Origin: Terriglobia bacterium
Lineage (GTDB): Bacteria > Acidobacteriota > Terriglobia > Bryobacterales > Bryobacteraceae
DNA: 64,000 bases
NCBI GenBank assembly: GCA_020073145.1
Contig: JAIQFS010000026.1
Coordinates: forward strand, 1 to 64,000
Direction of reading: 5' to 3'
Shown here one piece after another: positions 1 to 64,000 of this stretch (positions are counted from its first letter, which is position 1; each line of letters starts with the position of its first letter). A model generated the notes under the pieces. The model was not told where the DNA came from. It was given only the letters and a program-made list of their open reading frames with translations, and did not search any database. The position numbers and the translations under genes are program-made.

Positions 1-73
1 GATCCTCCGGCACCCGCTCCTCCAGTGATCCGTAGCTGAACAGTTCGTCTTGTTGGATGTCTTCGCCGCGCAT
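1..73 (-). mobile_element. N-terminus of an IS5/IS1182-type DDE transposase, cut by the window edge
   Basis: An ATG at 73 on the minus strand opens a frame that runs off the left edge. It begins MRGEDIQQDELFSY and continues with LEERVPED. This start is typical of the IS5/IS1182 group of DDE transposases, whose members begin MRG.D.QQ..(L/M)FSY...EERVP.DHPLR. Only 24 residues are visible, so catalytic residues and intactness cannot be judged. The frame differs from that of the small exported ORF just upstream at 99-290, which fits an insertion next to or into that gene. Confidence 0.7.
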
Positions 74-98
74 GCAGATAGGACGTCCGCAACATCCT

Positions 99-290
99 TC
101 AGGTCACTTGTTTCGGAGAGAATTTCAGCAGCCTGCTAAACTGCGCTGAGTCGTCGCCCGGTGTAACGCGCAGCCACGAGAGTGGCGACGGTTGCACGGT
201 GATTACCGGTTTCGGTTGTCCATACATCGGTGATCCTTCGAGTATGAGTATACAAAGCAACAACAACGTTGAGCACCACTTAGCACGCAT
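99..290 (-). pseudogene. Start of a small exported protein, probably truncated by the IS
   Basis: A strong Shine-Dalgarno (AGGAGG, six bases before the ATG at 290) precedes a 63-residue frame. The first 25 residues form a clear Sec signal peptide: MRAKW, a leucine-rich core, then a Gly-Gln end. The remaining residues resemble no family I know. After about residue 48 the frame crosses the putative IS end at 123-140, so the last 14 or so residues are probably IS sequence and the original C-terminus is lost. A genuine small secreted protein is possible but less likely. No function can be assigned. Confidence 0.45.
123..140. repeat. Probable terminus of the insertion sequence
   Basis: The plus strand reads TTTCAGCAGCCTGCTAAA here, about 50 bp upstream of the transposase start. 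I recall very similar TTTCAGCAGCCTG(C/T)TA ends from IS5/IS1182-type elements. The matching inverted repeat would lie beyond the left edge, so the boundary is inferred and not demonstrated. Confidence 0.4.
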
Positions 291-348
291 TCGTGCCTCC
301 TACATTCGGCAGGCTCAACCGCGTACATCCTTACGGCCCACCGAAAAC

Positions 349-983
349 CTAGTCCAGTTGCGCCATCGTGCGCAATTCGTCGGGATGGTCCCGAAAGTAT
401 TTCTCTCGCTCGTCCAGGACGAAATGCCCATCACGACCAAGCGGCATAATTTCAGGCTGGAGTTTCCCCTTCTCCAGCTTGCGCTCCAGCGCCCGCTACT
501 CGTGGCACAACAGAGCCGGCCACATCTCTTTTCCCGTCGCGGCAGGCGTGCTGAAAACTGGCGAGGAGAGTAGCGGCGCCGTGCACGCTCTGCAGGACCA
601 CAAAGTCCGCGTTGCAATGACCATGAGCGTCAAATTCCGGGTTTTGCATCTCGAAGGCCAGGTAGGTACCCGAGCCTGGGCCGCTCGAGCGGGCGTCCTG
701 ACTGGCTTGCAGGAACTCGGTGTACGAGCCGCCAGACGCGGCCAGGCGGAGAGAAACGCGCACTTCGGCTTCGCCGCTGCCGTCGGGAACGGGCACGCGA
801 GAAATCAGAGCGCCCCCAATTGGCGTCGGGCGCAGCGAGTCCGGCGCTGGCCGGCGCCAGCGCTCCGGCAGCCGTCCATTTCGAGTTGTCGAGGGAAGTG
901 AGATTATCGGACAAGTAGTAGTTTGGGCTCGCCCAGACGGGCGCAGCCAGTAGGACGATTGCAGCGACGCGCCCGGCCGTCAT
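349..983 (-). pseudogene. Decayed secreted protein gene with two homopolymer frameshifts and a stop
   Basis: The ATG at 983 overlaps the stop of an upstream small ORF (ATGA). Translation starts with a signal peptide (MTAGRVAAIVLLAAPVWA) followed by NYYLSDNLTSLDNSKWTAAG, which resembles secreted LamG/concanavalin-like proteins. The frame breaks at a run of five G near 815. Adding one G joins it to the frame that reads VPVPDGSGEAEVRVSL and continues to about 535. There, removing one A from an AAAA run joins it to a third frame reading EMWPALLCHE, a TAG at 496-498, then RALERKLEKGKL to a stop at 349-351. Three lesions make a pseudogene likely. The last part may be the tail of a different gene. 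Sequencing error at the homopolymers cannot be excluded. Confidence 0.55.
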
Positions 984-1192
984 GGCATCACCATCCCGAA
1001 CTTATCGAGATCGAAATCCTTGCGCTGCAGCTTCAGGGCGGCTTCGATATCAGCCCTGGCCGAACGGCCCTTCTCAAAGACGGTAATGGTTTTGTCATTG
1101 AGAATGGTTTGAAAGGCCGCGCAGTTGCGCGCCACGAACTCCACGACGGCCAGTTTTCTGGGATGGGGGAAAGGCCTCAGTGCGACCGGCAA
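980..1192 (-). CDS. Small hypothetical protein or remnant, translationally coupled to the decayed gene
   Basis: This 70-residue frame has only a TTG as possible start (1192), no clear ribosome-binding site, and an in-frame stop 11 codons further upstream. Its second half, ADIEAALKLQRKDFDLDKFG, looks protein-like, and its TGA overlaps the next ATG in an ATGA arrangement, which favours a real 3' end. It may be the C-terminal remnant of a larger gene. I recognise no family. The adjoining stretch 1205-1304 holds nothing I can identify. Confidence 0.3.
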   Translation of the reverse strand: MPVALRPFPHPRKLAVVEFVARNCAAFQTILNDKTITVFEKGRSARADIEAALKLQRKDFDLDKFGMVMP

Positions 1193-1304
1193 CCGGGAGG
1201 GTGATCGCGGGATGCGCCCGCGCCTTCACGTGCGGGGCTGAAAGACTCGCGAAGTTCCTGACCATGGGCTGGGCGGGCGAACCACCTGCCCCACAAGCCG
1301 GGCC

Positions 1305-2171
1305 CTACTCGTAATAGGCAGGCGCCTTTTTGAGTTTCAGGAACGTGGCGCGGTCATGCTCGATCCAGAGCTGCGCGCCGGATTTTTTCAAGAAGGCTTC
1401 CATGGCGGCCCGGCTGGCGAGCGATTGGTCATGGTTGAATTCAAAGGTTGGAGTCTTGTCGGTGAAGCGCTCTTCGGGGTAATGATAGAGGTCGCCCGCC
1501 ACCAGCAGCGGGCCGGTCTTCTTCAACTTCAGAAACAGCACCTGATGGCCGGGAGTGTGGCCGGGGGCGGACTTGATGATGACGCTGCCATCGCCGAAGA
1601 CGTCGAAGTCCTCGCCGTGCAGGAGCACGGTCTTGCTGTTCCTGAGGGCGCTGAAAGAAGCCTGCTGAATGATGCCGGCCGGCTTTTCGGCGAACATGGC
1701 GTCGCGCTCGGCCTGCTGGACAAGCCAGGTGGCGCCGGCGAAGTCGTTGGAATTGGCGGTGTGGTCGGAGTGGTAGTGGGAGTGGGCCAGGTAGGTGATG
1801 TCGGCCGGGGTGTAGCCGATGGCGGCCAGCTGAGACTTCAGGGTCCGGGTGACGGTAGAGATGCCTTGCGTGACCGGTGCGCCATCGGGCTGGAAGGCGC
1901 TATCGGGGATGACGCCGACGTCCCAGAGAAGAGTTCCCTTGGGGTGTGCAATCAAGTAGCAGGGCACGATAAAGTCGACGCCGGCGAGGTCTTCTTTCTT
2001 GAAATGGAAAATGGCTGGATCGAGGCCTTTGATGGAGCCGCAATCGAACACGTAGAGGCGGAGAGATTTCGGGGCCTTGGCTTGGGGCTGGGCGGCGGAC
2101 GGAACCGAAGCCGCGAAGGGCATCCACCCAAGGGCGGCGCCCAGGGAAGCCAGTAGTCGGCGTTTCGTCAC
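1305..2171 (-). CDS. Exported metallo-beta-lactamase-fold hydrolase (lactonase-like)
   Basis: A 288-residue zinc hydrolase. The GTG at 2171 is chosen because AAGGAG lies six bases before it; a longer frame would overlap the divergent gene. The N-terminus (MTKRRLLASLGAALG, then an Ala-rich stretch ending near residue 28) is a signal peptide with an Arg-Arg pair that could be Tat-dependent. The metal motif HSHYHSDH is at residues 130-137, followed by a GHTPGH histidine and GDLYH, the arrangement of N-acyl-homoserine lactonase-like members. It probably hydrolyses a lactone or ester in the periplasm. Quorum quenching is possible but unproven. It diverges from a nitroreductase gene across 49 bp. 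Confidence 0.85.
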   Translation of the reverse strand: MTKRRLLASLGAALGWMPFAASVPSAAQPQAKAPKSLRLYVFDCGSIKGLDPAIFHFKKEDLAGVDFIVPCYLIAHPKGTLLWDVGVIPDSAFQPDGAPVTQGISTVTRTLKSQLAAIGYTPADITYLAHSHYHSDHTANSNDFAGATWLVQQAERDAMFAEKPAGIIQQASFSALRNSKTVLLHGEDFDVFGDGSVIIKSAPGHTPGHQVLFLKLKKTGPLLVAGDLYHYPEERFTDKTPTFEFNHDQSLASRAAMEAFLKKSGAQLWIEHDRATFLKLKKAPAYYE

Positions 2172-2220
2172 GGGGAGCTCCTTCGCAAGAGAAACCTTGC
2201 TTATAAGATGGTAGGATACC

Positions 2221-2814
2221 ATGAGCTATCCATTGAGCGACGACGCCCAGGACCTTCTGTTCCGCACCGCGCGCACGCACCATGCCTGGCAAAACCGGCC
2301 GGTGAGCGACGAGCTGTTGCGCGGGCTGTATGACCTGATGAAGTGGGGACCGACGAGCGCCAACACGAGTCCGGCGCGCCTGGTGTTTCTGCGGACGGCG
2401 GAGGCCAAGCAGCGGCTGATGCCGGCGCTGGCGCCGGGAAATGTGGAGCAGACGCGGCAGGCGCCGGTGACGGCGATTGTGGCGTATGACTTGAGATTTT
2501 ACGACCAGCTCCCCAAACTGTTTCCGCACAATCCGGCGATGCGGGAGCGGTTCGCCAGCTCGGCGGCGGCGGCCGAGGTGACGGCGTTTCGGAACGCGAC
2601 ACTGCAGGGCGGGTATTTCCTGCTGGCGGCGCGGGCGGTGGGACTGGATTGCGGGCCCATGTCGGGTTTCGACAACGCCAAAGTGGATGCGGAATTCTTT
2701 CCGGGCGGCACCGTGAAGTCCAATTTCTTGTGCAATCTGGGCTACGGGGAGCCGGCAAAGCTGCTCGGCCGGCACGCGCGGCTGGATTTCGAAGAAGCCT
2801 GCCAGTTGCTGTAA
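2221..2814 (+). CDS. Nitroreductase-family protein, RutE/HadB-like
   Basis: This 197-residue cytoplasmic flavoprotein matches the FMN-dependent nitroreductase fold in the RutE (malonic semialdehyde reductase) branch. Visible family features are the N-terminal [14 protein letters not shown], the FMN-contacting [13 protein letters not shown] near residue 42, and the late [13 protein letters not shown] loop. RutE reduces malonic semialdehyde in pyrimidine catabolism, but no other rut genes are here, so the substrate is open. An AGGA precedes the ATG by about five bases. It diverges from the lactonase-like gene at 2171. Confidence 0.8.
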
Positions 2815-2868
2815 AACGCACCGCTACACAATTCCTCCGGCGCGTCCGATAAGACACACGGCGGAGTT

Positions 2869-3771
2869 ATGTCGGAAGAGTTGCAGCCGAGCCAATACCG
2901 GGACATTCTGGAGAGCCTGCCGAACGGGATCTACGTGGTGAATCTGGACCGCAAGATTCTGTTTTGGAACGACGGGGCGGAGCGGATCAGCGGCCACTTG
3001 CGGCAGGATGTGATTGGGCGGTGCTGCCCGGAGGCACCGCTGAAGCATTGCGACCAGAACTACGTGAATCTGTGCGAATTGGGCTGTCCGCTGCATGAGA
3101 CTCTGAAAGACGGCCGGGCGCGGGAGGCCAACCTTTACTTGTGCCATAAGAACGGCCGCCACGTGCCGGTGCACATGCGGGTGGCGGCGATCCGTAACGA
3201 ACACGGGTCAATCATCGGGGCGGTGGAGAGTTTTGACGACGGGCACAAGGCGGCGGAAGCCGCGGCGGCGGCTCCGTCGAGCGGCGGCCCCCACCGGCCC
3301 TACGGGCTGACCGGGGTCTCGGATGCGGCGGGAGTGCGCGCGTTTCTGGAGAAGTGTGTGGCGACGTTCGCGGAACAGCATACCCCGTTCGGGGTATTGA
3401 GCCTGGCTCTCGACGACTTCGCGGCGTTCCGGAAGTCGCACGGAGGCCCGGCGGCGGAGCGCATCCTGCAAACCGTGGCCGAATCGCTGTCGCGAAACCT
3501 GCCGAAGCAGGATCTGATTGGGCAGTGGGATGAGGACCGGTTTGTGGCGGTTCTGGTGGACTGCCCGCCGGTGATGCTGGTCAAGGTGGCTGAGCGGTTG
3601 CGGCAGGTGGGCAATGCGGCGACGATTTCATGGTGGGGGGACCGTCTCTCGGTCCCGGTATCGGCAGGCGGAACCGCGGCGCGGGCCGAGGACACGGTCG
3701 AATCGCTGCTCGACCGGGCCGATCGGGCACTGCAGGCGAGTCGCGAATCCGGCGGCCTGACGATCTCTTGA
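2869..3771 (+). CDS. PAS sensor with a degenerate GGDEF domain
   Basis: A 300-residue soluble protein with GGAG before the ATG. Residues 8-125 form a PAS domain (SLPNGIYVVNLDRKILFWN). Its loop carries six cysteines (C52, C53, C61, C69, C73, C92), so it may bind a metal or sense redox state. An Ala-rich linker leads to a GGDEF-type domain (about 150-298). The signature position reads DEDRF at 221-225, so both glycines and the catalytic glutamate are lost, and diguanylate cyclase activity is unlikely. It lies 18 bp upstream of motA and is probably co-transcribed with motA-motB, which suggests a role in controlling the motor. Confidence 0.8.
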   Translation: MSEELQPSQYRDILESLPNGIYVVNLDRKILFWNDGAERISGHLRQDVIGRCCPEAPLKHCDQNYVNLCELGCPLHETLKDGRAREANLYLCHKNGRHVPVHMRVAAIRNEHGSIIGAVESFDDGHKAAEAAAAAPSSGGPHRPYGLTGVSDAAGVRAFLEKCVATFAEQHTPFGVLSLALDDFAAFRKSHGGPAAERILQTVAESLSRNLPKQDLIGQWDEDRFVAVLVDCPPVMLVKVAERLRQVGNAATISWWGDRLSVPVSAGGTAARAEDTVESLLDRADRALQASRESGGLTIS

Positions 3772-3789
3772 GGGAACGATAGAGTCACT

Positions 3790-4674
3790 ATGTTCGCAAT
3801 CATCGGCATTGTGGTGGTGTTCGGCGCGGTGGTCGGCGGGTACCTGATGGAAAAGGGACACCTGGGGGTACTGCTGCAGCCGGCCGAACTGTTGATCATC
3901 GCAGGAGCGGCCGCAGGCACGGTGCTGATTGCCAATCCACTGCACATCCTCAAAGAGATTCTGAAGGGAATTATTGGAGCTTTCGGAACCTCGCGGTTCA
4001 CGCAGGCGCGGTATCTGGAATCGCTCAAGATGCTGTACGAATTGTTCGATCAGGCGCGGCGCGGGGGGCTCGCGTCGCTGGAGGCGGAGGTGGACAACCC
4101 CGAAAAAGGGAAGACGTTCACGGCGCATCCGGCCATCCTGAAGGACCACCACGTGTGCGCGTTTATCTGCGACACGTTTCGGACGATGATGGTGGGGGGA
4201 ATGGAACCGTTCGATCTGGATCAGATGCTGGAATCGGATCTGGACGTGCACCACCATGACGCGACGGAGCCGGTGAGCGCGTTGACGACCACGGCCGATT
4301 CTCTGCCGGGCTTGGGAATCGTGGCGGCGGTACTGGGGGTGGTGATTACCATGGGGGCGTTGGGCGGCCCGCCGGAGCAGATCGGCGAGAAGGTGGCAGC
4401 GGCACTGGTGGGAACGTTTCTGGGCATTCTGCTGTGCTACGGGTTAGTGGGGCCGCTGGCGGCGAGCATGGGGAAGGAGGCGGACGCGGAGCGGGCCTAC
4501 CTGCAAGTGCTGCGGGTAGCGATGTCGGCCTTCAACAAAGGGATTCCTCCGATTCTGGCGGTGGAGGTGGGGCGGCGCGCGATCCCGGGACACGTCCGGC
4601 CGAAATTCCAGGAGGTAGAGTCAACCTGCCGCAACCGGGCCCCGCAGGCCCCGCCGGCCGAGGCCGCCGCCTGA
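3790..4674 (+). CDS. motA: Flagellar stator protein MotA
   Basis: A 294-residue inner-membrane protein of the normal length for MotA. The N-terminus (MFAIIGIVVVFGAVVGGYLMEKG) is the first membrane helix. A second follows near residues 33-50 and the last pair near 175-235, including LPGLGIVAAVLGVVITMG, which carries the conserved proline-glycine stretch before helix 3. With MotB it forms the ion channel that drives flagellar rotation. motB begins 18 bp downstream. No other flagellar gene is in the window, so the basal-body genes must be elsewhere. Confidence 0.93.
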   Translation: MFAIIGIVVVFGAVVGGYLMEKGHLGVLLQPAELLIIAGAAAGTVLIANPLHILKEILKGIIGAFGTSRFTQARYLESLKMLYELFDQARRGGLASLEAEVDNPEKGKTFTAHPAILKDHHVCAFICDTFRTMMVGGMEPFDLDQMLESDLDVHHHDATEPVSALTTTADSLPGLGIVAAVLGVVITMGALGGPPEQIGEKVAAALVGTFLGILLCYGLVGPLAASMGKEADAERAYLQVLRVAMSAFNKGIPPILAVEVGRRAIPGHVRPKFQEVESTCRNRAPQAPPAEAAA

Positions 4675-4692
4675 TGGCGGCGCCACTCTGCC

Positions 4693-5487
4693 ATGGCCGA
4701 TAAGCAGCCGATCATCATCAAGCGGAAGGTTTCGCACGGCGGCCATCACGGTGGAGCCTGGAAGGTGGCTTACGCCGACTTTGTCACAGCCATGATGGCG
4801 TTGTTTATCGTGTTGTGGCTGATGAACAGTTCCAAGCAAATTCAGGAGGCAGTGGGCGGCTATTTCAAGGATCCGACGGGCACCTCAAAGAAGGTGGGCA
4901 CGAATCTGGCGGGCGCGGCGGAGAACTTCGCCGTGACCAAAGACAACATGAAGCATCTCAAGGAGCAGCTGCAGAAGGCCATCCAACAGACGATCCATTT
5001 TGAGAAGCTCAAAGACCACATTGAAATGACAGTGACCTCGGAGGGGCTGCGGATCGAATTGCTGGAGGGAAAAAACGGCACCTTCTTCGAAAAGGGAGTG
5101 GCAAAACCCACGGGGGATGGAGAAGAGATTCTCATCAAGCTGGCGCAGGAACTGGGAGGCCTTCCGAACAAGGTAGCCATCGAGGGCCACACGGACGCCA
5201 AGCCGTACGTAGGCGCCGGCAGTTATGGAAACTGGGAGCTTTCGGCGGACCGGGCCAATTCCGCGAGGCGGCTGATGCAGGAAAACGGGCTGGGCCTGCA
5301 ACAGGTGACGCAAGTACGCGGTTACGCGGACCAGCGACTGCGCAAACCGGCCGATCCGGAAGACGCGTCCAACCGGCGGATTACGCTGATCGTGCAGCAC
5401 CTGGTGAAACCGGAGGCGGACGACGAGAAACCTGAGGGCGGGCCGGCCCCCAAAGCGCCCGGCACCAAGGCCGCGGGGCGCGGGTAG
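4693..5487 (+). CDS. motB: Flagellar stator protein MotB
   Basis: A 264-residue partner of MotA. One membrane helix (about residues 25-45) contains the ion-carrying aspartate D29 in YADFVTAMMALFIVLW. A linker leads to an OmpA/MotB peptidoglycan-binding domain (about 115-235) with IEGHTDAKPY and LSADRANSARR. The C-terminal tail is rich in Pro, Lys and Glu. It anchors the stator to peptidoglycan. The gene ends nine bases before the convergent aldolase gene. Confidence 0.93.
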   Translation: MADKQPIIIKRKVSHGGHHGGAWKVAYADFVTAMMALFIVLWLMNSSKQIQEAVGGYFKDPTGTSKKVGTNLAGAAENFAVTKDNMKHLKEQLQKAIQQTIHFEKLKDHIEMTVTSEGLRIELLEGKNGTFFEKGVAKPTGDGEEILIKLAQELGGLPNKVAIEGHTDAKPYVGAGSYGNWELSADRANSARRLMQENGLGLQQVTQVRGYADQRLRKPADPEDASNRRITLIVQHLVKPEADDEKPEGGPAPKAPGTKAAGRG

Positions 5488-5496
5488 CCCAGAGCC

Positions 5497-6390
5497 CTAT
5501 TTCTCGGTTCCCTCAATGGGCGCAACGCCGGGCCGCGCCGGAGCGCGTCCGCCCGGAGCGGGCGCGATTCCCAGGTTGACTTGAGCGCCGAGCCGCAGCA
5601 GCGCGGTCTCGCCCGGCGCCTGGAAGAAGGTGAAGCCGGGCTTGTCCTTCCAGGCCTGGGGACCGCCCAGCTTGACGCCGTGGGCCAGCACCACATCGTG
5701 GATTCTCTTCACCATAGCTTCGTACTCGGGATCGCCCTGGCGATGGCCGGAAAAATTGCCGAGATCGGTGCTGGCGGCGAAAATCATATCGATCCCGGGA
5801 ACCGAGGCGATCTTTTCTACGTTGTCCACGCCAATGGGAGTTTCGATCATGATCCCGACGAACATATTGTCATTGGCGGTGCGTCGATAGTCGTTTCCCC
5901 AGAGCTGGCCGTACTGGCCGCTGCCTTGACTGCGCCGGCCCTGCGGAGGATAGCGGGACCACTTCACCGCGGCCTCGGCCTTCTCGACGGTATCCACGGT
6001 GGGCACGATGATGCCGATCGCACCGATATCGGTGGCTTTTTGAATGTCGCTTTCGGTGGCGTCGGGGACGCGCACGAACGGCATGGCCGAGGCGCCCCGG
6101 CAGGCATAGATCATGTGCGCGACTTCCTCCCAGTTCAAGGGGCTGTGCTGCATCTCGATCCAGGTGAAATCGTAGCCGGCATTGGCCACGGCGCAATAAA
6201 TATTAGGATCGGGCGAACTGACGGTGATGCCGAAAATCTGCTTACCCTCCATCAGTTTCTGTTTGGCGGTGTTATACAGCCGGGCCTGGCCGCTGTTCTG
6301 GCCCGCGCGAGGATTCGGCTGCGCCAGCGCCATCCATCCGAGGCCGATCGCGCTCAGCGCGCCACAGACCGCAACGTGTTTTCGATTCAT
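5497..6390 (-). CDS. Exported HpcH/HpaI aldolase-family protein
   Basis: A 297-residue protein with GGAGG five bases before the ATG. The HpcH/HpaI fold is recognised from YDFTWIEMQHSPLNWEEV (general position of the metal and base residues), PFVRVPDATESDIQKATDIG, GIIVPTVDTVEKAEAAV and YPPQGRRSQG. Known members are class II aldolases cleaving 2-keto-3-deoxy acids such as 4-hydroxy-2-ketoheptanedioate. Unusually, the protein starts with a signal peptide (MNRKHVAVCGALSAIGLGW, cleavage near ALAQ), so it should act outside the cytoplasm. Substrate unknown. A Pro/Ala/Gly-rich tail follows the domain. Confidence 0.82.
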   Translation of the reverse strand: MNRKHVAVCGALSAIGLGWMALAQPNPRAGQNSGQARLYNTAKQKLMEGKQIFGITVSSPDPNIYCAVANAGYDFTWIEMQHSPLNWEEVAHMIYACRGASAMPFVRVPDATESDIQKATDIGAIGIIVPTVDTVEKAEAAVKWSRYPPQGRRSQGSGQYGQLWGNDYRRTANDNMFVGIMIETPIGVDNVEKIASVPGIDMIFAASTDLGNFSGHRQGDPEYEAMVKRIHDVVLAHGVKLGGPQAWKDKPGFTFFQAPGETALLRLGAQVNLGIAPAPGGRAPARPGVAPIEGTEK

Positions 6391-6527
6391 GAGGCCCTCC
6401 AGTTCCGGGTTGGAAAACGAATCTTCGCACGATCCCCCGCGGCGCGCAAGGGTCCGGGGGATCTGGAATCGCGGTTTGGCGGGCGCGTGCCGAAGCCGCG
6501 TTTGGGTCTGTACGATACTGGAGAACA

Positions 6528-7304
6528 GTGGACTATTCGCATGTCGCGGACAACTTGCGTGAATCGTTCCGGACGCTGGCGGCGGCCCGTGAGACAGGCG
6601 AGGTGCGCGAACTGCGTGGCGTCAGTATCGCGTCGGCAGGAGTCGTGTTTCAGATGTTCAACGCGGCCTTCCTGTCGGCGCCGGTTGCATCGGACGGAGA
6701 GCTGACGCAGCGAATCGCGCTGGCATCCCTCCACTTCGAGAAGCGTGGCCTGGAATGGGCGTATTGGGTGTGCGAGGACTGGCTGGAGACGCGCGTGCGC
6801 CCGCGCTCCCGAAAGCTATTTGACAAACACGGCCTGCGCCACTCGGTGGACCTTCCGGGCATGGTAACCGAGCAGCTTCTGCCTCCTACGCGCCGTCTGC
6901 CGCACTTCGAGGTGCAGCGGGTGTGCAGCGCAGCCACCCGCGACGCCTTTTGCTCCATCGGTTCGGTGTGTTTCAACGTACCTCTCTCCTGGTTCCGGCA
7001 GGTGTTTGAGCCACCGGGAGTCTGGGACCATTTCCAAGGGTACGTGGGCTATGCCGGAAGCGAGGCGGTATCCACGGCCGCCGTGGTCGTTGGGAACGGA
7101 GTCGCTGGAGTCTACAACGTGGCTACGACGCCAGGGCACCAGCGACAAGGTTACGGCGAAGCGATCGTGCGGCACGCCCTGGAGACGACCCGCCGCGAAC
7201 AGGGCATCGAGCGGAGTGTCCTGCAATCCACCAAGGCCGGATACGCGCTGTATGAGCGCATGGGATACCGGACCGTGACCAGCGTGGCCGTCTACTCCAG
7301 CTGA
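6528..7304 (+). CDS. GNAT-family N-acetyltransferase
   Basis: A 258-residue protein starting at a GTG with GGAG five bases upstream. The C-terminal third has the GNAT acetyl-CoA motif A, VATTPGHQRQGYGEAIVRHAL (quoted as VATTPGHQRQGYGEA), and motif B, ALYERMGYRTVTSVAVY. The first 150 residues resemble no family I can name and may form a second, degenerate GNAT half. Substrate unknown. Its 3' end overlaps the convergent hutH end by 13 bp. Confidence 0.8.
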   Translation: MDYSHVADNLRESFRTLAAARETGEVRELRGVSIASAGVVFQMFNAAFLSAPVASDGELTQRIALASLHFEKRGLEWAYWVCEDWLETRVRPRSRKLFDKHGLRHSVDLPGMVTEQLLPPTRRLPHFEVQRVCSAATRDAFCSIGSVCFNVPLSWFRQVFEPPGVWDHFQGYVGYAGSEAVSTAAVVVGNGVAGVYNVATTPGHQRQGYGEAIVRHALETTRREQGIERSVLQSTKAGYALYERMGYRTVTSVAVYSS

Positions 7305-8788
7305 AATCCATTGGCCGCGATCAACGTTTCCAGGGCGGTTATATCGCGGTGGAAGGGGCGATCGCCGGAGATGGGCGGAGAGACCGCTCGGATCCGGGCG
7401 CGAACCGTTTCCAGAATCGGGCTGGTCTTGAGGGGAGCGAGCTCATCGAGGGCCCGCGCCGCGGTGAGCGCTTCGATGGCCAGCACGGCGCGCGTGTTGC
7501 GCACAATGCGCTGCAGCTTGAGAGCGGACGTCATCCCCATACTGACGAAATCTTCTTTGTTTCCGCTGGTGGTGATGGAACCGGTCGAGGCCGGGTGCGC
7601 CAGAACCCGGTTCTCAGCCACAAGGCAGGCCGCGGTCACCTGGACCATCATGAGACCGGACTCGAGACCCGCGCGACCCGCGAGAAACGGCGTCAGGTCT
7701 TCGTTGAGCGCCGGATTGACGAGGCGGTCGACGCGGCGTTCAGAAATACCGGCCAGGGCGGATAACGCGATCGCCAGGAAATCGAGTTGAAAGGCGAGAG
7801 GCTCACCGTGAAAGTTGCCGCCCGACAGAATCTCGTCGCCGAAGACCAGCGGGTTGTCGGTGGCGGAGTTCAGCTCGACGGAAAACACCCGGCGGGCTTC
7901 GGCCAGTGCATCGAGCACGGCGCCGTGCACCTGGGGCACGCAGCGGAGCGAGTAAGCGTCCTGGACGCGCCGGCAGGTGATGTGAGACTGGCGGATTTCA
8001 CTGCCTTCCAACAACTGCCGCAAACGTTGCGCGCATTCCATCTGGCCGGAGTGCGGCCGCGCGGCGTGGATGCGCGGGTCGAGTGCGCGCGGGGTGCCGC
8101 GGAGCGCGTCCAGGGTGAGGGCAGAGACGACGTCGGCAGCGGCGGCGAGAGCCTCGGCCGCTTGCAGTTCCAGGCAGCCGATGGCGAGCATCGCCTGGGT
8201 GCCGTTGATCAGGCTGATACCTTCCTTGGGATGGAGCTCGACGGGCACGATGCCGGCCCGGGCCAGGGCTTCACCGCCGCCCACGACAGCGCCCTCAAAA
8301 TCCGCTTCGCCCTCGCCGATCAGCACCAGGGCCATATGAGCGAGAGGCGCAAGGTCGCCGCTAGCCCCTACGCTTCCCTGCTCCGGAATTACGGGCGTCA
8401 CGCCACGATTCAGAAGGTCGCAGAGGCGCTCGGCAATCAACGGGCGTATGCCGGAAAGGCCTTTGGCCAGGACGTTGGCGCGGATCAGCATCATGGCGCG
8501 GACCACTTCGCGGGCCAAAGGCGGTCCCACGCCGACGGCATGGGAGCGCACGACGTTGAGCTGGAGGCGATCGAGCTCCTCGCGCGCGATGCGGACATCC
8601 GCCAGTAGGCCAACCCCGGTATTGACGCCGTAAATCGGTTCATCGCCGGCGGCCAGGCGTTCCACCGGCTCGCGCGAGCGGCGCATTTTGGCGGCAGCGG
8701 CTGGAGCAAGGGAAGCTTCCGACTTGCCGGCGGCCACGGCGCAGACATCGGCAATGGTGAGGGTTTCGCCGTCAAGGTGGACCGACAT
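7292..8788 (-). CDS. hutH: Histidine ammonia-lyase
   Basis: A 498-residue enzyme of normal length that deaminates histidine to urocanate, the first step of histidine degradation. The MIO prosthetic group is formed from Ala-Ser-Gly at residues 142-144 within GSVGASGDLAPLAHMALV. The N-terminal YGVNTGVG and the later SATDNPLVF and GNFHGEPLAF are further family signatures. No hutU, hutI or hutG lies nearby. It follows purF by 102 bp on the same strand, so it may have its own promoter. Related aromatic ammonia-lyases or mutases share the fold, but the sequence reads best as HutH. Confidence 0.92.
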   Translation of the reverse strand: MSVHLDGETLTIADVCAVAAGKSEASLAPAAAAKMRRSREPVERLAAGDEPIYGVNTGVGLLADVRIAREELDRLQLNVVRSHAVGVGPPLAREVVRAMMLIRANVLAKGLSGIRPLIAERLCDLLNRGVTPVIPEQGSVGASGDLAPLAHMALVLIGEGEADFEGAVVGGGEALARAGIVPVELHPKEGISLINGTQAMLAIGCLELQAAEALAAAADVVSALTLDALRGTPRALDPRIHAARPHSGQMECAQRLRQLLEGSEIRQSHITCRRVQDAYSLRCVPQVHGAVLDALAEARRVFSVELNSATDNPLVFGDEILSGGNFHGEPLAFQLDFLAIALSALAGISERRVDRLVNPALNEDLTPFLAGRAGLESGLMMVQVTAACLVAENRVLAHPASTGSITTSGNKEDFVSMGMTSALKLQRIVRNTRAVLAIEALTAARALDELAPLKTSPILETVRARIRAVSPPISGDRPFHRDITALETLIAANGFQLE

Positions 8789-8890
8789 TATTTTGCTCCG
8801 CTGGGGGCGGACGAATTACGGGCAGACCTCAGAAGCCGATGGGCCGCCCCACGAAACGCGGCGCTCTTGGTGCCAGAAATTTCAGGCAAC

Positions 8891-10306
8891 TCAGTACCGC
8901 TTCTGGCGAGCGGCGATCAATTCCTCGATGTTCACGAGTTCGGTCGGATAATCGCCGGTATAGCAGGCATAGCAGTATTCGTGGCGGTCATCGGCCACGG
9001 CTTTGCGCAGCGAAGAGAGAGAGAGATAGCCGAGCGAATCGGCTTCCACGAAGCGGCGAATCTCTTCCACCGAGTGGTTGGAGGCAATCAGCTCGCCGCG
9101 CGTCGGGGTATCCACGCCGTAAAAACACGGCGAGACCGTGGGCGGACAGGAGACCCGCAGATGCACTTCGCGAGCGCCGGCTTGCCGCACCATGCGGACG
9201 ATCTTCCGGCTGGTGGTGCCGCGCACGATGGAATCATCGACCAGGACCACGCGCCGGCCCTGCAGCAGATGGCGCACGGGGTTGAGTTTCAGCTTGACAC
9301 CGAAATCGCGAATGGCCTGCGACGGCTCGATGAACGTGCGGCCCACATAGTGGTTGCGGATGAGGGCCTGGCGGAATGGGAGCCCCGATTCGGCCGCATA
9401 TCCAATGGCCGCGGCCACACCGGAATCGGGGACGGGGACCACCAGATCCGCATCGGCCGGACACTCGCGGGCCAGCAAGCGCCCCAGCTCTTCGCGGGAT
9501 TCCTGCACGGCGCGTCCGAAGACGATGGAATCCGGCCGCGCAAAGTAGACATGCTCGAAGACGCACTGGGAGCGCGGCTGCTCGGGAGCGAAACGCTCGC
9601 GGGTCAGACCCTCGGGGCCGACCACCACCATCTCGCCAGGATCGACATCGTGCAGATACACCGCGCCGATCAAATCGAAGGCGCACGTCTCGGAGGCGAA
9701 CACGTAGCACTTGCCCCCGCCGGAGGTTTCCATTTCGCCCACGGCAAGCGGCCGGAAACCGTGCGGATCGCGCGCCACAATGACGCGATCCTGCGCCAGG
9801 CAGACGAGCGAGAACGCGCCCTCCAGTTGCAGCAGTGCGTCGCGGAGAGCGCCGGCCAGGGTCCGTTCGGACGAACGCGCCACCAAATGAAGAATCACTT
9901 CGGTGTCGCTGGATGCCTGGAAGATGGACCCGCCGCGCTCCAGCTCCTGGCGCAGCTCGGAGGCATTGGTGATGTTGCCGTTGTGCGCCACGGCGATGCG
10001 CCCCTTGTTACAGGCCACCGAAAACGGCTGGGCGTTCCCCAAGACGGTGTCGCCGGCGGTGGAGTAGCGGGTGTGGCCAATCGCCCGCGCCCCAGGGAGC
10101 TGCTTGATGACTTCGGTCGTGAAGATATCAGCCACGTGGCCCATGGACCGCTCGCAGTAAACCTGCTCGCCGTCACTGGTGCAGATACCCGCACTCTCCT
10201 GGCCGCGATGCTGCAGCGAATACAAACCGAGATAGGCCATCTTCGCGGCTTCCGGGTGGCCGTAGATAGCCACCACGCCGCACTCTTCGTGGAATTTATC
10301 GAACAT
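8891..10306 (-). CDS. purF: Amidophosphoribosyltransferase (PurF)
   Basis: A 471-residue enzyme catalysing the committed step of purine synthesis, PRPP plus glutamine to phosphoribosylamine. The ATG at 10306 is chosen because a short propeptide (MFDKFHEE) then precedes C9, the catalytic nucleophile of the glutaminase domain ([19 protein letters not shown]). The PRPP loop [16 protein letters not shown] is present. Cysteines in [21 protein letters not shown] and [11 protein letters not shown] match the positions that bind a 4Fe-4S cluster in the Bacillus-type enzyme. Its start overlaps the end of purL by 11 bp. Confidence 0.95.
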
Positions 10307-12515
10307 GCGTTTCCAGGGCTCGATCGAAGGCTGCTTGGAGCTGTGCAATATCCCACCGGCCGAGCCGGTTTCCCCTCTGCCGAATCTCGATTTCTCTCTC
10401 AATTGTAACGCCGACCACAGTAGCGGCGACGCCGTGCCGCTCCGCCAGAGCCGCGACCCTTTCGGGCTGCGCGGTGGAGAGCAGCACGCGGGACGGGCCT
10501 TCGTGAAACAACAGCAGGTCCGGCCGCAGATCCGAATCGAGGTCAAGACGCGCGCCGATGCCGGCGGGTCCGAACGCGCACTCCGCCAGCGTGACGGCCA
10601 GACCGCCGTCGCTGAGGTCGTGGGCCGATTCGGCCAGGTCCTGGTTGACGATGTCCCGGATGGCATCCTGTACGCGCTTCTCCAGGTCCAGATCGAGCGC
10701 GGGCGGCAGACCCCAAAGCTGCTTCACGATGACCTTGGCATACTGCGTGCCGCCCAGGCGAGTGTCGTCGGCGGCACCAATACCGCCGAGGAGCATGACC
10801 GCGCGGCCCGGGTTGCGAAAGGCGATCCCGGCGGGCGCGGCCGTCTTCATGAGGCCGACAATTCCCAGCACAGGCGTGGGATAAATTCCTTCGCCCAGGG
10901 TTTCGTTATACAAGCTGACGTTGCCCCCGGTGATGGGGGTGTCGAAGAAGCGGCAGGCTTCGGACATCCCCTCGATGGCCTCGACCAATTGGGCCATAAT
11001 CTCGGGACGCTCGGGATTCCCGAAGTTGAGGCAGTTGGTAGCGGCTACAGGCAGGGCGCCGACGGTGGAGAGGTTGCGGCAGCTCTCCGCGACCGCCAGC
11101 ATGGCGCCTTCGCGCGGTGACAGATAGCAGTAGCGGCCGTTGCCATCGAGCGACATCGCGATCGAAGTGCCCGTCTCTTTGATGCGAATGATGGCGGCTT
11201 CCGCGCCCGGCCCGGCCACGGTGCTGCTGCGAACCAGGTAATCGTATTGTTCCCAGATCCAGCGTTTGGAACAGAGGTCGGCCGACGCCACCAGATCGAG
11301 GAGCGCCTGCTCGACGTTGGGAGCAGGCAAAGGCGGCGCTTGGAGTGGAACGCGGCGCATCGGCTGCGTATGCGGGCGATCGTACAACGGCGCTTCGTCG
11401 GCCAGTTCGCGGTTGGGAATCTCGGCGACGATATTGCCACGCTGCTTGACGCGGAGCTTGCCATCGCCGGTAACGACGCCGATTTCGACGGCCTCCAGAC
11501 CCCACTTGCGAAACACGCGGAAGACTTCTTCTTCCCGGCCTTTGTCCGCCACCAGCAGCATGCGTTCCTGCGATTCGGAAAGCATGATTTCGTACGGGGT
11601 CATGCCGGTCTCGCGCTGGGGGACGCGGTCTAACTCGATCTCGACGCCGACTTCGCCGCGGCTGCCCATTTCGCAAGTCGAACAGGTGAGGCCCGCAGCG
11701 CCCATATCTTGAATGCCCACGATGGCGCCCGTGTGCATGGCTTCAATGCAGGCTTCCAGCAGGAGTTTCTCGAGAAAAGGATCGCCTACCTGCACGTTGG
11801 GCCGCTTCTGCTTGGACTCTTCGGTGAATTCCGCGGACGCCATGGACGCTCCGTGAATGCCGTCCCGGCCGGTGCGCGCGCCCACGTAGATCACCGGGTT
11901 GCCGACGCCAGAGGCCTTAGCGTAGAAAACGTCTTCTTTCTTGCACACGCCCAGCGCGAAGACGTTGACCAGCGGGTTGCCGTCGTAACAAGATTCGAAA
12001 ATGCACTCGCCGCCGACGGTGGGCACACCAAAGCAGTTCCCGTAGTGCGCGATTCCGGAAACGACACCGCCCAAGATACGGCGATTGCGCTTACCACTTG
12101 CCGGATCGTCCATGCGTCCGAAACGCAGCGAGTCCAGCACGGCAATCGGCCGGGCCCCCATGGTGAAGATGTCGCGGAGAATGCCGCCGACGCCCGTGGC
12201 CGCACCCTGAAAGGGCTCGATGAAGCTGGGGTGGTTGTGCGATTCGATTTTGAAAGCGATAACGTAGCCGCCACCGATATCAATGATGCCGGCGTTCTCT
12301 CCGGGACCCTGCACCACCAGTTTGCCGCGGGTGGGCAGCTTCTTCAGGTGGAGCCGCGAGCTTTTGTAGGAGCAATGCTCGCTCCACATGACGCTGAAGA
12401 TGCCCAGCTCGGTATAGCTCGGTTCGCGCCCCAGAATGGAGACGATCTTGTCGTATTCGCCGGGAGTGATCTGGTGCTGCGCAATGAGGTCGGGCGGGAT
12501 GGCCGCCGCGCTCAT
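10296..12515 (-). CDS. purL: Phosphoribosylformylglycinamidine synthase subunit PurL
   Basis: A 739-residue small-type PurL, the synthetase subunit that uses ATP and ammonia to convert FGAR to FGAM. The ATG at 12515 overlaps the purQ stop (ATGA) and fits the family start ([21 protein letters not shown]). Conserved parts include [32 protein letters not shown] and the ATP-binding [14 protein letters not shown]. The small type works in a complex with PurQ, encoded just upstream, and PurS, which is not visible in this window. Confidence 0.95.
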
Positions 12516-13180
12516 GCGCGCACCGCCACGGAAAGCATCGATTGAAAGACCACCAAACCGTCGCACGAACCCATCAGGGGCTCGGTGGCATCTTCGGGGT
12601 GCGGCATCAGGCCCATGACGTTGCGCTCGCGATTCAAGACGCCGGCAATGTCGCGCACGGAGCCGTTGGGATTCCCGACGTAGCGGAACGCGATACGATC
12701 CTCCGCTTCCAGTTCGTCGAGCGTGCGCTCGTCCGCGAAGTAGCAGCCCTCTCCGTGCGCGATGGGCACGCGGTAGGTGCGGTCCTTCCGCGCGAGGCAG
12801 GTGAACGGCGAATCGGTAGTGCCCGGCCGCAACTGCACTTCGCGGCAGATGAACTGAAGCCCCCGGTTACGGATGAGCGCGCCCGGCAGCAATCCGGCTT
12901 CCACCAGAATCTGAAACCCGTTGCAGATGCCCAGCACCAACCCGCCATCGCCCGCGAATTTCTTGACCGCGGTCATCACCGGGGAGAACTTGGCAATGGC
13001 GCCGCAGCGGAGATAGTCGCCATAGGAAAAGCCACCGGGGAGGATGACGGCGTCGACGGCGCCGAGGCTCGTCGAATCGTGCCAGATGAACTCCGCCTTT
13101 TGCCCGAGGACGTTGGCGACCGCATAGGCGGCGTCGTGATCGCGGTTGCTGCCCGGAAAGACAATGACACCAAAGGTCAT
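12512..13180 (-). CDS. purQ: Phosphoribosylformylglycinamidine synthase subunit PurQ
   Basis: A 222-residue class I glutamine amidotransferase subunit that supplies ammonia to PurL. The nucleophile cysteine lies in [20 protein letters not shown], and the His-Glu pair in [24 protein letters not shown] and [11 protein letters not shown] are PurQ hallmarks. It is the first gene of purQ-purL-purF, with start/stop overlaps between all three. There is no obvious Shine-Dalgarno before the ATG; a TAAAAT box lies 29 bp upstream. Confidence 0.95.
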
Positions 13181-13208
13181 GCGTTATGTTTTGGGGAGGT
13201 CGATCTAT

Positions 13209-13214
13209 ATTTTA
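13209..13214 (-). promoter_or_regulatory. Possible -10 box for the purQ-purL-purF operon
   Basis: TAAAAT on the minus strand, 29 bp before the purQ ATG, in the only non-coding gap upstream of the operon. No convincing -35 element is seen 17 bp further upstream, where the VOC gene already ends. No PurR-type palindrome or purine riboswitch fits in the gap of about 40 bp. Confidence 0.3.
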
Positions 13215-13219
13215 GCAGA

Positions 13220-13594
13220 TCAGAACTGGGTGACGCTGAACAGATTGCCGTCGGGATCCTGAAACCAAGCGACGCGCGCGCCGCTAGGGGAAGTCCAAAT
13301 TCCCAGTTCATCCTGGCTCATGCCCTGGTAGCGCTGGAACTCGACGCCAGCCTGCTGGAGACCGCTCACGGTTCTGGCGATGTCCGGTACCTGCCAGCCC
13401 AACACCGTATACTTCGCGGGTACGACCTGGAGCACGATCGTGACCCGCAGCATCGTGCCCTGGACATCGAAGACCAGCGCGAACGGCAACTCTTCGCTCA
13501 CGAGCCGCAGACCGAGCGTATCGCGATAGAAGGTCTTGGCGCGATCGGGTTCGGTTACACCGACGAACGCGATGAGGTGACTGGCAGCAAGCAT
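13220..13594 (-). CDS. VOC (glyoxalase/bleomycin-resistance fold) family protein
   Basis: A 124-residue single-domain protein with the paired beta-alpha-beta modules of the vicinal oxygen chelate fold. The N-terminal half has LIAFVGVTEPDRAKTFYRDTLGLRLVSE. The C-terminal GARVAWFQDPDGNLFSVTQF is the usual end of such domains. Metal-binding positions and substrate cannot be assigned with confidence; glyoxalase-like, dioxygenase-like or binding roles are all possible. It lies upstream of purQ on the same strand with a 39-bp gap. Confidence 0.8.
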   Translation of the reverse strand: MLAASHLIAFVGVTEPDRAKTFYRDTLGLRLVSEELPFALVFDVQGTMLRVTIVLQVVPAKYTVLGWQVPDIARTVSGLQQAGVEFQRYQGMSQDELGIWTSPSGARVAWFQDPDGNLFSVTQF

Positions 13595-13616
13595 TCAGCA
13601 ACGATTCCCGGCAGCA

Positions 13617-14930
13617 CTACTTTCCCGGCTGCAGCTTACTGAGGATGCGGTCGTGGATCCAGTGTTCGTCCCACCACTCGCGGGGGTTGATCTGCACGCC
13701 GTCGATCTGCATGCCGAAGTGGACGTGAACGCCTTCGGCCAGGCCGGTCGATCCGGCTACGCCCATCTTTCCGCCCTTCTGCACCATGTCGCCGACCTTG
13801 ACATCGATGCGCTGCAAGTGGCCATAGATCGATTGCAGGCCGTAGCCGTGGTCGAGCACGATGCAGTTGCCGTAGATCCCCAGGTTGTCGGCCCATACGA
13901 CGCGGCCGGAATTGGCGGCATTCACGGGAGCGTTCGCAACATCGGAGAGATCGAACCCCAGATGTGTCTGACGGTCGACCTGGTTGCCCTGATACTTGTA
14001 GTCGCGGGTATCGGCAAACATGGCCTCTTCTTTGCCGTAGTGAATGAAGGGACCGTCCCACAGGACCTTTTCTTCGGTCTTCAAGCGCAGATCGTAGAGC
14101 TGCTGGTTGTTCTTGCGGCGCATGTCGCTATTGATCTTGACGAATCGAGTGACCAGGTCGGGCCCGGGCTCCAGGGTTCCCGCCGGATCGATGTTGTTGA
14201 CCAGTTTGCTCATCAGCGCGTCGTCCAGCAGGAAATCGCGCTCGCGGAATTTCTTGGGAAACAGCTTAAACCAGAAGTGGGCCGTGGCTTCCGTGCCGGC
14301 CGCATTGCGCGCGAAGACCACAGGAGCCAGATCGGGCGGCAAGTCCCAGGGATAGGCGAACATGGCAAAGCGCTGCTCGGGTCCTCGCCCGGGCAGCGGA
14401 AAACTGCGAAACGTGTGGGGACCGACTTTGACGCCGGCTTCGTCCCAGGAACCGCCGGCTGTAAACGTGACCAACTCCATGCCGGCCTGGTTGATGTAGT
14501 GCTGGAGATCGTCGGGCGCGACGCGCGGCGCGGCCAGCACCACGTTGACGTCATACACATTCCGGTCGGTGTCGCCGCGCAAGTCGTCGGAAACGGCTTC
14601 GACCACCAGCCGCGCCGTGCCCTCTTTGAGGTCCTTCGCCTGCTTCTTGCCGGCCTCGAAGGTGACCGTGCGGGCGGGCTGATGCCGCCTCCAAAACAGG
14701 CGATGCGCAGCGGTATTCTCTTCGAACAATGGGTATTGTGCGCCGTTCTGTTCGAGATAGGCCGCAACGCGGCGCACGCCATGAGGATTGTTGAGCTGGA
14801 CGGAAACAGGCGTGGAGGCCCCGATGATGGCGACCGCGGGATTGAGGCTCAACTGCGTACCGGTGGACAGGACGAGCAACGCGACACCAATGCCCGCCAC
14901 AAAACAAACCGCTGCAATGATGATTTTCAC
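13617..14930 (-). CDS. Membrane-anchored M23 family metallopeptidase
   Basis: A 437-residue protein starting at GTG 14930. An N-terminal hydrophobic helix (MKIIIAAVCFVAGIGVALLVLS) anchors it or serves as a signal. A long middle region of unknown fold (about 30-300) precedes the C-terminal LytM/M23 domain. There, HLGFDLSD carries the first zinc ligands, YGHLQRIDVKVGD is the typical core strand, and HVHFGMQ carries the last histidines, so the site looks intact. It probably cleaves peptidoglycan cross-links. It starts 10 bp after the S9 peptidase gene and is probably co-transcribed with it. Confidence 0.88.
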   Translation of the reverse strand: MKIIIAAVCFVAGIGVALLVLSTGTQLSLNPAVAIIGASTPVSVQLNNPHGVRRVAAYLEQNGAQYPLFEENTAAHRLFWRRHQPARTVTFEAGKKQAKDLKEGTARLVVEAVSDDLRGDTDRNVYDVNVVLAAPRVAPDDLQHYINQAGMELVTFTAGGSWDEAGVKVGPHTFRSFPLPGRGPEQRFAMFAYPWDLPPDLAPVVFARNAAGTEATAHFWFKLFPKKFRERDFLLDDALMSKLVNNIDPAGTLEPGPDLVTRFVKINSDMRRKNNQQLYDLRLKTEEKVLWDGPFIHYGKEEAMFADTRDYKYQGNQVDRQTHLGFDLSDVANAPVNAANSGRVVWADNLGIYGNCIVLDHGYGLQSIYGHLQRIDVKVGDMVQKGGKMGVAGSTGLAEGVHVHFGMQIDGVQINPREWWDEHWIHDRILSKLQPGK

Positions 14931-14940
14931 TTTTTCGATT

Positions 14941-16965
14941 TCATTTCTTGACCCAGGAATCCAACCAGTCGATGGACGTTTTGTACCACAGAAGGCTGTT
15001 CTGCGGCTTCAGAATCCAGTGGCCTTCGTCCGGGAAGATCACGAGTTTGGACTGGACTTTCTGCAGTTGCAGCGCGGTGAAGAGCTGCAGGGATTGCGTG
15101 TACGGCACGCGAAAATCCTTCTCGCCGTGGATCACGAGCATTGGAGTATGGAAATCCTTGACGGAACTGCTGGGCGACCATTTCGTGTAGACTTCCGGCT
15201 TGTCCCAGGGGGCGCCACCAAACTCCGACAAGGGGAACCAGAGTTCCTCAGTGCCGCCGAACTCGCTGGCCAGATCGTATACGCCGGAGTGCGAGATCAA
15301 TGCCTTGAAGCGCTGCGTATGGCCTTCGAGCCAATCCGCCATGTAGCCCCCGTACGAGCCGCCGGCGGCGGTCATCCGGCTGCCATCGGCGTATGGCATG
15401 TCGGCCACGATGTGGTCGGTCACGGCCATCAAGTCGTTAAACGGCAGGCCCCCCCAATCGCCGTTGATGTCGTCGATGAACTTCTGGCCATAGCCGGTAG
15501 AGCCGCGGGGATTGGGCATCACAACCACGTATCCGGCGGCGGCGAACACCTGCGCATTCCAGCGATAGGTCCAGGAGTGTCCCCAAAACCCTTCCGGACC
15601 GCCGTGGATGAGCAGGATCACGGGATAACGTTGATCCGGCCGAAAGCCCGGCGGCTTGACCACGAAACTGTGGACGCGCGCGCCATCGTCGCTATCGACC
15701 CAGAACTCTTCGAGCGCGGTGAGCACGTGGCTGTTGAGCACGGGATCATTCAGGTGGGTGAGGGCCACGGGCACGCCGCCTTGTGAGGAGGCGCGGTAAA
15801 TCTCAGGCGGCGAAGCGCCGGTCTGTTGCGTGTAGACCATGATCCGGCCGTCGCGGCTCAGCTGCATTTCATCGAGCACGCTGTCGCCGCTGGCGGCCAC
15901 GCGACTGGCGCCGCCGGTCACCGGAATCAACTGAATCGCCTGGCGGCCGCGGTCCACGCTGGTGTAGAACAGCCCGGTGGAATCGGGCGCCCAGGTAAAA
16001 TTCGTGACCCAGCGGTCCAGCGGCTCCGTAAGGTTGGTCTGCTTGCCGGTAGCGCGCTCGATGACCATGAGCCGCCAGCGGTCGCTTTCATTGCCGGCAC
16101 GAAACTGGGCGCGCCAGGCAAGATACTTTCCATCGGGAGAATACCTTGGCGTCGCGTCCGCCCCTGCTGTAAATGAGATCTGGCGCGTCTGCCCGCCGCC
16201 GATGGGGACCACGTAGAGATCGCTGTTGGTGCTGGTAGCCGGAACTGGATCGGCGTTCATGGCGTAACAGATCTCGGCGCCATCGGGAGAAATATCGTAG
16301 TCGTCGATGCCTTCGAGCGAAAACGGCGGAACCTCGCGCACTCCCGGCGTCAAGTCTTTCAGCACGCCACCCGCTACCGGTACAACCAATAAGTGGCTGC
16401 GCCGTTTGGACTGCCACTCGGTCCAGTGGCGGTAGAGAAGCTCGGTGTAAATGCGCGCGTGGGAAGGGCTGTGTTCGTCCGCATCCAGGTTCTTTTTGTT
16501 GCAGGCATCGTCGGCGCCGCAATCCGGATACACCGGGGAAGTGAACAAAAGGTTCTTGCCGTCGGACGCGAACAGCACGCCATCGGCTTCGGTCGAAAGG
16601 CTGGTAACCTGCTTGGCGTTGCCGCCATCGGGATCCATCAGCCAGATTTGCGACGAGCCGCTGCGGTCGGAGATGTAAGCGAGGCGCTTGGAGTCGGGCG
16701 ACCAGCGCGGCCGCTGGTTGTGCTCGCCGTCGTGCGTGATCTGTCGCGGCACGCCGCCGGCCAGCGGGACGGTCCAGATCTGTTGCGGCTTCTTGTTGCC
16801 GGCAAGGTCGACCGTTTGGACGCTGAACGCCACCCATTGCCCGTCCGGCGAGATTTGCGGATCGCCGATCCGCTTCAATTCCATCAACGCGTTGACGTCG
16901 AACGGCTGCTTTTGCGCGGACGCCATCATCGCGCAAGCCACTCCGACGAACAGCAAGCGACGCAT
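14941..16965 (-). CDS. Exported S9 family (prolyl oligopeptidase-type) serine peptidase
   Basis: A 674-residue secreted peptidase. A signal peptide (MRRLLFVGVACAMMASAQ) is followed by a beta-propeller of TolB/WD40-like blades (IGDPQISPDGQWVAFSVQT, RPRWSPDSKRLAYISDR and later repeats, to about residue 400). The C-terminal alpha/beta hydrolase has the nucleophile serine near residue 537 in AAGGSYGGYM, the acid in HGEKDFRVPY and the histidine in PDEGHWI. It resembles acylaminoacyl-peptidase/DPP-type S9C enzymes and likely degrades peptides in the periplasm. The next gene downstream is an M23 peptidase. Confidence 0.92.
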   Translation of the reverse strand: MRRLLFVGVACAMMASAQKQPFDVNALMELKRIGDPQISPDGQWVAFSVQTVDLAGNKKPQQIWTVPLAGGVPRQITHDGEHNQRPRWSPDSKRLAYISDRSGSSQIWLMDPDGGNAKQVTSLSTEADGVLFASDGKNLLFTSPVYPDCGADDACNKKNLDADEHSPSHARIYTELLYRHWTEWQSKRRSHLLVVPVAGGVLKDLTPGVREVPPFSLEGIDDYDISPDGAEICYAMNADPVPATSTNSDLYVVPIGGGQTRQISFTAGADATPRYSPDGKYLAWRAQFRAGNESDRWRLMVIERATGKQTNLTEPLDRWVTNFTWAPDSTGLFYTSVDRGRQAIQLIPVTGGASRVAASGDSVLDEMQLSRDGRIMVYTQQTGASPPEIYRASSQGGVPVALTHLNDPVLNSHVLTALEEFWVDSDDGARVHSFVVKPPGFRPDQRYPVILLIHGGPEGFWGHSWTYRWNAQVFAAAGYVVVMPNPRGSTGYGQKFIDDINGDWGGLPFNDLMAVTDHIVADMPYADGSRMTAAGGSYGGYMADWLEGHTQRFKALISHSGVYDLASEFGGTEELWFPLSEFGGAPWDKPEVYTKWSPSSSVKDFHTPMLVIHGEKDFRVPYTQSLQLFTALQLQKVQSKLVIFPDEGHWILKPQNSLLWYKTSIDWLDSWVKK

Positions 16966-17011
16966 ACGATGATTGTAACCCGTGTGCTAGCATGGGTTTT
17001 TCCGAAGAATC

Positions 17012-18256
17012 TTGATTAAAGCCGTCAAAGGAACCAGGGATTTACTGCCTCCGGCGACCGAGGTATGGAACCGCGTGGAGGCCACTGCGCGCGCGGTCTT
17101 TCGCGCCTATCATTACCAGGAGATTCGCACGCCGATCCTGGAAGAGACGCAGCTTTTTGCGCGCGGCGTGGGCGCGGAGACCGATATCGTCACTAAAGAG
17201 ATGTACACGTTTGACGATCGTGACGGTACTTCGCTCACGCTGCGGCCGGAGAACACGGCTTCGGTGATCCGGGCCTACATCGAGCATCGGCTCGACCAGC
17301 AGCCGGGCGTGCGAAAGCTCTACTACATGGGACCGATGTTCCGCCGCGAGCGTCCGCAAAAAGGACGTTACCGGCAGTTCTACCAGATCGGCGCCGAAGC
17401 CATCGGATCGGAATCGCCCCTGGTGGACGCCGAGGTGATCGCATTGGTGGTGGATCTCCTGGAGCGAACCGGACTGGCCGGATTCCAGTTGCTGATCAAC
17501 TCGGTGGGCGATCAGAATTGCCGCCCGCAATACGTGGAGCGGCTGCGTCAGGAATTGAAGCCGGTGGCGTCCCGGATGTGCGGCGACTGCCAGCGGCGCG
17601 CGGAGACCAACCCGCTGCGCGTGCTCGATTGCAAAGTGGAAGCCGACCAAGCCATCATCGAGGCGCTGCCCATGATCGCCGACCATCTGTGCGAGGCGTG
17701 CGGGACACATTTCGATGCGGTGAAGAAGCACTTGTGCGATCTCGGGATCGCTTATGAACTTCGGCCGCGGCTGGTACGGGGGCTCGATTACTACATGCGG
17801 ACGACCTTCGAGGTGGTCCACGGCTCGCTAGGCGCGCAGAATTCGGTGCTGGGCGGCGGCCGTTACGACGGCTTGGCGGAAGAGCTGGGCTCGAAGGTTC
17901 ACTCCCCCGGCATCGGCTTTTCGATTGGCGAGGATCGGCTGGTGATGAGCGTGGAAGGATCGCAGCAGCCCGGCGGGTTGGAACTTCTCATCGCGCCGCT
18001 GGGAGAGCCGGCCGTGCGGCACGCCGCGGTGCTGGCGCGCGAGCTGCGCCGCGCCGCCTTCTCGGTAGAGCTCGCCGAAGGGAGGCTAAAGCGGGTGATG
18101 GAACTGGCAGACAAGCTGGGGGCGCGGTTCACACTCATCGTGGGAGAAGACGAGCTGGCCGCCGGGCGCTACAAACTCAAGAATATGTCCACGGGCGCGC
18201 AACAGGATCTGACCCGGGACGAGCTGGCCGCGACCCTGGCCGCGGCCCGAAATTAA
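17012..18256 (+). CDS. hisS: Histidyl-tRNA synthetase
   Basis: A 414-residue class II synthetase that charges tRNA-His. The start is a TTG, giving the canonical MIKAVKGTRDLLPP. Motif 2 is seen in MGPMFRRERPQKGRYRQFYQ. The histidine-specific signatures are LVRGLDYYMRTTFEV and GGGRYDGL, and the C-terminal part is the anticodon-binding domain. aspS follows 11 bp downstream, a common pairing. The upstream gap to the divergent S9 gene is only 46 bp, and no clear -35/-10 pair was found in it. Confidence 0.96.
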   Translation: MIKAVKGTRDLLPPATEVWNRVEATARAVFRAYHYQEIRTPILEETQLFARGVGAETDIVTKEMYTFDDRDGTSLTLRPENTASVIRAYIEHRLDQQPGVRKLYYMGPMFRRERPQKGRYRQFYQIGAEAIGSESPLVDAEVIALVVDLLERTGLAGFQLLINSVGDQNCRPQYVERLRQELKPVASRMCGDCQRRAETNPLRVLDCKVEADQAIIEALPMIADHLCEACGTHFDAVKKHLCDLGIAYELRPRLVRGLDYYMRTTFEVVHGSLGAQNSVLGGGRYDGLAEELGSKVHSPGIGFSIGEDRLVMSVEGSQQPGGLELLIAPLGEPAVRHAAVLARELRRAAFSVELAEGRLKRVMELADKLGARFTLIVGEDELAAGRYKLKNMSTGAQQDLTRDELAATLAAARN

Positions 18257-18267
18257 CGATATTCGAT

Positions 18268-20049
18268 ATGGAAACTTCCGTAGCATTGGATTTTCTGGGC
18301 GACCTCCAGCGGACTCACACCTGTGGAGCGTTGCGCCCGGCCGACGAGGGAAAGACCGTCGTGCTGATGGGCTGGGTTCACCGCAGGCGCGATCATGGCG
18401 GCGTCATTTTCGTCGATTTGCGCGACCGCGACGGCGTCACCCAGACGGTCTTTCATGAGGACGTCGGCCCCGCCGTGCACAAGCGGGCCGAGGAGGTGAG
18501 GCCGGAGTACGTCATCGCGGTGGAAGGCAAAGTGGCGCCGCGCGGGGCCGCGGCCGTCAATCCGAACCTGGCCACAGGCGCGGTCGAAGTGGTCGCGTCG
18601 AAGGTTTGGATCTTGAACGAATCCCGCACACCGCCGTTCCCCATGGAAGAGCAGGTGGATGTCGCCGAAGACGTCCGCCTGAAATACCGTTACGTGGATC
18701 TGCGCCGCCCGCACATGCAGCGGAACATCATCCTGCGGTCGAAGATCGCCTTCGCCGCCCGCGAGTATCTTCAGTCGCAAGGCTTCCTCGAGATCGAGAC
18801 GCCGTTCATGACGCGGTCGACTCCGGAAGGGGCGCGCGACTATTTGGTGCCGAGCCGCGTACAACCCGGAAGCTTTTATGCTCTACCGCAATCGCCGCAA
18901 ATCTTCAAGCAATTGTTGATGGTGAGCGGCTTCGAGAAATATTTTCAGATTGTGCGTTGTTTCCGGGATGAAGACCTCCGCGCCGACCGGCAGCCCGAGT
19001 TCACCCAGATCGATCTGGAGATGTCGTTTCCGCAGCAGGAGCGGATCTATGAGGTGGTGGAGCCGCTGGTTCAGCGCATCTGCGAAGCCGCCGGCGTCAC
19101 GGTGAAGGTTCCGTTCCCGCGCCTTACTTATGCCGACGCCATGCGCCGGTATGGCACCGACAAGCCGGATCTGCGGATTCCGCCCATGCATCCGGCGGAG
19201 GATCTGCTGCCCGAACTGGCGAACGCCGGCCTGCCGCTGGTGGCGATCCATGTGCCTGGCACCGGCGCGCCGAGCCGCAAGGAACGGGATGAGCTGAAAG
19301 CTTTCGGCCAGGAGCGCGGCCTCCGCGTCTATGATGACGCCAAACGTCTGGACCGCGACTACCCGGGCCCGATGGCGCAACTCCGGGATCGGTGCGGCAT
19401 TGGCGAAAACGATCTGCTGCTGCTGGCCACGTGGGCCGAGGAGCCCAAAGGCCATCGCCCCGAAGAAACAGTCTACCTGGCTTGCGGCCAATTGCGGCTC
19501 CAGTGCGCCCAGAAATTCAACGACCGTCACAAGCTGCTGGACCCGCGCAATTTTCAGTTCTTGTGGGTGGTGGACTTTCCGATGTTCGAGTGGAACGAAG
19601 AAGATCAGCGCTGGAACGCCGCACACCATCCCTTTACCTCGGTTCACGACGAGGATCTGGAGAAACTGACCGCCGATCCGGCCCGCTGCCGCGCCAAGTC
19701 CTACGACATCGTGCTGAACGGCGTGGAGCTCGGCTCGGGCTCGATCCGTATTCATCGCCGCGACGTCCAGTCGAAGGTCTTCGCCGCGCTTGGCTTCAGC
19801 GATGAGGAAGCGCGGCGCCGCTTCGGTTTTCTGCTGGACGCGCTCGAATACGGCGCTCCGCCGCACGGCGGCATTGCGCTGGGCCTGGACCGCCTGGTGA
19901 TGATCCTGGCGGGCGAGACTTCGATTCGCGACGTGATTCCCTTCCCTAAGACGGCGCGCGGCACCGATTTGATGTGCGACGCCCCGGCCCCGGTGCCCGA
20001 ACGGCAGTTGCGGGAACTGGGCATCGCCTTTCGCAGCCACGGAAAATAG
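18268..20049 (+). CDS. aspS: Aspartyl-tRNA synthetase
   Basis: A 593-residue class II synthetase of the long bacterial type. It has an N-terminal OB-fold anticodon domain (about 1-120: KTVVLMGWVHRRRDHGGVIFVDLRD), a catalytic core with PFMTRSTPEGARDYLVPSR and FRDEDLRADRQPEFTQIDLE (motif 2), an inserted GAD domain (about 290-400), and motif 3 in GIALGLDRLVMIL. It charges tRNA-Asp. Whether it also charges tRNA-Asn cannot be decided here. It is co-transcribed with hisS. Confidence 0.96.
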   Translation: METSVALDFLGDLQRTHTCGALRPADEGKTVVLMGWVHRRRDHGGVIFVDLRDRDGVTQTVFHEDVGPAVHKRAEEVRPEYVIAVEGKVAPRGAAAVNPNLATGAVEVVASKVWILNESRTPPFPMEEQVDVAEDVRLKYRYVDLRRPHMQRNIILRSKIAFAAREYLQSQGFLEIETPFMTRSTPEGARDYLVPSRVQPGSFYALPQSPQIFKQLLMVSGFEKYFQIVRCFRDEDLRADRQPEFTQIDLEMSFPQQERIYEVVEPLVQRICEAAGVTVKVPFPRLTYADAMRRYGTDKPDLRIPPMHPAEDLLPELANAGLPLVAIHVPGTGAPSRKERDELKAFGQERGLRVYDDAKRLDRDYPGPMAQLRDRCGIGENDLLLLATWAEEPKGHRPEETVYLACGQLRLQCAQKFNDRHKLLDPRNFQFLWVVDFPMFEWNEEDQRWNAAHHPFTSVHDEDLEKLTADPARCRAKSYDIVLNGVELGSGSIRIHRRDVQSKVFAALGFSDEEARRRFGFLLDALEYGAPPHGGIALGLDRLVMILAGETSIRDVIPFPKTARGTDLMCDAPAPVPERQLRELGIAFRSHGK

Positions 20050-20071
20050 AAGCTGCCGCCGGTCTCCTGGC

Positions 20072-20737
20072 CTAGCGGCTCGCTTTGATGGTCAGTTGGG
20101 CCGTGCCGTCCGGCGTTGCGCAGCCATCGACGTGCACCTTGTACATGTACATGCCGGGCGTGCTCTGCATGACCGTGCACTTATACTGGCCGTTGCGCGT
20201 GCCGAACTCCGTGTAACCCTGGCAGGTGCCCTGATCCAGCGTGACCCACCATTGCGCGGGGTTGCCGGCACCGATCCATTGAAACTGCGATCCGGTAGTT
20301 GCCGTTTCGGGAACGGCGGATGCGGTCTTGGTACTGGAGTCGCAGTATACGCCGTCAAACAGGGGGCTCGCGGACCGGACGTTTGCCACAAAACGCTGCC
20401 CGCGCAGCTGGTTGTCCGTGCTCGAACCGACGGGGATGACCGGGTCATCGCATTGATCGCAGTCATACGGGTACATTCCGCCGGCCACACTGACGTGGCA
20501 GGTGGCCGTGGGATTCCCGTCGCTCTGCGCGCACGGCGAAAGGGGATCGAACTTCACTTGCATGGGCTGTCCCTGGGCCGTAGTCCAGGTAATGACGTCG
20601 CCTTGGCGCACTACGGGAAACGTCTTATTGAACCCAGGAATGACTTGAATCTGCACCTGAGTGGCGCGCTTACACGATGCCAGGAAGCCGCTTGCCAGCA
20701 TCACCGCACATACCATGAGCCCCGCGTTTTTCAACAT
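20072..20737 (-). CDS. Cys-rich lipoprotein of unknown function
   Basis: A 221-residue protein with a lipoprotein signal peptide: MLKNAGLMVCAVMLASGFLASC, lipobox LASC with the lipidated Cys at 22. The mature part has about ten cysteines, for example in CAQSDGNPTATC and YDCDQCDDP, suggesting several disulphide bonds, and ends in a beta-rich segment (GMYMYKVHVDGC...AQLTIKASR). The strand pattern PVVRQGDVITWTTAQGQPMQVKF resembles a cupredoxin-like beta sandwich, but no copper ligand set is evident. No function can be assigned. The kinase gene lies 42 bp upstream on the same strand. Confidence 0.7.
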   Translation of the reverse strand: MLKNAGLMVCAVMLASGFLASCKRATQVQIQVIPGFNKTFPVVRQGDVITWTTAQGQPMQVKFDPLSPCAQSDGNPTATCHVSVAGGMYPYDCDQCDDPVIPVGSSTDNQLRGQRFVANVRSASPLFDGVYCDSSTKTASAVPETATTGSQFQWIGAGNPAQWWVTLDQGTCQGYTEFGTRNGQYKCTVMQSTPGMYMYKVHVDGCATPDGTAQLTIKASR

Positions 20738-20779
20738 GAGAAGTCTCCTTGTCCGAGTGTGATTTGGAACCCATTGCTG

Positions 20780-23434
20780 TTACCCGTGCTTTCCCCCTTT
20801 GACGACGCGCTCCCGATACCTGGGGTCCGCACGGACCGCTTTCAGGTCGAGCGCAAATTCCACTTCGATGGTGGAAAGCCCGCGGTCTAGGCACGCCAGC
20901 ACCAGCCGCAACGCTTCTTCCTTCCGTCCGAGCACCGCCGCCGTCTGCGCCTTCAGGAATTGCGACGGCACATCGGTGGCGCCGCGCTCTTCGGCCGCGC
21001 GGATATCGGCTTCGGCGCGCTCGCGCCGCCCGGCCTTGGCTTCATAGAAGGCCAAGGTCATCCAGTCGCTGCCCCGCCGCGGGTTGGCCTGCAATTGCCC
21101 GGCCAGCAGTTCCGCCGCGCGGGAGTAGCTCTCCACCATGCGTGAGCGGTTGCCCAGGACGTCATAACAATCGCCGATGTTCCGAAACGTCTCGTGGCTT
21201 CTCGGATTCGCGTCGCGAGCTTTGTCGTAATAGTCGAGCGCTTTGCGATAGTCGCGGTCCTCGAATGAGAGGTTGCCGAGGTTCAGATAAGCCAGCTCGT
21301 TGGGAGCCGCGCGGAGACTCTGCTGGAATGCCGAGATGGCGTCGTCACGGCGATTCATCATCAAATACATGGATCCCGCGTTGGTCAGCGGCAGCGCCAC
21401 TTGGGGCGCGACCGCCGAGGCTTCCTGAAAGGCTTCGGCGGCGTCCGCCAGCCGGCCCTGCCGGTACAGCAGGCGGCCCAACTCGTTATAAGCCGGCCAG
21501 AAGTTGGGGCGCTGTTTCAGAATGCTCCGGTAAACCGCTTCTTCTTCCTTCCGCTCATCCAGATCCGCGAAGGCGTGCGCCTGGTAGAGCAGAATCTCCG
21601 GATTTCCGAGATCGATGCGCTGCGCTTGCGTCATGAGGGCCATCGCCTCCGGAGTCTGGCCCGAGTATAAGTAAGCGAGGCCGCGGCTGAGCAGGCTGGT
21701 GGCGGAGCTTGCGTTGATCTGGAGGGCGCGGTCGGCGTTCCTCTCGGCCAGGCGCAGAGAGCCCGGTTCGTGCCGCATCTGGAACTTTCGAATGTAGGCC
21801 ATCGCCAGGCGGGCATAAGCCAGGGCGAAGTTCGGATCCGCTTCCAGCACCTGCTGGTATTTGGCGATCGCCGAATCGAGTCCGGTGTCATTCGGCAGCC
21901 GCCGAAACTCTTCGGCCGAGGCAAACGCATCGTAGGCCGCGGCGCTGACGCCGGCAAGATCGTCCAGCACTGCGGACTTCCGAGGCGCGGCCTTCACTTG
22001 CAGCAGAGCAATGGCCGAAACCGCCGCGCGCTCCGGCAGCCGGCTGGCTTCCGAAGCCGGGGCGAAGAGCAGACGCTGACGTAAAACTCTTTCTTCGGCA
22101 GCGTCCAGGAGGCGCAGCGCCAAGGTGAACCCGCCTTCGGAGGCGCGCAGGGATGCCGCCAAAACCAGGTTGGCTCCCAGCAGATAAACGGCCTGTTTGG
22201 GCTCGCGCAGCGGCTGGCCCGGAACGTCGGCAGGGCGGATGATGAGCAGGTGCTGGACGAATGCTTCCGCGCGCACCAGCCGGGCGGCAATTCCGTCCAG
22301 AATACCGTTGAGCAGCGCGCGCAGAGGCGTGTCTACGTCGCCGGGCCAGGCGATCAAGGCCACAAACCGGCGGTCCGGCAGGGGATGCAAGACCGCGTCG
22401 ATGGCCGGCCACGTGAACCAGGCTCCCGCTGCGGCAGCCGCAGTGACGGCTCCCGCGCCGATCGCCGCGCGGCGGGTAACGGCCGGCCGCGCTACCGAAG
22501 TACCGCTTCTCGCGGTGCGATCCAGAAGCGCGAGCACTTCGCCGGCCGACTGGCACCGTCGCGCCGGATCCCGGGCCAGACAACCGCGCACGACGTCGTC
22601 CCAGGCGCGGGGCAGCCCCTCCACTGCCTTGCTCGGCCGCGGCGGAGACCCGGTGTCGGACAGACCGCCCGGCCGCGTGCCCGTCAGCATCTCATACACA
22701 ACGACCCCGAAAGCGTACACATCGCTGGCCGGCAACGCCGTGCGCCCTTCCAATACCTCCGGCGCGATATAACCCAGGGTCCCCGCCACGTGGCCGGGCT
22801 CGGCCAGCGTCTCATCGGATTCGTACAGGCGCGACAAGCCGAAGTCCGTGACCGAAACCCGCTGTTCCTCGCCCGATCCCTCGATCATCACATTGCCCGG
22901 CTTGAAGTCCCGATGGATGACCCCCGCGCGGTGGGCTGCGTCCAGCGCCTCCGCCAATTGCTTCGCAATGGCATGCGCAACCTCCGAGTCCAGTTTCCCG
23001 GTGCGATGCAGACGCGCCGCCAAAGACTCGCCCCGAAGGAGTTTCATGGTCAGGAAAAGGATGGGACCGCGCGGGCCCTCCATCCGGAACAGATCGTACA
23101 TGGGGCATACGTTCCGGTGCGACACCTCGCGCGCCAGCAACACCTCTCGTTCAAAGCGCTGCCGCATGGCAGCATTCCCGGCGATTTCCGGCCGGAGCGT
23201 CTTCAAGGCCAGGTGCTTTCCCTGCAGCTCCCGATCCTCCGCCTCGTACACCTCGCCCATGCCGCCGCTGGCAAGGAATTGCACGATGACGAAGCGGCCG
23301 CCCAAAACGTCGCCCGCCCGGAGTTGGCGCTCTTCAGCCGGATTCGTTCCCAGGGGGTTGGTCAGATCTCGGGTTGGTTCACCACTCTGGCCGCTCAATG
23401 CCCGATGCTCCTGGACTGTTTGCTCATAATACAC
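20780..23434 (-). CDS. Membrane Ser/Thr protein kinase with C-terminal TPR repeats
   Basis: About 884 residues from the GTG at 23434; a GTG at 23500 would add 22 residues but leave only 10 bp to the divergent gene. The Hanks-type kinase domain (about 40-310) appears active: GGMGEVYEA loop, ATP lysine K78 (LALKTL), HRDFKPGN with D176, and DFG at 197-199. A juxtamembrane segment and one membrane helix (about 320-345, AAIGAGAVTAAAAAGAWFTW) follow. The outer part holds a TolB-like beta domain and then several TPR units (about 470-860). It likely signals across the inner membrane. Targets are unknown. Confidence 0.88.
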   Translation of the reverse strand: MYYEQTVQEHRALSGQSGEPTRDLTNPLGTNPAEERQLRAGDVLGGRFVIVQFLASGGMGEVYEAEDRELQGKHLALKTLRPEIAGNAAMRQRFEREVLLAREVSHRNVCPMYDLFRMEGPRGPILFLTMKLLRGESLAARLHRTGKLDSEVAHAIAKQLAEALDAAHRAGVIHRDFKPGNVMIEGSGEEQRVSVTDFGLSRLYESDETLAEPGHVAGTLGYIAPEVLEGRTALPASDVYAFGVVVYEMLTGTRPGGLSDTGSPPRPSKAVEGLPRAWDDVVRGCLARDPARRCQSAGEVLALLDRTARSGTSVARPAVTRRAAIGAGAVTAAAAAGAWFTWPAIDAVLHPLPDRRFVALIAWPGDVDTPLRALLNGILDGIAARLVRAEAFVQHLLIIRPADVPGQPLREPKQAVYLLGANLVLAASLRASEGGFTLALRLLDAAEERVLRQRLLFAPASEASRLPERAAVSAIALLQVKAAPRKSAVLDDLAGVSAAAYDAFASAEEFRRLPNDTGLDSAIAKYQQVLEADPNFALAYARLAMAYIRKFQMRHEPGSLRLAERNADRALQINASSATSLLSRGLAYLYSGQTPEAMALMTQAQRIDLGNPEILLYQAHAFADLDERKEEEAVYRSILKQRPNFWPAYNELGRLLYRQGRLADAAEAFQEASAVAPQVALPLTNAGSMYLMMNRRDDAISAFQQSLRAAPNELAYLNLGNLSFEDRDYRKALDYYDKARDANPRSHETFRNIGDCYDVLGNRSRMVESYSRAAELLAGQLQANPRRGSDWMTLAFYEAKAGRRERAEADIRAAEERGATDVPSQFLKAQTAAVLGRKEEALRLVLACLDRGLSTIEVEFALDLKAVRADPRYRERVVKGGKHG

Positions 23435-23510
23435 CGGCAGTGAAGACGTCGAGAAGGGACTCCGGACCAGCGGCCGTCTGTTCGACGCCTGCGGTGCCAC
23501 AATAGGATCT

Positions 23511-25133
23511 ATGAAGCCACTTGTAGTTCTGCTGGCTGCCGCCGCCGTTATGCCCGATCTCGCTCAACTCAAACAGATGAGTGCGCGCTTTGCGCCCGTC
23601 AAGCTCAGTTCCGACACATCTACTCTTTCGGCCGGAGACCGGAGCGCCTTAGCCAAGCTGATCGAAGCCGCACGTGTGCTCAACTTGGTCTTTCTGGACC
23701 AGCTCTGGAGCGGCGACCGCGCGCTCTATGCCCAACTCCAGAAGGACACCACGCCGCTGGGCAAGGAGCGCCTGCACTATTTCTGGCTGAACAAGGGACC
23801 GTGGTCGGACCTGGATGGCCACAAGGCGTTCCTGCCCGGCGTGCCGGAGCGCAAGCCGCTGGGCGCCAACTTCTACCCCGAGGACATGAAGCGCGAGGAG
23901 TTCGAGGCCTGGGCGAAGACTCTCGGTCCGGCGGAACGGCAGCAGGCCGAGGGATTTTTCACGCTGATCCGTCGCGGCGCCGGCAAGCAGCTTACGATGG
24001 TTCCGTACAACAAGGCCTACGCCGCGGACCTCACCAAAGCAGCGGGCCTGCTGCGCGAAGCAGCCGCGCTGACCGGGAACGCCTCCCTCAAGAAATTTCT
24101 CACTCAAAGAGCCGACGCGTTTCTTTCCAACGATTACTATGCGAGCGATCTTGCCTGGATGGAACTGGATGCGCCGCTCGACATCACCATCGGGCCGTAC
24201 GAGACCTACAACGACGAACTGTTCGGGTACAAAGCGGCGTTTGAGGCATACATCACCATCCGAGACGACAAAGAGACCGACCGCCTGAAGACATTCTCCG
24301 GCCGCCTGCAGGAGATCGAAAACAACCTGCCCATCGATCCCCGCTATCGCAATCCGAAGCTGGGGGCGTCGGCGCCTATTCGCGTGGTCAACGAAGTCTT
24401 CGCTTCGGGGGACGGCGCGCACGGAGTCCGTACCGCCGCGTTCAATCTGCCCAACGACGAGCGCGTCGTCCACGAAAAGGGCAGCAAGCGCGTGATGCTG
24501 AAGAATGTGCAGGACGCCAAGTTCCGCACGATTCTGACGCCGATTGGCGCGCGCGTTCTGCCCAAAGCCGATCAGTCTTCGCTCAGTTTCGACGCGTTCT
24601 TTTCGCATATTCTGGCTCATGAACTGAGCCACGGGATCGGACCGCAACAGATCCAGGTGGCGGGGCGCGGCACGTCGCCGCGGCAGCAACTGAAAGAGCT
24701 CTATTCCGCGATCGAAGAGGCCAAGGCCGACATCACCGGCCTGTTCATGCTGCAATACCTCTACGATCATGGTTTGGTACACCCGCCCGAAGCCGAGCGT
24801 GAGCTTTACACCACGTTCCTGGCCTCGGCGTTTCGCTCGGTGCGATTCGGCCTGACCGAAGCGCACGGCCGCGGAGTGGCGATGCAGTTTAACTATCTCA
24901 CCGACAAAGGCGCGTTCGTCGCCCACCCCGACGGCACGTTCTCGGTGGACTTCGCAAAAGTCAAAGGCGCCGTTCGGGACCTGACGCACGACCTGCTGAC
25001 GGTCGAAGCTCAGGGCGATTACGCGGGCGCCAAGAGAATGCTCGATACTCTGGCCGTCATCCGGCCGCCCATGCAGCGCGCTCTTGACATGCTCAAGGAC
25101 CTTCCCACCGATATCGATCCGGCCAATGAGTAA
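23511..25133 (+). CDS. Exported M49-like (dipeptidyl peptidase III-related) metallopeptidase
   Basis: A 540-residue protein with AGGA before the ATG and a short hydrophobic start (MKPLVVLLAAAAV) that may be a signal peptide. It resembles the compact M49/DPP III-like group: NKGPWSDLDG, YETYNDELFGYKAAFEAYI, and the zinc helix LAHELSHGIGP with H370 and H374, followed by the second motif IEEAKADITGL with E402. Classical DPP III has HEXXGH with one extra residue, whereas here it is HEXXH. Predicted role: zinc-dependent cleavage of short peptides. The methyltransferase-like gene overlaps its end. Confidence 0.8.
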   Translation: MKPLVVLLAAAAVMPDLAQLKQMSARFAPVKLSSDTSTLSAGDRSALAKLIEAARVLNLVFLDQLWSGDRALYAQLQKDTTPLGKERLHYFWLNKGPWSDLDGHKAFLPGVPERKPLGANFYPEDMKREEFEAWAKTLGPAERQQAEGFFTLIRRGAGKQLTMVPYNKAYAADLTKAAGLLREAAALTGNASLKKFLTQRADAFLSNDYYASDLAWMELDAPLDITIGPYETYNDELFGYKAAFEAYITIRDDKETDRLKTFSGRLQEIENNLPIDPRYRNPKLGASAPIRVVNEVFASGDGAHGVRTAAFNLPNDERVVHEKGSKRVMLKNVQDAKFRTILTPIGARVLPKADQSSLSFDAFFSHILAHELSHGIGPQQIQVAGRGTSPRQQLKELYSAIEEAKADITGLFMLQYLYDHGLVHPPEAERELYTTFLASAFRSVRFGLTEAHGRGVAMQFNYLTDKGAFVAHPDGTFSVDFAKVKGAVRDLTHDLLTVEAQGDYAGAKRMLDTLAVIRPPMQRALDMLKDLPTDIDPANE

Positions 25134-25812
25134 CTCCATGCACCCAGCCTTTCGCGGATTACTGGCCGTTCTCGTCTTTCAGCTTTTTGGGTGGGCCCAG
25201 GATGGCGTCCACCCCATTACCGGGCGGCACTTCGCCGGCACCATGAGCGCGGCCGGTGCGCCCTGGCTGGTGCGCTCCGAGAGGGAACAAGAGGAGCACC
25301 CCGATCAGGCGCTGGACCAGTTGAAGATCGCCAAGGGCGCCACGGTAGCCGATATCGGCGCGGGCGTCGGGTACATGAGCTGGCGTTTGGCGAAGCGCGT
25401 CGGCCCGACTGGCAGCGTGTACGCGAACGACATCCAGTCCGAGATGCTCGACCTGCTGCGCAAGAACATGCGGGAGCGCCACATCAGCAACGTCGAGCCG
25501 GTTCTGGGAGAAGTGGACGATCCGAAACTACCGCAAGGCAAAATGGACCTGGTGCTGATGGTGGACGTGTACCACGAGTTCAGCGAGCCGCAAAAGATGC
25601 TGCGCCACATTCGCGACTCCCTCAAACCGGACGGCCGGCTAGTGCTCCTCGAATACCGGGCCGAAGATTCCACGGTGCCGATCTTGCCGCTGCATAAGAT
25701 GACGGTCTCCCAGGTGAAGGCCGAGATCGAGCCGGAAGGGTACCGCCTCGAACGAGTCATCGAGACGCTCCCCTGGCAACACATCCTGATCTTCACGCGC
25801 AAGCCCTCGTAA
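25126..25812 (+). CDS. Class I SAM methyltransferase-like protein with a signal peptide
   Basis: 228 residues from the ATG at 25126, which overlaps the upstream stop; an ATG at 25138 is also possible and neither has a clear Shine-Dalgarno. The N-terminus MHPAFRGLLAVLVFQLFGWAQ is a convincing signal peptide. The Rossmann methyltransferase fold follows: motif I VADIGAGVGYMSWRLAKRVG, acidic strand 2 VYANDIQSEML, and MDLVLMVDVYHEF (motif IV region). SAM is cytoplasmic, so an exported enzyme is puzzling; the signal may act as an anchor or the protein may bind another ligand. Substrate unknown. Confidence 0.75.
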   Translation: MSNSMHPAFRGLLAVLVFQLFGWAQDGVHPITGRHFAGTMSAAGAPWLVRSEREQEEHPDQALDQLKIAKGATVADIGAGVGYMSWRLAKRVGPTGSVYANDIQSEMLDLLRKNMRERHISNVEPVLGEVDDPKLPQGKMDLVLMVDVYHEFSEPQKMLRHIRDSLKPDGRLVLLEYRAEDSTVPILPLHKMTVSQVKAEIEPEGYRLERVIETLPWQHILIFTRKPS

Positions 25813-25874
25813 TGCGTTTTGTTTGAGATCCGAAACTCGTTATAATGGAGTCGCGTTCGGGGAGGACGCGCGGG

Positions 25875-26360
25875 ATGATTTGGGTGGTCTTATTATGGGC
25901 GCAGAGCGCCGCGCAGCAGCAGGTGCAGCGCGGGGAAACCCTCTTCCTGGAAGCCTCGCGCGGATGCACGAACTGTCATGCCCTGAAGGGTCATGGCACG
26001 GCCGTCGGTCCCGACCTGTCCGTGATGGGACGGCTGAGCCCGCAGGCTATCGTGACGGCGATCCGCTCCTCGGCGACGCAATATGTGCAGAACGTCAAAC
26101 TGAAATCCGGGGAGTCCTTTCCGGGCATGCCGGCGGGCAGCGATGACAAAACGCTCCAGTTCTACGATGTATCCAAGATGCCGCCGGAACTGCGAAAGCT
26201 CGAGCGCGCCGAAGTCGATTCCGCCGTCAACCAGGATAAGTGGAAACACCCGCCGTCGGTCGCCAATTACTCCAACGAGCAACTGGCCGACATTATCAGC
26301 TACCTCAAATTCACGGTAACCGGCACCGCGAAGCATGTGGATCCCGCGGACGTGGAATAG
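25875..26360 (+). CDS. Exported monohaem cytochrome c
   Basis: 161 residues from the ATG at 25875, chosen because GGAGG lies about ten bases upstream and the next residues MIWVVLLWAQSAAQQ form a short signal peptide. The haem c site CTNCH is at residues 31-35. GTAVGPDLSVMG and the C-terminal NEQLADIISYLKF are typical of class I cytochrome c domains of the alcohol-dehydrogenase/PQQ type. The axial methionine is probably in FPGMPAG or SKMPPEL. It probably transfers electrons in the periplasm. Partner unknown. Confidence 0.85.
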   Translation: MIWVVLLWAQSAAQQQVQRGETLFLEASRGCTNCHALKGHGTAVGPDLSVMGRLSPQAIVTAIRSSATQYVQNVKLKSGESFPGMPAGSDDKTLQFYDVSKMPPELRKLERAEVDSAVNQDKWKHPPSVANYSNEQLADIISYLKFTVTGTAKHVDPADVE

Positions 26361-26418
26361 GCTGCGCGCGCGCAACGTCACTGTGCCACGGCACGGCTGA
26401 CGCACTACACTAGGAAGA

Positions 26419-27168
26419 ATGCCCTCGGCAGCCATCCTGGTGCGCGACCTGAAAAAGTCTTACGGACCGGTAGCGGCCGTCAATGGCGTGGATCTGGAAG
26501 TTCCGAGCGGATCGTTCTTCGGGTTTCTCGGTCCCAACGGCGCGGGAAAGTCGACGACCATCCGAATCCTCACCGGCCTGATCCCGGCTGACAGCGGCAC
26601 GGTCGAGATCCTCGGCCGGCGTCTGCCCGAGGACGAACTGGAAATCAAGAAGCGAATCGGCCTGGTGCCCGATGAATCGCTGCTGTTTGACCGCCTCACC
26701 GGCGCGGAATTTCTGGAATTCGTCGGCCGGATGTACGGTCTGGACCGGGCCACCGCCATCAATCGCTCGAGCGGCCTGCTTGACCTTCTGGAACTGGCCA
26801 ACGACCGCAAAATCATCGGTGAATATTCCAAAGGCATGCGAAAACGGGTGGCCATGGCCGCCTCCCTGATCCATCACCCCGATCTGTTTCTGATGGATGA
26901 GCCCTTCGAAGGCGTCGACGCCGTGGGAGCCCGGTTGATGAAAGATATTCTCATCGACCAGGTGCGCCGCGGCGCCACGGTCTTTCTGACTTCTCACGTG
27001 CTCGAAGTGGTGGAACGGCTCTGCGACCGGATCGCCATCATCAACCAGGGGGCGATCGTGACCACCGGCACATTGCAGGAACTCCGCTCCGGCGGCGAAT
27101 CGCTGGAGGACGTCTTCGTACGGGTTCTGGGCGCCGAACGCCAGATCGAACGGCTCGACTGGCTATGA
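26419..27168 (+). CDS. ABC transporter ATP-binding protein
   Basis: A 249-residue ATPase with AGGA before the ATG. Walker A is GPNGAGKST near residue 43. The signature is a variant, EYSKGMRKRVAMAASL, and Walker B with its catalytic glutamate is LFLMDEPFEGVD, followed by the switch histidine in FLTSHVLEVVERL. It belongs to the ABC-2 exporter type and pairs with the permease that overlaps its stop (ATGA). The substrate could be a lipid, polysaccharide or drug; nothing in the sequence decides. Confidence 0.92.
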   Translation: MPSAAILVRDLKKSYGPVAAVNGVDLEVPSGSFFGFLGPNGAGKSTTIRILTGLIPADSGTVEILGRRLPEDELEIKKRIGLVPDESLLFDRLTGAEFLEFVGRMYGLDRATAINRSSGLLDLLELANDRKIIGEYSKGMRKRVAMAASLIHHPDLFLMDEPFEGVDAVGARLMKDILIDQVRRGATVFLTSHVLEVVERLCDRIAIINQGAIVTTGTLQELRSGGESLEDVFVRVLGAERQIERLDWL

Positions 27169-28775
27169 TTTCCGCCATCCTGCGCGCGCAATTGTTGAGC
27201 ATGCGGCTCGGCTCCAGCCGCGGGGCCGCCTTCAGTCTGATTACCGGCGTCATCTGGTACGGCTTCTGGTGTTTCCTGGCATATGCAGTGGAGACCCTGG
27301 CCGCGGCTGCCGACGCCGCCGGGTTGCACACCTGGATTCCCGCGGGCCTATTGCTGATCTGCGTGTACTGGCAGGTGGTGCCGATTCTTTCCGCCAGCAT
27401 GGGATCGGCGCTCGACATGCGCAAACTCCTGGTGTACCCGGCGCCGCACGGCCGTCTGTTCGCGGTGGAAACGCTGCTGCGCCTGGCCACCGCCATGGAG
27501 ATGGTCCTGGTGCTGGCGGGTGGCATTACCGGCCTTACCCGCAACCCGGTCATGGGAGGATGGCACACCGTGCCGCGGCTGTTGCCGCCGATCTTGGTCT
27601 ACATTCTGTTCAATCTCTTCCTGGCCTCCGGAATGCGCAGCTTGCTGGAGCGGCTGCTGGCGCGGCGCCGCGTGCGGGAAATCCTGATTTTCCTATTACT
27701 GATCGGGCTGACCGCGCCGCGCCTGCTGTTTCAGACGAGCGCCGGATCCCTTCCGCTGGGCGGATTCACATCTGTGATTCAGTTTGCGGCGCTGCCATGG
27801 GCCGCCATCGGGCGTGCGGCGTTCGGAGGATCGGAATGGATGACCTTGGCCGTGATCCTCGGCTGGACGCTGGCAGCCGCGTGGTTCGGCCGCGCGCAAT
27901 TCGAGCGCAATCTGCGCTACGATGCGGGGGCGGTGCAGGCCCGCCCGGATGCGGGAGAACGGCCGAACGCGCGGTCATGGAGCGAGCGCTTTTATCGCTC
28001 GCCATCCCATCTGTTTCGCGACCCGTTGGCGAGCGTGATCGAGAAGGAACTGCGCTCTCTTTCCCGGACACCACGCTTTCGCATGGTCTTCGTCATGGGG
28101 TTTTCCTTTGGCCTCATGGTCTGGCTCCCGATGGTCCTAGGCCGCGATGCCGATCCACACGGCGCGGTGGAACGGAATTTCCTTACGGTCGTTTGCGTCT
28201 ACGCGTTGACGCTGCTCGGGCAAGTGACCTATTGGAACTGCTTCGGTTTCGACCGGTCGGCGGTGCAGTTCTATTTTGCAGCTCCGCAGCCGATCTCCCA
28301 GACGCTGATCGGCAAGAACCTCGCCGCCCTGATCTTCATTTACCTGGAAGTGCTGATCCTTATCGGCATCACCGAGGCGCTGCGGGTGGGCTTGAGCCTG
28401 GGCCAGGTGCTGGAAACGCTAGTGGTGGTAGCCATCTGCTCTCTCTACATGATGGCATTCGGCAACATTAGCTCCGTGCAGTACCCGCGCGCGCTCACGC
28501 CGGAGCGAGTTTCGCAGGGCGGCGCATCCGGCCGATTTCAGGCATTGGTATTTATCCTGTATCCCGTGGCGTTGCTGCCGGTATTCCTGGCGTACCTGGC
28601 CCGGTACGCCTTCGATAGCGAAACCGCCTTTGCGGTCGTGTTGTCGGTGGCGGCTGCCCTCGGAGGGGTGATTTACTGGCTCGGGCTGGAGTCCGCGGTC
28701 AAGACCGTGGCCGCCCGTCGCGAACGCATCCTGGTGGACCTGTCCCGAGGCGAAGGCCCGGTCGCCTCGTCGTAG
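27165..28775 (+). CDS. ABC-2 type transporter permease
   Basis: A 536-residue polytopic membrane protein whose ATG overlaps the stop of the ATPase gene. About ten to twelve hydrophobic segments are visible, for example LITGVIWYGFWCFLAYAV, PPILVYILFNLFLASG and VILGWTLAAAWFG. A large soluble loop (about residues 250-300) interrupts them, and a second membrane block follows (MVFVMGFSFGLMVWLPMVL, AALIFIYLEVLILIGITEAL). It is larger than simple ABC-2 permeases and may represent two fused halves. It forms an export complex with the upstream ATPase. Substrate unknown. Confidence 0.85.
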   Translation: MISAILRAQLLSMRLGSSRGAAFSLITGVIWYGFWCFLAYAVETLAAAADAAGLHTWIPAGLLLICVYWQVVPILSASMGSALDMRKLLVYPAPHGRLFAVETLLRLATAMEMVLVLAGGITGLTRNPVMGGWHTVPRLLPPILVYILFNLFLASGMRSLLERLLARRRVREILIFLLLIGLTAPRLLFQTSAGSLPLGGFTSVIQFAALPWAAIGRAAFGGSEWMTLAVILGWTLAAAWFGRAQFERNLRYDAGAVQARPDAGERPNARSWSERFYRSPSHLFRDPLASVIEKELRSLSRTPRFRMVFVMGFSFGLMVWLPMVLGRDADPHGAVERNFLTVVCVYALTLLGQVTYWNCFGFDRSAVQFYFAAPQPISQTLIGKNLAALIFIYLEVLILIGITEALRVGLSLGQVLETLVVVAICSLYMMAFGNISSVQYPRALTPERVSQGGASGRFQALVFILYPVALLPVFLAYLARYAFDSETAFAVVLSVAAALGGVIYWLGLESAVKTVAARRERILVDLSRGEGPVASS

Positions 28776-28794
28776 AACACACTGGCGCCGATTG

Positions 28795-29727
28795 TTACTG
28801 CTTCTTCTTCAGCACTTCTACCAACTCCTGCACGGCGTCGGCGCTCTTCTGCAGCAAAGCTTGCTCGTCCGCCGTGAGTTTGACCTGGTAGATCTGCTCG
28901 ATACCGCGAGATCCCAATTTGCACGGAACACCGACAAATAGCCCGCGAATCCCGTACTCGCCTTCCAGATATGCGGCGCAGGGCAGGACTTTCTTCTTGT
29001 CCTTGAGGATGGATTCCGCCATCTCCACGGCCGCGGCCGAGGGCGCGTAGTAGGCGCTTCCGGTCTTCAGATGCTTCACGATTTCGGCCCCGCCGTTGCG
29101 GGTTCGGTCCACAATGGCGTCGATGGTGGCCTGACTCATGAGTTCCGTCAGTGGGATTCCCGAAACGTTGCTCAGCCTCACCAGCGGCACCATGGTGTCG
29201 CCGTGGCCGCCCATCACTACGCCGGTCACGTTTTCCACGGACACCTTCAATTCCGCGGCGATGAAGGTTCGGAACCGCGCGCTGTCGAGCACCCCCGCCA
29301 TGCCGACGATCCGGTTCTTGCTGAATTTCGACACCCAGTACGCCGTCTGGGCCATGGCGTCCAGTGGATTGGTCACCACAATGATGATGCAGTTGGGCGA
29401 GTACTTGACCACCTGCTCGGTGGCCGCGCGCACCACGTCGTAGTTGGCGATGAGCAGGTCATCACGGCTCATGCCCGGCTTACGCGGAAATCCCGCGGTG
29501 ATGATGGCGAGGTCGGAACTGGCGGTGGGCTCGTAGTCGTTGGCGCCCGTGATCACGCAGTCGTAGCCCTGCACCGGCCCGGACTGGTAGAGATCGAGAC
29601 CTTTGCCTTGGGGGACACCTTCCACCACGTCGACCAGCACGACGTCGGCCAGTTCCTTTTCGACGATGCGCAGCGCGCAGTTCGCGCCCACATTGCCGGC
29701 GCCCACAACCGTGACTTTCTTTCGCAA
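28795..29727 (-). CDS. mdh: Malate dehydrogenase
   Basis: A 310-residue enzyme of the LDH-like malate dehydrogenase type, interconverting malate and oxaloacetate with NAD. The start is a TTG (29727) with AAAGGAG eight bases upstream. The NAD loop is [17 protein letters not shown]. The active-site loop has arginines in [16 protein letters not shown], the aspartate in VLDSARFR and the catalytic histidine in [21 protein letters not shown] identifies malate over lactate dehydrogenase. A TATAAT box lies about 35 bp before the start. Confidence 0.95.
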
Positions 29728-29762
29728 GAGAAATGCTCCTTTGGGATGGGAAATGAAAGACG

Positions 29763-29768
29763 ATTATA
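29763..29768 (-). promoter_or_regulatory. Likely -10 box of the mdh promoter
   Basis: A perfect TATAAT on the minus strand, ending about 35 bp before the TTG start of mdh. The expected -35 position 17 bp upstream does not match TTGACA, so recognition may depend on an activator. The rest of the gap 29728-29848 holds nothing else recognisable. Confidence 0.5.
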
Positions 29769-29848
29769 TCAGCCGTAGGTTCGCCGGCTCGCCTCGCCCA
29801 CTCCAGGTACGTCTGATCGGAAGCACCGTTTGCCTGGGAAGCAGCAAG

Positions 29849-31336
29849 CTACCGAGCGACTCGCTCGGATCGCACCTCGGTTCCGGACCTCCGAAACTCA
29901 AAGCGCAAACGCCACTTCCTGGCAGCGTCCCGGCCGTCGGGCACGAATTTCCATCCCCGGGCAGCCTGCACAGCGAGTTGCTCGAAATACCGGCTTCTTC
30001 CGGCGGGGTCGGCCTTGGCTTCCACGACGTTACCCGCGGCATCAACCTGAACCTCAAGCTGGATCTTGACCTTACCCTGAATGGTACTTCTTGCCTTTCC
30101 GGGCACATCGGGCAAGACCTGATGAATGATGGCATCGGAACCGGCGGCACGGGCTGGAGGCGCCGGCCGTGAAATGACAGGCTCGGGAACGACCGATTCG
30201 GAAGTAGGACGGGGTGGCGGCGCAATGCGTGGAACGACGGTGCCGGAAGCGATCGGGGCTGCCGGGCTTTTCGTTTTCGGTTTGGATCCGAATGGCGACG
30301 GACGCCCTCCATCGGTCCTCTTGACGACCTCTACCGGTTTAGCCGGCACAGGCACAGGCTTTGGTCTTGGCTGTGCCTGTTGAGGTCTTGGCAGTGCCTG
30401 TTGAGGAGGAGGGGAAACCGACGGCTCTGTGGCCGGGTTCCGGTGCAAGAGCGTGGAGCCAATCAGCACCGCAGCCAGAACCCCACCGAGACTGACCAAG
30501 GGTACGACGTAGCGGGGCCTGGCCGCGGTCTTGGCCGGCGGGACCGCCACGGGCGCGGGCGCACCGGAAAAGCCTTGCGTCAGACTTGCGGCAATCCAGG
30601 ACACCGTCCAGCGGCGCTGGGGATTCTCTTGCAGGGCGTTGCGTGCGATTTCCAGAAACGGCGCCGGCAGCGTCTCCGGCAGGTCGAGCTTTCTCGCTTC
30701 GCCGCCCGCCCCAACGGGGAGATGTTGCGTCAGAACCTCAACCATCGTCATGGCGAGCATCCACACATCGCCCGACGGCGCGATGATGTCCCGGTCCAAC
30801 TCGGGAGGATCGTAAAGGCTCCGCGTTCGCGAACCGCCGGACGGTTCTCCCATCCGGCAGAGCCGGTCGCTCGAGATCTTGACCTGATCGTCGACGGCCA
30901 TGATGTTGGCCGGCTTCAGGTGTCCATGCACGTATCCCTGGCCGTGAAGGTACGCCAAAGCCTCCAGCGTAGACGCCAGCACCTCGCGTGTTTCCGCGGC
31001 TGTGAGGGAGCGCTGGGGAATGACTTGTGACAGATCCTCCGGAGCATACTCCATGACCACATAAAGTAGACACTGGCCGTCGTGCTGCCACAGTCCCGCC
31101 TGAAAGATTCGGATCAGGCGGGGATGAGACAGTTGCGCCGCGGATTCCACGCGGGACAGCTGCTGCCGGGCCTCATCCGGCTCAACCGGGATCAGCTTGA
31201 CCGCCGCCTGTTGGGGCTCGGGAGCTCCAAATTCCGTGAGGAATACGGCGGCGTCGGCGCTGCCACCCAGATACTGGCGGAGAGGGAACTTGCCGTCGAG
31301 GACCTGGCCTTCCCACTGTTTCCAAGTCTCACTCAT
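29849..31336 (-). CDS. Pseudokinase-TM-TonB C-terminal fusion protein
   Basis: A 495-residue protein with AGAGGAA before the ATG. Residues 15-255 form a Hanks-type kinase fold: ATP lysine K47 (QAAVKLI), VVMEYAPEDLSQVI, helix-F aspartate in SGDVWMLAMTMVEVL. The catalytic loop reads HGHLKPAN, so the HRD aspartate is His139, and the DFG aspartate-phenylalanine-glycine is replaced by SSDRL (155-159). Catalysis is therefore unlikely. One membrane helix spans about 277-297. A Pro-rich stretch (303-398) leads to a TonB C-terminal domain (about 403-485: GKVKIQLEVQVDAAGNVVEA...). It probably links a cytoplasmic signal to outer-membrane receptors or the envelope. Confidence 0.85.
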   Translation of the reverse strand: MSETWKQWEGQVLDGKFPLRQYLGGSADAAVFLTEFGAPEPQQAAVKLIPVEPDEARQQLSRVESAAQLSHPRLIRIFQAGLWQHDGQCLLYVVMEYAPEDLSQVIPQRSLTAAETREVLASTLEALAYLHGQGYVHGHLKPANIMAVDDQVKISSDRLCRMGEPSGGSRTRSLYDPPELDRDIIAPSGDVWMLAMTMVEVLTQHLPVGAGGEARKLDLPETLPAPFLEIARNALQENPQRRWTVSWIAASLTQGFSGAPAPVAVPPAKTAARPRYVVPLVSLGGVLAAVLIGSTLLHRNPATEPSVSPPPQQALPRPQQAQPRPKPVPVPAKPVEVVKRTDGGRPSPFGSKPKTKSPAAPIASGTVVPRIAPPPRPTSESVVPEPVISRPAPPARAAGSDAIIHQVLPDVPGKARSTIQGKVKIQLEVQVDAAGNVVEAKADPAGRSRYFEQLAVQAARGWKFVPDGRDAARKWRLRFEFRRSGTEVRSERVAR

Positions 31337-31357
31337 CGCCAGATTCCTCTTGAGCTT

Positions 31358-31363
31358 ATTGTA
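31358..31363 (-). promoter_or_regulatory. Possible -10 box for the pseudokinase-TonB gene
   Basis: TACAAT on the minus strand, 21 bp before the ATG at 31336, with the Shine-Dalgarno AGAGGAA between them. No good -35 hexamer is seen, as the upstream sequence belongs to the end of the ArsR-methyltransferase gene. Confidence 0.35.
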
Positions 31364-31398
31364 GCGGCCGAGGCATGGCCGCGTTGCGCAAGGCCTGT

Positions 31399-32313
31399 CT
31401 ACTTTTCTCCGGTGGCGAGCATCGTCTCCAGGTAGGGCGGCTCCTGCTCGCGGAATACGATGGCCGCTTCTACGTTACGAAATCCAGAGCCCTTCAGATA
31501 CCGCTCGATCTCCAGCTCCGAAAACCCCAACCATAAGTCCGCGTACATCTCGCGCGCTTCTTCGAAATGGTGGCGGTTGAGATCGAGGATCGCGATGCGC
31601 CCGCCCGGCTTGAGGATGCGCCACGCCTCGGTCACGGCCCGCTCGGGGTGGCGGGCGTGGTGGAGCGCCTGGCTCAAGAAGGCCAGGTCCACCGTCCCGC
31701 TGCGAATCGGCACGTCTTCCAATTCGCCCAGCCGGTATTCCAGGTTGCTCATCCCGTGCTTCTTGGCCAGCCCCGAGCCGAATTCCACCATTTTCTCGGA
31801 GTTGTCGATGGCAATCACTTTCTTGGCGCGCTGCGCCATCAATTGCGCGATGGTGCCTTCTCCGGCGCCAAGGTCCGCAATCACCAGCGGCGGCATCAAC
31901 CTCAACAGTGCCTCGGCGATCCCTTGCCACGACCGTCCCGGCACATACTGCCGGCCGAATTTGCCAGCCAGTTCGTCAAAATAGCGGCGAACCTTGTCCT
32001 GTCTCCGGCGCAGCGCCAGCCGGAGAGCGTCCCGATCCTGCTCGGTTTCCGGCACCTCCCGCGCGGCCTGCCGTAGGAGATCCATCATCTCGGCGGGGGC
32101 CACCAGACGATAGAACGCGTTCTTCCCGGTGCGGCGGTCGTCCACCAACCCAGCCTGTTTGAGCTGCGACAGGTGTGTCGAAATCTGGCTTTGCCCCTTC
32201 CCCAGAATCTCCTGGAGTTCGGCCACAGAAAGCTCTTCCTGCTCCAGTAAGAGCATGAGCCGCAACCGGTTAGGGTCGCCTACCAGGCGCAACGATTTGA
32301 GGATTGACGCCAT
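31399..32313 (-). CDS. ArsR-family regulator fused to a SAM-binding methyltransferase domain (SahR-like)
   Basis: A 304-residue two-domain protein. Residues 1-75 are an ArsR/SmtB winged helix (LVGDPNRLRLMLLLEQEELSV, recognition helix GQSQISTHLSQLKQAGLV), with no metal-binding cysteines. Residues 100-260 are a class I methyltransferase fold with motif I VIADLGAGEGTIAQL (145-153) and an ALHHARHPERA loop. Divergent orientation to ahcY-metK with a palindrome between them suggests it senses S-adenosylhomocysteine or SAM and represses the operon, as the ArsR-methyltransferase fusion SahR is reported to do in Proteobacteria. Effector and targets are inferred. Confidence 0.87.
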   Translation of the reverse strand: MASILKSLRLVGDPNRLRLMLLLEQEELSVAELQEILGKGQSQISTHLSQLKQAGLVDDRRTGKNAFYRLVAPAEMMDLLRQAAREVPETEQDRDALRLALRRRQDKVRRYFDELAGKFGRQYVPGRSWQGIAEALLRLMPPLVIADLGAGEGTIAQLMAQRAKKVIAIDNSEKMVEFGSGLAKKHGMSNLEYRLGELEDVPIRSGTVDLAFLSQALHHARHPERAVTEAWRILKPGGRIAILDLNRHHFEEAREMYADLWLGFSELEIERYLKGSGFRNVEAAIVFREQEPPYLETMLATGEK

Positions 32314-32331
32314 CCCTACGGATAGTATAAT
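32304..32331 (+). promoter_or_regulatory. Sigma70-type promoter of ahcY-metK
   Basis: TTGACG (32304-32309) and a perfect TATAAT (32326-32331) are separated by 16 bp and lie 43 bp before the ahcY ATG. The -35 lies just upstream of, and the spacer overlaps, the first codons of the divergent regulator gene, so polymerase binding here could also affect that gene. Confidence 0.75.
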
Positions 32332-32355
32332 ATCAACCTATCAAGATTTGTTGAT
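32332..32355. promoter_or_regulatory. Candidate operator for the ArsR-methyltransferase regulator
   Basis: ATCAAGATTTGTTGAT at 32340-32355 is an inverted repeat, ATCAA-N6-TTGAT. A third half-site, ATCAAC, lies at 32332-32337 directly after the -10 box. The block covers the expected transcription start of ahcY, so a bound regulator would block initiation. Its place between the regulator and ahcY is the main functional argument. Confidence 0.6.
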
Positions 32356-32373
32356 GCGAGGAAATTGAAAAGC

Positions 32374-33795
32374 ATGAGTACTGCGACGCTGAACTCGACT
32401 GAGTACAAAGTAGCCGACCTGGCACTCGCCGATTGGGGCCGCAAGGAGATCTCAATTGCCGAGCACGAGATGCCCGGACTGATGTCCATCCGGCGCAAGT
32501 ACGCCAAGTCGAAGCCGCTGGCGGGCGTGCGGATCACCGGCTCACTGCACATGACCATCCAGACCGCGGTGCTGATTGAGACCCTGGTGGATCTGGGCGC
32601 GTCGGTGCGTTGGGCCAGCTGCAACATCTTTTCCACGCAGGACCACGCGGCTTCGGCCATCGCAGCAGCGGGCGTGCCGGTCTTCGCATGGAAGGGCGAG
32701 TCCCTGGAGGAGTACTGGTGGTGCACCTACCAGGCCCTCAGCCACCCCAACGGCAAAGGTCCTCAGCTCATCGTCGATGATGGCGGCGACGCGACGCTGC
32801 TGATCCACAAAGGGTACGAATTAGAGAACGGCAGCAAGTGGGTGGATTCGCCGTCCGAAGCTCACGAAGAGAAGGTCATCAAGGATCTGTTGAAGCAGGT
32901 CTACAAAGAGAACCCCAAGCGCTGGCACGATATTGCCAAGGAATGGCGCGGCGTCTCCGAAGAGACCACGACCGGTGTGCACCGGTTATACAAGATGCAC
33001 GAAGCCGGCTTGCTGCTGGTCCCTTCGATCAACGTGAACGACTCGGTCACGAAATCCAAGTTCGACAATCTGTACGGCTGCCGCGAATCGCTGGCGGACG
33101 GCATCAAGCGCGCGACGGACGTCATGATGGGCGGCAAAGTCGCGGTGATCTGCGGATATGGCGACGTCGGCAAGGGCTCGGCGCACTCGCTACGCGGCAT
33201 GGGCGCGCGCGTGGTGGTCACCGAAATCGACCCCATCAACGCCTTGCAGGCCGCCATGGAAGGCTTTGAAGTCACGACCGTCGAAGACACGCTGGGCCGC
33301 GGCGATATTTACGTCACCTGCACCGGCAACCTGGACATCATCACGGCCGATCACATGGCAAAGATGAAAGACCAGGCCATCGTCTGCAACATCGGCCACT
33401 TCGATAACGAAATCCAGATGGATAAGCTGGCGGCCTCGGGCGCCAAGCGCACCAACATCAAGCCGCAGGTGGATATGTACACGTTCGCCAATGGCAACAG
33501 CATCTTTGTCCTGGCCGAAGGCCGCCTGGTCAACCTGGGTTGCGCCACCGGCCACCCCAGCTTCGTGATGAGCAACAGCTTCTCCAACCAGACGCTGGCC
33601 CAGCTCGACCTGTGGAAGAACAAAGATACCTACAAACCGGGTGTGTACACACTGCCCAAGAAACTCGATGAGGAAGTGGCGCGCCTGCACCTGGAAAAGA
33701 TCGGGGCGAAGCTGACGACGCTGTCCAAAAAGCAGGCCGACTATCTCGGCGTGCCCGTGGAAGGCCCCTACAAACCGGATCACTACCGGTACTAG
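32374..33795 (+). CDS. ahcY: Adenosylhomocysteinase
   Basis: 473 residues from the ATG at 32374, with GAGGAA ten bases upstream; a TTG three codons earlier is less likely. It hydrolyses S-adenosylhomocysteine to homocysteine and adenosine, removing the inhibitor left by SAM methyltransferases. Substrate residues lie in [18 protein letters not shown] and [12 protein letters not shown]. The NAD-binding loop is [18 protein letters not shown], and the C-terminal KPDHYRY is diagnostic. The roughly 40-residue insert (KNPKRW region) fits the longer bacterial form. It forms an operon with metK 40 bp downstream. Confidence 0.97.
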
Positions 33796-33835
33796 AATGA
33801 AACGCTAACGGTCTTCAAAACCGCAGGAGGAGAAC

Positions 33836-35005
33836 TTGGCAGACACGCAAAGATACTTATTCACGTCGGAATCCGTCACGGAAGGTCATCCGGACAAGAT
33901 CGCCGACCAGGTTTCAGACGCAGTTCTGGACGCCGCACTTGCCGGCGATCCGATGAGCCGCGTCGCCTGCGAGACGCTGGTGACCACCGGAACGTGCATT
34001 GTGGCCGGCGAAATCACGACCAAGGCCGTCATCGATGTGCCCAAGCTGGCCCGCGCCACCATCAACGAGATCGGCTACAACGACGCCACCTACGGCTACG
34101 ACGGCAACACGTGCGGCGTGTTCAACCTGATCCAGACGCAGTCGCCCGACATCTCCATGGGCGTGGACACCGGCGGCGCCGGCGACCAGGGCCTGATGTT
34201 TGGCTACGCGTGCGATGAAACGGCCGAGCTGATGCCGCTACCGATCGAGATGGCGCACAAGCTGGTGCAACGCCTGTCGGTCGCGCGTCGCGAAGGCATC
34301 CTCAAGTTCCTCCGTCCCGACGGCAAGAGCCAGGTGTCGGTGGAGTACGTGGATAACAAGCCGAAGCGCATTGAAGCGGTGGTGATTTCGACTCAGCATG
34401 CTCCCGAAGTCAGCACCGAAGAGCTGCGCAAGGAGATCAAGAAACACATCATCGACGCCATCGTTCCGCAGAACATGGTGGATTCGCAGACCAAGTACCA
34501 CATCAACCCGACCGGCCGGTTCGTAATCGGCGGTCCCAACGGCGATACCGGTCTGACCGGCCGCAAGATCATCGTCGACACCTACGGCGGCATGGGCCGT
34601 CACGGCGGCGGCGCGTTCTCCGGTAAGGATCCGACCAAGGTCGATCGCTCCGCCTGCTACATGGCGCGCTGGATCGCCAAAAACCTGGTGGCGGCCAAGC
34701 TCGCTTCGCGCTGCGAAGTGCAACTGGCCTACGCCATCGGCGTGGCCGAACCGGTTTCCGTCACGGTGAATACCTTCGGCACCGGAGCCATCGCGGACTC
34801 GCAGTTCACCAGCCTGGTTCGCGAAAACTTCAAGCTGACTCCCAAGGGGATCATCGAGACTCTGAACCTGCGCCGTCCGATCTACCGCAAGACGGCAGCC
34901 TTCGGCCACTTCGGCCGCAATGAACCAACCTTCAGCTGGGAAGCTACCAACAAAGCCGACGCCCTCAAGGAACAGGCCGGCGTGGCTCACGCTTCCGCAA
35001 AGTAA
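33836..35005 (+). CDS. metK: S-adenosylmethionine synthetase
   Basis: A 389-residue enzyme making SAM from methionine and ATP. It starts at a TTG with a strong GGAGGAG upstream. Signatures are [17 protein letters not shown] (metal and ATP binding), [12 protein letters not shown] and the phosphate loop [16 protein letters not shown]. Together with ahcY it completes the SAM-use and SAH-removal steps under one promoter. A perfect hairpin follows the stop. Confidence 0.97.
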
Positions 35006-35016
35006 GCCGTTGTCCC

Positions 35017-35048
35017 GAGGCATGCCCGGCTTTTGCCGGGCATGCCTC
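35017..35048. terminator. Perfect 14-bp hairpin after metK
   Basis: GAGGCATGCCCGGC (35017-35030), a TTTT loop, and its exact complement (35035-35048) lie 11 bp after the metK stop. A T-run does not follow on either side, so it is not a textbook intrinsic terminator. Its place between convergent genes suggests a bidirectional or Rho-assisted transcription end, or mRNA 3'-end protection. Confidence 0.65.
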
Positions 35049-35094
35049 TCCTCCCCAAGCCTCCTGAACCGCCCGTCTTCGCAATCGTGTAGAC

Positions 35095-36795
35095 CTATCG
35101 GTCCGGCCTCCGATAGAACAAAAGGATGCCGCCTCCGACATGCTCTTCGGGCTGCATCCGTTCGGGCCAGAATTGAAAGCCGGGGTCATAGACGTAGCGC
35201 GCATCGCCCCACAACCCCAACTTCATCGGCGTCAGGCTCACCGCATTCCAACCCGGATGCGGCCCTTGCAGATCGAGCGGGCGGATGGGGGGGAATCCAA
35301 GCAATTTGGGAAGGTCGCCCGGCGCATATTGGTTGAAGTAGACTTCTTGGGCGCCTAGCTCCTTTAATCGCGCAGCCAGTTTCTTCACGTCCTGCCCCCA
35401 ATCGAGGTCGGAATCCACCAAATAATCTTGCGGCCGGCTGCCGGCAATCGGGTTGAAATAAGCAAGATAATTCGGATATGCCGCCAAAGAGATCGGCAGC
35501 AAGGACAAAAGGACCGCTCCGACCGCGCACCATACCAGTCCTTTGTTTTTCCAGCGCCGCAGCGCCCAGACCGCTGCGCACCCTCCCGCCACCGCAAACC
35601 CCACAAAGACCGGCAGGACATGCCGCGTGCCAATCCGGATATTGCTGAAAAACGATGAGAAAATCAGAATTCCTAGGACCGTGCTGGTCATCATCCAGCC
35701 ACGCATTCCATAGATCTTCCGGGAAAACAAAAGGACGAGGCCTCCCAAACCCAATACCAGAATGGGAATCGGCGTCTTTACGCCCAGCGCGACCGCATAG
35801 AATTCAGGCCAGCCGACCATGTTTACAGCGCCCATCATATAGGTCAGGTGACCGTCCGCGTCGTGCTGCCGTACCAGGTCCAGTCCGCTGAACAATTCCG
35901 GCGCCGGTGCGCGGAAGGAGAACAGGGTGGTGTGCCCAAAGGAGAAGAGGTAGCCTGCCCAGATCACCAGAGCTCCCAGAGCGACCGAGAGCAGGAATTG
36001 CGCGCCCCGTTCCCATACCCGCGAAAGGATGCGTCCCGGAGCAGGGCGCTCGAACACAAGCCAGGTCAAGAGCCCGACCGCCGCGATCGACGGCAGAAAT
36101 GCCAGGGTCGAGAACTTGGACAGCACCGCCAGGCCCGTCGATGCGCCGAAAGCCAGCGCCCGCCACACCACCGGTTCCTCCAGCCAGCGCCATCCAGCGT
36201 AGACGGCGAGGAGTAGCATCGCCGTCAAGCCCATATCGGTGGTGGCCAGTCCGGAGTGGGCCACGATGGGCGGCGTCATGCTGAACAGAAAGACCGCGAC
36301 CACCGCGGCAACGGCGCTCCCCGAGATCCAGCGCGCGCTCGAGAAGACGACCCAGCACCCAATCCAGAAAAACGGAAGGATCCCCGCACGCGCCAGGGCC
36401 AGGGTCCGCGAATTCAACGCGCCTCCCCCGTCAGACAGGATCGCCAGACCTTCGTCAAGGAAAGACTTCCGTTGCCAGTTGTGTGCACCGGACAAACTCG
36501 GCAACAATCCGACCGCCAAGCGGGTGAGGGGAGGATGTTCGGTGTTATAGGTGTACGTGTGTTTTTGCACCAATTCCACACCGCTGGCAATGTGCCCGGG
36601 TTCGTCCCAGGTATAACTGAATGTCGTATAAGTGGACGCGATGAGAACGCTTGCGAGGAGGGCGAAACCGACGGAGAGCCCGGCTGCATATCGCTCGACC
36701 CATTTCTCGACGCCGCCCCAATACCCGAGGGTAGGGGGAGAGGCAATCGCCGCTGGGCTAGGCTTGCGCAAGTCCCGTCTAGCGCGTTTGCTCAT
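35095..36795 (-). CDS. GT39-like polytopic membrane glycosyltransferase
   Basis: A 566-residue integral membrane protein with about 11-13 hydrophobic helices. The first outer loop holds the acidic pair and histidine YTWDEPGHIASGVELV, followed by NTEHPPLTR, the layout of ArnT/PMT-type (GT39) enzymes that use polyprenyl-phosphate sugars. The C-terminal part is a soluble domain (QDYLVDSDLDWGQDVKKLAARL...) typical of long members. Acceptor unknown. It lies 46 bp after another polytopic gene on the same strand, downstream of zwf-opcA-pgl. Confidence 0.82.
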   Translation of the reverse strand: MSKRARRDLRKPSPAAIASPPTLGYWGGVEKWVERYAAGLSVGFALLASVLIASTYTTFSYTWDEPGHIASGVELVQKHTYTYNTEHPPLTRLAVGLLPSLSGAHNWQRKSFLDEGLAILSDGGGALNSRTLALARAGILPFFWIGCWVVFSSARWISGSAVAAVVAVFLFSMTPPIVAHSGLATTDMGLTAMLLLAVYAGWRWLEEPVVWRALAFGASTGLAVLSKFSTLAFLPSIAAVGLLTWLVFERPAPGRILSRVWERGAQFLLSVALGALVIWAGYLFSFGHTTLFSFRAPAPELFSGLDLVRQHDADGHLTYMMGAVNMVGWPEFYAVALGVKTPIPILVLGLGGLVLLFSRKIYGMRGWMMTSTVLGILIFSSFFSNIRIGTRHVLPVFVGFAVAGGCAAVWALRRWKNKGLVWCAVGAVLLSLLPISLAAYPNYLAYFNPIAGSRPQDYLVDSDLDWGQDVKKLAARLKELGAQEVYFNQYAPGDLPKLLGFPPIRPLDLQGPHPGWNAVSLTPMKLGLWGDARYVYDPGFQFWPERMQPEEHVGGGILLFYRRPDR

Positions 36796-36841
36796 GATTC
36801 GTTAATCCCCGGTCCATCTGCTAATGGCACTCATCGCGGCC

Positions 36842-38215
36842 TCAGTATGTCTTGATTCGGTACTCTTGCAACTTCTTCGCCGCAGCCGGAACTCCACCGG
36901 TCAGAGCCGCCGTGACAATGACATATGGCTCCCAAACAACGCCGCCTCGAGCCGTGCGCACAATCGGATTGTCGGCCCAGTCCCAGAGCCGTCCGGGGAC
37001 GGAGTCCACGCTGATGGGCCGCTGGTCCCACCGGCCCTTCGGATAGCAATAGACTCCGAGCGCCTGGACCAGGCAGCCAAACACCGCGGCCGCGACGAAC
37101 AGAATCCGGAGACCTCGCGGCTGCAGCGCCGCCACTCCCATGCCCATGAGGATCACCAGACAGACGGTGATTTCCGTGAGCAGCCTCGGACCCCACGAGA
37201 ACCCGCCCCACCAGGAATACCATTTCGCAATCGTCGAAATATGAAGGACGGGAAAGATGACGCAGGCTGTCAGCAGAGAGCGGTGCTTGTGGCGCGCCTC
37301 CCGGGCCGCCGGCAGCCACACAGCCGCCGCAAACAAGGCGACTGGAGTATACACCAGCAACCCGCGCCCCGGACTGAAAAGCAATCCTGCGATACTCTGT
37401 GCGAAATTGCCGTCAAAGCGCAACGCGTACCCGCCGGCCACTCTCCCGAAGGCCATCCAGTTGTAGAGTTCTACCGGCCCCGCGGCGATGATCACTGGAA
37501 GAATCAACCGCGAGTAATCCCGAATCGTGGCCCGGCCAATCCAGAGCGCCGCAGCGAGGGCTGGCAGTAGCCACAAGTTGGTGGGACGGACCGCGAGCGC
37601 GATACCGGCGCCCGCGCCGCACAGCCACAACCAGCGATTCCCGGCGGCCTCCGTCTCCCACCGCGCCAAACCGTATAAGGAAGCGACAATCGCGACCTGC
37701 CCAAAGGTGTGCTGCCAGAGCGCCTGACTCGAAGTGGACCAGGTCGTGGTTCCCAGAGCAAACACGAGTGTCAAGCCCCAAGCCCATCGGCGCGGAGCCA
37801 GCCTCTCCAGGAGGAGCAACGTCCAGATCGCCGCACCAGCCGCCAAGATTACGGCCATAAACTTCTCCGTGATCCTGGCGAGCGCCAAAAGCGTTTCGGG
37901 CGATTGTCTTGCGGCTGCGGGAAAGGCCAGTACCGGAACATACAGCGGAGTGATCAGCACCGGTCCGGCGACGGGATAGGCACTGTACCAATGGCCTCGG
38001 GATTTCTCAATGAGAGACGGGCTGTACCACAAGTGGCTCCACATCCAAGGGCCGAACCGGTCGAGAGCCAGGGAGTGATCGAAGAGAATCGAGTACGGAA
38101 TCAGTGCCGCGGGAAGCGAATCGCCCGCCGCGATAGGCCGCAGGTTGGAGTGATAAATAACCGACAGCGCTCCGAACAGCAGAACATACGGTTTGGCTCT
38201 TCGAATGGCGGACAC
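36842..38215 (-). CDS. Polytopic membrane protein, probable glycosyltransferase
   Basis: About 457 residues from the GTG at 38215, which sits six bases after the pgl stop. The upstream part of the same open frame is out-of-frame pgl sequence and is excluded. About ten to twelve membrane helices are visible (VLLFGALSVIYHS, FMAVILAAGAAIWTLLLLERL, LWLCGAGAGIALAVRPTNLWLLP). The conserved-looking ALWQHTFGQ and AVRPTNLW stretches are common in predicted GT-C type proteins. Precise function unknown. It is probably co-transcribed with zwf-opcA-pgl and the next GT39-like gene. Confidence 0.72.
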   Translation of the reverse strand: MSAIRRAKPYVLLFGALSVIYHSNLRPIAAGDSLPAALIPYSILFDHSLALDRFGPWMWSHLWYSPSLIEKSRGHWYSAYPVAGPVLITPLYVPVLAFPAAARQSPETLLALARITEKFMAVILAAGAAIWTLLLLERLAPRRWAWGLTLVFALGTTTWSTSSQALWQHTFGQVAIVASLYGLARWETEAAGNRWLWLCGAGAGIALAVRPTNLWLLPALAAALWIGRATIRDYSRLILPVIIAAGPVELYNWMAFGRVAGGYALRFDGNFAQSIAGLLFSPGRGLLVYTPVALFAAAVWLPAAREARHKHRSLLTACVIFPVLHISTIAKWYSWWGGFSWGPRLLTEITVCLVILMGMGVAALQPRGLRILFVAAAVFGCLVQALGVYCYPKGRWDQRPISVDSVPGRLWDWADNPIVRTARGGVVWEPYVIVTAALTGGVPAAAKKLQEYRIKTY

Positions 38216-38220
38216 GATCT

Positions 38221-38937
38221 CTATTCCAACAGACCCGCCGCGGCTTCGTCCAGGAACCATTCCGCTCCCAGGCCCGCCAGTTGAGCCGGGTATGTCTTCG
38301 GCTCGCGCGGCCCGTGAAACACCGCGCGTACCGCTTCCGCCTTGTCCGCTCCACTGACCAGATAGAGGACGTGGCGCGCCGCCAGTAATGGGCCGGGCAA
38401 CAGCGTGACCCGCCACTGGTTGAACTGCGGCGCGAACACGGCGGCGGCAATGCCTTCGCGGTCGTCGATCAGCGGCTCCCCGGGGAACAGGCTGGCGGTG
38501 TGCGCATCCGGACCGATCCCGCACTCCAGCACGTCGAAGCGCGGCATCTCGCCCGGATCCAGCCCGAAGTAGCGGCGGATCTCTTCCGTATACAGGTGCG
38601 CCGCTTCCTTGGGCGCAATCTCCCCTAGGATCCGGTGGACGTTGCGCTCGGGAATGTGCACCGCGGAAAGCAGCCAGTCTTTGGTGAGTTTGTAATTGCT
38701 GGCGGGGTCGGTGGGCGGAACTGAGCGCTCGTCCACCCAGAACAAATGTACGCGATTCCAATCCAGGCGCAGCGGCGCCAGCCTCTCAAACAGGATTCGA
38801 GGCGTGTTCCCTCCGGAGACCGCAAAACTGGCCAAATTCCCAGCTTCGAGCACCGCCTCCAACAAAGCAGCCACACGCCGCGCGCACGCTTCCGCGGCCG
38901 ACTGCGCGTCCGGAAAGGTATGCCGCTGAGCGCTCAT
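38221..38937 (-). CDS. pgl: 6-Phosphogluconolactonase
   Basis: A 238-residue cytoplasmic enzyme of the DevB/Pgl type that hydrolyses 6-phosphogluconolactone. Family motifs include FAVSGGNTPRILFERL, VHLFWVDERSVPPTDPASNY and the FDVLECGIGPDAHTASLFPG stretch. In most relatives the last reads LLGMGPDGHTASLFPG, so Gly-Pro-Asp-Ala-His is a slight variant. It overlaps the opcA stop (ATGA) and completes zwf-opcA-pgl of the oxidative pentose phosphate pathway. Confidence 0.94.
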   Translation of the reverse strand: MSAQRHTFPDAQSAAEACARRVAALLEAVLEAGNLASFAVSGGNTPRILFERLAPLRLDWNRVHLFWVDERSVPPTDPASNYKLTKDWLLSAVHIPERNVHRILGEIAPKEAAHLYTEEIRRYFGLDPGEMPRFDVLECGIGPDAHTASLFPGEPLIDDREGIAAAVFAPQFNQWRVTLLPGPLLAARHVLYLVSGADKAEAVRAVFHGPREPKTYPAQLAGLGAEWFLDEAAAGLLE

Positions 38938-39905
38938 AACCGGGCCGCCAAAGCCAAGACCCGTTCCAACACGGCATCGCGCCGGAGGATTCCCAGTTCT
39001 TCCCGCAGGAGCAGGTAGTCCGTCGGCAAGGGAAGACCGGTGCAGTGGGACAGCCCGTCGACGGTGGTGACCAGCCGATCGCCCCTGCGAGCTAGTTCCA
39101 CTTGGAAGCTACCGCCTCCTAACTCCACCGACGGGGCATCGCCTTTTTCCAGCAAGAGCTCTACCCGGACACCGGCACTTGCCAGCGCATCCACCACCCA
39201 CGCCCCCAGATAGCGCCCCGTGGCCGCTCTGCCAGCTTCCTCGTAACGCACGCGAACACGCGAGATCTCGGGCAGACGGGCAGCGTTGCGCCCGTTCTCG
39301 AAGACTTGGGAAACCATTTCGCGCCAGCGCGTCAGATGAGTCCAGGAAAAATCACCGATGGCGAAGCCGCGGGCCGCTACCTCCGCCAACCGCTGGAGAG
39401 CCGCCTTCGGGTCCCCCCAAGAGCCGCTATCCACCACCACTTTGCTGGCGGTGGCCGCGAATCGCCAAAACTCCGGCTGCGCCGCCACGCGCCCGCTGCG
39501 GCACCACACGATCAATGGCAAGTCAGGCGCGGCCACGGGCGCCACCACCGAAGCCACGTCATCCAGCGACGCATCCGAAGCCATGATTTCGATCTGCTCG
39601 CAGCAAATCTGTCGCCGCTGCCCGAACGGCATCCAGCATTGCGCAAACACGCGTCCCGTCAGTTCGCGCCCGCCTCGACGCCGGAGCCGCACCAGGATCG
39701 TGCGGGCCGGATGTTCCGGCATCAGGGCGGCGATGGTTTCCCCGATCGCCGATCCATCGTCTTCTTCTTCGGCAACCACTACCAAGGTCATGGTGCAGGC
39801 ACGCAATACACCCATGCCGCTTTCCGCCTGTCCCTGCTTGCCCAGCGTGACCCACAGGTCGGCCATCTCCCGCAGGAGGGTCCCCGGAGCCAAGGTCGTA
39901 GCCAT
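38934..39905 (-). CDS. opcA: Glucose-6-phosphate dehydrogenase assembly protein OpcA
   Basis: 323 residues from the ATG at 39905, which overlaps the zwf stop (TGATG); a longer open frame upstream is zwf read in another frame. The family is recognised from its position between zwf and pgl and from RACTMTLVVVAEEE, HPARTILV near residue 65, PDLPLIVWCRSG and the C-terminal region. OpcA activates G6PDH in cyanobacteria and actinobacteria. Here it probably serves the adjacent zwf product. Confidence 0.85.
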   Translation of the reverse strand: MATTLAPGTLLREMADLWVTLGKQGQAESGMGVLRACTMTLVVVAEEEDDGSAIGETIAALMPEHPARTILVRLRRRGGRELTGRVFAQCWMPFGQRRQICCEQIEIMASDASLDDVASVVAPVAAPDLPLIVWCRSGRVAAQPEFWRFAATASKVVVDSGSWGDPKAALQRLAEVAARGFAIGDFSWTHLTRWREMVSQVFENGRNAARLPEISRVRVRYEEAGRAATGRYLGAWVVDALASAGVRVELLLEKGDAPSVELGGGSFQVELARRGDRLVTTVDGLSHCTGLPLPTDYLLLREELGILRRDAVLERVLALAARL

Positions 39906-41425
39906 CAGGGCTTCCTCCACGCGTGCCCGCGTCGCGCCAGCATCGCATCCGACGCCGCCGGCCCCCACGTTCCGGCGGCATAATTCGGAAAATCGGACTG
40001 GGTTTCCCGCCACACGTTCTGAATCGGCTCCACCGCCGCCCAACTCGCTTCCACCATGTCCTGCCGCGTGTACAGCGTGGCATCCCCGATCAGCGCGTCC
40101 AACAGCAGAGTCTCATACGCCGACGGCGACCGCTCTCCGAAACTCGATCCATAGTTGAAATCCATCGACACTGGCCGCAGCTTCATCCCCGTTCCAGGCC
40201 GCTTGGAAAGAAACTTGAGCGAGATCCCTTCTTCCGGCTGAATCCGCACGATCAGCAGATTGGGCCCCGTATCGCCGGTATCGCCATCGAAAATCGCCAG
40301 CGGGGCTGCGTTGAATTGAATGGCGATCTCCGTCACGCGCTTGGGCAGCCGCTTGCCCGACCGGATGTAGAACGGCACTCCCGCCCAGCGCCAGTTCTCG
40401 ACAAACACCGTGACCGCCGCGTAGGTGTTGGTCTGCGACTGCGGATCAACGCCGGATTCCTGACGGAAGCCCGGCACGTCGGCGCCACCGATGCGGGCCG
40501 GCCCGTACTGACCCGGCGTCGTGCTCGCGCGGATTTCATCAGCCGCCATCGCCTTAATCGAGCGGAGCAACTTCGACCGCTCGTCGCGCACCGAGTTGGC
40601 CCGGAAGCTCGCGCTCGGCTCCATGGCAATGGTGGCCATTACCTGCAGCAGATGGTTCTGGATCATGTCGGCCAGCGCGCCCGCTTCCTGGTAGTAGGCG
40701 CCGCGCCCTTCGACCCCAATCGACTCGGCCGCCGTGATCTGCACGTGGTTGATGTACCTCCGGTTCCATAAGGGCTCGAAAATACCGTTGCCGAACCGAA
40801 ACGCCAGAATGTTTTGGACCGTTTCCTTCCCCAGGTAATGATCGATGCGGTAAACCTGGCTTTCGTCAAAGACTTTGTGCAACTGATCACTCAGTGCGCG
40901 CGCGCTGGCCAGGTCGTGGCCAAAGGGCTTCTCCACGATCAGCCGCTGCCAGCCGTTTCCCCGCCCCAACCCGGCGCTGCCGAGACCCAAAGCCGCCGTG
41001 GCGTACTGGCTCGGCTGCGTCGACAGGTAAAACAGCACATTGCCGCCGGTGCTGCGACTGTTTTCGATCTCCGCCAGCTTCCGCCCCAGACGCTGATACA
41101 GCTCCGAATCGTTGACGTCGCCGGCCACATAGAAAAGCCCGCGGGCGAAGCCTTCCCAAACGTCGGGCGCAAATTCCGTGTCTTCGGAGAAGCTTTGGAC
41201 CGCTTCCTGCATTTTTTCGCGGAACTGCTCATCGCTCATCGGCGTGCGGGAGATGCCCACCACGGCGAATCCCGCCGACAACCGACGGTCATAGGCCAGC
41301 CGATAGAGCGCGGGAATGAGTTTACGTTTGGTGAGGTCGCCGTTGGCCCCGAAGATCACTACCGCGCACTCCGGCACGCGCCGCTCAAACCGCAAGGGAT
41401 CCTCAAACGGGTTGACAGGGGCCAT
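39905..41425 (-). CDS. zwf: Glucose-6-phosphate 1-dehydrogenase
   Basis: 506 residues from the ATG at 41425; a TTG three codons earlier is possible. It oxidises glucose-6-phosphate to the lactone with NADP. The coenzyme loop is VIFGANGDLTKRKLIPALY, the catalytic site is RIDHYLGKETVQNILAFRFGN, and EKPFGHDLASARAL is the conserved lysine motif. First gene of zwf-opcA-pgl, whose overlaps imply one transcript that probably continues into the membrane glycosyltransferase genes. Confidence 0.96.
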   Translation of the reverse strand: MAPVNPFEDPLRFERRVPECAVVIFGANGDLTKRKLIPALYRLAYDRRLSAGFAVVGISRTPMSDEQFREKMQEAVQSFSEDTEFAPDVWEGFARGLFYVAGDVNDSELYQRLGRKLAEIENSRSTGGNVLFYLSTQPSQYATAALGLGSAGLGRGNGWQRLIVEKPFGHDLASARALSDQLHKVFDESQVYRIDHYLGKETVQNILAFRFGNGIFEPLWNRRYINHVQITAAESIGVEGRGAYYQEAGALADMIQNHLLQVMATIAMEPSASFRANSVRDERSKLLRSIKAMAADEIRASTTPGQYGPARIGGADVPGFRQESGVDPQSQTNTYAAVTVFVENWRWAGVPFYIRSGKRLPKRVTEIAIQFNAAPLAIFDGDTGDTGPNLLIVRIQPEEGISLKFLSKRPGTGMKLRPVSMDFNYGSSFGERSPSAYETLLLDALIGDATLYTRQDMVEASWAAVEPIQNVWRETQSDFPNYAAGTWGPAASDAMLARRGHAWRKP

Positions 41426-41458
41426 TGAGACCAAAGTAGCACGCTGGACAAAGTCTGC

Positions 41459-41496
41459 TCGCCCAGGTTCGGTCGCCCAGGTGTCGGTCGCCCAGG
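41459..41496. repeat. Three direct copies of TCGCCCAGG
   Basis: TCGCCCAGG occurs at 41459, 41473 and 41488, spaced 14 and 15 bp, in the zwf-xseB divergent intergenic region. The spacing is more than one helical turn (10.5 bp). The copies could be regulator sites or a small tandem duplication. Confidence 0.6.
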
Positions 41497-41518
41497 AAGC
41501 AGCGCCCGGTCACCTTGT

Positions 41519-41524
41519 TAGAAT
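41519..41524 (+). promoter_or_regulatory. Extended -10 box giving a leaderless xseB mRNA
   Basis: TAGAAT preceded by TGT (an extended -10 TGN motif) ends six bases before the xseB ATG at 41531. Transcription would then start at or next to the ATG. No Shine-Dalgarno is present, which agrees with a leaderless message. No -35 is evident. Confidence 0.4.
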
Positions 41525-41530
41525 ACGTCC

Positions 41531-41791
41531 ATGGCGGAAAACGCACCGGAGGCCAAGCCGGCTGAGTCGTTCGAGAGCTCCCTGGACGAGTTGGAACGGG
41601 TTGTGAAACAGCTCGAGGCCGGTGATCTTCCCCTGGAGAAATCGCTCGCACTCTTCGAACGCGGCGTGGGCCTGAGCGATACCTGCCGCAAGCAGCTCGA
41701 AGAGGCCGAAACCCGCGTCGAGATTCTCATCCGCAAGGAAGGCAAGATCCAGCCCGAGCCCTTTCGCCCGGAAAAGAACGACAAGCCATGA
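41531..41791 (+). CDS. xseB: Exodeoxyribonuclease VII small subunit
   Basis: An 86-residue cytoplasmic protein of normal length. It folds as a helical hairpin: FESSLDELERVVKQLEAGDLPLEKSLALFERGVGL is the family core (residues 13-47), followed by EEAETRVEILIRKEG. With XseA it degrades single-stranded DNA. xseA is not in the window. The gene heads a chain with ispA, tlyA, nadK and a symporter, linked by overlapping stop/start codons. Confidence 0.93.
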   Translation: MAENAPEAKPAESFESSLDELERVVKQLEAGDLPLEKSLALFERGVGLSDTCRKQLEEAETRVEILIRKEGKIQPEPFRPEKNDKP

Positions 41792-42657
41792 ACCTGCGCG
41801 AATATCAGCAGCAGGTGGATGTGGAGCTCGACCGCCTGGTGCCTCCGGAAGCCACGCCGCCCGAGACCATCCACCGCGCCATGCGCTACAGCTTGTTTGC
41901 CGGCGGCAAGCGCATCCGGCCGATCCTGTGTCTGGAAGGCGCGCGCGCGGTGGCCGATGGCACCCCAGGGGTGGTGGCCGCCGCCTGTTCGCTCGAATTA
42001 ATCCACACCTACTCGCTCATTCACGATGATCTGCCGGCCCTCGATAACGACGACTACCGCCGCGGCAAGCTGACTAACCATAAGGTCTTTGGCGATGCCA
42101 TGGCCATTTTGGCCGGGGATGCCCTGCTCACGCTCGCCTTTCAGGTACTGGCCCAACTGGATTTGCCCGCCGACCGCAAGGTGCGGCTGGTCGAGGAACT
42201 GGCGAACGCCGCGGGAACGGTGGGCGGCATGATCGGCGGCCAGGTGGCCGATCTGGAAGGCGAAGGCAAACCGCCGGACGCGGCGCTACTCGAAACCATC
42301 CATCGCGCCAAGACCGGGGCCTTGTTGCGCGCCAGCTTGCGGATGGGGGCCCTCTGTGCCGGAGCCGATGCCGCACAATTTGACGCGCTCTCTTGCTACG
42401 GCGAGCACATCGGCCTGGCCTTCCAGATTGTGGATGACATTCTGGACGTGGAGGAGTCCTCCGAGCACTTGGGCAAGACCGCCGGCAAAGACGCCCAGCA
42501 GCACAAGATCACCTTCCCCGCCGTCTATGGTCTGGAGGCCTCGCGCCGCATGGCGGAAGAGGAAATCGCGCGCGCCCACCAGGTCCTCGCAGCATTCGGA
42601 ACGCGCGCCGCCGGCCTCCATGAGCTCGCCGATCTGATCGTCCGCCGCAAGTCATGA
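41788..42657 (+). CDS. ispA: Polyprenyl (farnesyl or geranylgeranyl) diphosphate synthase
   Basis: A 289-residue prenyltransferase that condenses isopentenyl diphosphate with allylic diphosphates. The first Asp-rich motif is DDLPALDNDD (D80, D81, D86) and the second is VDDILDVEES near residue 215. GGKRIRP near residue 40 and GGMIGGQVADL are further hallmarks. The bulky residues before the first motif suggest a short chain (C15), but product length is not certain. It overlaps xseB and tlyA by ATGA. Confidence 0.93.
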   Translation: MNLREYQQQVDVELDRLVPPEATPPETIHRAMRYSLFAGGKRIRPILCLEGARAVADGTPGVVAAACSLELIHTYSLIHDDLPALDNDDYRRGKLTNHKVFGDAMAILAGDALLTLAFQVLAQLDLPADRKVRLVEELANAAGTVGGMIGGQVADLEGEGKPPDAALLETIHRAKTGALLRASLRMGALCAGADAAQFDALSCYGEHIGLAFQIVDDILDVEESSEHLGKTAGKDAQQHKITFPAVYGLEASRRMAEEEIARAHQVLAAFGTRAAGLHELADLIVRRKS

Positions 42658-43376
42658 AGGTGCGTCTCGACCGCCTGCTGGTGGAGCGCGGACTGGCGGA
42701 GTCGCGTGAGAAAGCGCAAGCGCTCATCATGGCCGGGGAAGTGCTGCTCGACGGGCAGAAGGCGGCCAAACCCGGCCAGTCGGTGGCCGCCGATGCCGCC
42801 CTCGAAGTGCTGGCGCGGCCGCCCTACGTCAGCCGCGGCGGGTTCAAGCTCGCCGCCGCCCTGAGTCACTTTTCCATCGATGTCACCGGCCGGGTCTGCC
42901 TGGATATCGGCGCGTCGACCGGCGGTTTCACCGACGTCCTGCTACAGGCGGGCGCCTCCCGCGTCCACGCCGTGGATGTGGGCAGCGGGCAGATCGCCTG
43001 GTCGCTGCGTACCGACCCGCGCGTCATCCTGCACGAAAATCGGAACGCGCGCGAACTCCAGCTCGCCGACATCGGAGAGCGGGTCTGGCTGATCGTCTGC
43101 GACGTCAGCTTCATCTCCGTCACCCTCATCCTGCCGGCGGCGGTGCCGCTGCTCCAACCCGGCGGACAAATGGTTATACTGATCAAGCCGCAATTTGAAG
43201 TTGGCAAAGGGCAGGTCGGCAAGGGCGGGATCGTTCGCGAACCGCACCTCCACCAGGCCGCGTGCGACCGCGTGGAAGGCGCGGTACAGGCCTTTGGGTA
43301 CACAACCAGCATGATGGACAGCCCGATCCTCGGCGCCGAAGGGAACAAGGAATTCCTGCTTTATGCCCATTCTTAG
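42654..43376 (+). CDS. tlyA: TlyA-family rRNA 2'-O-methyltransferase
   Basis: A 240-residue protein with an N-terminal S4 RNA-binding domain (1-60: VRLDRLLVERGLAESREKAQALI) and an FtsJ/RrmJ-type methyltransferase domain (about 60-240: YVSRGGFKLAAAL, VCLDIGASTGGFTDVLLQ, SAM site; later KPQFEVGKGQVGKGGIVRE). TlyA proteins methylate 16S/23S rRNA riboses, and some are also called haemolysins. Its end overlaps nadK by 14 bases. Confidence 0.92.
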   Translation: MKVRLDRLLVERGLAESREKAQALIMAGEVLLDGQKAAKPGQSVAADAALEVLARPPYVSRGGFKLAAALSHFSIDVTGRVCLDIGASTGGFTDVLLQAGASRVHAVDVGSGQIAWSLRTDPRVILHENRNARELQLADIGERVWLIVCDVSFISVTLILPAAVPLLQPGGQMVILIKPQFEVGKGQVGKGGIVREPHLHQAACDRVEGAVQAFGYTTSMMDSPILGAEGNKEFLLYAHS

Positions 43377-44226
43377 AACCGCCGGGATCATCTCCAAGCC
43401 CGGCGCACGGGCGGCTCACCAGTTGGTGCCGGAGTTGCTCACGTGGCTGCACCAGCGCGGCATCGAAGTCCGCTGCGATGAGGAAACCGCCGCCTATACC
43501 AGCGGCGTGGCCGGCATGCCGCGGGACGCGGTTCCGGAAAACTGCGATCTCGTCATTGTGCTCGGCGGGGACGGCACTCTCCTCTCGGCCGCCCGAGCTA
43601 TCGGCAAGCGCGAGATCCCGCTTTTCCCGGTCAACCTCGGCGGCCTCGGCTTTCTCACCGCCATCACGATCGACGAGGTCTTCCCCGAATTGCAGCGTGC
43701 TCTGCAGGGCGAGCACCGCGTGGCCAAGCGAAAACTGCTGAACACGGAAGTCTTGCGCGACGGCGCCGTGGTGGCCACCTATGACGCGCTCAACGACGCG
43801 GTCCTCACCAAGGCCTCCATTGCCCGCATGATCGACCTGCAAGCCCACGTCGACGATCAGTTCGTCGCCGACTATAAAGCCGACGGACTCATCATCTGCA
43901 CCCCCACGGGATCTACCGCTTATTCGCTGGCCGCCGGCGGTCCGATTATCTTTCCCTCCGTGCCGGCGATTTGCATGACCCCCATCTGCCCGCACATGCT
44001 GACCAACCGCCCGGTCCTGGTGCCCGAAACCAGCGTGATCCGGGTCGCGTCGCACTCTCCCGACGAGAGCGTGTTTCTCACCATCGACGGTCAGATCGGC
44101 GCCCCCATTCGGGAAAACGACACCATCGTGTGCCGCAGCTCACAGTTCTCGCTTCACTTGGTTCGCCCGCCGCGCATGATGTTCTTCGACGTCCTTCGCC
44201 AGAAGCTCAAGTGGGGCGAGCGGTGA
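43363..44226 (+). CDS. nadK: NAD kinase
   Basis: A 287-residue cytoplasmic enzyme that phosphorylates NAD to NADP. GGDGT is present in VLGGDGTLLSAARAI, followed by VNLGGLGFLTAI and the substrate-binding PTGSTAYSLAAGGPII. The length is normal. It overlaps tlyA by 14 bases and the symporter start by GTGA. It ends 1.2 kb before the end of this transcription chain. Confidence 0.95.
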   Translation: MPILRTAGIISKPGARAAHQLVPELLTWLHQRGIEVRCDEETAAYTSGVAGMPRDAVPENCDLVIVLGGDGTLLSAARAIGKREIPLFPVNLGGLGFLTAITIDEVFPELQRALQGEHRVAKRKLLNTEVLRDGAVVATYDALNDAVLTKASIARMIDLQAHVDDQFVADYKADGLIICTPTGSTAYSLAAGGPIIFPSVPAICMTPICPHMLTNRPVLVPETSVIRVASHSPDESVFLTIDGQIGAPIRENDTIVCRSSQFSLHLVRPPRMMFFDVLRQKLKWGER

Positions 44227-45425
44227 AGCGCCCCTCGCTCACGGCCTGGATCTTCATCGGCATGGCCGCGGGCGTAGCGCTCGGCATTGGCGCGCCGGGT
44301 GTGGCGCAGCGATTGGGAATCGTCTCCACCATTTTCTTACGGCTAATCCGTTCGATCATCGCGCCCCTGATCTTCGCCACGCTGGTTTCCGGCATGGCCG
44401 GCGGCGGCGATCTGAAACGCATGGGCCGCATTGGCGTGAAGGCCCTCTTCTATTTCGAAGCGGTCACCACCTGCGCGCTCTTCCTGGGGCTGGGCGCGGT
44501 CAACCTGGTGCGTCCCGGAGCCGGTGTGCCGATTGCCGCGACCTCCGCCGAAGCCGCGCTTCCCCAGGCACCGATCCCGGTCTCCAGCCTCGTGGAGCAT
44601 ATTTTTCCGGCCAGTATCATCGACGCCGCGGCCCGTAATGACGTGCTCCAAATCGTGGTATTTGCGTTCCTGTTTGGCGCGGCCTGCGCGGCCCTGGGCG
44701 CCAAAGCCGCTCCCGTCGTGTCCTTCACCACGGCTTTGGCCGAAATCATGTTTCGCTACACCGGCTACGTCATGTTTCTTGCACCCCTGGGTGTCGGCGC
44801 CGCCATCGCGGTCACGGTCGGCGCCAAAGGCGCAGGCGTGCTGCTCGGCCTGGGCAAGCTGGTTCTGACGATGTACGCCACGCTGGCACTGTTCGTCCTG
44901 GTGATTCTCGGGTCCGTGCTGGCGCTCTTCCACATTCCGCCCCGCTCTTTTTATCGCGCCGTGCGCGAGCCCTTCTTGATCGCCTTCTCGACGGCGTCCA
45001 GCGAGGCCGCCTTGCCGCTGGCCTTGGAGAACATGGAACGCTACGGCGTTCCCAAGCACATTGTGGGATTTGTCATCCCCACCGGCTACAGCTTCAATCT
45101 CGATGGCACCACCCTCTACCTCTCGCTGGCTTCCGTGTTCGTAGCGCAGGCCGCCGGGGTGACGCTGTCATTCGGCGACCAACTGCTGATGATGCTCACT
45201 CTGATGCTCACCAGTAAAGGAGTCGCCGGCGTTCCGCGCGCGGCCCTCGTCATTCTCGCCGGCACGCTGACCACCTTTCGCCTGCCTGTGGAAGGTGTCG
45301 CGGTACTGCTGGGCGTCGACGCTCTTCTCGATATGGCGCGCACGTCCGTCAACGTGCTGGGCAACTGCCTGGCCAGCGCCGTGGTAGCCCGGTGGGAGGG
45401 AGTCTCGTTTCGTCAGGTATCCTAG
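44223..45425 (+). CDS. Dicarboxylate/amino acid:cation symporter (DAACS family)
   Basis: 400 residues from the GTG at 44223, which overlaps the nadK stop. About eight membrane helices and two re-entrant loops of the GltP/DctA fold are seen, including the first re-entrant hairpin FSTASSEAALPLALENM and the second, VIPTGYSFNLDGTTLYLSLASVFVAQ. The conserved last helix has GVDALLDMARTSVNVLGNCLASAV. It imports glutamate, aspartate or C4-dicarboxylates with Na+ or H+. Substrate cannot be fixed from the sequence. Confidence 0.92.
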   Translation: MKRPSLTAWIFIGMAAGVALGIGAPGVAQRLGIVSTIFLRLIRSIIAPLIFATLVSGMAGGGDLKRMGRIGVKALFYFEAVTTCALFLGLGAVNLVRPGAGVPIAATSAEAALPQAPIPVSSLVEHIFPASIIDAAARNDVLQIVVFAFLFGAACAALGAKAAPVVSFTTALAEIMFRYTGYVMFLAPLGVGAAIAVTVGAKGAGVLLGLGKLVLTMYATLALFVLVILGSVLALFHIPPRSFYRAVREPFLIAFSTASSEAALPLALENMERYGVPKHIVGFVIPTGYSFNLDGTTLYLSLASVFVAQAAGVTLSFGDQLLMMLTLMLTSKGVAGVPRAALVILAGTLTTFRLPVEGVAVLLGVDALLDMARTSVNVLGNCLASAVVARWEGVSFRQVS

Positions 45426-45434
45426 GAGGTTTCT

Positions 45435-46202
45435 ATGAAAACGCTCGCGACTCTTGCCGGCCTGATGCTATCCGCGGCGCTGCTGTGCGCGCAGGCGAAC
45501 CGGCCGAATTCCGCTCTGGTGCAGGAACTGGTGCTGGCCAACCACATCCTGGCGAATGAGGGCGTCGTCGACGCGTATGGGCACGTGAGTGTCCGAGATC
45601 CGGCCAACCCCCAGCATTTTCTGCTGGCCAGCCACATGGCGGCGGGCACGGTCACGGCTGCGGACATCGTCGAATACGACCTCGATAGCAACCCCGTCCG
45701 CCCCAACGCTCCCACCGGCTACACCGAGCGCTTCATCCACGGTGAAATTTACCGCGCGCGGCCGGACGTGACGGCCATCGTACACTGCCACGCGCCCGAC
45801 CTGATCCCGTTCGGAGTCACCGGCATCGCGCTGCGGCCTGTGTACCACATGGGAGCCTTCCTGGGCGAAGGAGTGCCCGTGTTTGAGATTCGCGATGCCG
45901 GAGGCGTGACCGATATGCTGATCCGCAACTCCGCTCTCGGCCGCGCGCTGGCGCAGACGCTCGGCGACAAGCCGGCGGCGCTGATGCGCGGTCACGGCGC
46001 CGTGGTGGTGGCATCGTCGCTGCATGTTGTGGTCGGCCGGGCGTACTACATGAACCTCAATGCGCGGTTGCAATTGCAAGCGCTGCAGGTAGGCGCCCCG
46101 ATTACCTATCTGGAGCCCGAGGAAGCCCGCAAGGCCGCACCGCAGGATGGGTATGAGCGATCCTGGGCTCTTTGGAAACACCAGGCGGAAGCGAAGCCCT
46201 AG
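45435..46202 (+). CDS. Exported class II aldolase/adducin-family protein
   Basis: A 255-residue protein with AGGAGG before the ATG, 10 bp after the symporter gene. A signal peptide (MKTLATLAGLMLSAALLCAQ) precedes the class II aldolase fold. The zinc ligands are visible as H..H in IVHCHAPDLIPFG, and a histidine in RGHGAVVVASSLH. Family members are fuculose-, ribulose- or methylthioribulose-phosphate aldolases or epimerases in the cytoplasm. Export is unexpected, and the substrate is unknown. Confidence 0.85.
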   Translation: MKTLATLAGLMLSAALLCAQANRPNSALVQELVLANHILANEGVVDAYGHVSVRDPANPQHFLLASHMAAGTVTAADIVEYDLDSNPVRPNAPTGYTERFIHGEIYRARPDVTAIVHCHAPDLIPFGVTGIALRPVYHMGAFLGEGVPVFEIRDAGGVTDMLIRNSALGRALAQTLGDKPAALMRGHGAVVVASSLHVVVGRAYYMNLNARLQLQALQVGAPITYLEPEEARKAAPQDGYERSWALWKHQAEAKP

Positions 46203-46208
46203 GCTCGG

Positions 46209-47813
46209 CTACACGGGTTGTTTAGTCTTCTGCACCGACAAAGCCACACGGCTGTGCTTGCGGCCGTAGCCGAAGTAGATCACCAGGCCGATGATGAGCC
46301 ACCCGATCAGCCGGGCCCAATTGATCCAACCCAGCTTGTACATCATGTAGCCGTTGGTAATTACGCCCAGTACCGGCAGCAGCGGGACCCACGGCGTGCG
46401 GAAGGGCCGCGGTTGATCGGGGTTGGTGTGGCGCAGGATCATCACCGCGATGCAGACGATCACAAAGGCCAGCAGCGTTCCGATGTTCACCATCTTGCCG
46501 ATATCGTCGATGGGCGTCACGCTGCCCACGATGGCCGCCAATAAGCCGACCAGCATGGTATTCTTCCACGGCGTGCGCCATTTCGGGTGAACTTCCGCGA
46601 AGAACTTCTTGGGGAGCAGACCGTCATGGGCCATCGCATACAGTACGCGCGTCTGGCCCAGCAACATCACCAGCATCACGCTGGTGAGGCCTGCCAGCGC
46701 CCCCAGCGTAATCACATGGGAAGCAGTCACCAGGCCGCGGTCCATGAATGCCCGCGCAATCGGCGCTTCGATGTTGACATCCTGCCAGGGCACCATGCCG
46801 GTCAGCACCCCCGCCACCAGGATGTACAACACCGTGCACACCACCAGCGACGTGATAATCCCGATGGGCAGATCGCGCTGCGGATTCCGCGCCTCCTGCG
46901 CCGTGGTGGAAACCGCATCGAAGCCGATGTACGCGAAAAAGATATAGGCGGCCCCCGCCCCGATTCCGGAGAAGCCATAGGGCGCGAACGAGGACCAACT
47001 GGAGCCCCAATTGATCGTGTTGATGTACCGGAAGCCCAGGCCAATCACGAACAGCACCACCGCGACCTTGATCACGACAATCGTGGCATTGAACCGCGCG
47101 CTTTCCTTGATGCCGATCACTAGAATTGCGGTGATCACCAGGGCGATGAGGAATGCCGGCAGGTTGAACCCGAACTCGAGACCGAACACACGGGGAGCAT
47201 CCAAAAGGGCTCTCGCGCGCTGCACCAGTTCGGCGGATTGCGCGGCCATGATCGCAGCCACTTTATCCAGGAACGCCTGCGTGCCCGGAACCAGCGAAGA
47301 ATCCGCGGCCTGCGCCATCTGCCGGGCAATGGTATTTTCCGCGATCCGCAATCCGGTCCAATGATCGTAGGCCAGCCAGAGTGGGATCTTGAGGTGCAAA
47401 ACGTCCATCATTTCCACGAAATGATTGGACCAGCCCGACGAAACGGTGCTCGCGCCCATGGCATATTCCAGGGTCAGATCCCAGCCGATGATCCAGGCAA
47501 AAAGCTCGCCCAACGTGGCGTAGGCATAGGTGTAGGCGCTCCCGGCCAGCGGGATCATGGCGGCAAACTCCGCGTAGCACAGGCCGGCAAACGCGCAGCC
47601 CAGTCCAGAAAGCACGAAAGACAGCATCAATCCTGGTCCGGCGTAGTGCGCGCCCAGCCCGGAAAGCACAAAAATGCCGGCGCCGATGATCGCGCCTACT
47701 CCCAGCGCGGTCAGTTGGAAGGGCCCCAGAGTCCGTTTCAGGCTGTGTTCGTCGTCCTGCCCCGCTTCGGTCAAAATCATGTTCAGGGGCTTGCGAATCA
47801 GTATGCTGGCCAT
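46209..47813 (-). CDS. APC-superfamily amino acid permease
   Basis: 534 residues from the ATG at 47813; an in-frame extension upstream has no signal. About 12-14 membrane helices. The unwound helix 1 is LGVGAIIGAGIFVLSG, and helix 6 has FAYIGFDAVSTTAQEARNPQRDLPIGI, both typical of the cationic amino acid transporter/YfnA subgroup. An insertion of about 50 residues near 150-205 lies in an outer loop. It imports amino acids by proton coupling. Specificity unknown. Confidence 0.9.
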   Translation of the reverse strand: MASILIRKPLNMILTEAGQDDEHSLKRTLGPFQLTALGVGAIIGAGIFVLSGLGAHYAGPGLMLSFVLSGLGCAFAGLCYAEFAAMIPLAGSAYTYAYATLGELFAWIIGWDLTLEYAMGASTVSSGWSNHFVEMMDVLHLKIPLWLAYDHWTGLRIAENTIARQMAQAADSSLVPGTQAFLDKVAAIMAAQSAELVQRARALLDAPRVFGLEFGFNLPAFLIALVITAILVIGIKESARFNATIVVIKVAVVLFVIGLGFRYINTINWGSSWSSFAPYGFSGIGAGAAYIFFAYIGFDAVSTTAQEARNPQRDLPIGIITSLVVCTVLYILVAGVLTGMVPWQDVNIEAPIARAFMDRGLVTASHVITLGALAGLTSVMLVMLLGQTRVLYAMAHDGLLPKKFFAEVHPKWRTPWKNTMLVGLLAAIVGSVTPIDDIGKMVNIGTLLAFVIVCIAVMILRHTNPDQPRPFRTPWVPLLPVLGVITNGYMMYKLGWINWARLIGWLIIGLVIYFGYGRKHSRVALSVQKTKQPV

Positions 47814-47924
47814 AGGGCTAACCGTCCGGAGTATACCACTCCAGCGCGGCGTGCCGGCCTGGCGGACGGCGGATTTCGGCACAAAACCGGCTTTCCCGCG
47901 TTAAATTGAGAAGAGGAGACTCGC

Positions 47925-49937
47925 GTGACCAAATCCGCCCTCGTCCTTTGCCTGCTTTCGGGAGCGCTGTGCGCCCAGCCCGCCGCCAGTCCGGCGTCCC
48001 TCGACCTCACCTCGATCGACAAGTCCGCCGACCCCTGCGTGGACTTCTATCAATACGCCTGCGGCTCATGGATCAAGAACAACCCGATTCCTGCAGACCA
48101 ATCGCGGTGGGGCCGTTTTACCGAGCTCGAAGAACGCAACCGCGAAGTGCTGCGGCAGATTCTGGAAGAGGCGGCTCGTCCAGAAGCGAAGCGTGACACC
48201 GTCACCCAGAAGATCGGCGACTACTACGCGGCTTGCATGGACACTTCGGGGATTGACGCCAAGGGCCTCGCTCCCATCCAACCGGAGCTCGACCGCATCC
48301 GGGATCTAAAAGACAAGTCGCAGTTGGCCGCCGAGGTCGCGCATCTGCACCGCAACGGCATGCCGGCGCTGTTCGATTTTGGCTCGGGCCAGGACTTCAA
48401 GGACTCCACTGCCGTGATTGCCCAGACCGACCAGGGCGGCATCGGACTTCCGGACCGCGACTACTATTTGAAAGACGACTCGAAGTCGGTCGAGATCCGG
48501 CAGAAATACGTGGCGCACGTGCAGCGCATGTTCGAGTTGGCGGGTGAAACCGCCACGCAGGCCGGCACCGATGCCCAGACCGTCATGCGTCTGGAAACCG
48601 CCCTGGCGAAAGGCTCGCTCGACCGCGTTTCCCGCCGCGACCCGGAAAAGGTCTATCACAAGATGAGCAAACCGGAGATGGCCGCGCTCGAGCCGGCCTT
48701 CGCCTGGAACACCTACTTGACTGATAGCGGAGCGCCCTCGTTTCAGAACGTGAATGTCGCATGGCCCGACTTTTTTAAGGCCCAGAATGCCGTCATCGAG
48801 AGCGAAAGTCTGGACGCCTGGAAGACCCTTCTGAAGTGGGACGTCCTGCATTCCGAGGCGCCGCTGCTACCCACCGCCTTCGTGGACGAAAATTTCAATT
48901 TCTATGGCAAGATCCTCACCGGGGCCAAGGAACTGCGCCCCCGATGGAAGCGCTGCGTCGACTTTACCGACGACCAGTTGGGAGAGGCGCTCGGCCAGAA
49001 GTTCGTGGATCGCACCTTCGGTGCGCAAGGCAAGCAGCGGACGCTAAAGATGGTGGACGCCATTGAGAAAGCCATGGGCCAGGACATTCAGGAACTCTCC
49101 TGGATGACGCCCACCACCAAGAAACAAGCTCTGGCCAAGCTGAAGGCCGTCACCAACAAAATCGGCTACCCCGACCGGTGGCGCGACTACTCCGGCGTGA
49201 CCATCGAACGCAGCGACGCCGTGGGCAACGGCATGCGCGCCGACCAGTTCGAGTTTCAGCGGCAGTTGAACAAGATCGGAAAGCCCGTGGATCGCGCGGA
49301 ATGGGCCATGACGCCGCCCACCGTCAACGCCTACTACGATCCGCTCATGAACAACATCAACTTTCCCGCCGGGATTCTCCAGCCGCCGTTTTATGACAAC
49401 AAAAATGACGATGCGGTCAACTTCGGCGCCATCGGGATGGTCATCGGCCATGAGCTGACGCACGGATTTGACGACACCGGCCGCCAGTTCGACCCCAAGG
49501 GCAACCTCAAGGACTGGTGGACCGCGGCCGACGCCACCTCGTTCCAGGAACGCGCCGCCTGCACGGCCGACGAGTACTCCAACTTCACCCCCGTTTCCGG
49601 CGTCCATCTCAATGGCAAGCTGACGCTGGGCGAGAACACCGCCGATAACGGCGGTGTCCGCATCGCTCTGATGGCTTTGCTCAACACCATCGGCAAAGAC
49701 AACCAGAACAAGATTGACGGCTACACCCCCCAGCAGCGCTTCTTTCTATCTTTCGGCCAGATCTGGTGCGAAAATCAGCGCGAAGAGTCCCTGCGCTTGC
49801 GCGCCCAGACCGACCCTCACTCCCCCGGCAAATACCGAATCAATGGCGTGGTCCAGAACATGCCTGAGTTTCAAAAGGCTTTTTCGTGTAAGGCCGGGCA
49901 GCCCATGGTGAGCGTACAGGCCTGCCGGGTCTGGTGA
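47925..49937 (+). CDS. Exported M13 (neprilysin/PepO-type) zinc endopeptidase
   Basis: 670 residues, starting at GTG 47925 with AGAGGAG upstream. A signal peptide ends near residue 18 (ALCAQPAAS). Zinc ligands are in VIGHELTHGFDDTGRQFD near residue 505, and the third ligand and catalytic Asp in GENTADNGGVRIAL near 565. The C-terminal CRVW is diagnostic of M13. Conserved PCVDFYQYACGSW lies near residue 30. It cleaves peptides outside the cytoplasm. A close paralogue lies 1.4 kb downstream on the other strand. Confidence 0.95.
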   Translation: MTKSALVLCLLSGALCAQPAASPASLDLTSIDKSADPCVDFYQYACGSWIKNNPIPADQSRWGRFTELEERNREVLRQILEEAARPEAKRDTVTQKIGDYYAACMDTSGIDAKGLAPIQPELDRIRDLKDKSQLAAEVAHLHRNGMPALFDFGSGQDFKDSTAVIAQTDQGGIGLPDRDYYLKDDSKSVEIRQKYVAHVQRMFELAGETATQAGTDAQTVMRLETALAKGSLDRVSRRDPEKVYHKMSKPEMAALEPAFAWNTYLTDSGAPSFQNVNVAWPDFFKAQNAVIESESLDAWKTLLKWDVLHSEAPLLPTAFVDENFNFYGKILTGAKELRPRWKRCVDFTDDQLGEALGQKFVDRTFGAQGKQRTLKMVDAIEKAMGQDIQELSWMTPTTKKQALAKLKAVTNKIGYPDRWRDYSGVTIERSDAVGNGMRADQFEFQRQLNKIGKPVDRAEWAMTPPTVNAYYDPLMNNINFPAGILQPPFYDNKNDDAVNFGAIGMVIGHELTHGFDDTGRQFDPKGNLKDWWTAADATSFQERAACTADEYSNFTPVSGVHLNGKLTLGENTADNGGVRIALMALLNTIGKDNQNKIDGYTPQQRFFLSFGQIWCENQREESLRLRAQTDPHSPGKYRINGVVQNMPEFQKAFSCKAGQPMVSVQACRVW

Positions 49938-50093
49938 AAACGCCCTAGTACGGTACTCTCATTAGCCGATAGCTAACCATCGCTAGCGTTGATGTTCTCC
50001 CCATCCTGGTCAAAGGTAGTAAGGGAGTAACCCGTCGCAGCCAGGGACTGCGCGGCCTGGGATCCAGCGTCAGCCGTACCCCCTTGGAGAAGC

Positions 50094-51338
50094 GTGGTGC
50101 CAGGAATCGAAGCCAGCACAAGTCCAGGACCTCCACTGATTGGAATGCCGCCCGGTCTGCGGCGGATCCTCTTCGTGGATGACGAGCCCAAGGTCCTGGA
50201 GGGCCTGCAGCGGATGCTCTACCCGCTGCGCAACGAGTGGCGCATGGAATTCGTCTCCAGCGGCCAACAGGCTTTGGAGTGTCTGGCCCGCTCGGATTTT
50301 GAAGTCCTGATCACGGATGTGCGGATGCCGGTAATGGACGGCATCGAGTTGCTCACCGAGGTGGCCGAACGGCATCCTCAAGTGATCCGCCTGGTGCTTT
50401 CGGGCACCGTAGACCAGGAACTCACCCTGCGATCGGCCGTGTTGGCCCACCAGTACATGGTGAAGCCCTGCGACGCCAAAACACTGCGGGCACGAGTGGA
50501 GCATGCTCTGAACTTCCGGGTGGTGCTGGACGATCCAGGGCTGAAGCAGTTGATTGCGCGCCTGCGCTCCCTGCCCAGCATGCCGGCCATGTACGTCAAG
50601 CTGATCGAGGCCCTCCAATCGCCGGACGCGTCAGTCCGGGAAATCGGGGCGATCATCGAGCAGGACATCGGCATGACGGCCAAAGTGCTGCAGTTGGTGA
50701 ATTCCTCGCTGCTGGGGATCAGCCGGCGTATCGCCAAGCCAGGTGAAGCCGTGGTCTACTTGGGCGTCGACACGGTGCGCGCCCTGGCACTGAGCGCTTC
50801 GGTGTTTACTCAGTTCCGTTCGGCGGGCCTGCCGGGCTTCTCCATCGAGTCGCTGCAGGAGCATAGCCTGAAGGTCGGCGCCGTGGCGCGCCATATCGCC
50901 AAAACCCTGAATTGGCCGCGAATCGCGACCGATGATTGCTTTGTCGGAGGACTCCTTCACGACACCGGCAAGCTGGTGCTAGCGCACAATTGCCCGGATC
51001 TCTACCGGAAGGCGCTGACTCTGGCGCAACAGAATCAAGTCGCGATTCGCGAAGCAGAGCGGGAGGTGTTCGGGACCACTCACGCCGAGGTGGGGGGATA
51101 CCTGCTCTGGCTGTGGGGTTTCCCCGACTTGATCACCGAGGTGGCCGCCATGCACCACAACCTTCCGGATCGGCCGTCGGACGCGATCGGCCCGGTCGCC
51201 GCTGTGCATATCGCGGACGCCGTCGTGAACCGGCGAGTGGAACAGGATCTCGATCAGGGACACACGGGCGTCCTGGCTTTGATGGAGCATGTGCCCGAAT
51301 GGCAGGCGTTCAGCGAAGACCTGCAGGTCCAGCACTGA
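50094..51338 (+). CDS. Response regulator with REC and HDOD domains
   Basis: 414 residues from a GTG at 50094 with GGAG before it; an ATG at 50145 also opens the frame but lacks a site. The receiver domain (23-140) has acidic residues VDDE, phosphoacceptor D75 (LITDVRMPVMDG), and K124. The HDOD domain (about 145-345) contains IIEQDIGMTAKVLQLVNSS and GGLLHDTGKLVLAHN. HDOD domains usually do not hydrolyse c-di-GMP; an HDxxK-like stretch is visible. No histidine kinase is adjacent, so its input is unknown. Confidence 0.9.
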   Translation: MVPGIEASTSPGPPLIGMPPGLRRILFVDDEPKVLEGLQRMLYPLRNEWRMEFVSSGQQALECLARSDFEVLITDVRMPVMDGIELLTEVAERHPQVIRLVLSGTVDQELTLRSAVLAHQYMVKPCDAKTLRARVEHALNFRVVLDDPGLKQLIARLRSLPSMPAMYVKLIEALQSPDASVREIGAIIEQDIGMTAKVLQLVNSSLLGISRRIAKPGEAVVYLGVDTVRALALSASVFTQFRSAGLPGFSIESLQEHSLKVGAVARHIAKTLNWPRIATDDCFVGGLLHDTGKLVLAHNCPDLYRKALTLAQQNQVAIREAEREVFGTTHAEVGGYLLWLWGFPDLITEVAAMHHNLPDRPSDAIGPVAAVHIADAVVNRRVEQDLDQGHTGVLALMEHVPEWQAFSEDLQVQH

Positions 51339-51354
51339 TCGGGCATTCACCCAG

Positions 51355-53361
51355 CTACCAGACGCGGCACGCCGCCGGACTCACCATGGGCTGGCTGGCC
51401 TGGCACGAGAACGCCTTCTGAAACTCGGGCATATTCTGGACCGTTCCATTGATCCGGTACTGACCCGGTGAATGCGGATCGGTAAGGGCGCGCAGGCGGG
51501 CTTGCTCCGGAGTCCGATTCTCGCAAAACGCCTGGGCGAAGCCGAGAAAGAGGCGCTGTTCTGGCGTGAACCCACCGACCCGGTCATTCTGACCGTTCAG
51601 CGTGGCCTCAAGCGCCATCAGCGCGATCCGAGTCCCGCCGTTGTCGGCAGTATTCTCGCCGAGAGTCAACCGGCCGTTCAACTTCACGTCATCCACCGCC
51701 GTGAACCCGGAATATTCATTGGCAAAGCAGGCGGCGCGTTTCTCAAACTCGGCCGCGTCGGCGGCGGTCCACCAGTCGCGCAGGTTGCCGTCGCCGTCGA
51801 ACTTGCGGCCGCTGTCGTCGAAGCCGTGTGTCATTTCGTGGCCGATGACCGCGCCGATGGCCCCAAAGTTCACGGCCATGTCCCGGTTGGGATCGAAAAA
51901 TGGCCATTGCAGAATTCCGGCCGGAAAATTGATGCTGTTGGTGGCCGGACTATAAAAGGCATTGACCGTGGGCGGTGTCATGTTATTCCACTCGGTCTTG
52001 TCGGTGGGCTTGCCGATCTTTTCCATCGCGCGATCGTACGCCGCGGTACTGGCCCGCATGGCATTCCCGAAGTAGTCGTTTCGCGCCACGGTGACCGCGC
52101 CATAATCGCGCCATTTCCGCGGATATCCCACGTTCCGGGTGATGGCGTGCAGCTTGGCGACGGCCTGCGCGCGAGTGGCCTCGGTCATCCACGGCAGCGT
52201 CCCGATATCCTTCTCCAGGGCGGCCTCGAGGGCCGCTACCAGCTGCTCGATCCGGGTTTTGGCCTCCGGCCCGAAAGCGGATTCGACGTACTTCTGACCG
52301 AGCAGGTCGCCAAGCTCCTGGTCAACGGCATCCAGGCAGCGGTTGGCGCGCGGGCGTTGTTCCTTGGCGCCGCCCAGGTAACGGCCCCAGAAATCGAAAT
52401 TCTCTTTCTCCCACGGATCGGATAGGAGCGGAGCCGCCTCGCGCAGCCAGTGATACGCCAGGTAAGCCTTCCACGCATCCAGGGCCTGAGAGCCCAGCGT
52501 GGCGCCCAATTGCTTCACGTACTCCGGCTGGCCGACGCTTAAGGTTTCAAACTCCGGCGCCCCCGCGTCGCGGAAATAGACCGCCCATCCGAAGTCCGGC
52601 GCGAGTGCCGTGAGTTCCGCTTTGGTCAGGATGTGGTAGTTCTTTTCGGGGACACGCAGGGCCACCCGATCCACCGAACCCTTCGCCAGTTCGGTTTCGA
52701 CCCCCAGAACCAGCCCGGCCTCGGCAACGGCTCGATCGTTCGCATCGCCGGCCAGCTGAAACAGCTTTTGCATGTGCTGCACGAAGCGCTGGCGCGTCTC
52801 GACCGATTTCGGATCGGTTTTGAGATAGTAGTCGCGATCGGGGAGTGAAAGACCGCCCTGAACCACCGAGGCGATCGTCCGGTTGGAATCTTTGCCATCG
52901 GCCCGGGGTCCAAAAGCGAAGAGCGCGCCGACGCCCAGCCGGTGCAAGCGCGACACCTCGCTCACCAGGTCCGCCGGCGTGCCCATGGCCCGGATGCGCT
53001 CCAACTCGGGCCGCACGGATGTGGCGGCTGCTTGGTCGATGGCCCCGGTATCCATGCAGCTCGCAAAGAAGTCCCCGATTTTCTGGTCGTTGGGCCCGCG
53101 GCCCGGCTTCTCCGCAGCCGCAGTCTGGAGCAGATCGAGCAGCACCTTTTCGGTGCGCTCGCTCAGCTCCGTAAAGCGGGCGAACCGAGCGCGGTCGGCG
53201 GGCAGAGGGTGGCTGGCCATCCAATTACCACATGCGTATTGGTAGAAATCCACGCACGGGTTGACGGCGGGATTCATCGCGGACTTGTCGACACTGTTGG
53301 CATCGGCAGCCAGGAGCAGCGTGGGCAGGAAAAAGAGCAGGAGGGCGATCGGCGATTTCAT
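51355..53361 (-). CDS. Second exported M13 (neprilysin/PepO-type) zinc endopeptidase
   Basis: 668 residues from the ATG at 53361; the extra upstream frame is not supported. A signal peptide (MKSPIALLLFFLPTLLLAA) is followed by PCVDFYQYACGNW. Zinc-binding VIGHEMTHGFDDSGRKFD and GENTADNGGTRIAL match the first M13 copy, as does the CRVW end (MPEFQKAFSCQASQPMV). The two proteins are colinear over their length and clearly paralogous, but encoded on opposite strands flanking the REC-HDOD gene. Confidence 0.95.
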   Translation of the reverse strand: MKSPIALLLFFLPTLLLAADANSVDKSAMNPAVNPCVDFYQYACGNWMASHPLPADRARFARFTELSERTEKVLLDLLQTAAAEKPGRGPNDQKIGDFFASCMDTGAIDQAAATSVRPELERIRAMGTPADLVSEVSRLHRLGVGALFAFGPRADGKDSNRTIASVVQGGLSLPDRDYYLKTDPKSVETRQRFVQHMQKLFQLAGDANDRAVAEAGLVLGVETELAKGSVDRVALRVPEKNYHILTKAELTALAPDFGWAVYFRDAGAPEFETLSVGQPEYVKQLGATLGSQALDAWKAYLAYHWLREAAPLLSDPWEKENFDFWGRYLGGAKEQRPRANRCLDAVDQELGDLLGQKYVESAFGPEAKTRIEQLVAALEAALEKDIGTLPWMTEATRAQAVAKLHAITRNVGYPRKWRDYGAVTVARNDYFGNAMRASTAAYDRAMEKIGKPTDKTEWNNMTPPTVNAFYSPATNSINFPAGILQWPFFDPNRDMAVNFGAIGAVIGHEMTHGFDDSGRKFDGDGNLRDWWTAADAAEFEKRAACFANEYSGFTAVDDVKLNGRLTLGENTADNGGTRIALMALEATLNGQNDRVGGFTPEQRLFLGFAQAFCENRTPEQARLRALTDPHSPGQYRINGTVQNMPEFQKAFSCQASQPMVSPAACRVW

Positions 53362-53466
53362 AAAGGTCGATTTTCGCCTCCGATTGTAACCTGCGGTGCC
53401 GCCGAACTCCACCAGACCGCGCGGCCCTTGGCCTGAGTCCTCGTCAGGCTGGTTACACTAAGTCAT

Positions 53467-56157
53467 ATGCGCCGCTGGTTTGCCGTGTGGTTCATCCTGG
53501 TTGGCCTGACGCCTGCCGAGGCCTACGAATTCTGGCCGGGAGCCCACTACGACGCACGGATTCCCACCTTTCGCCAAGTGCTGGGGTACGAACCCGGAGA
53601 GCGGATCACCAGCCATGCCGGCATCCTGCGCTACCTGGACGCCCTGGCGGCCGCGTCCCCCAGGATCAAGGTCGTGGAGTATGGCGCCAGTTGGGAAGGC
53701 CGCAAGCTCGTGTACGCCGTGCTGGGTTCCGAGAGCAACATGAGCAAGCTCGACGCCATCCGCTCGACCCTTCAGCGCTTCGCCGACCCGCGCAAAACCA
53801 GCGCCGCCGAGGCCCGCACGCTGACACCGTCGCTGCCGGCCGTGGTCTGGCTGGCTTCCGGAGTCCATGGCGACGAAACCTCAGCGCCCGAGGCCGCGCT
53901 TCTGACGGCCTACCACCTGCTGGCCGCCCGCAACGACAAAATGGTGGACGCCATCCTGGCGAACGACCTGGTGTTGCTCGACCCGCTGCAAAACCCGGAT
54001 GGGCGCGAGCGGTTTCTGAACTATTACGAGCAAACGCGAGGGGCGGAGCCTGACGACAGCCCCGCGGCGGCCGAGCACAACCAGCCGTGGCCGGGCGGCC
54101 GCTACAACCACTACCTGTTCGACCTCAACCGCGATTGGATCGCGCTGACCCAGCCCGAAATCCGCGATGAGGTGAAAGTGCTGCGGCAGTGGCTGCCCCT
54201 GGTGGCGGTCGATCTGCATGAAATGGGCAGCGATTCCACGTATTTCTTCAGCCCCGAAGCCGACCCTTACAATCCCAACCTGACCCCCACCCAGCGGGAG
54301 AGCCTCCAGTTGTTCGGCCGCAACAACGCGAAATGGTTCGACCAGTATGGATTCGACTACTTCACGCGCGAAGTGTACGACGCCTTTTATCCCGGTTATG
54401 GCGCAAGCTGGCCTTCCTATTATGGATCGCTGGCGATGACCTACGAGCAGGCGTCGGCGCGAGGGCTCGAAGTCCGCCGGTCCGACGGAACTCTGCTGGG
54501 TTTGCGGGATACCATCCGGCACCACTTTGTGGCCTCGCTGGCGACCTTGGAAACGGCGGCTCAGAACCGCGAAAAATTGCTGGATGATTTCTACCGGTAC
54601 CGCGCCTCAGCCATCGAGGAAGGCGGCAAGGAGCCGGTCCGGGAGTACGTCTTGCCGCGCAGTCGCGACGCTTCGGCCACCGACAAGCTGGCGGCGATTC
54701 TGGGAGAGCACGGCATCGAAGTCCAGCGCGCCGCCGCGGCTTTTCACGCCGGGGGCCGCGAGTACCCGGCGGGCACGTATGTGGTTAGACTGGCGCAACC
54801 GGCCAAGCGGCTGATCCACACGCTACTCGACCCCCAAACCGCCATGGACGAACGCTTTATCAAAGCTGAAGAGACCCGCCGCCAGCTGAAAGAGCGCAGC
54901 GAGATTTATGATGTGACGGCGTGGTCGCTGCCTCTGCTGTTCAACGTGGAAGCCGTGCCGCAATCCGCGGTATCCGAAGGCAGCTTCGAGGCGGCCGCCC
55001 CCGGCCGGGTCCCGGCGGGCGAACTGCATGGCGCCCACGCAACCGTGGCGTACGTGGCCCCATGGGGGAGCGAAGCGGCGGGACGCCTGCTGGCGGCGGC
55101 GCTGCGGCGCAACCTGAAGGTCTCGACCGGCGACCGCTCGTTCGCCCTGGAAGGCCGCACCTACCCGGCCGGCAGCCTGATTTTCAAAGTCAACGACAAC
55201 CCGCCTGACGTCGCGCAAACCCTGACCCAGTTGGCACGCGAAGCCGGCGCCGATCTCTACGCAACCAACACGGGGTGGGTGGAGGACGGCGTCAACTTCG
55301 GCAGCCGCTACGTGCTTCCGGTTCGGAAGCCGTCCATTGCCCTGGCGTGGGATGCCCCGGTTCGCGCGCCGGATGCGGGTGCGACCCGCTTCGTCCTTGA
55401 GCGGCAGTATGGCTACCCGGTCACGCTCGTCCGGGCGGCGCAGCTCGGAGCCGCCGATCTCTCCAAATTCAACGTGCTGATCCTGCCTCCCGGCGGCGAC
55501 TACAAAACAGTGCTGGACGAAGACGGGATTGACCGCCTGAAAAACTGGGTGGATGCCGGAGGCACCCTGGTCGCCCTCGGCAACACAGTGGATTTCCTGG
55601 CCGATCCCAAAGTTGCGCTGCTCGACATCGCCCAGGAGAATGCTCTCCGCCCCGGCGAGAAGCCAGACCAGAAGAAAGAAGAAAAAAACGAGGACAAGGC
55701 GGAGAAAACCAACCGTGTGCCGGGGACGGAAATCGTGAGCGCGGAGCAGTACCGCGATGCGACCCAGGCTACCGCCGAACCGCCCGATGGCGCTCCCGGC
55801 GCGATTCTTCGGGCCACCGTGCAGCCGAATTACTGGCTGACGGCGGGCGCCGGTGACAGCGTCAACGCCATGGTGGCAGGCCGCGCGATCTACGCTCCCC
55901 TCAAGGCGGATCAAGGCGTCAACGCCGCCTACTTTCAACCGGCGGATACCCTGCTGGCCGGTGGCTATCTGTGGAGTGAGAACCGCCGCCAGATGGCCTA
56001 CAAGCCCCTGGTCGTCACCGAAGACTCCGGGCGTGGACTGGTGGTGGGCTTCACCGCCGACCCAAACTTCCGCGGCATGCTGGACGGGATGAATCTCCTG
56101 TTTCTCAACGCCGTCTTCCGCGGTCCCGCTCACGCCCGGAAGGCGGGTGCGGAGTAA
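53467..56157 (+). CDS. Exported M14-family zinc carboxypeptidase-like protein
   Basis: An 896-residue secreted protein with a signal peptide (MRRWFAVWFILVGLTPAEA). The N-terminal M14 domain (about 40-360) has zinc residues H134 and E137 in SGVHGDETSAPE, a third His in VAVDLHEMGSDSTYF near 248, and a catalytic Glu in AMTYEQASARG near 325. The C-terminal half is a long beta-rich and mixed region ending in a Rossmann-like segment (FNVLILPPGGDYKTVLDEDGIDRLKNW) and a charged stretch of KKEEKNEDKAEK. It likely trims peptides in the periplasm or outside. Downstream is a DsbA-like gene. Confidence 0.9.
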   Translation: MRRWFAVWFILVGLTPAEAYEFWPGAHYDARIPTFRQVLGYEPGERITSHAGILRYLDALAAASPRIKVVEYGASWEGRKLVYAVLGSESNMSKLDAIRSTLQRFADPRKTSAAEARTLTPSLPAVVWLASGVHGDETSAPEAALLTAYHLLAARNDKMVDAILANDLVLLDPLQNPDGRERFLNYYEQTRGAEPDDSPAAAEHNQPWPGGRYNHYLFDLNRDWIALTQPEIRDEVKVLRQWLPLVAVDLHEMGSDSTYFFSPEADPYNPNLTPTQRESLQLFGRNNAKWFDQYGFDYFTREVYDAFYPGYGASWPSYYGSLAMTYEQASARGLEVRRSDGTLLGLRDTIRHHFVASLATLETAAQNREKLLDDFYRYRASAIEEGGKEPVREYVLPRSRDASATDKLAAILGEHGIEVQRAAAAFHAGGREYPAGTYVVRLAQPAKRLIHTLLDPQTAMDERFIKAEETRRQLKERSEIYDVTAWSLPLLFNVEAVPQSAVSEGSFEAAAPGRVPAGELHGAHATVAYVAPWGSEAAGRLLAAALRRNLKVSTGDRSFALEGRTYPAGSLIFKVNDNPPDVAQTLTQLAREAGADLYATNTGWVEDGVNFGSRYVLPVRKPSIALAWDAPVRAPDAGATRFVLERQYGYPVTLVRAAQLGAADLSKFNVLILPPGGDYKTVLDEDGIDRLKNWVDAGGTLVALGNTVDFLADPKVALLDIAQENALRPGEKPDQKKEEKNEDKAEKTNRVPGTEIVSAEQYRDATQATAEPPDGAPGAILRATVQPNYWLTAGAGDSVNAMVAGRAIYAPLKADQGVNAAYFQPADTLLAGGYLWSENRRQMAYKPLVVTEDSGRGLVVGFTADPNFRGMLDGMNLLFLNAVFRGPAHARKAGAE

Positions 56158-56158
56158 A

Positions 56159-57037
56159 ATGGTTCACGTCGTCATGAGAATCCTTTTGATTATTCTGCTG
56201 TTGCTGGCCCCGGCCCAATGGGGATCCGCCCAGACCAAACCCAAGAGCGCCCTGGACAAAGCGGCGCTGGAGGCTTACCTCCGCCATGTCGAGCTGTATC
56301 GGGGCACTGTGACATTCAAGATCGACGACCCCAAGCCATCCAAGACGCTGCCGGGCTTCTCTGAAGTGGCCGTGCACCTCACCTTCGACGGCGGCTCGAA
56401 GGACGAGATGTATTATGTATCCGCGGACGGCCAGACGATCGTGAACGGCGATGTCTACAACATCAATCGGAACCCGTTTGAAGGCAACGTGGATCGATTG
56501 ACCACCGCGGACCAGCCAGCCTTCGGCTCGGCCAATGCTCCGGTCACGATTGTCGAGTTCGGCGATCTGGAATGCCCGGACTGCCGGATGGAAGCCCCCA
56601 TTTTGCGGCACAACGTCCGGGAGACGTTTCCCGACCAAGTCCGCGTGTTCTTCAAGGATTTTCCACTGGAATCGGTCCACCCGTGGGCCCGGGCGGCGGC
56701 CATCGCGGGGCGCTGCGTGTACCGCCAGGATCACGAGGCCTTCTGGAAGTTCTACGATTGGGATTACGAAAACCAGCAGGACATCGACGGCGACAACCTG
56801 AAATCCAAAGTTGTGGGCTGGGCCGGCCAAAATGGCCTGGATGCAGCGAAGCTGGGCCAGTGCATCGATACCAAAGCCACCGAGCCGGAAATCGATCGCA
56901 GCATCGCAGAGGGGCGGGCCTTGGGTATCCGCGGCACCCCAACGCTGTTCATCAACGGCAGAAAGATCGGCGGTCTCCAATGGCCGGACCTGCAATTGGT
57001 CATCAACAACGAGCTGACCTACCAGGCCGCCAAGTAG
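56159..57037 (+). CDS. Exported DsbA-like thioredoxin-fold protein
   Basis: 292 residues from the ATG at 56159, two bases after the M14 stop, with GGAG upstream. A hydrophobic start (MRILLIILLLLAPAQW) is a signal peptide or anchor. An N-terminal extension (about 30-110) precedes a thioredoxin/DsbA fold with CPDC (C139, C142) in FGDLECPDCRMEAP and the cis-proline in GTPTLFINGRKIGG. It may form or isomerise disulphides in the periplasm. CPDC is not the usual CPHC of DsbA, so redox properties may differ. Probably co-transcribed with the M14 gene. Confidence 0.87.
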   Translation: MVHVVMRILLIILLLLAPAQWGSAQTKPKSALDKAALEAYLRHVELYRGTVTFKIDDPKPSKTLPGFSEVAVHLTFDGGSKDEMYYVSADGQTIVNGDVYNINRNPFEGNVDRLTTADQPAFGSANAPVTIVEFGDLECPDCRMEAPILRHNVRETFPDQVRVFFKDFPLESVHPWARAAAIAGRCVYRQDHEAFWKFYDWDYENQQDIDGDNLKSKVVGWAGQNGLDAAKLGQCIDTKATEPEIDRSIAEGRALGIRGTPTLFINGRKIGGLQWPDLQLVINNELTYQAAK

Positions 57038-57044
57038 AAGACGC

Positions 57045-57830
57045 TTAGTCCCAGGTGACGCGGTCGCCGGGCAAAAGCGGCAAGCGGAGCGCGCTGGAGT
57101 CGGCGGGATCGATTTCGACTGGAGTTAGCCGGCCGCCGTAGAGCCGCAGCAGCTCCAGATGGCGCGGCCGGGCGGCAACGCTGGCCAGGACACTCCCCCA
57201 CTCCACGGTTTTGGGCGCGCCGTTCACCACAATCTCCATTTCCAGAGACACCGTGCAGGTTTCGGGGAAGATCGTGCAGTGTGGCAAGGTACCGCCACAG
57301 ACCGAGCCGGGGTCGGCGAGCAATTCGACGGCAAGGCGGTCCAGTTCACCGGCGGTTCCAGCCCCCAACAGGACCGCGCCGCGCAACTCGGATTTGCGGT
57401 TAAACAGCACCTCGTAGAAGAAGCGGTAAGCCTTGTAGCGCCGCTGGGAAGCACGGATCAGTTCCCGGACCGCCGGTTGACCGGCGGGGTAAGTCTCGAG
57501 ACCGGACTCGACCGCGGCCAGCCGCAGGCCAACAGCCCGGGCCTCGTAACGCGCTACCGCGGTGCCCAGGTAGTTGCGTAGGTCGTGTTTTTTGGCGCCT
57601 TCCCGGTAATAGGCATTCTCGATCCGTAGTTCCATGCCCGGACGCAGGTCCACCCAGTTCGGGTTAGAGCCCGTGAATCGGCTGAGCACTTCCCTAAAGG
57701 GAGTCTCGCTGGCATCAGGCGCGCGAAGCAGGTAGCTGGGATTCGCGGGCAGGACCCGGAAGGCGGCCGGGGGGCGCCGCGAGGCGCAAGACAACGCAAA
57801 CAGCAGAACTGACGGGATCAGAATTTTCAT
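57045..57830 (-). CDS. Lipoprotein of unknown function
   Basis: 261 residues from the ATG at 57830; a longer frame has no supporting signal. The lipobox FALSC ends a signal peptide MKILIPSVLLFALSC, giving lipidated Cys15. The mature protein has a long alpha/beta region and a C-terminal domain with PGDRVTWD; the last part, RLYGGRLTPVEIDP, resembles SLBB/capsule assembly-type segments, but the match is weak. No function can be assigned. A TACAAT box lies 21 bp before the start. The gene is divergent from blaI, so one region may control both. Confidence 0.7.
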   Translation of the reverse strand: MKILIPSVLLFALSCASRRPPAAFRVLPANPSYLLRAPDASETPFREVLSRFTGSNPNWVDLRPGMELRIENAYYREGAKKHDLRNYLGTAVARYEARAVGLRLAAVESGLETYPAGQPAVRELIRASQRRYKAYRFFYEVLFNRKSELRGAVLLGAGTAGELDRLAVELLADPGSVCGGTLPHCTIFPETCTVSLEMEIVVNGAPKTVEWGSVLASVAARPRHLELLRLYGGRLTPVEIDPADSSALRLPLLPGDRVTWD

Positions 57831-57868
57831 CCATCCATCCGATTGTTTGGATTGTACGCGATTTCCCC

Positions 57869-57904
57869 TTGACATGCACCGAGATTAGTACTAATTAATT
57901 AGTA
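57869..57904 (+). promoter_or_regulatory. Promoter and palindromic operator of the leaderless blaI-M56 operon
   Basis: A perfect TTGACA (57869-57874) is followed 17 bp later by TAATTA (57892-57897). The -10 lies in overlapping palindromes: ATTAGTACTAAT (57884-57895) and TACTAATTAATTAGTA (57889-57904), whose last base is the A of the ATG. Transcription should start at or near the start codon, giving a leaderless mRNA; no Shine-Dalgarno exists. The palindrome is a strong candidate BlaI/MecI-type operator. It may also act on the divergent lipoprotein gene. Confidence 0.75.
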
Positions 57905-58275
57905 TGCGACACCGGAGCAAAACCCTCACCGGCCAGGAGCTGGAAATCATGAAAATCGTCTGGGAGCACGAGCGGGTAACCGTGCGCGACGTCTACGAAG
58001 CGTTGCTGGAGCATCGCAAGGTGGCCTACACCACGGTGATGACCATGATGAAGATCCTGGAACAAAAGGGCTTTCTCAAGAAATCCCAGGAAGAACGCGC
58101 CCACGTCTACCGGCCCGCGCAAGCCAAGAAGCTGGTGATTGGATCCATGGTCCGCGAATTCGTCAACCGGGTATTCAATGGGTCGGCCGAGCCCTTGTTG
58201 GTGCACCTCGTGGAAGAACACCATCTGTCGCAGAAAGACCTGGAAGAGATCGCCCGCCTGCGGAGGAAGTCATGA
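57904..58275 (+). CDS. BlaI/MecI/CopY-family transcriptional repressor
   Basis: A 123-residue regulator of normal length. The winged helix (about 1-75) is recognised from LTGQELEIMKIVWEHERVTVRDVYEALLEHRKVAYTTVMTMMKIL, and the rest is a dimerisation tail. The usual cleavage site between Asn and Phe that BlaR1-triggered proteolysis hits is not evident by eye. Start: the ATG lies inside the operator palindrome. It overlaps the M56 gene by ATGA, the classic repressor/antirepressor pair. Confidence 0.93.
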   Translation: MRHRSKTLTGQELEIMKIVWEHERVTVRDVYEALLEHRKVAYTTVMTMMKILEQKGFLKKSQEERAHVYRPAQAKKLVIGSMVREFVNRVFNGSAEPLLVHLVEEHHLSQKDLEEIARLRRKS

Positions 58276-60119
58276 ACGCGAACAACGTGCTGGCGTGGAG
58301 CCTGCAAATCGGAGTGCTGGTGGCGGCTGCGGCCGCCACGGCCTGGCTTCTGCAGCTGCGAGTGCCGCGAGCCCGTCTGTTGTACTGGCAGGCGGCGCTG
58401 GGAGCCTGCCTCGCGCTCCCCCTGGTCCGTCCCTGGACCCGAGACGTCATCGGCGGCGATGTTTCCGTGACTACGGTTGGAGTAGCGCGAATCGGCGAAG
58501 CCCCGCACGGCGTTCACATTTCTCTGGAACAGGCGCTGCTCTGGATCCTCGCCGCCGGCATTCTCACTCGCGCCCTCTGGCTGGCCGCGGGTTTTGTGCG
58601 CCTTCACCACTACCGGCGCCGGTCGAATCCGATCGAGACTCGGGACGGCGTACCATTGCTGATTTCGGACGAGATCGCCAGCCCGGTGACGTTTGGCGTG
58701 CTGCGGCCGGTCGTGTTGGTGCCGGCCCAGTTCCCCGCCCTCGATCCACGCGCCCGCGAAGCGATCCTCTGCCACGAACTGCTGCACATCCGCCGTCGGG
58801 ACTGGGTGTTTGCCGTGGCGGAAGAAGTGGTGCGAGCCGTCTTCTGGTTCCATCCGGCCATGTGGTGGTTGCTGGGACAGATCCAGCTCACGCGCGAACA
58901 GACGGTGGATCGGGAAGTGGTCGAACAAACGAACGCTCGGGATGTGTACATCGATTCACTGCTGGCGATGGCGGGCGCGGCGCCGCAGCTCGACCTGGCG
59001 CCGGCGCCGCTTTTTCTCCGCCAGCGGCACCTGAAGCAACGAGTGGTTTCCCTGGTGAAGGAGGTTCGGATGTCGAAGAAACGCTTGCTTCCCTCCATGG
59101 CCGCGGCGCTCAGCGTGCTGGCGGTCGCGTGCTGGCTCGTCACCGCGGCCTTTCCGCTGGCCGCCGCGCCCTCCGCAGATGCGCCCGGCGTGACCGTGGA
59201 CCTGAACGGCGCTGCCCTGCTGCACCGCGCCGCCGTGGATTACCCGAACGCGGCCCGCTCGGAAGGCGTGCAGGGCTCGGTGGTGGTGCAAGTGAGGATC
59301 GACCGCAACGGCACCGTCTCCGACGCGCAAGTGCTCAGCGGGCCGGAGGAACTGCGCAAGGCCGTCCTGGCATCGGTGCTGGACTGGCATTTCGCGCACA
59401 GCATGGCGGGGACGACTTCCCAGGCCACCGTTACGTTCAACCTAGGGATTGGAGAGGTTCGGGCCGTAGTGGGACCCAGCGGGATTACTCCCGCGCCCCT
59501 CCCCCGGCCGGCGGCCCTGGAACCGCTGCCGCCGCCTGCTCCACAACGAACCATCAACAGCCTGACAATTACGGGCTTGTCCGACGCGGCTCGCGCCGAC
59601 CTTCTCTCGCGCCTGCCGATGCATCAAGGAGAAGCACTCTCGCCGGAGACGTTGCGCCAACTGGCCCAGGTGGTGAAGGACTTCGATGAGCACCTGGCGG
59701 TCTCAGCCAGGCCGGTCAACGATGAAGTCGCGGTAGCGATCACGCTGCCTCCGGCGCCTCAGGCGGCCTCGATTGCGGTTGCGACTGCTCCGCCCTCTCC
59801 CGCCTCGCCGCCGCGCATCCGGATCGGCGGCAACGTGCAAGCTGTGAAGCTGATCTCCCAGCCCAAGCCGGCCTATCCTCCGCTTGCCAGAATGGCCCAC
59901 ATCCAGGGGGTGGTGGAACTCCGCGCGATCATCGGGAAGGACGGTTCGGTCCAGGACCTGACGGTGATTAGCGGTCCCCCGCTTTTGGTCCCGGCGGCGG
60001 TGACGGCCGTCCAGCAGTGGGTCTACCAGCCGACGCTTCTGAACGGCGACCCGGTGGAAGTGGACACGCAGGTGGACGTCAACTTCACGCTCCGGAAGCC
60101 GGGTCTCAAGCTGCCGTAA
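58272..60119 (+). CDS. BlaR1-like M56 antirepressor with TonB_C, POTRA-like and TonB_C modules
   Basis: A 615-residue membrane protein. Residues 1-270 form the M56 domain with about three helices and the zinc motif HELLH (H168, E169, H172) in CHELLHIRRRDW; FWFHPAMWWL is also typical. A further helix spans about 272-292. Instead of a penicillin-binding sensor the outer part has a TonB C-terminal-like domain (about 318-392: GVQGSVVVQVRIDRNGTVSDA), a POTRA-like segment (424-492: RTINSLTITGLSDAARADLLSRL), and a second TonB C-terminal domain (520-607: HIQGVVELRAIIGKDGSVQDL). It probably senses an envelope signal and cleaves the upstream repressor. Confidence 0.87.
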   Translation: MNANNVLAWSLQIGVLVAAAAATAWLLQLRVPRARLLYWQAALGACLALPLVRPWTRDVIGGDVSVTTVGVARIGEAPHGVHISLEQALLWILAAGILTRALWLAAGFVRLHHYRRRSNPIETRDGVPLLISDEIASPVTFGVLRPVVLVPAQFPALDPRAREAILCHELLHIRRRDWVFAVAEEVVRAVFWFHPAMWWLLGQIQLTREQTVDREVVEQTNARDVYIDSLLAMAGAAPQLDLAPAPLFLRQRHLKQRVVSLVKEVRMSKKRLLPSMAAALSVLAVACWLVTAAFPLAAAPSADAPGVTVDLNGAALLHRAAVDYPNAARSEGVQGSVVVQVRIDRNGTVSDAQVLSGPEELRKAVLASVLDWHFAHSMAGTTSQATVTFNLGIGEVRAVVGPSGITPAPLPRPAALEPLPPPAPQRTINSLTITGLSDAARADLLSRLPMHQGEALSPETLRQLAQVVKDFDEHLAVSARPVNDEVAVAITLPPAPQAASIAVATAPPSPASPPRIRIGGNVQAVKLISQPKPAYPPLARMAHIQGVVELRAIIGKDGSVQDLTVISGPPLLVPAAVTAVQQWVYQPTLLNGDPVEVDTQVDVNFTLRKPGLKLP

Positions 60120-60121
60120 CC

Positions 60122-61354
60122 CTATTCATACCGCAGCACTTCGGCCGGCGTGATGCGCGTGGCCCTCTGGGCCGGATAGACCGTCGCCAGGAAGCTGACC
60201 AGAATGGCGGCCGCCGCAATCCAGATGCCGTCGGTCCAACGCGTCTCAAACGGAACGAAGCTCATCGAATAGATGGTCTCGTCCAGCGAGAACCAGTGGT
60301 ACCGCTCGGCAAAGTGGCATAGCGCGTAGCCCGCGGCCAGTCCGATCGCGCTGCCGGCCACGCCGATCAAGACGCCCTGCAGCATAAAGATACGACGGAT
60401 CTGCCGTCGGCGGGCGCCCATCGACATCAGCACGGCGATGTCGCGGTACTTCTCCATCACCATCATCACCAGCACGATGAAGATGTTGAGAGCCGCCACC
60501 AGTTCGATTAAACCGATCGTGATGATGGCGACCAGACGCTCCATCCGGAGCGCGGTAAAGAGCTGTTTGTATCGCTCCATCCACGTGGTGGTCGTGTAGC
60601 GCGAGCTGATCGCTCTCTCGATATCCTTGGCGATGATGTCGGCCCGGTTCACATCATCGACTTTCAGCTCGAGCTGGTTGATCACGTCGGGGAGGGAGTA
60701 CGCGCGCTGCACGGCGGCTAAGGGGGCATAAGCCCAGTTGTCGTCGATTTCAAAGAAGCCGGTTTCGAACGTCCCTGCCACCTTGAAACGCCGCCGCGAA
60801 GGAACCGGGCCCAGCGGTGTGAGATCGCTCACAATGAGATCGACATTGGAGCCGACCACCATGCCCGTGTCCTCGACAAAGCGAGTGCCCAGGATAATGC
60901 CGGGCGGCGAGGCCGCCGGGTTGCGCAGCCGCTCCACGGAGCCCGACTTGAGATGGCGCAGCGTGTCGCTCGTGGCCAGCTCGGCTTGCAGACTGACGCC
61001 TTTCAGGTACACTCCTTTGGACTGCAAAGGGCCGGCGATATACGACGGCTCATAAAGCGCTGGGGAGACCGCCAGGACGTGCGGGATGCGGCTCAGGCGG
61101 GCGGCCATGGCCTGCCAATTTTCCAGGCCTTGCCCCGGCTCCTTCTCGAGCACGTTGATGTGGGCCATGGCGCCCAGCAGGTTGCGCTGCGTGGTATTCC
61201 GGAGGCCGTTCGTCACGGCCAGAGCGATGACCAGCGCCATCACGCCCGCGGCCACTCCCACCACGGAAATGACCGTGATGACGGAGATCACCTTCTCTTT
61301 GCGGTGGGCGCGCAAGTAGCGCCGGGCAACAAATGACTCGAAGTTCGAGGTCAC
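60122..61354 (-). CDS. LolC/LolE-type lipoprotein-releasing ABC permease
   Basis: A 410-residue inner-membrane protein starting at a GTG that overlaps the lysS stop. Helix 1 is [25 protein letters not shown], preceded by the typical [15 protein letters not shown] large periplasmic domain (about 50-260) is followed by three C-terminal helices ([40 protein letters not shown]), with the conserved GAR motif. It probably extracts lipoproteins for the outer membrane with LolD ATPase and LolA. lolD is not in the window, and LolC versus LolE (or the fused LolF) is not resolved. Confidence 0.9.
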
Positions 61355-62856
61355 AGCTTATCGTATTCCCGCAAGAGGTTGATCATGTCGATGGGGCCTT
61401 CCGGCCGCAGCAGCGGGAACAGAATCACATCGCGGATCGAGCGGGAGCCGGTGAGAATCATGGTCAGCCGGTCGATGCCAATGCCTTCGCCGCCGGCGGG
61501 CGGCATGGCATAGGACAGGGCTCGCACATAGTCCTCGTCCATCTGGTGCGCTTCCTCGTTGCCGCGCTCGCGCATGGAAAGCTGCATCTCAAAGCGGCGC
61601 CGCTGCTCCTGCGGATCATTCAACTCGGTGTAAGCGTTGCCGATCTCCATGCCCGCGGCATAGATTTCGAAGCGCTCGACAAACGCGGGGTCGTCGGGCT
61701 TGTTCTTGGATAGGGGTGAGGTCTCCACCGGGTAGTCGTAAATGAGGGTCGGCTGGATCAGTTGCTCCTCCACGCGGCGTTCAAAGATATCGGTGAGGGC
61801 TTCGCCCGGCGTGAGTTTATCGGAATGATGCAGCAACCAGCCGCGATCCGACACCTGTTCCAGGCTCGGCCGGCCGTCTCCCTGCCAAAACTGCACCACC
61901 GCTTCGCGCATGCTATAGCGCTGCAGGCCGCCGAAGTCGAGCTTCTGGCCCTCGTATTCGATTTGGGTTGTGCCGGCGGCGTCGACCGCCGCTTGCGCCA
62001 GCAGCTCGGCCGAAAGATCCATCAGGCCGCGGTAGTCCGTATAGGCCTGGTAAAACTCCAACATGGTGAATTCCGGATTGTGATGCGTGGACAGTCCTTC
62101 GTTGCGGAAATTGCGGTTGATTTCGTAGACCCGCTCCAGGCCTCCCACCACCAGACGCTTCAGGTACAGCTCGGGCGCGATCCTAAGGTAGAGGTCGATG
62201 TCCAGCGTGTTGTGATGCGTCACGAACGGGCGGGCGGCGGCGCCGCCGTAGAGCGGCTGCATCATCGGAGTCTCGACTTCGATGAATCCGCGGTCTTCCA
62301 GCTGCCGGCGTAGAGACGCGATGATGCGCGCCCGCGTCACGAAGACCTTGCGGACCTCTGGGTTCGCGATGAGATCCAGGTAGCGCTGGCGGTAGCGAAT
62401 CTCCACGTCCTCCAGCCCGTGAAATTTCTCGGGCATCGAGAGCAGCGTTTTGGAGAGAAATTCCAGCTTCTCAACATGCACGCTCAGTTCGCCGGTGCGC
62501 GTGCGAAACAGGTAGCCTTCCACCCCCACGATGTCGCCCATGTCCAGCAACTGGAACAGCTGGAAATCGCGTTCGCCCACCGCGTCCTTCTTGACATACA
62601 TCTGCAAGCGTTCGCCATTCTGCTGCAAGTGGGCGAAGCCGGCCTTTCCCATCAGGCGCTTGGTCATCAGGCGGCCCGCAATCCGCACACGCACTTCGGG
62701 CGCCAGTTCCTCGGCGGTCTTGGAACCGTAGCCCGCCAGAATCCCGGGAATCTCGTGAGTGAATTCGAAACGCGCTCCGTACGGCCGGAAACCCAGCGCC
62801 TCGATTTCACGGATGCGGCATAAGCGTTGCTTCAGCAACTCGTCTTCCAGCGACAA
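61351..62856 (-). CDS. lysS: Lysyl-tRNA synthetase (class II)
   Basis: A 501-residue class II enzyme. The start is a TTG at 62856 with AGGAG eight bases upstream. It has an N-terminal OB-fold anticodon domain (about 50-170), motif 2 [25 protein letters not shown], the lysine-specific [23 protein letters not shown]..., and motif 3 [24 protein letters not shown]. It charges tRNA-Lys. The stop overlaps the start of the LolC/E gene (GTGA), so the two are co-transcribed. Confidence 0.96.
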
Positions 62857-62900
62857 ATGAATCTCCTAGAGGGGAAATTGGATATTATAAGGGTTCGCCT

Positions 62901-63614
62901 TTGCGACGGTCCATTTCCATTATCATTCCTGCCTACAACGAAGAGAAACGCCTGCCGGCCACTCTGGAGAAAGTCGGCGAGTATCTGCGACGCTCCGAGT
63001 GGGAATTCGCCGAAATTGTGGTGGTGGATGACGGCTCCCGTGACGCGACCGCGGAGGTGGCGCGGCGGGCCGGAGCGCGGCTCCTTTCCAACCCTGGAAA
63101 CCGCGGCAAAGGCTATTCGGTGCGTCACGGAATGCTCGAGGCCAAGGGCGACTGGGCGTTGTTCTCCGACGCCGACCTTTCGAGCCCGATCGCCGAAGTC
63201 GAGAAAGTGTGGAGTGCCGCGGAAGGCGGCCGCGCGGCCGTGGCGATCGGGTCGCGCGCCATGGACCGCTCTCTGATCGGAGTCCGCCAGCCCTTCTTTC
63301 GCGACCGCATCGGACGATTGTTCAACTTGGTGATGCGCCTCGCCACGGGACTTTCGTTTCGCGACACGCAGTGCGGTTTTAAGTTGTTTGAGGCACCGGC
63401 CGCCCGCGAGATCTTCTCGAGGCAGCGGCTGGACGGCTTTGGCTTCGACGTCGAGGTGCTCTATATCGCGCAACGGCTCGGGTATCGGTGCGTCGAAGTC
63501 CCCGTGCGCTGGAATGACGTAGCGGGAACCAAGGTCAGTCTCTGGCGTGGGATCGCTGCCTTCTTCGACCCGGTCCAGGTGCGCTGGAACGATCTCACCG
63601 GCAGATATAAGTAA
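62901..63614 (+). CDS. GT2 glycosyltransferase, polyprenyl-phosphate glucosyltransferase-like
   Basis: 237 residues from a TTG at 62901 that gives RRSISIIIPAYNEEKRLPAT, the usual N-terminus. The GT-A fold has VVVDDGSRDATAEVA, NRGKGYSVRHGML, and the metal motif FSDADLSSPIAEV. TQCGFKLFEAPAAREIF and the C-terminal VPVRWND resemble dolichyl-phosphate beta-glucosyltransferases (DPG synthases) and their bacterial relatives. It transfers a sugar from UDP-glucose or a related donor to a polyprenyl phosphate. It could supply the GT39-like enzymes at 35095-38215, but that is speculation. A TATTAT box lies about 12 bp upstream. Confidence 0.87.
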   Translation: MRRSISIIIPAYNEEKRLPATLEKVGEYLRRSEWEFAEIVVVDDGSRDATAEVARRAGARLLSNPGNRGKGYSVRHGMLEAKGDWALFSDADLSSPIAEVEKVWSAAEGGRAAVAIGSRAMDRSLIGVRQPFFRDRIGRLFNLVMRLATGLSFRDTQCGFKLFEAPAAREIFSRQRLDGFGFDVEVLYIAQRLGYRCVEVPVRWNDVAGTKVSLWRGIAAFFDPVQVRWNDLTGRYK

Positions 63615-63659
63615 CTGCTGCCGTTCCTCTGTCAGTTGGTGGCTGGGTGATGTCTTTCG

Positions 63660-64000
63660 TTAGACCTTCACGATCACTTCGCGGAGCCGTTCGCGGGTCA
63701 GGAAAAACTTCACCGATTCAAAACTTCCAAACAGCCTTTCAAGACTGCGGTTATTGAAGAGTTGCAGGGGGTGGCGGAAGCCATGCTGCTCCACCTGGAG
63801 CAGGCTGACGTCTTGAATCCGGAAGGTATAGTGCGGGACCGCTTCCTGTTTGTCGTCCGAATGGAAGAAAGCCAGCATGTAGCTCTGCGGCCGGACCACC
63901 TTGTGCAACCGCTCGACCACAGCTGCCAATAATGCGGGAGAGAGATACTCGAGAACATCCCAGATCAGCACACCGTCAAACTGCCCTTCTGGATAGTCCA
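63660..64000 (-). CDS. SAM-dependent methyltransferase, C-terminal part
   Basis: The frame runs off the right edge, so the N-terminus and the SAM-binding motif I are outside. About 113 codons are visible. The sequence DYPEGQFDGVLIWDVLEYLS matches the motif IV region of class I methyltransferases (FD.V...DVLEH), followed by the helix-strand part LLAAVVERLHKVVRP and FRIQDVSLLQVEQHGF. Substrate unknown. The gene converges with the GT2 gene across 45 bp. Confidence 0.7.
   Translation of the reverse strand, partial: DYPEGQFDGVLIWDVLEYLSPALLAAVVERLHKVVRPQSYMLAFFHSDDKQEAVPHYTFRIQDVSLLQVEQHGFRHPLQLFNNRSLERLFGSFESVKFFLTRERLREVIVKV

Follow-up and report, generated by a model that had tools for sequence, protein, structure and literature searches.

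A Terriglobia pseudokinase joined through one membrane helix to a TonB-like domain, with sisters that carry a SPOR-like module

Membrane pseudokinases and wall-linked proteins described to date

The PASTA kinases (PknB/PrkC-type) are active enzymes in which a kinase domain, a transmembrane (TM) helix and an outer wall-binding part follow one another. The protein described here, encoded in a 64,000-nucleotide stretch of a Terriglobia bacterium genome (the window), has the same domain order, but its catalytic residues are lost and its C-terminal module is a different one. In canonical TonB the cytoplasmic tail is short, and the protein acts together with ExbBD. The succession of TM helix, Pro-rich spacer and TonB fold is common to both, whereas here a pseudokinase of about 270 residues precedes the TM helix. 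Mycobacterial MviN, another protein to be compared, includes a multi-helix flippase part.

According to a review of bacterial pseudokinases (PMC12599244), roles are known for few of them. One of them is MviN (ActPs3 family), described there as a membrane protein whose cytoplasmic pseudokinase, with degraded catalytic motifs, is a docking module in wall synthesis, which PknB phosphorylates and to which FhaA is recruited. It shares with our protein a degraded cytoplasmic pseudokinase in a membrane protein; our protein, however, has a single TM helix, and the C-terminal module of its family is TonB or SPOR. The same text presents EssB/YukC of type VII secretion as a one-TM membrane protein with a pseudokinase in a structural role. 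This is also a one-TM pseudokinase, but it belongs to a Firmicutes secretion machine, and TonB and SPOR go unmentioned in that account. The families ActPs1-3, GLW, CP1, DYD and DLHK were compared through the review's text alone, in which a search for TonB, SPOR, Acidobact and Terriglob found no mention. In the open-access literature, judged from listings, we found no description of a pseudokinase with a TonB or SPOR domain.

Other envelope proteins reach the bactofilin cytoskeleton from the membrane. Csd5, involved in Helicobacter cell shape, is a transmembrane protein that binds peptidoglycan through its periplasmic domain and bactofilin through its cytoplasmic part (PMC9507126). That account gives the periplasmic domain as SH3 and does not mention a kinase fold, whereas in our family a pseudokinase is combined with TonB or SPOR. 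In the peptidase LmdC, it is the N-terminal cytoplasmic portion that binds the bactofilin BacA (PMC10945521). SPOR domains recognize peptidoglycan strands lacking stem peptides (PMC6895207), and a LysM-like fold has been described for ExbD and not for TonB (PMC9389320).

Domain anatomy and lost catalytic residues

The gene and its parts are listed below, each with the evidence for it.

29849..31336, minus strand: whole open reading frame (ORF), 495 aa, pseudokinase, TM helix, Pro-rich spacer and TonB-like C-terminal domain (ORF call, Pfam, NCBIfam)
30569..31309, minus strand: kinase-fold domain, aa 10-256 (Pfam Pkinase, 4.6e-19; PDB kinases by sequence and by fold, the latter with weak models)
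31196..31198, minus strand: K47, the beta-3 lysine (33-member alignment)
30920..30928, minus strand: H137-G138-H139 at the HRD place (PknB alignment and 33-member alignment)
30863..30874, minus strand: S155-S156-D157-R158 at the xDFG place (PknB alignment and 33-member alignment)
30452..30508, minus strand: single TM helix, aa 277-295 (hydropathy)
30131..30439, minus strand: Pro-rich spacer, aa 300-402 (sequence; mean identity among TonB-type members 24%)
29882..30130, minus strand: TonB C-terminal-like domain, aa 403-485 (Pfam, NCBIfam, family profile, part of the structure model)

The annotated start (MSETWKQWEG) is supported by two relatives, a Terriglobia MAG and an Acidobacteriaceae MAG (L001 and L002), which differ from it by at most one residue in the first ten. 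Profiles and hydropathy bear out the anatomy proposed in the initial annotation, in which a pseudokinase is followed by one TM helix, then by a Pro-rich spacer and finally by a TonB C-terminal domain. The spacer length given there, 95 residues, does not hold, as the distance from the TM helix to the TonB domain is about 105 residues. One hydrophobic segment above threshold is found in 30 of the 33 family members studied (23 of alignment A1 and 10 more), none in L018, and two in L020 and L048. Basic residues are commoner on the kinase side of the TM helix in 22 members, equal in seven and fewer in four. This bias agrees with a cytoplasmic kinase domain, without proving it. Among the TonB-type members, mean pairwise identity is 44% in the kinase part and 45% in the TonB domain, and 25% and 24% in the TM helix and the spacer.

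The kinase assignment comes from a Pfam Pkinase (PF00069) match at aa 42-246 (E 4.6e-19), and the same profile matches 23/23 members of alignment A1. By sequence, the best solved kinases are GCN2 first, with PknB near the top; by fold, PknB comes first, from weak models (the kinase part modelled alone has a mean pLDDT of 57.8 and a pTM of 0.39, and for both models made, the 50 best Foldseek matches have TM-scores of just 0.16-0.37).

The alignment to PknB is ungapped across both catalytic motifs and places H137-G138-H139 over HRD, and S156, D157 and R158 over the D, F and G of DFG. The claims that K47 is retained and that HGH replaces HRD at 137-139 are upheld, K47 being found at its noted place. 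The loss of the DFG Asp also stands, although the triplet SSD named for it begins one residue early, the PknB-aligned triplet being S156-D157-R158. Where the catalytic Asp would stand, the 33 members have His in 14, Arg in 10, Gly in four, Ala in four and Glu in one, while the DFG Asp place holds Ser in 23, Thr in three and seven single others, and never Asp. Relatives with intact HRD or DFG motifs, which the initial annotation took as the sign of an error, do not occur in this set. Since neither Asp is present in any of the 33, sequencing error or chance is excluded, and the alignments support a Hanks-type pseudokinase in which loss of catalytic residues is a family trait.

Other kinase positions fared differently. 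The beta-3 Lys place is Lys in 20 members, Arg in 11, Asp in one and Val in one. In this alignment the alpha-C Glu is absent from all 33 members, its place being Arg in 21 of them (R62 here), and the Gly-loop is eroded in many. The alpha-F Asp (D190) is retained in 33/33, and residue 144 is Asn in 23. The place of the DFG Phe (D157 here) is acidic in 32 of the 33 despite the loss of the DFG Asp.

Two C-terminal module types and a divergent TonB branch

The initial annotation named a lack of TonB fold at 403-485 as grounds for rejecting its reading. Pfam TonB_C (PF03544) matches this region at E 8.6e-4 and 20.2 bits, below its cut-off of 24.6, and NCBIfam TIGR01352 (tonB_Cterm) at 28.6 bits, above its cut-off of 27.1. 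A profile built from 15 TonB-type tails of the family matches the solved TonB structures 2gsk (2e-6) and 1u07 (2.3e-6). A whole-protein structure model, built from three sequences only, has a TonB-like order of strands and helices at aa 403-492; this block has a pLDDT of 63-83 up to residue 490, values elsewhere being low (mean 47.3, pTM 0.30). TonB homology stands on the solved-structure matches, and on the profile evidence we regard the C-terminal domain as a true TonB homologue.

Searched against 101 genomes (that of the window and relatives), a profile of the 15 TonB-type rows gave 27 matches, 13 of them at 6.6e-32 or better and 14 at 2.5e-17 or worse. The 13 first-tier matches are family genes and themselves rows of the profile, and held-out scoring was added to break this circularity. 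With a model from five members, scores were 87.5-130.2 bits for 13 held-out members, 38.6-54.8 bits for the 14 second-tier domains, which come from related genomes, and 10.1-27.1 bits for 12 ordinary TonB domains encoded in the own genome. A kinase match is absent from all 14 second-tier frames, whereas two family controls were positive. The score gap, together with the second-tier frames that lack a kinase, leads us to regard the TonB module as a distinct, divergent branch, found in the 101 genomes only together with the pseudokinase. Moreover, a Tyr (P-x-YP/YS/YT) present in 10 of 12 other TonB domains shown is replaced by Val or Ile in 15 of 15 members of the branch.

The own genome has 22 TonB_C matches, of which only the window gene overlaps a kinase-like match by coordinates; a protein search finds a second kinase-TonB fusion, a paralogue on contig C11. 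The genome's best TonB_C match (L028, G000:C7:52367-52594) is interrupted within the domain by a stop codon. Within the window, a TonB domain also occurs outside the usual TonB, in an M56/BlaR1-type peptidase (58272-60119, plus strand) that holds two TonB_C stretches in one protein.

A different module takes the same place in sister proteins. Typed with two HMMs of five members each, the 33 members fall into 18 TonB-like and 15 SPOR-like, without overlap. The SPOR label is partly by likeness: Pfam SPOR is called in 6/8 SPOR-type members of A1; L010 and L015 are narrowly above the cut-off, and L016 is without a hit. The tree of the family requires three module changes. Repeated module exchange is nevertheless not established, as a single SPOR clade is compatible with the tree data (AU p 0.233), as is a grouping of L010 with L015. 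Mutual exclusion of the two types within a genome was also dropped: none of 19 genomes (11 TonB, 8 SPOR) has both, about one being expected by chance, so the count is uninformative.

The family occurs in several families of the class. In the 101 genomes, 19 genomes are matched by the single sequence and 19 by profile; the profile search gives 22 matches, of which 21 lie within the set of 33 and are mostly profile rows. Across 396 genomes of the phylum at least 30 match, with 31 matches, 18 of them outside the typed set; this is a lower bound, as six candidates per genome were scored. Five gene pairs, four of them SPOR-type of one group and one TonB-type, have dN/dS values of 0.15-0.30 over whole genes and 0.09-0.25 over the kinase part, and by these values are under purifying selection.

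The remaining profile match in the 101 genomes (L130/L140, in G044) is a more distant member. By eye, L140 (4339-5832, plus strand) has lost HRD, kept ADF and has one TM helix, and its frame runs off the contig. Its tail, in which Pfam finds nothing, is perhaps another C-terminal module; a by-eye impression of an NTF2/SnoaL-like fold was discarded as unsupported by Pfam.

Gene neighbourhoods and candidate functions

The initial annotation suggested that the pseudokinase could gate energy transduction or transmit envelope state; the latter may hold. The own genome encodes a separate Ton system on contig C59, where tonB, exbB, exbD and exbD form a cluster in one direction. It also has six MotA_ExbB matches, one of them at 4162-4437 in the window, 25 kb from the pseudokinase gene, and 69 matches to receptor-type barrels (PF25183, fragments included). 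Around the 33 family genes, a phmmer search (E 1e-3, ORFs of at least 80 aa) found no homologue of ExbB, ExbD or ExbD2 and did find the control locus L141; the flanks covered were 0.6-7 kb, one side being 0.6-1.6 kb in L063, L081, L142, L068 and L139. In these flanks, none of the 33 genes was seen beside exbB/exbD, an arrangement looked for as a mark of an energy-transducing TonB. Not every tonB is linked to exbB/exbD, so this alone does not decide against such a role.

A regulated energy transducer, in which a nucleotide- or protein-binding pseudokinase gates a TonB arm working with ExbBD on outer-membrane receptors, could account for the TonB homology (with the NCBIfam cut-off passed) and the long Pro-rich spacer, and the genome supplies the exbB-exbD-exbD cluster, the further MotA_ExbB matches and many barrels. 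We nevertheless consider it unlikely, given the loci without ExbB/ExbD homologues, the separate TonB cluster, a TM helix that is poorly conserved (25%, against 44-45% for the two domains), the Val or Ile in place of Tyr in the divergent branch, and sisters with a SPOR-like module in the same place. These comparisons lend no support to a gate on TonB energy transduction, though the protein may still work with ExbBD encoded elsewhere.

Bactofilin (PF04519) adjoins 5/15 SPOR-type and 0/18 TonB-type genes (Fisher p 0.013, for rows that are related and not independent). In four of these loci, all from one clade, the two genes are divergent, perhaps through one event; in L068, bactofilin is encoded upstream in the same direction, overlapping the gene start by a few bases. 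The five genomes hold two bactofilin matches each, so a chance neighbourhood is unlikely. For the TonB-type genes, no conserved operon was seen; in the first 25 of 59 families, no domain recurs more than twice among 35 neighbours, and no neighbour that recurs suggests a link to the wall.

The reading we favour, to which we give slightly less than an even chance, is an inner-membrane, one-TM pseudokinase that acts as scaffold or sensor, much as MviN or Csd5 may be compared with it. The dead kinase domain would be a protein-docking module in the cytoplasm, the Pro-rich rod would extend into the periplasm, and the C-terminal module would grip or read the envelope. In the SPOR-type sisters this module should bind peptidoglycan, with bactofilin as a plausible cytoplasmic partner. 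In the TonB-type branch, the TonB fold may have been taken over to tether the protein to a ligand in the envelope, or to sense one, be it peptidoglycan or a partner in the outer membrane, and not for ExbBD-powered transport. We infer the topology, the ligand and the docking partner of the pseudokinase, and by analogy the TonB-type would do the same job as the SPOR-type.

That the dead kinase is constant while the C-terminal module is one of two kinds suggests docking coupled to an envelope reader. The same reading is favoured by the absence of both catalytic Asp residues in all 33 members with the alpha-F Asp yet kept, by purifying selection, by the alternation of TonB and SPOR, by bactofilin beside five SPOR-type genes, by the divergence of the TonB branch, by the lack of ExbB/ExbD homologues in the flanks covered, and by the genome's separate Ton cluster. 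It is weakened by the single clade behind four of the five bactofilin loci, by the TonB-type genes, which have neither bactofilin nor a recurrent wall-linked neighbour in the families covered, and by the true TonB homology in a genome with dozens of receptor-type barrels. The C-terminal domain of E. coli TonB can bind peptidoglycan. A literature search for peptidoglycan binding by this domain found no paper.

The TonB domain could instead bind TonB boxes or outer-membrane partners without energy while the pseudokinase relays to a cytoplasmic partner, for example an active Ser/Thr kinase. The TonB fold (solved-structure homology and part of the model) and the many barrels are in keeping with this, and 30 further kinase-like stretches in the genome (33 rows minus the gene itself and two of the paralogue) are possible partners. 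A TonB-dependent receptor also adjoins the TonB-type gene L018, in convergent orientation (L075:1050-4901). That genome, however, has 61 receptor-type barrel matches (61 candidates scored), so the neighbour may be there by chance and is not relied on; receptor families do not recur beside TonB-type genes in the first 25 of 59 families, and we think such a sensor tether quite unlikely. A kinase fold re-tooled for another reaction through the displaced acidic D157, one residue after the DFG Asp place, appears more doubtful again: Asp or Glu at that place (32/33), Asn at 144 (23/33) and Lys or Arg at 47 (31/33) speak for it, but the HRD and DFG Asp and the alpha-C Glu are absent from 33/33 in the alignment and the Gly-loop is often eroded. 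That the protein is simply a decaying kinase without function, as its lost motifs might suggest, is highly improbable, being disfavoured by the losses shared among relatives, the low dN/dS in the five pairs and the spread over several families of the class. The receptor beside L018, and the single TonB-type pair behind the selection estimate, make the scaffold slightly less likely, and the sensor tether and decay slightly more so.

The scaffold or sensor reading could be taken further, to an envelope-reading class of pseudokinases in which one dead-kinase docking module is paired with differing readers in the periplasm (a TonB fold, SPOR, or perhaps the tail of L140). Such proteins would connect the state of the envelope with wall growth and the bactofilin cytoskeleton, and the TonB fold would have passed from a role in transport to one in envelope sensing. 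We offer this as speculation that is rather doubtful as a whole. If true, it would mean a TonB fold serving outside transport, and with a dead kinase that stays constant beside a varying C-terminal module, docking can be probed by exchanging domains.

Two further observations concern neighbouring genes. A serine beta-lactamase-like protein (PF00144) occurs in 7/30 scanned SPOR-type neighbours (set of L068, L071-L074, L076, L077, L131 and L133-L139); seven of the genomes in this set are close relatives. In the window, the pseudokinase gene is preceded on its own strand by a gene for an ArsR-type HTH fused to a methyltransferase domain (31399-32313, minus strand), which ends 62 bases upstream; the shared strand and short gap mean that the two could be co-transcribed. 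The fusion gene is divergent from genes for S-adenosylhomocysteine hydrolase (32365-33795, plus strand) and SAM synthetase (33836-35005, plus strand), and its product resembles SahR, a regulator of the SAM cycle.
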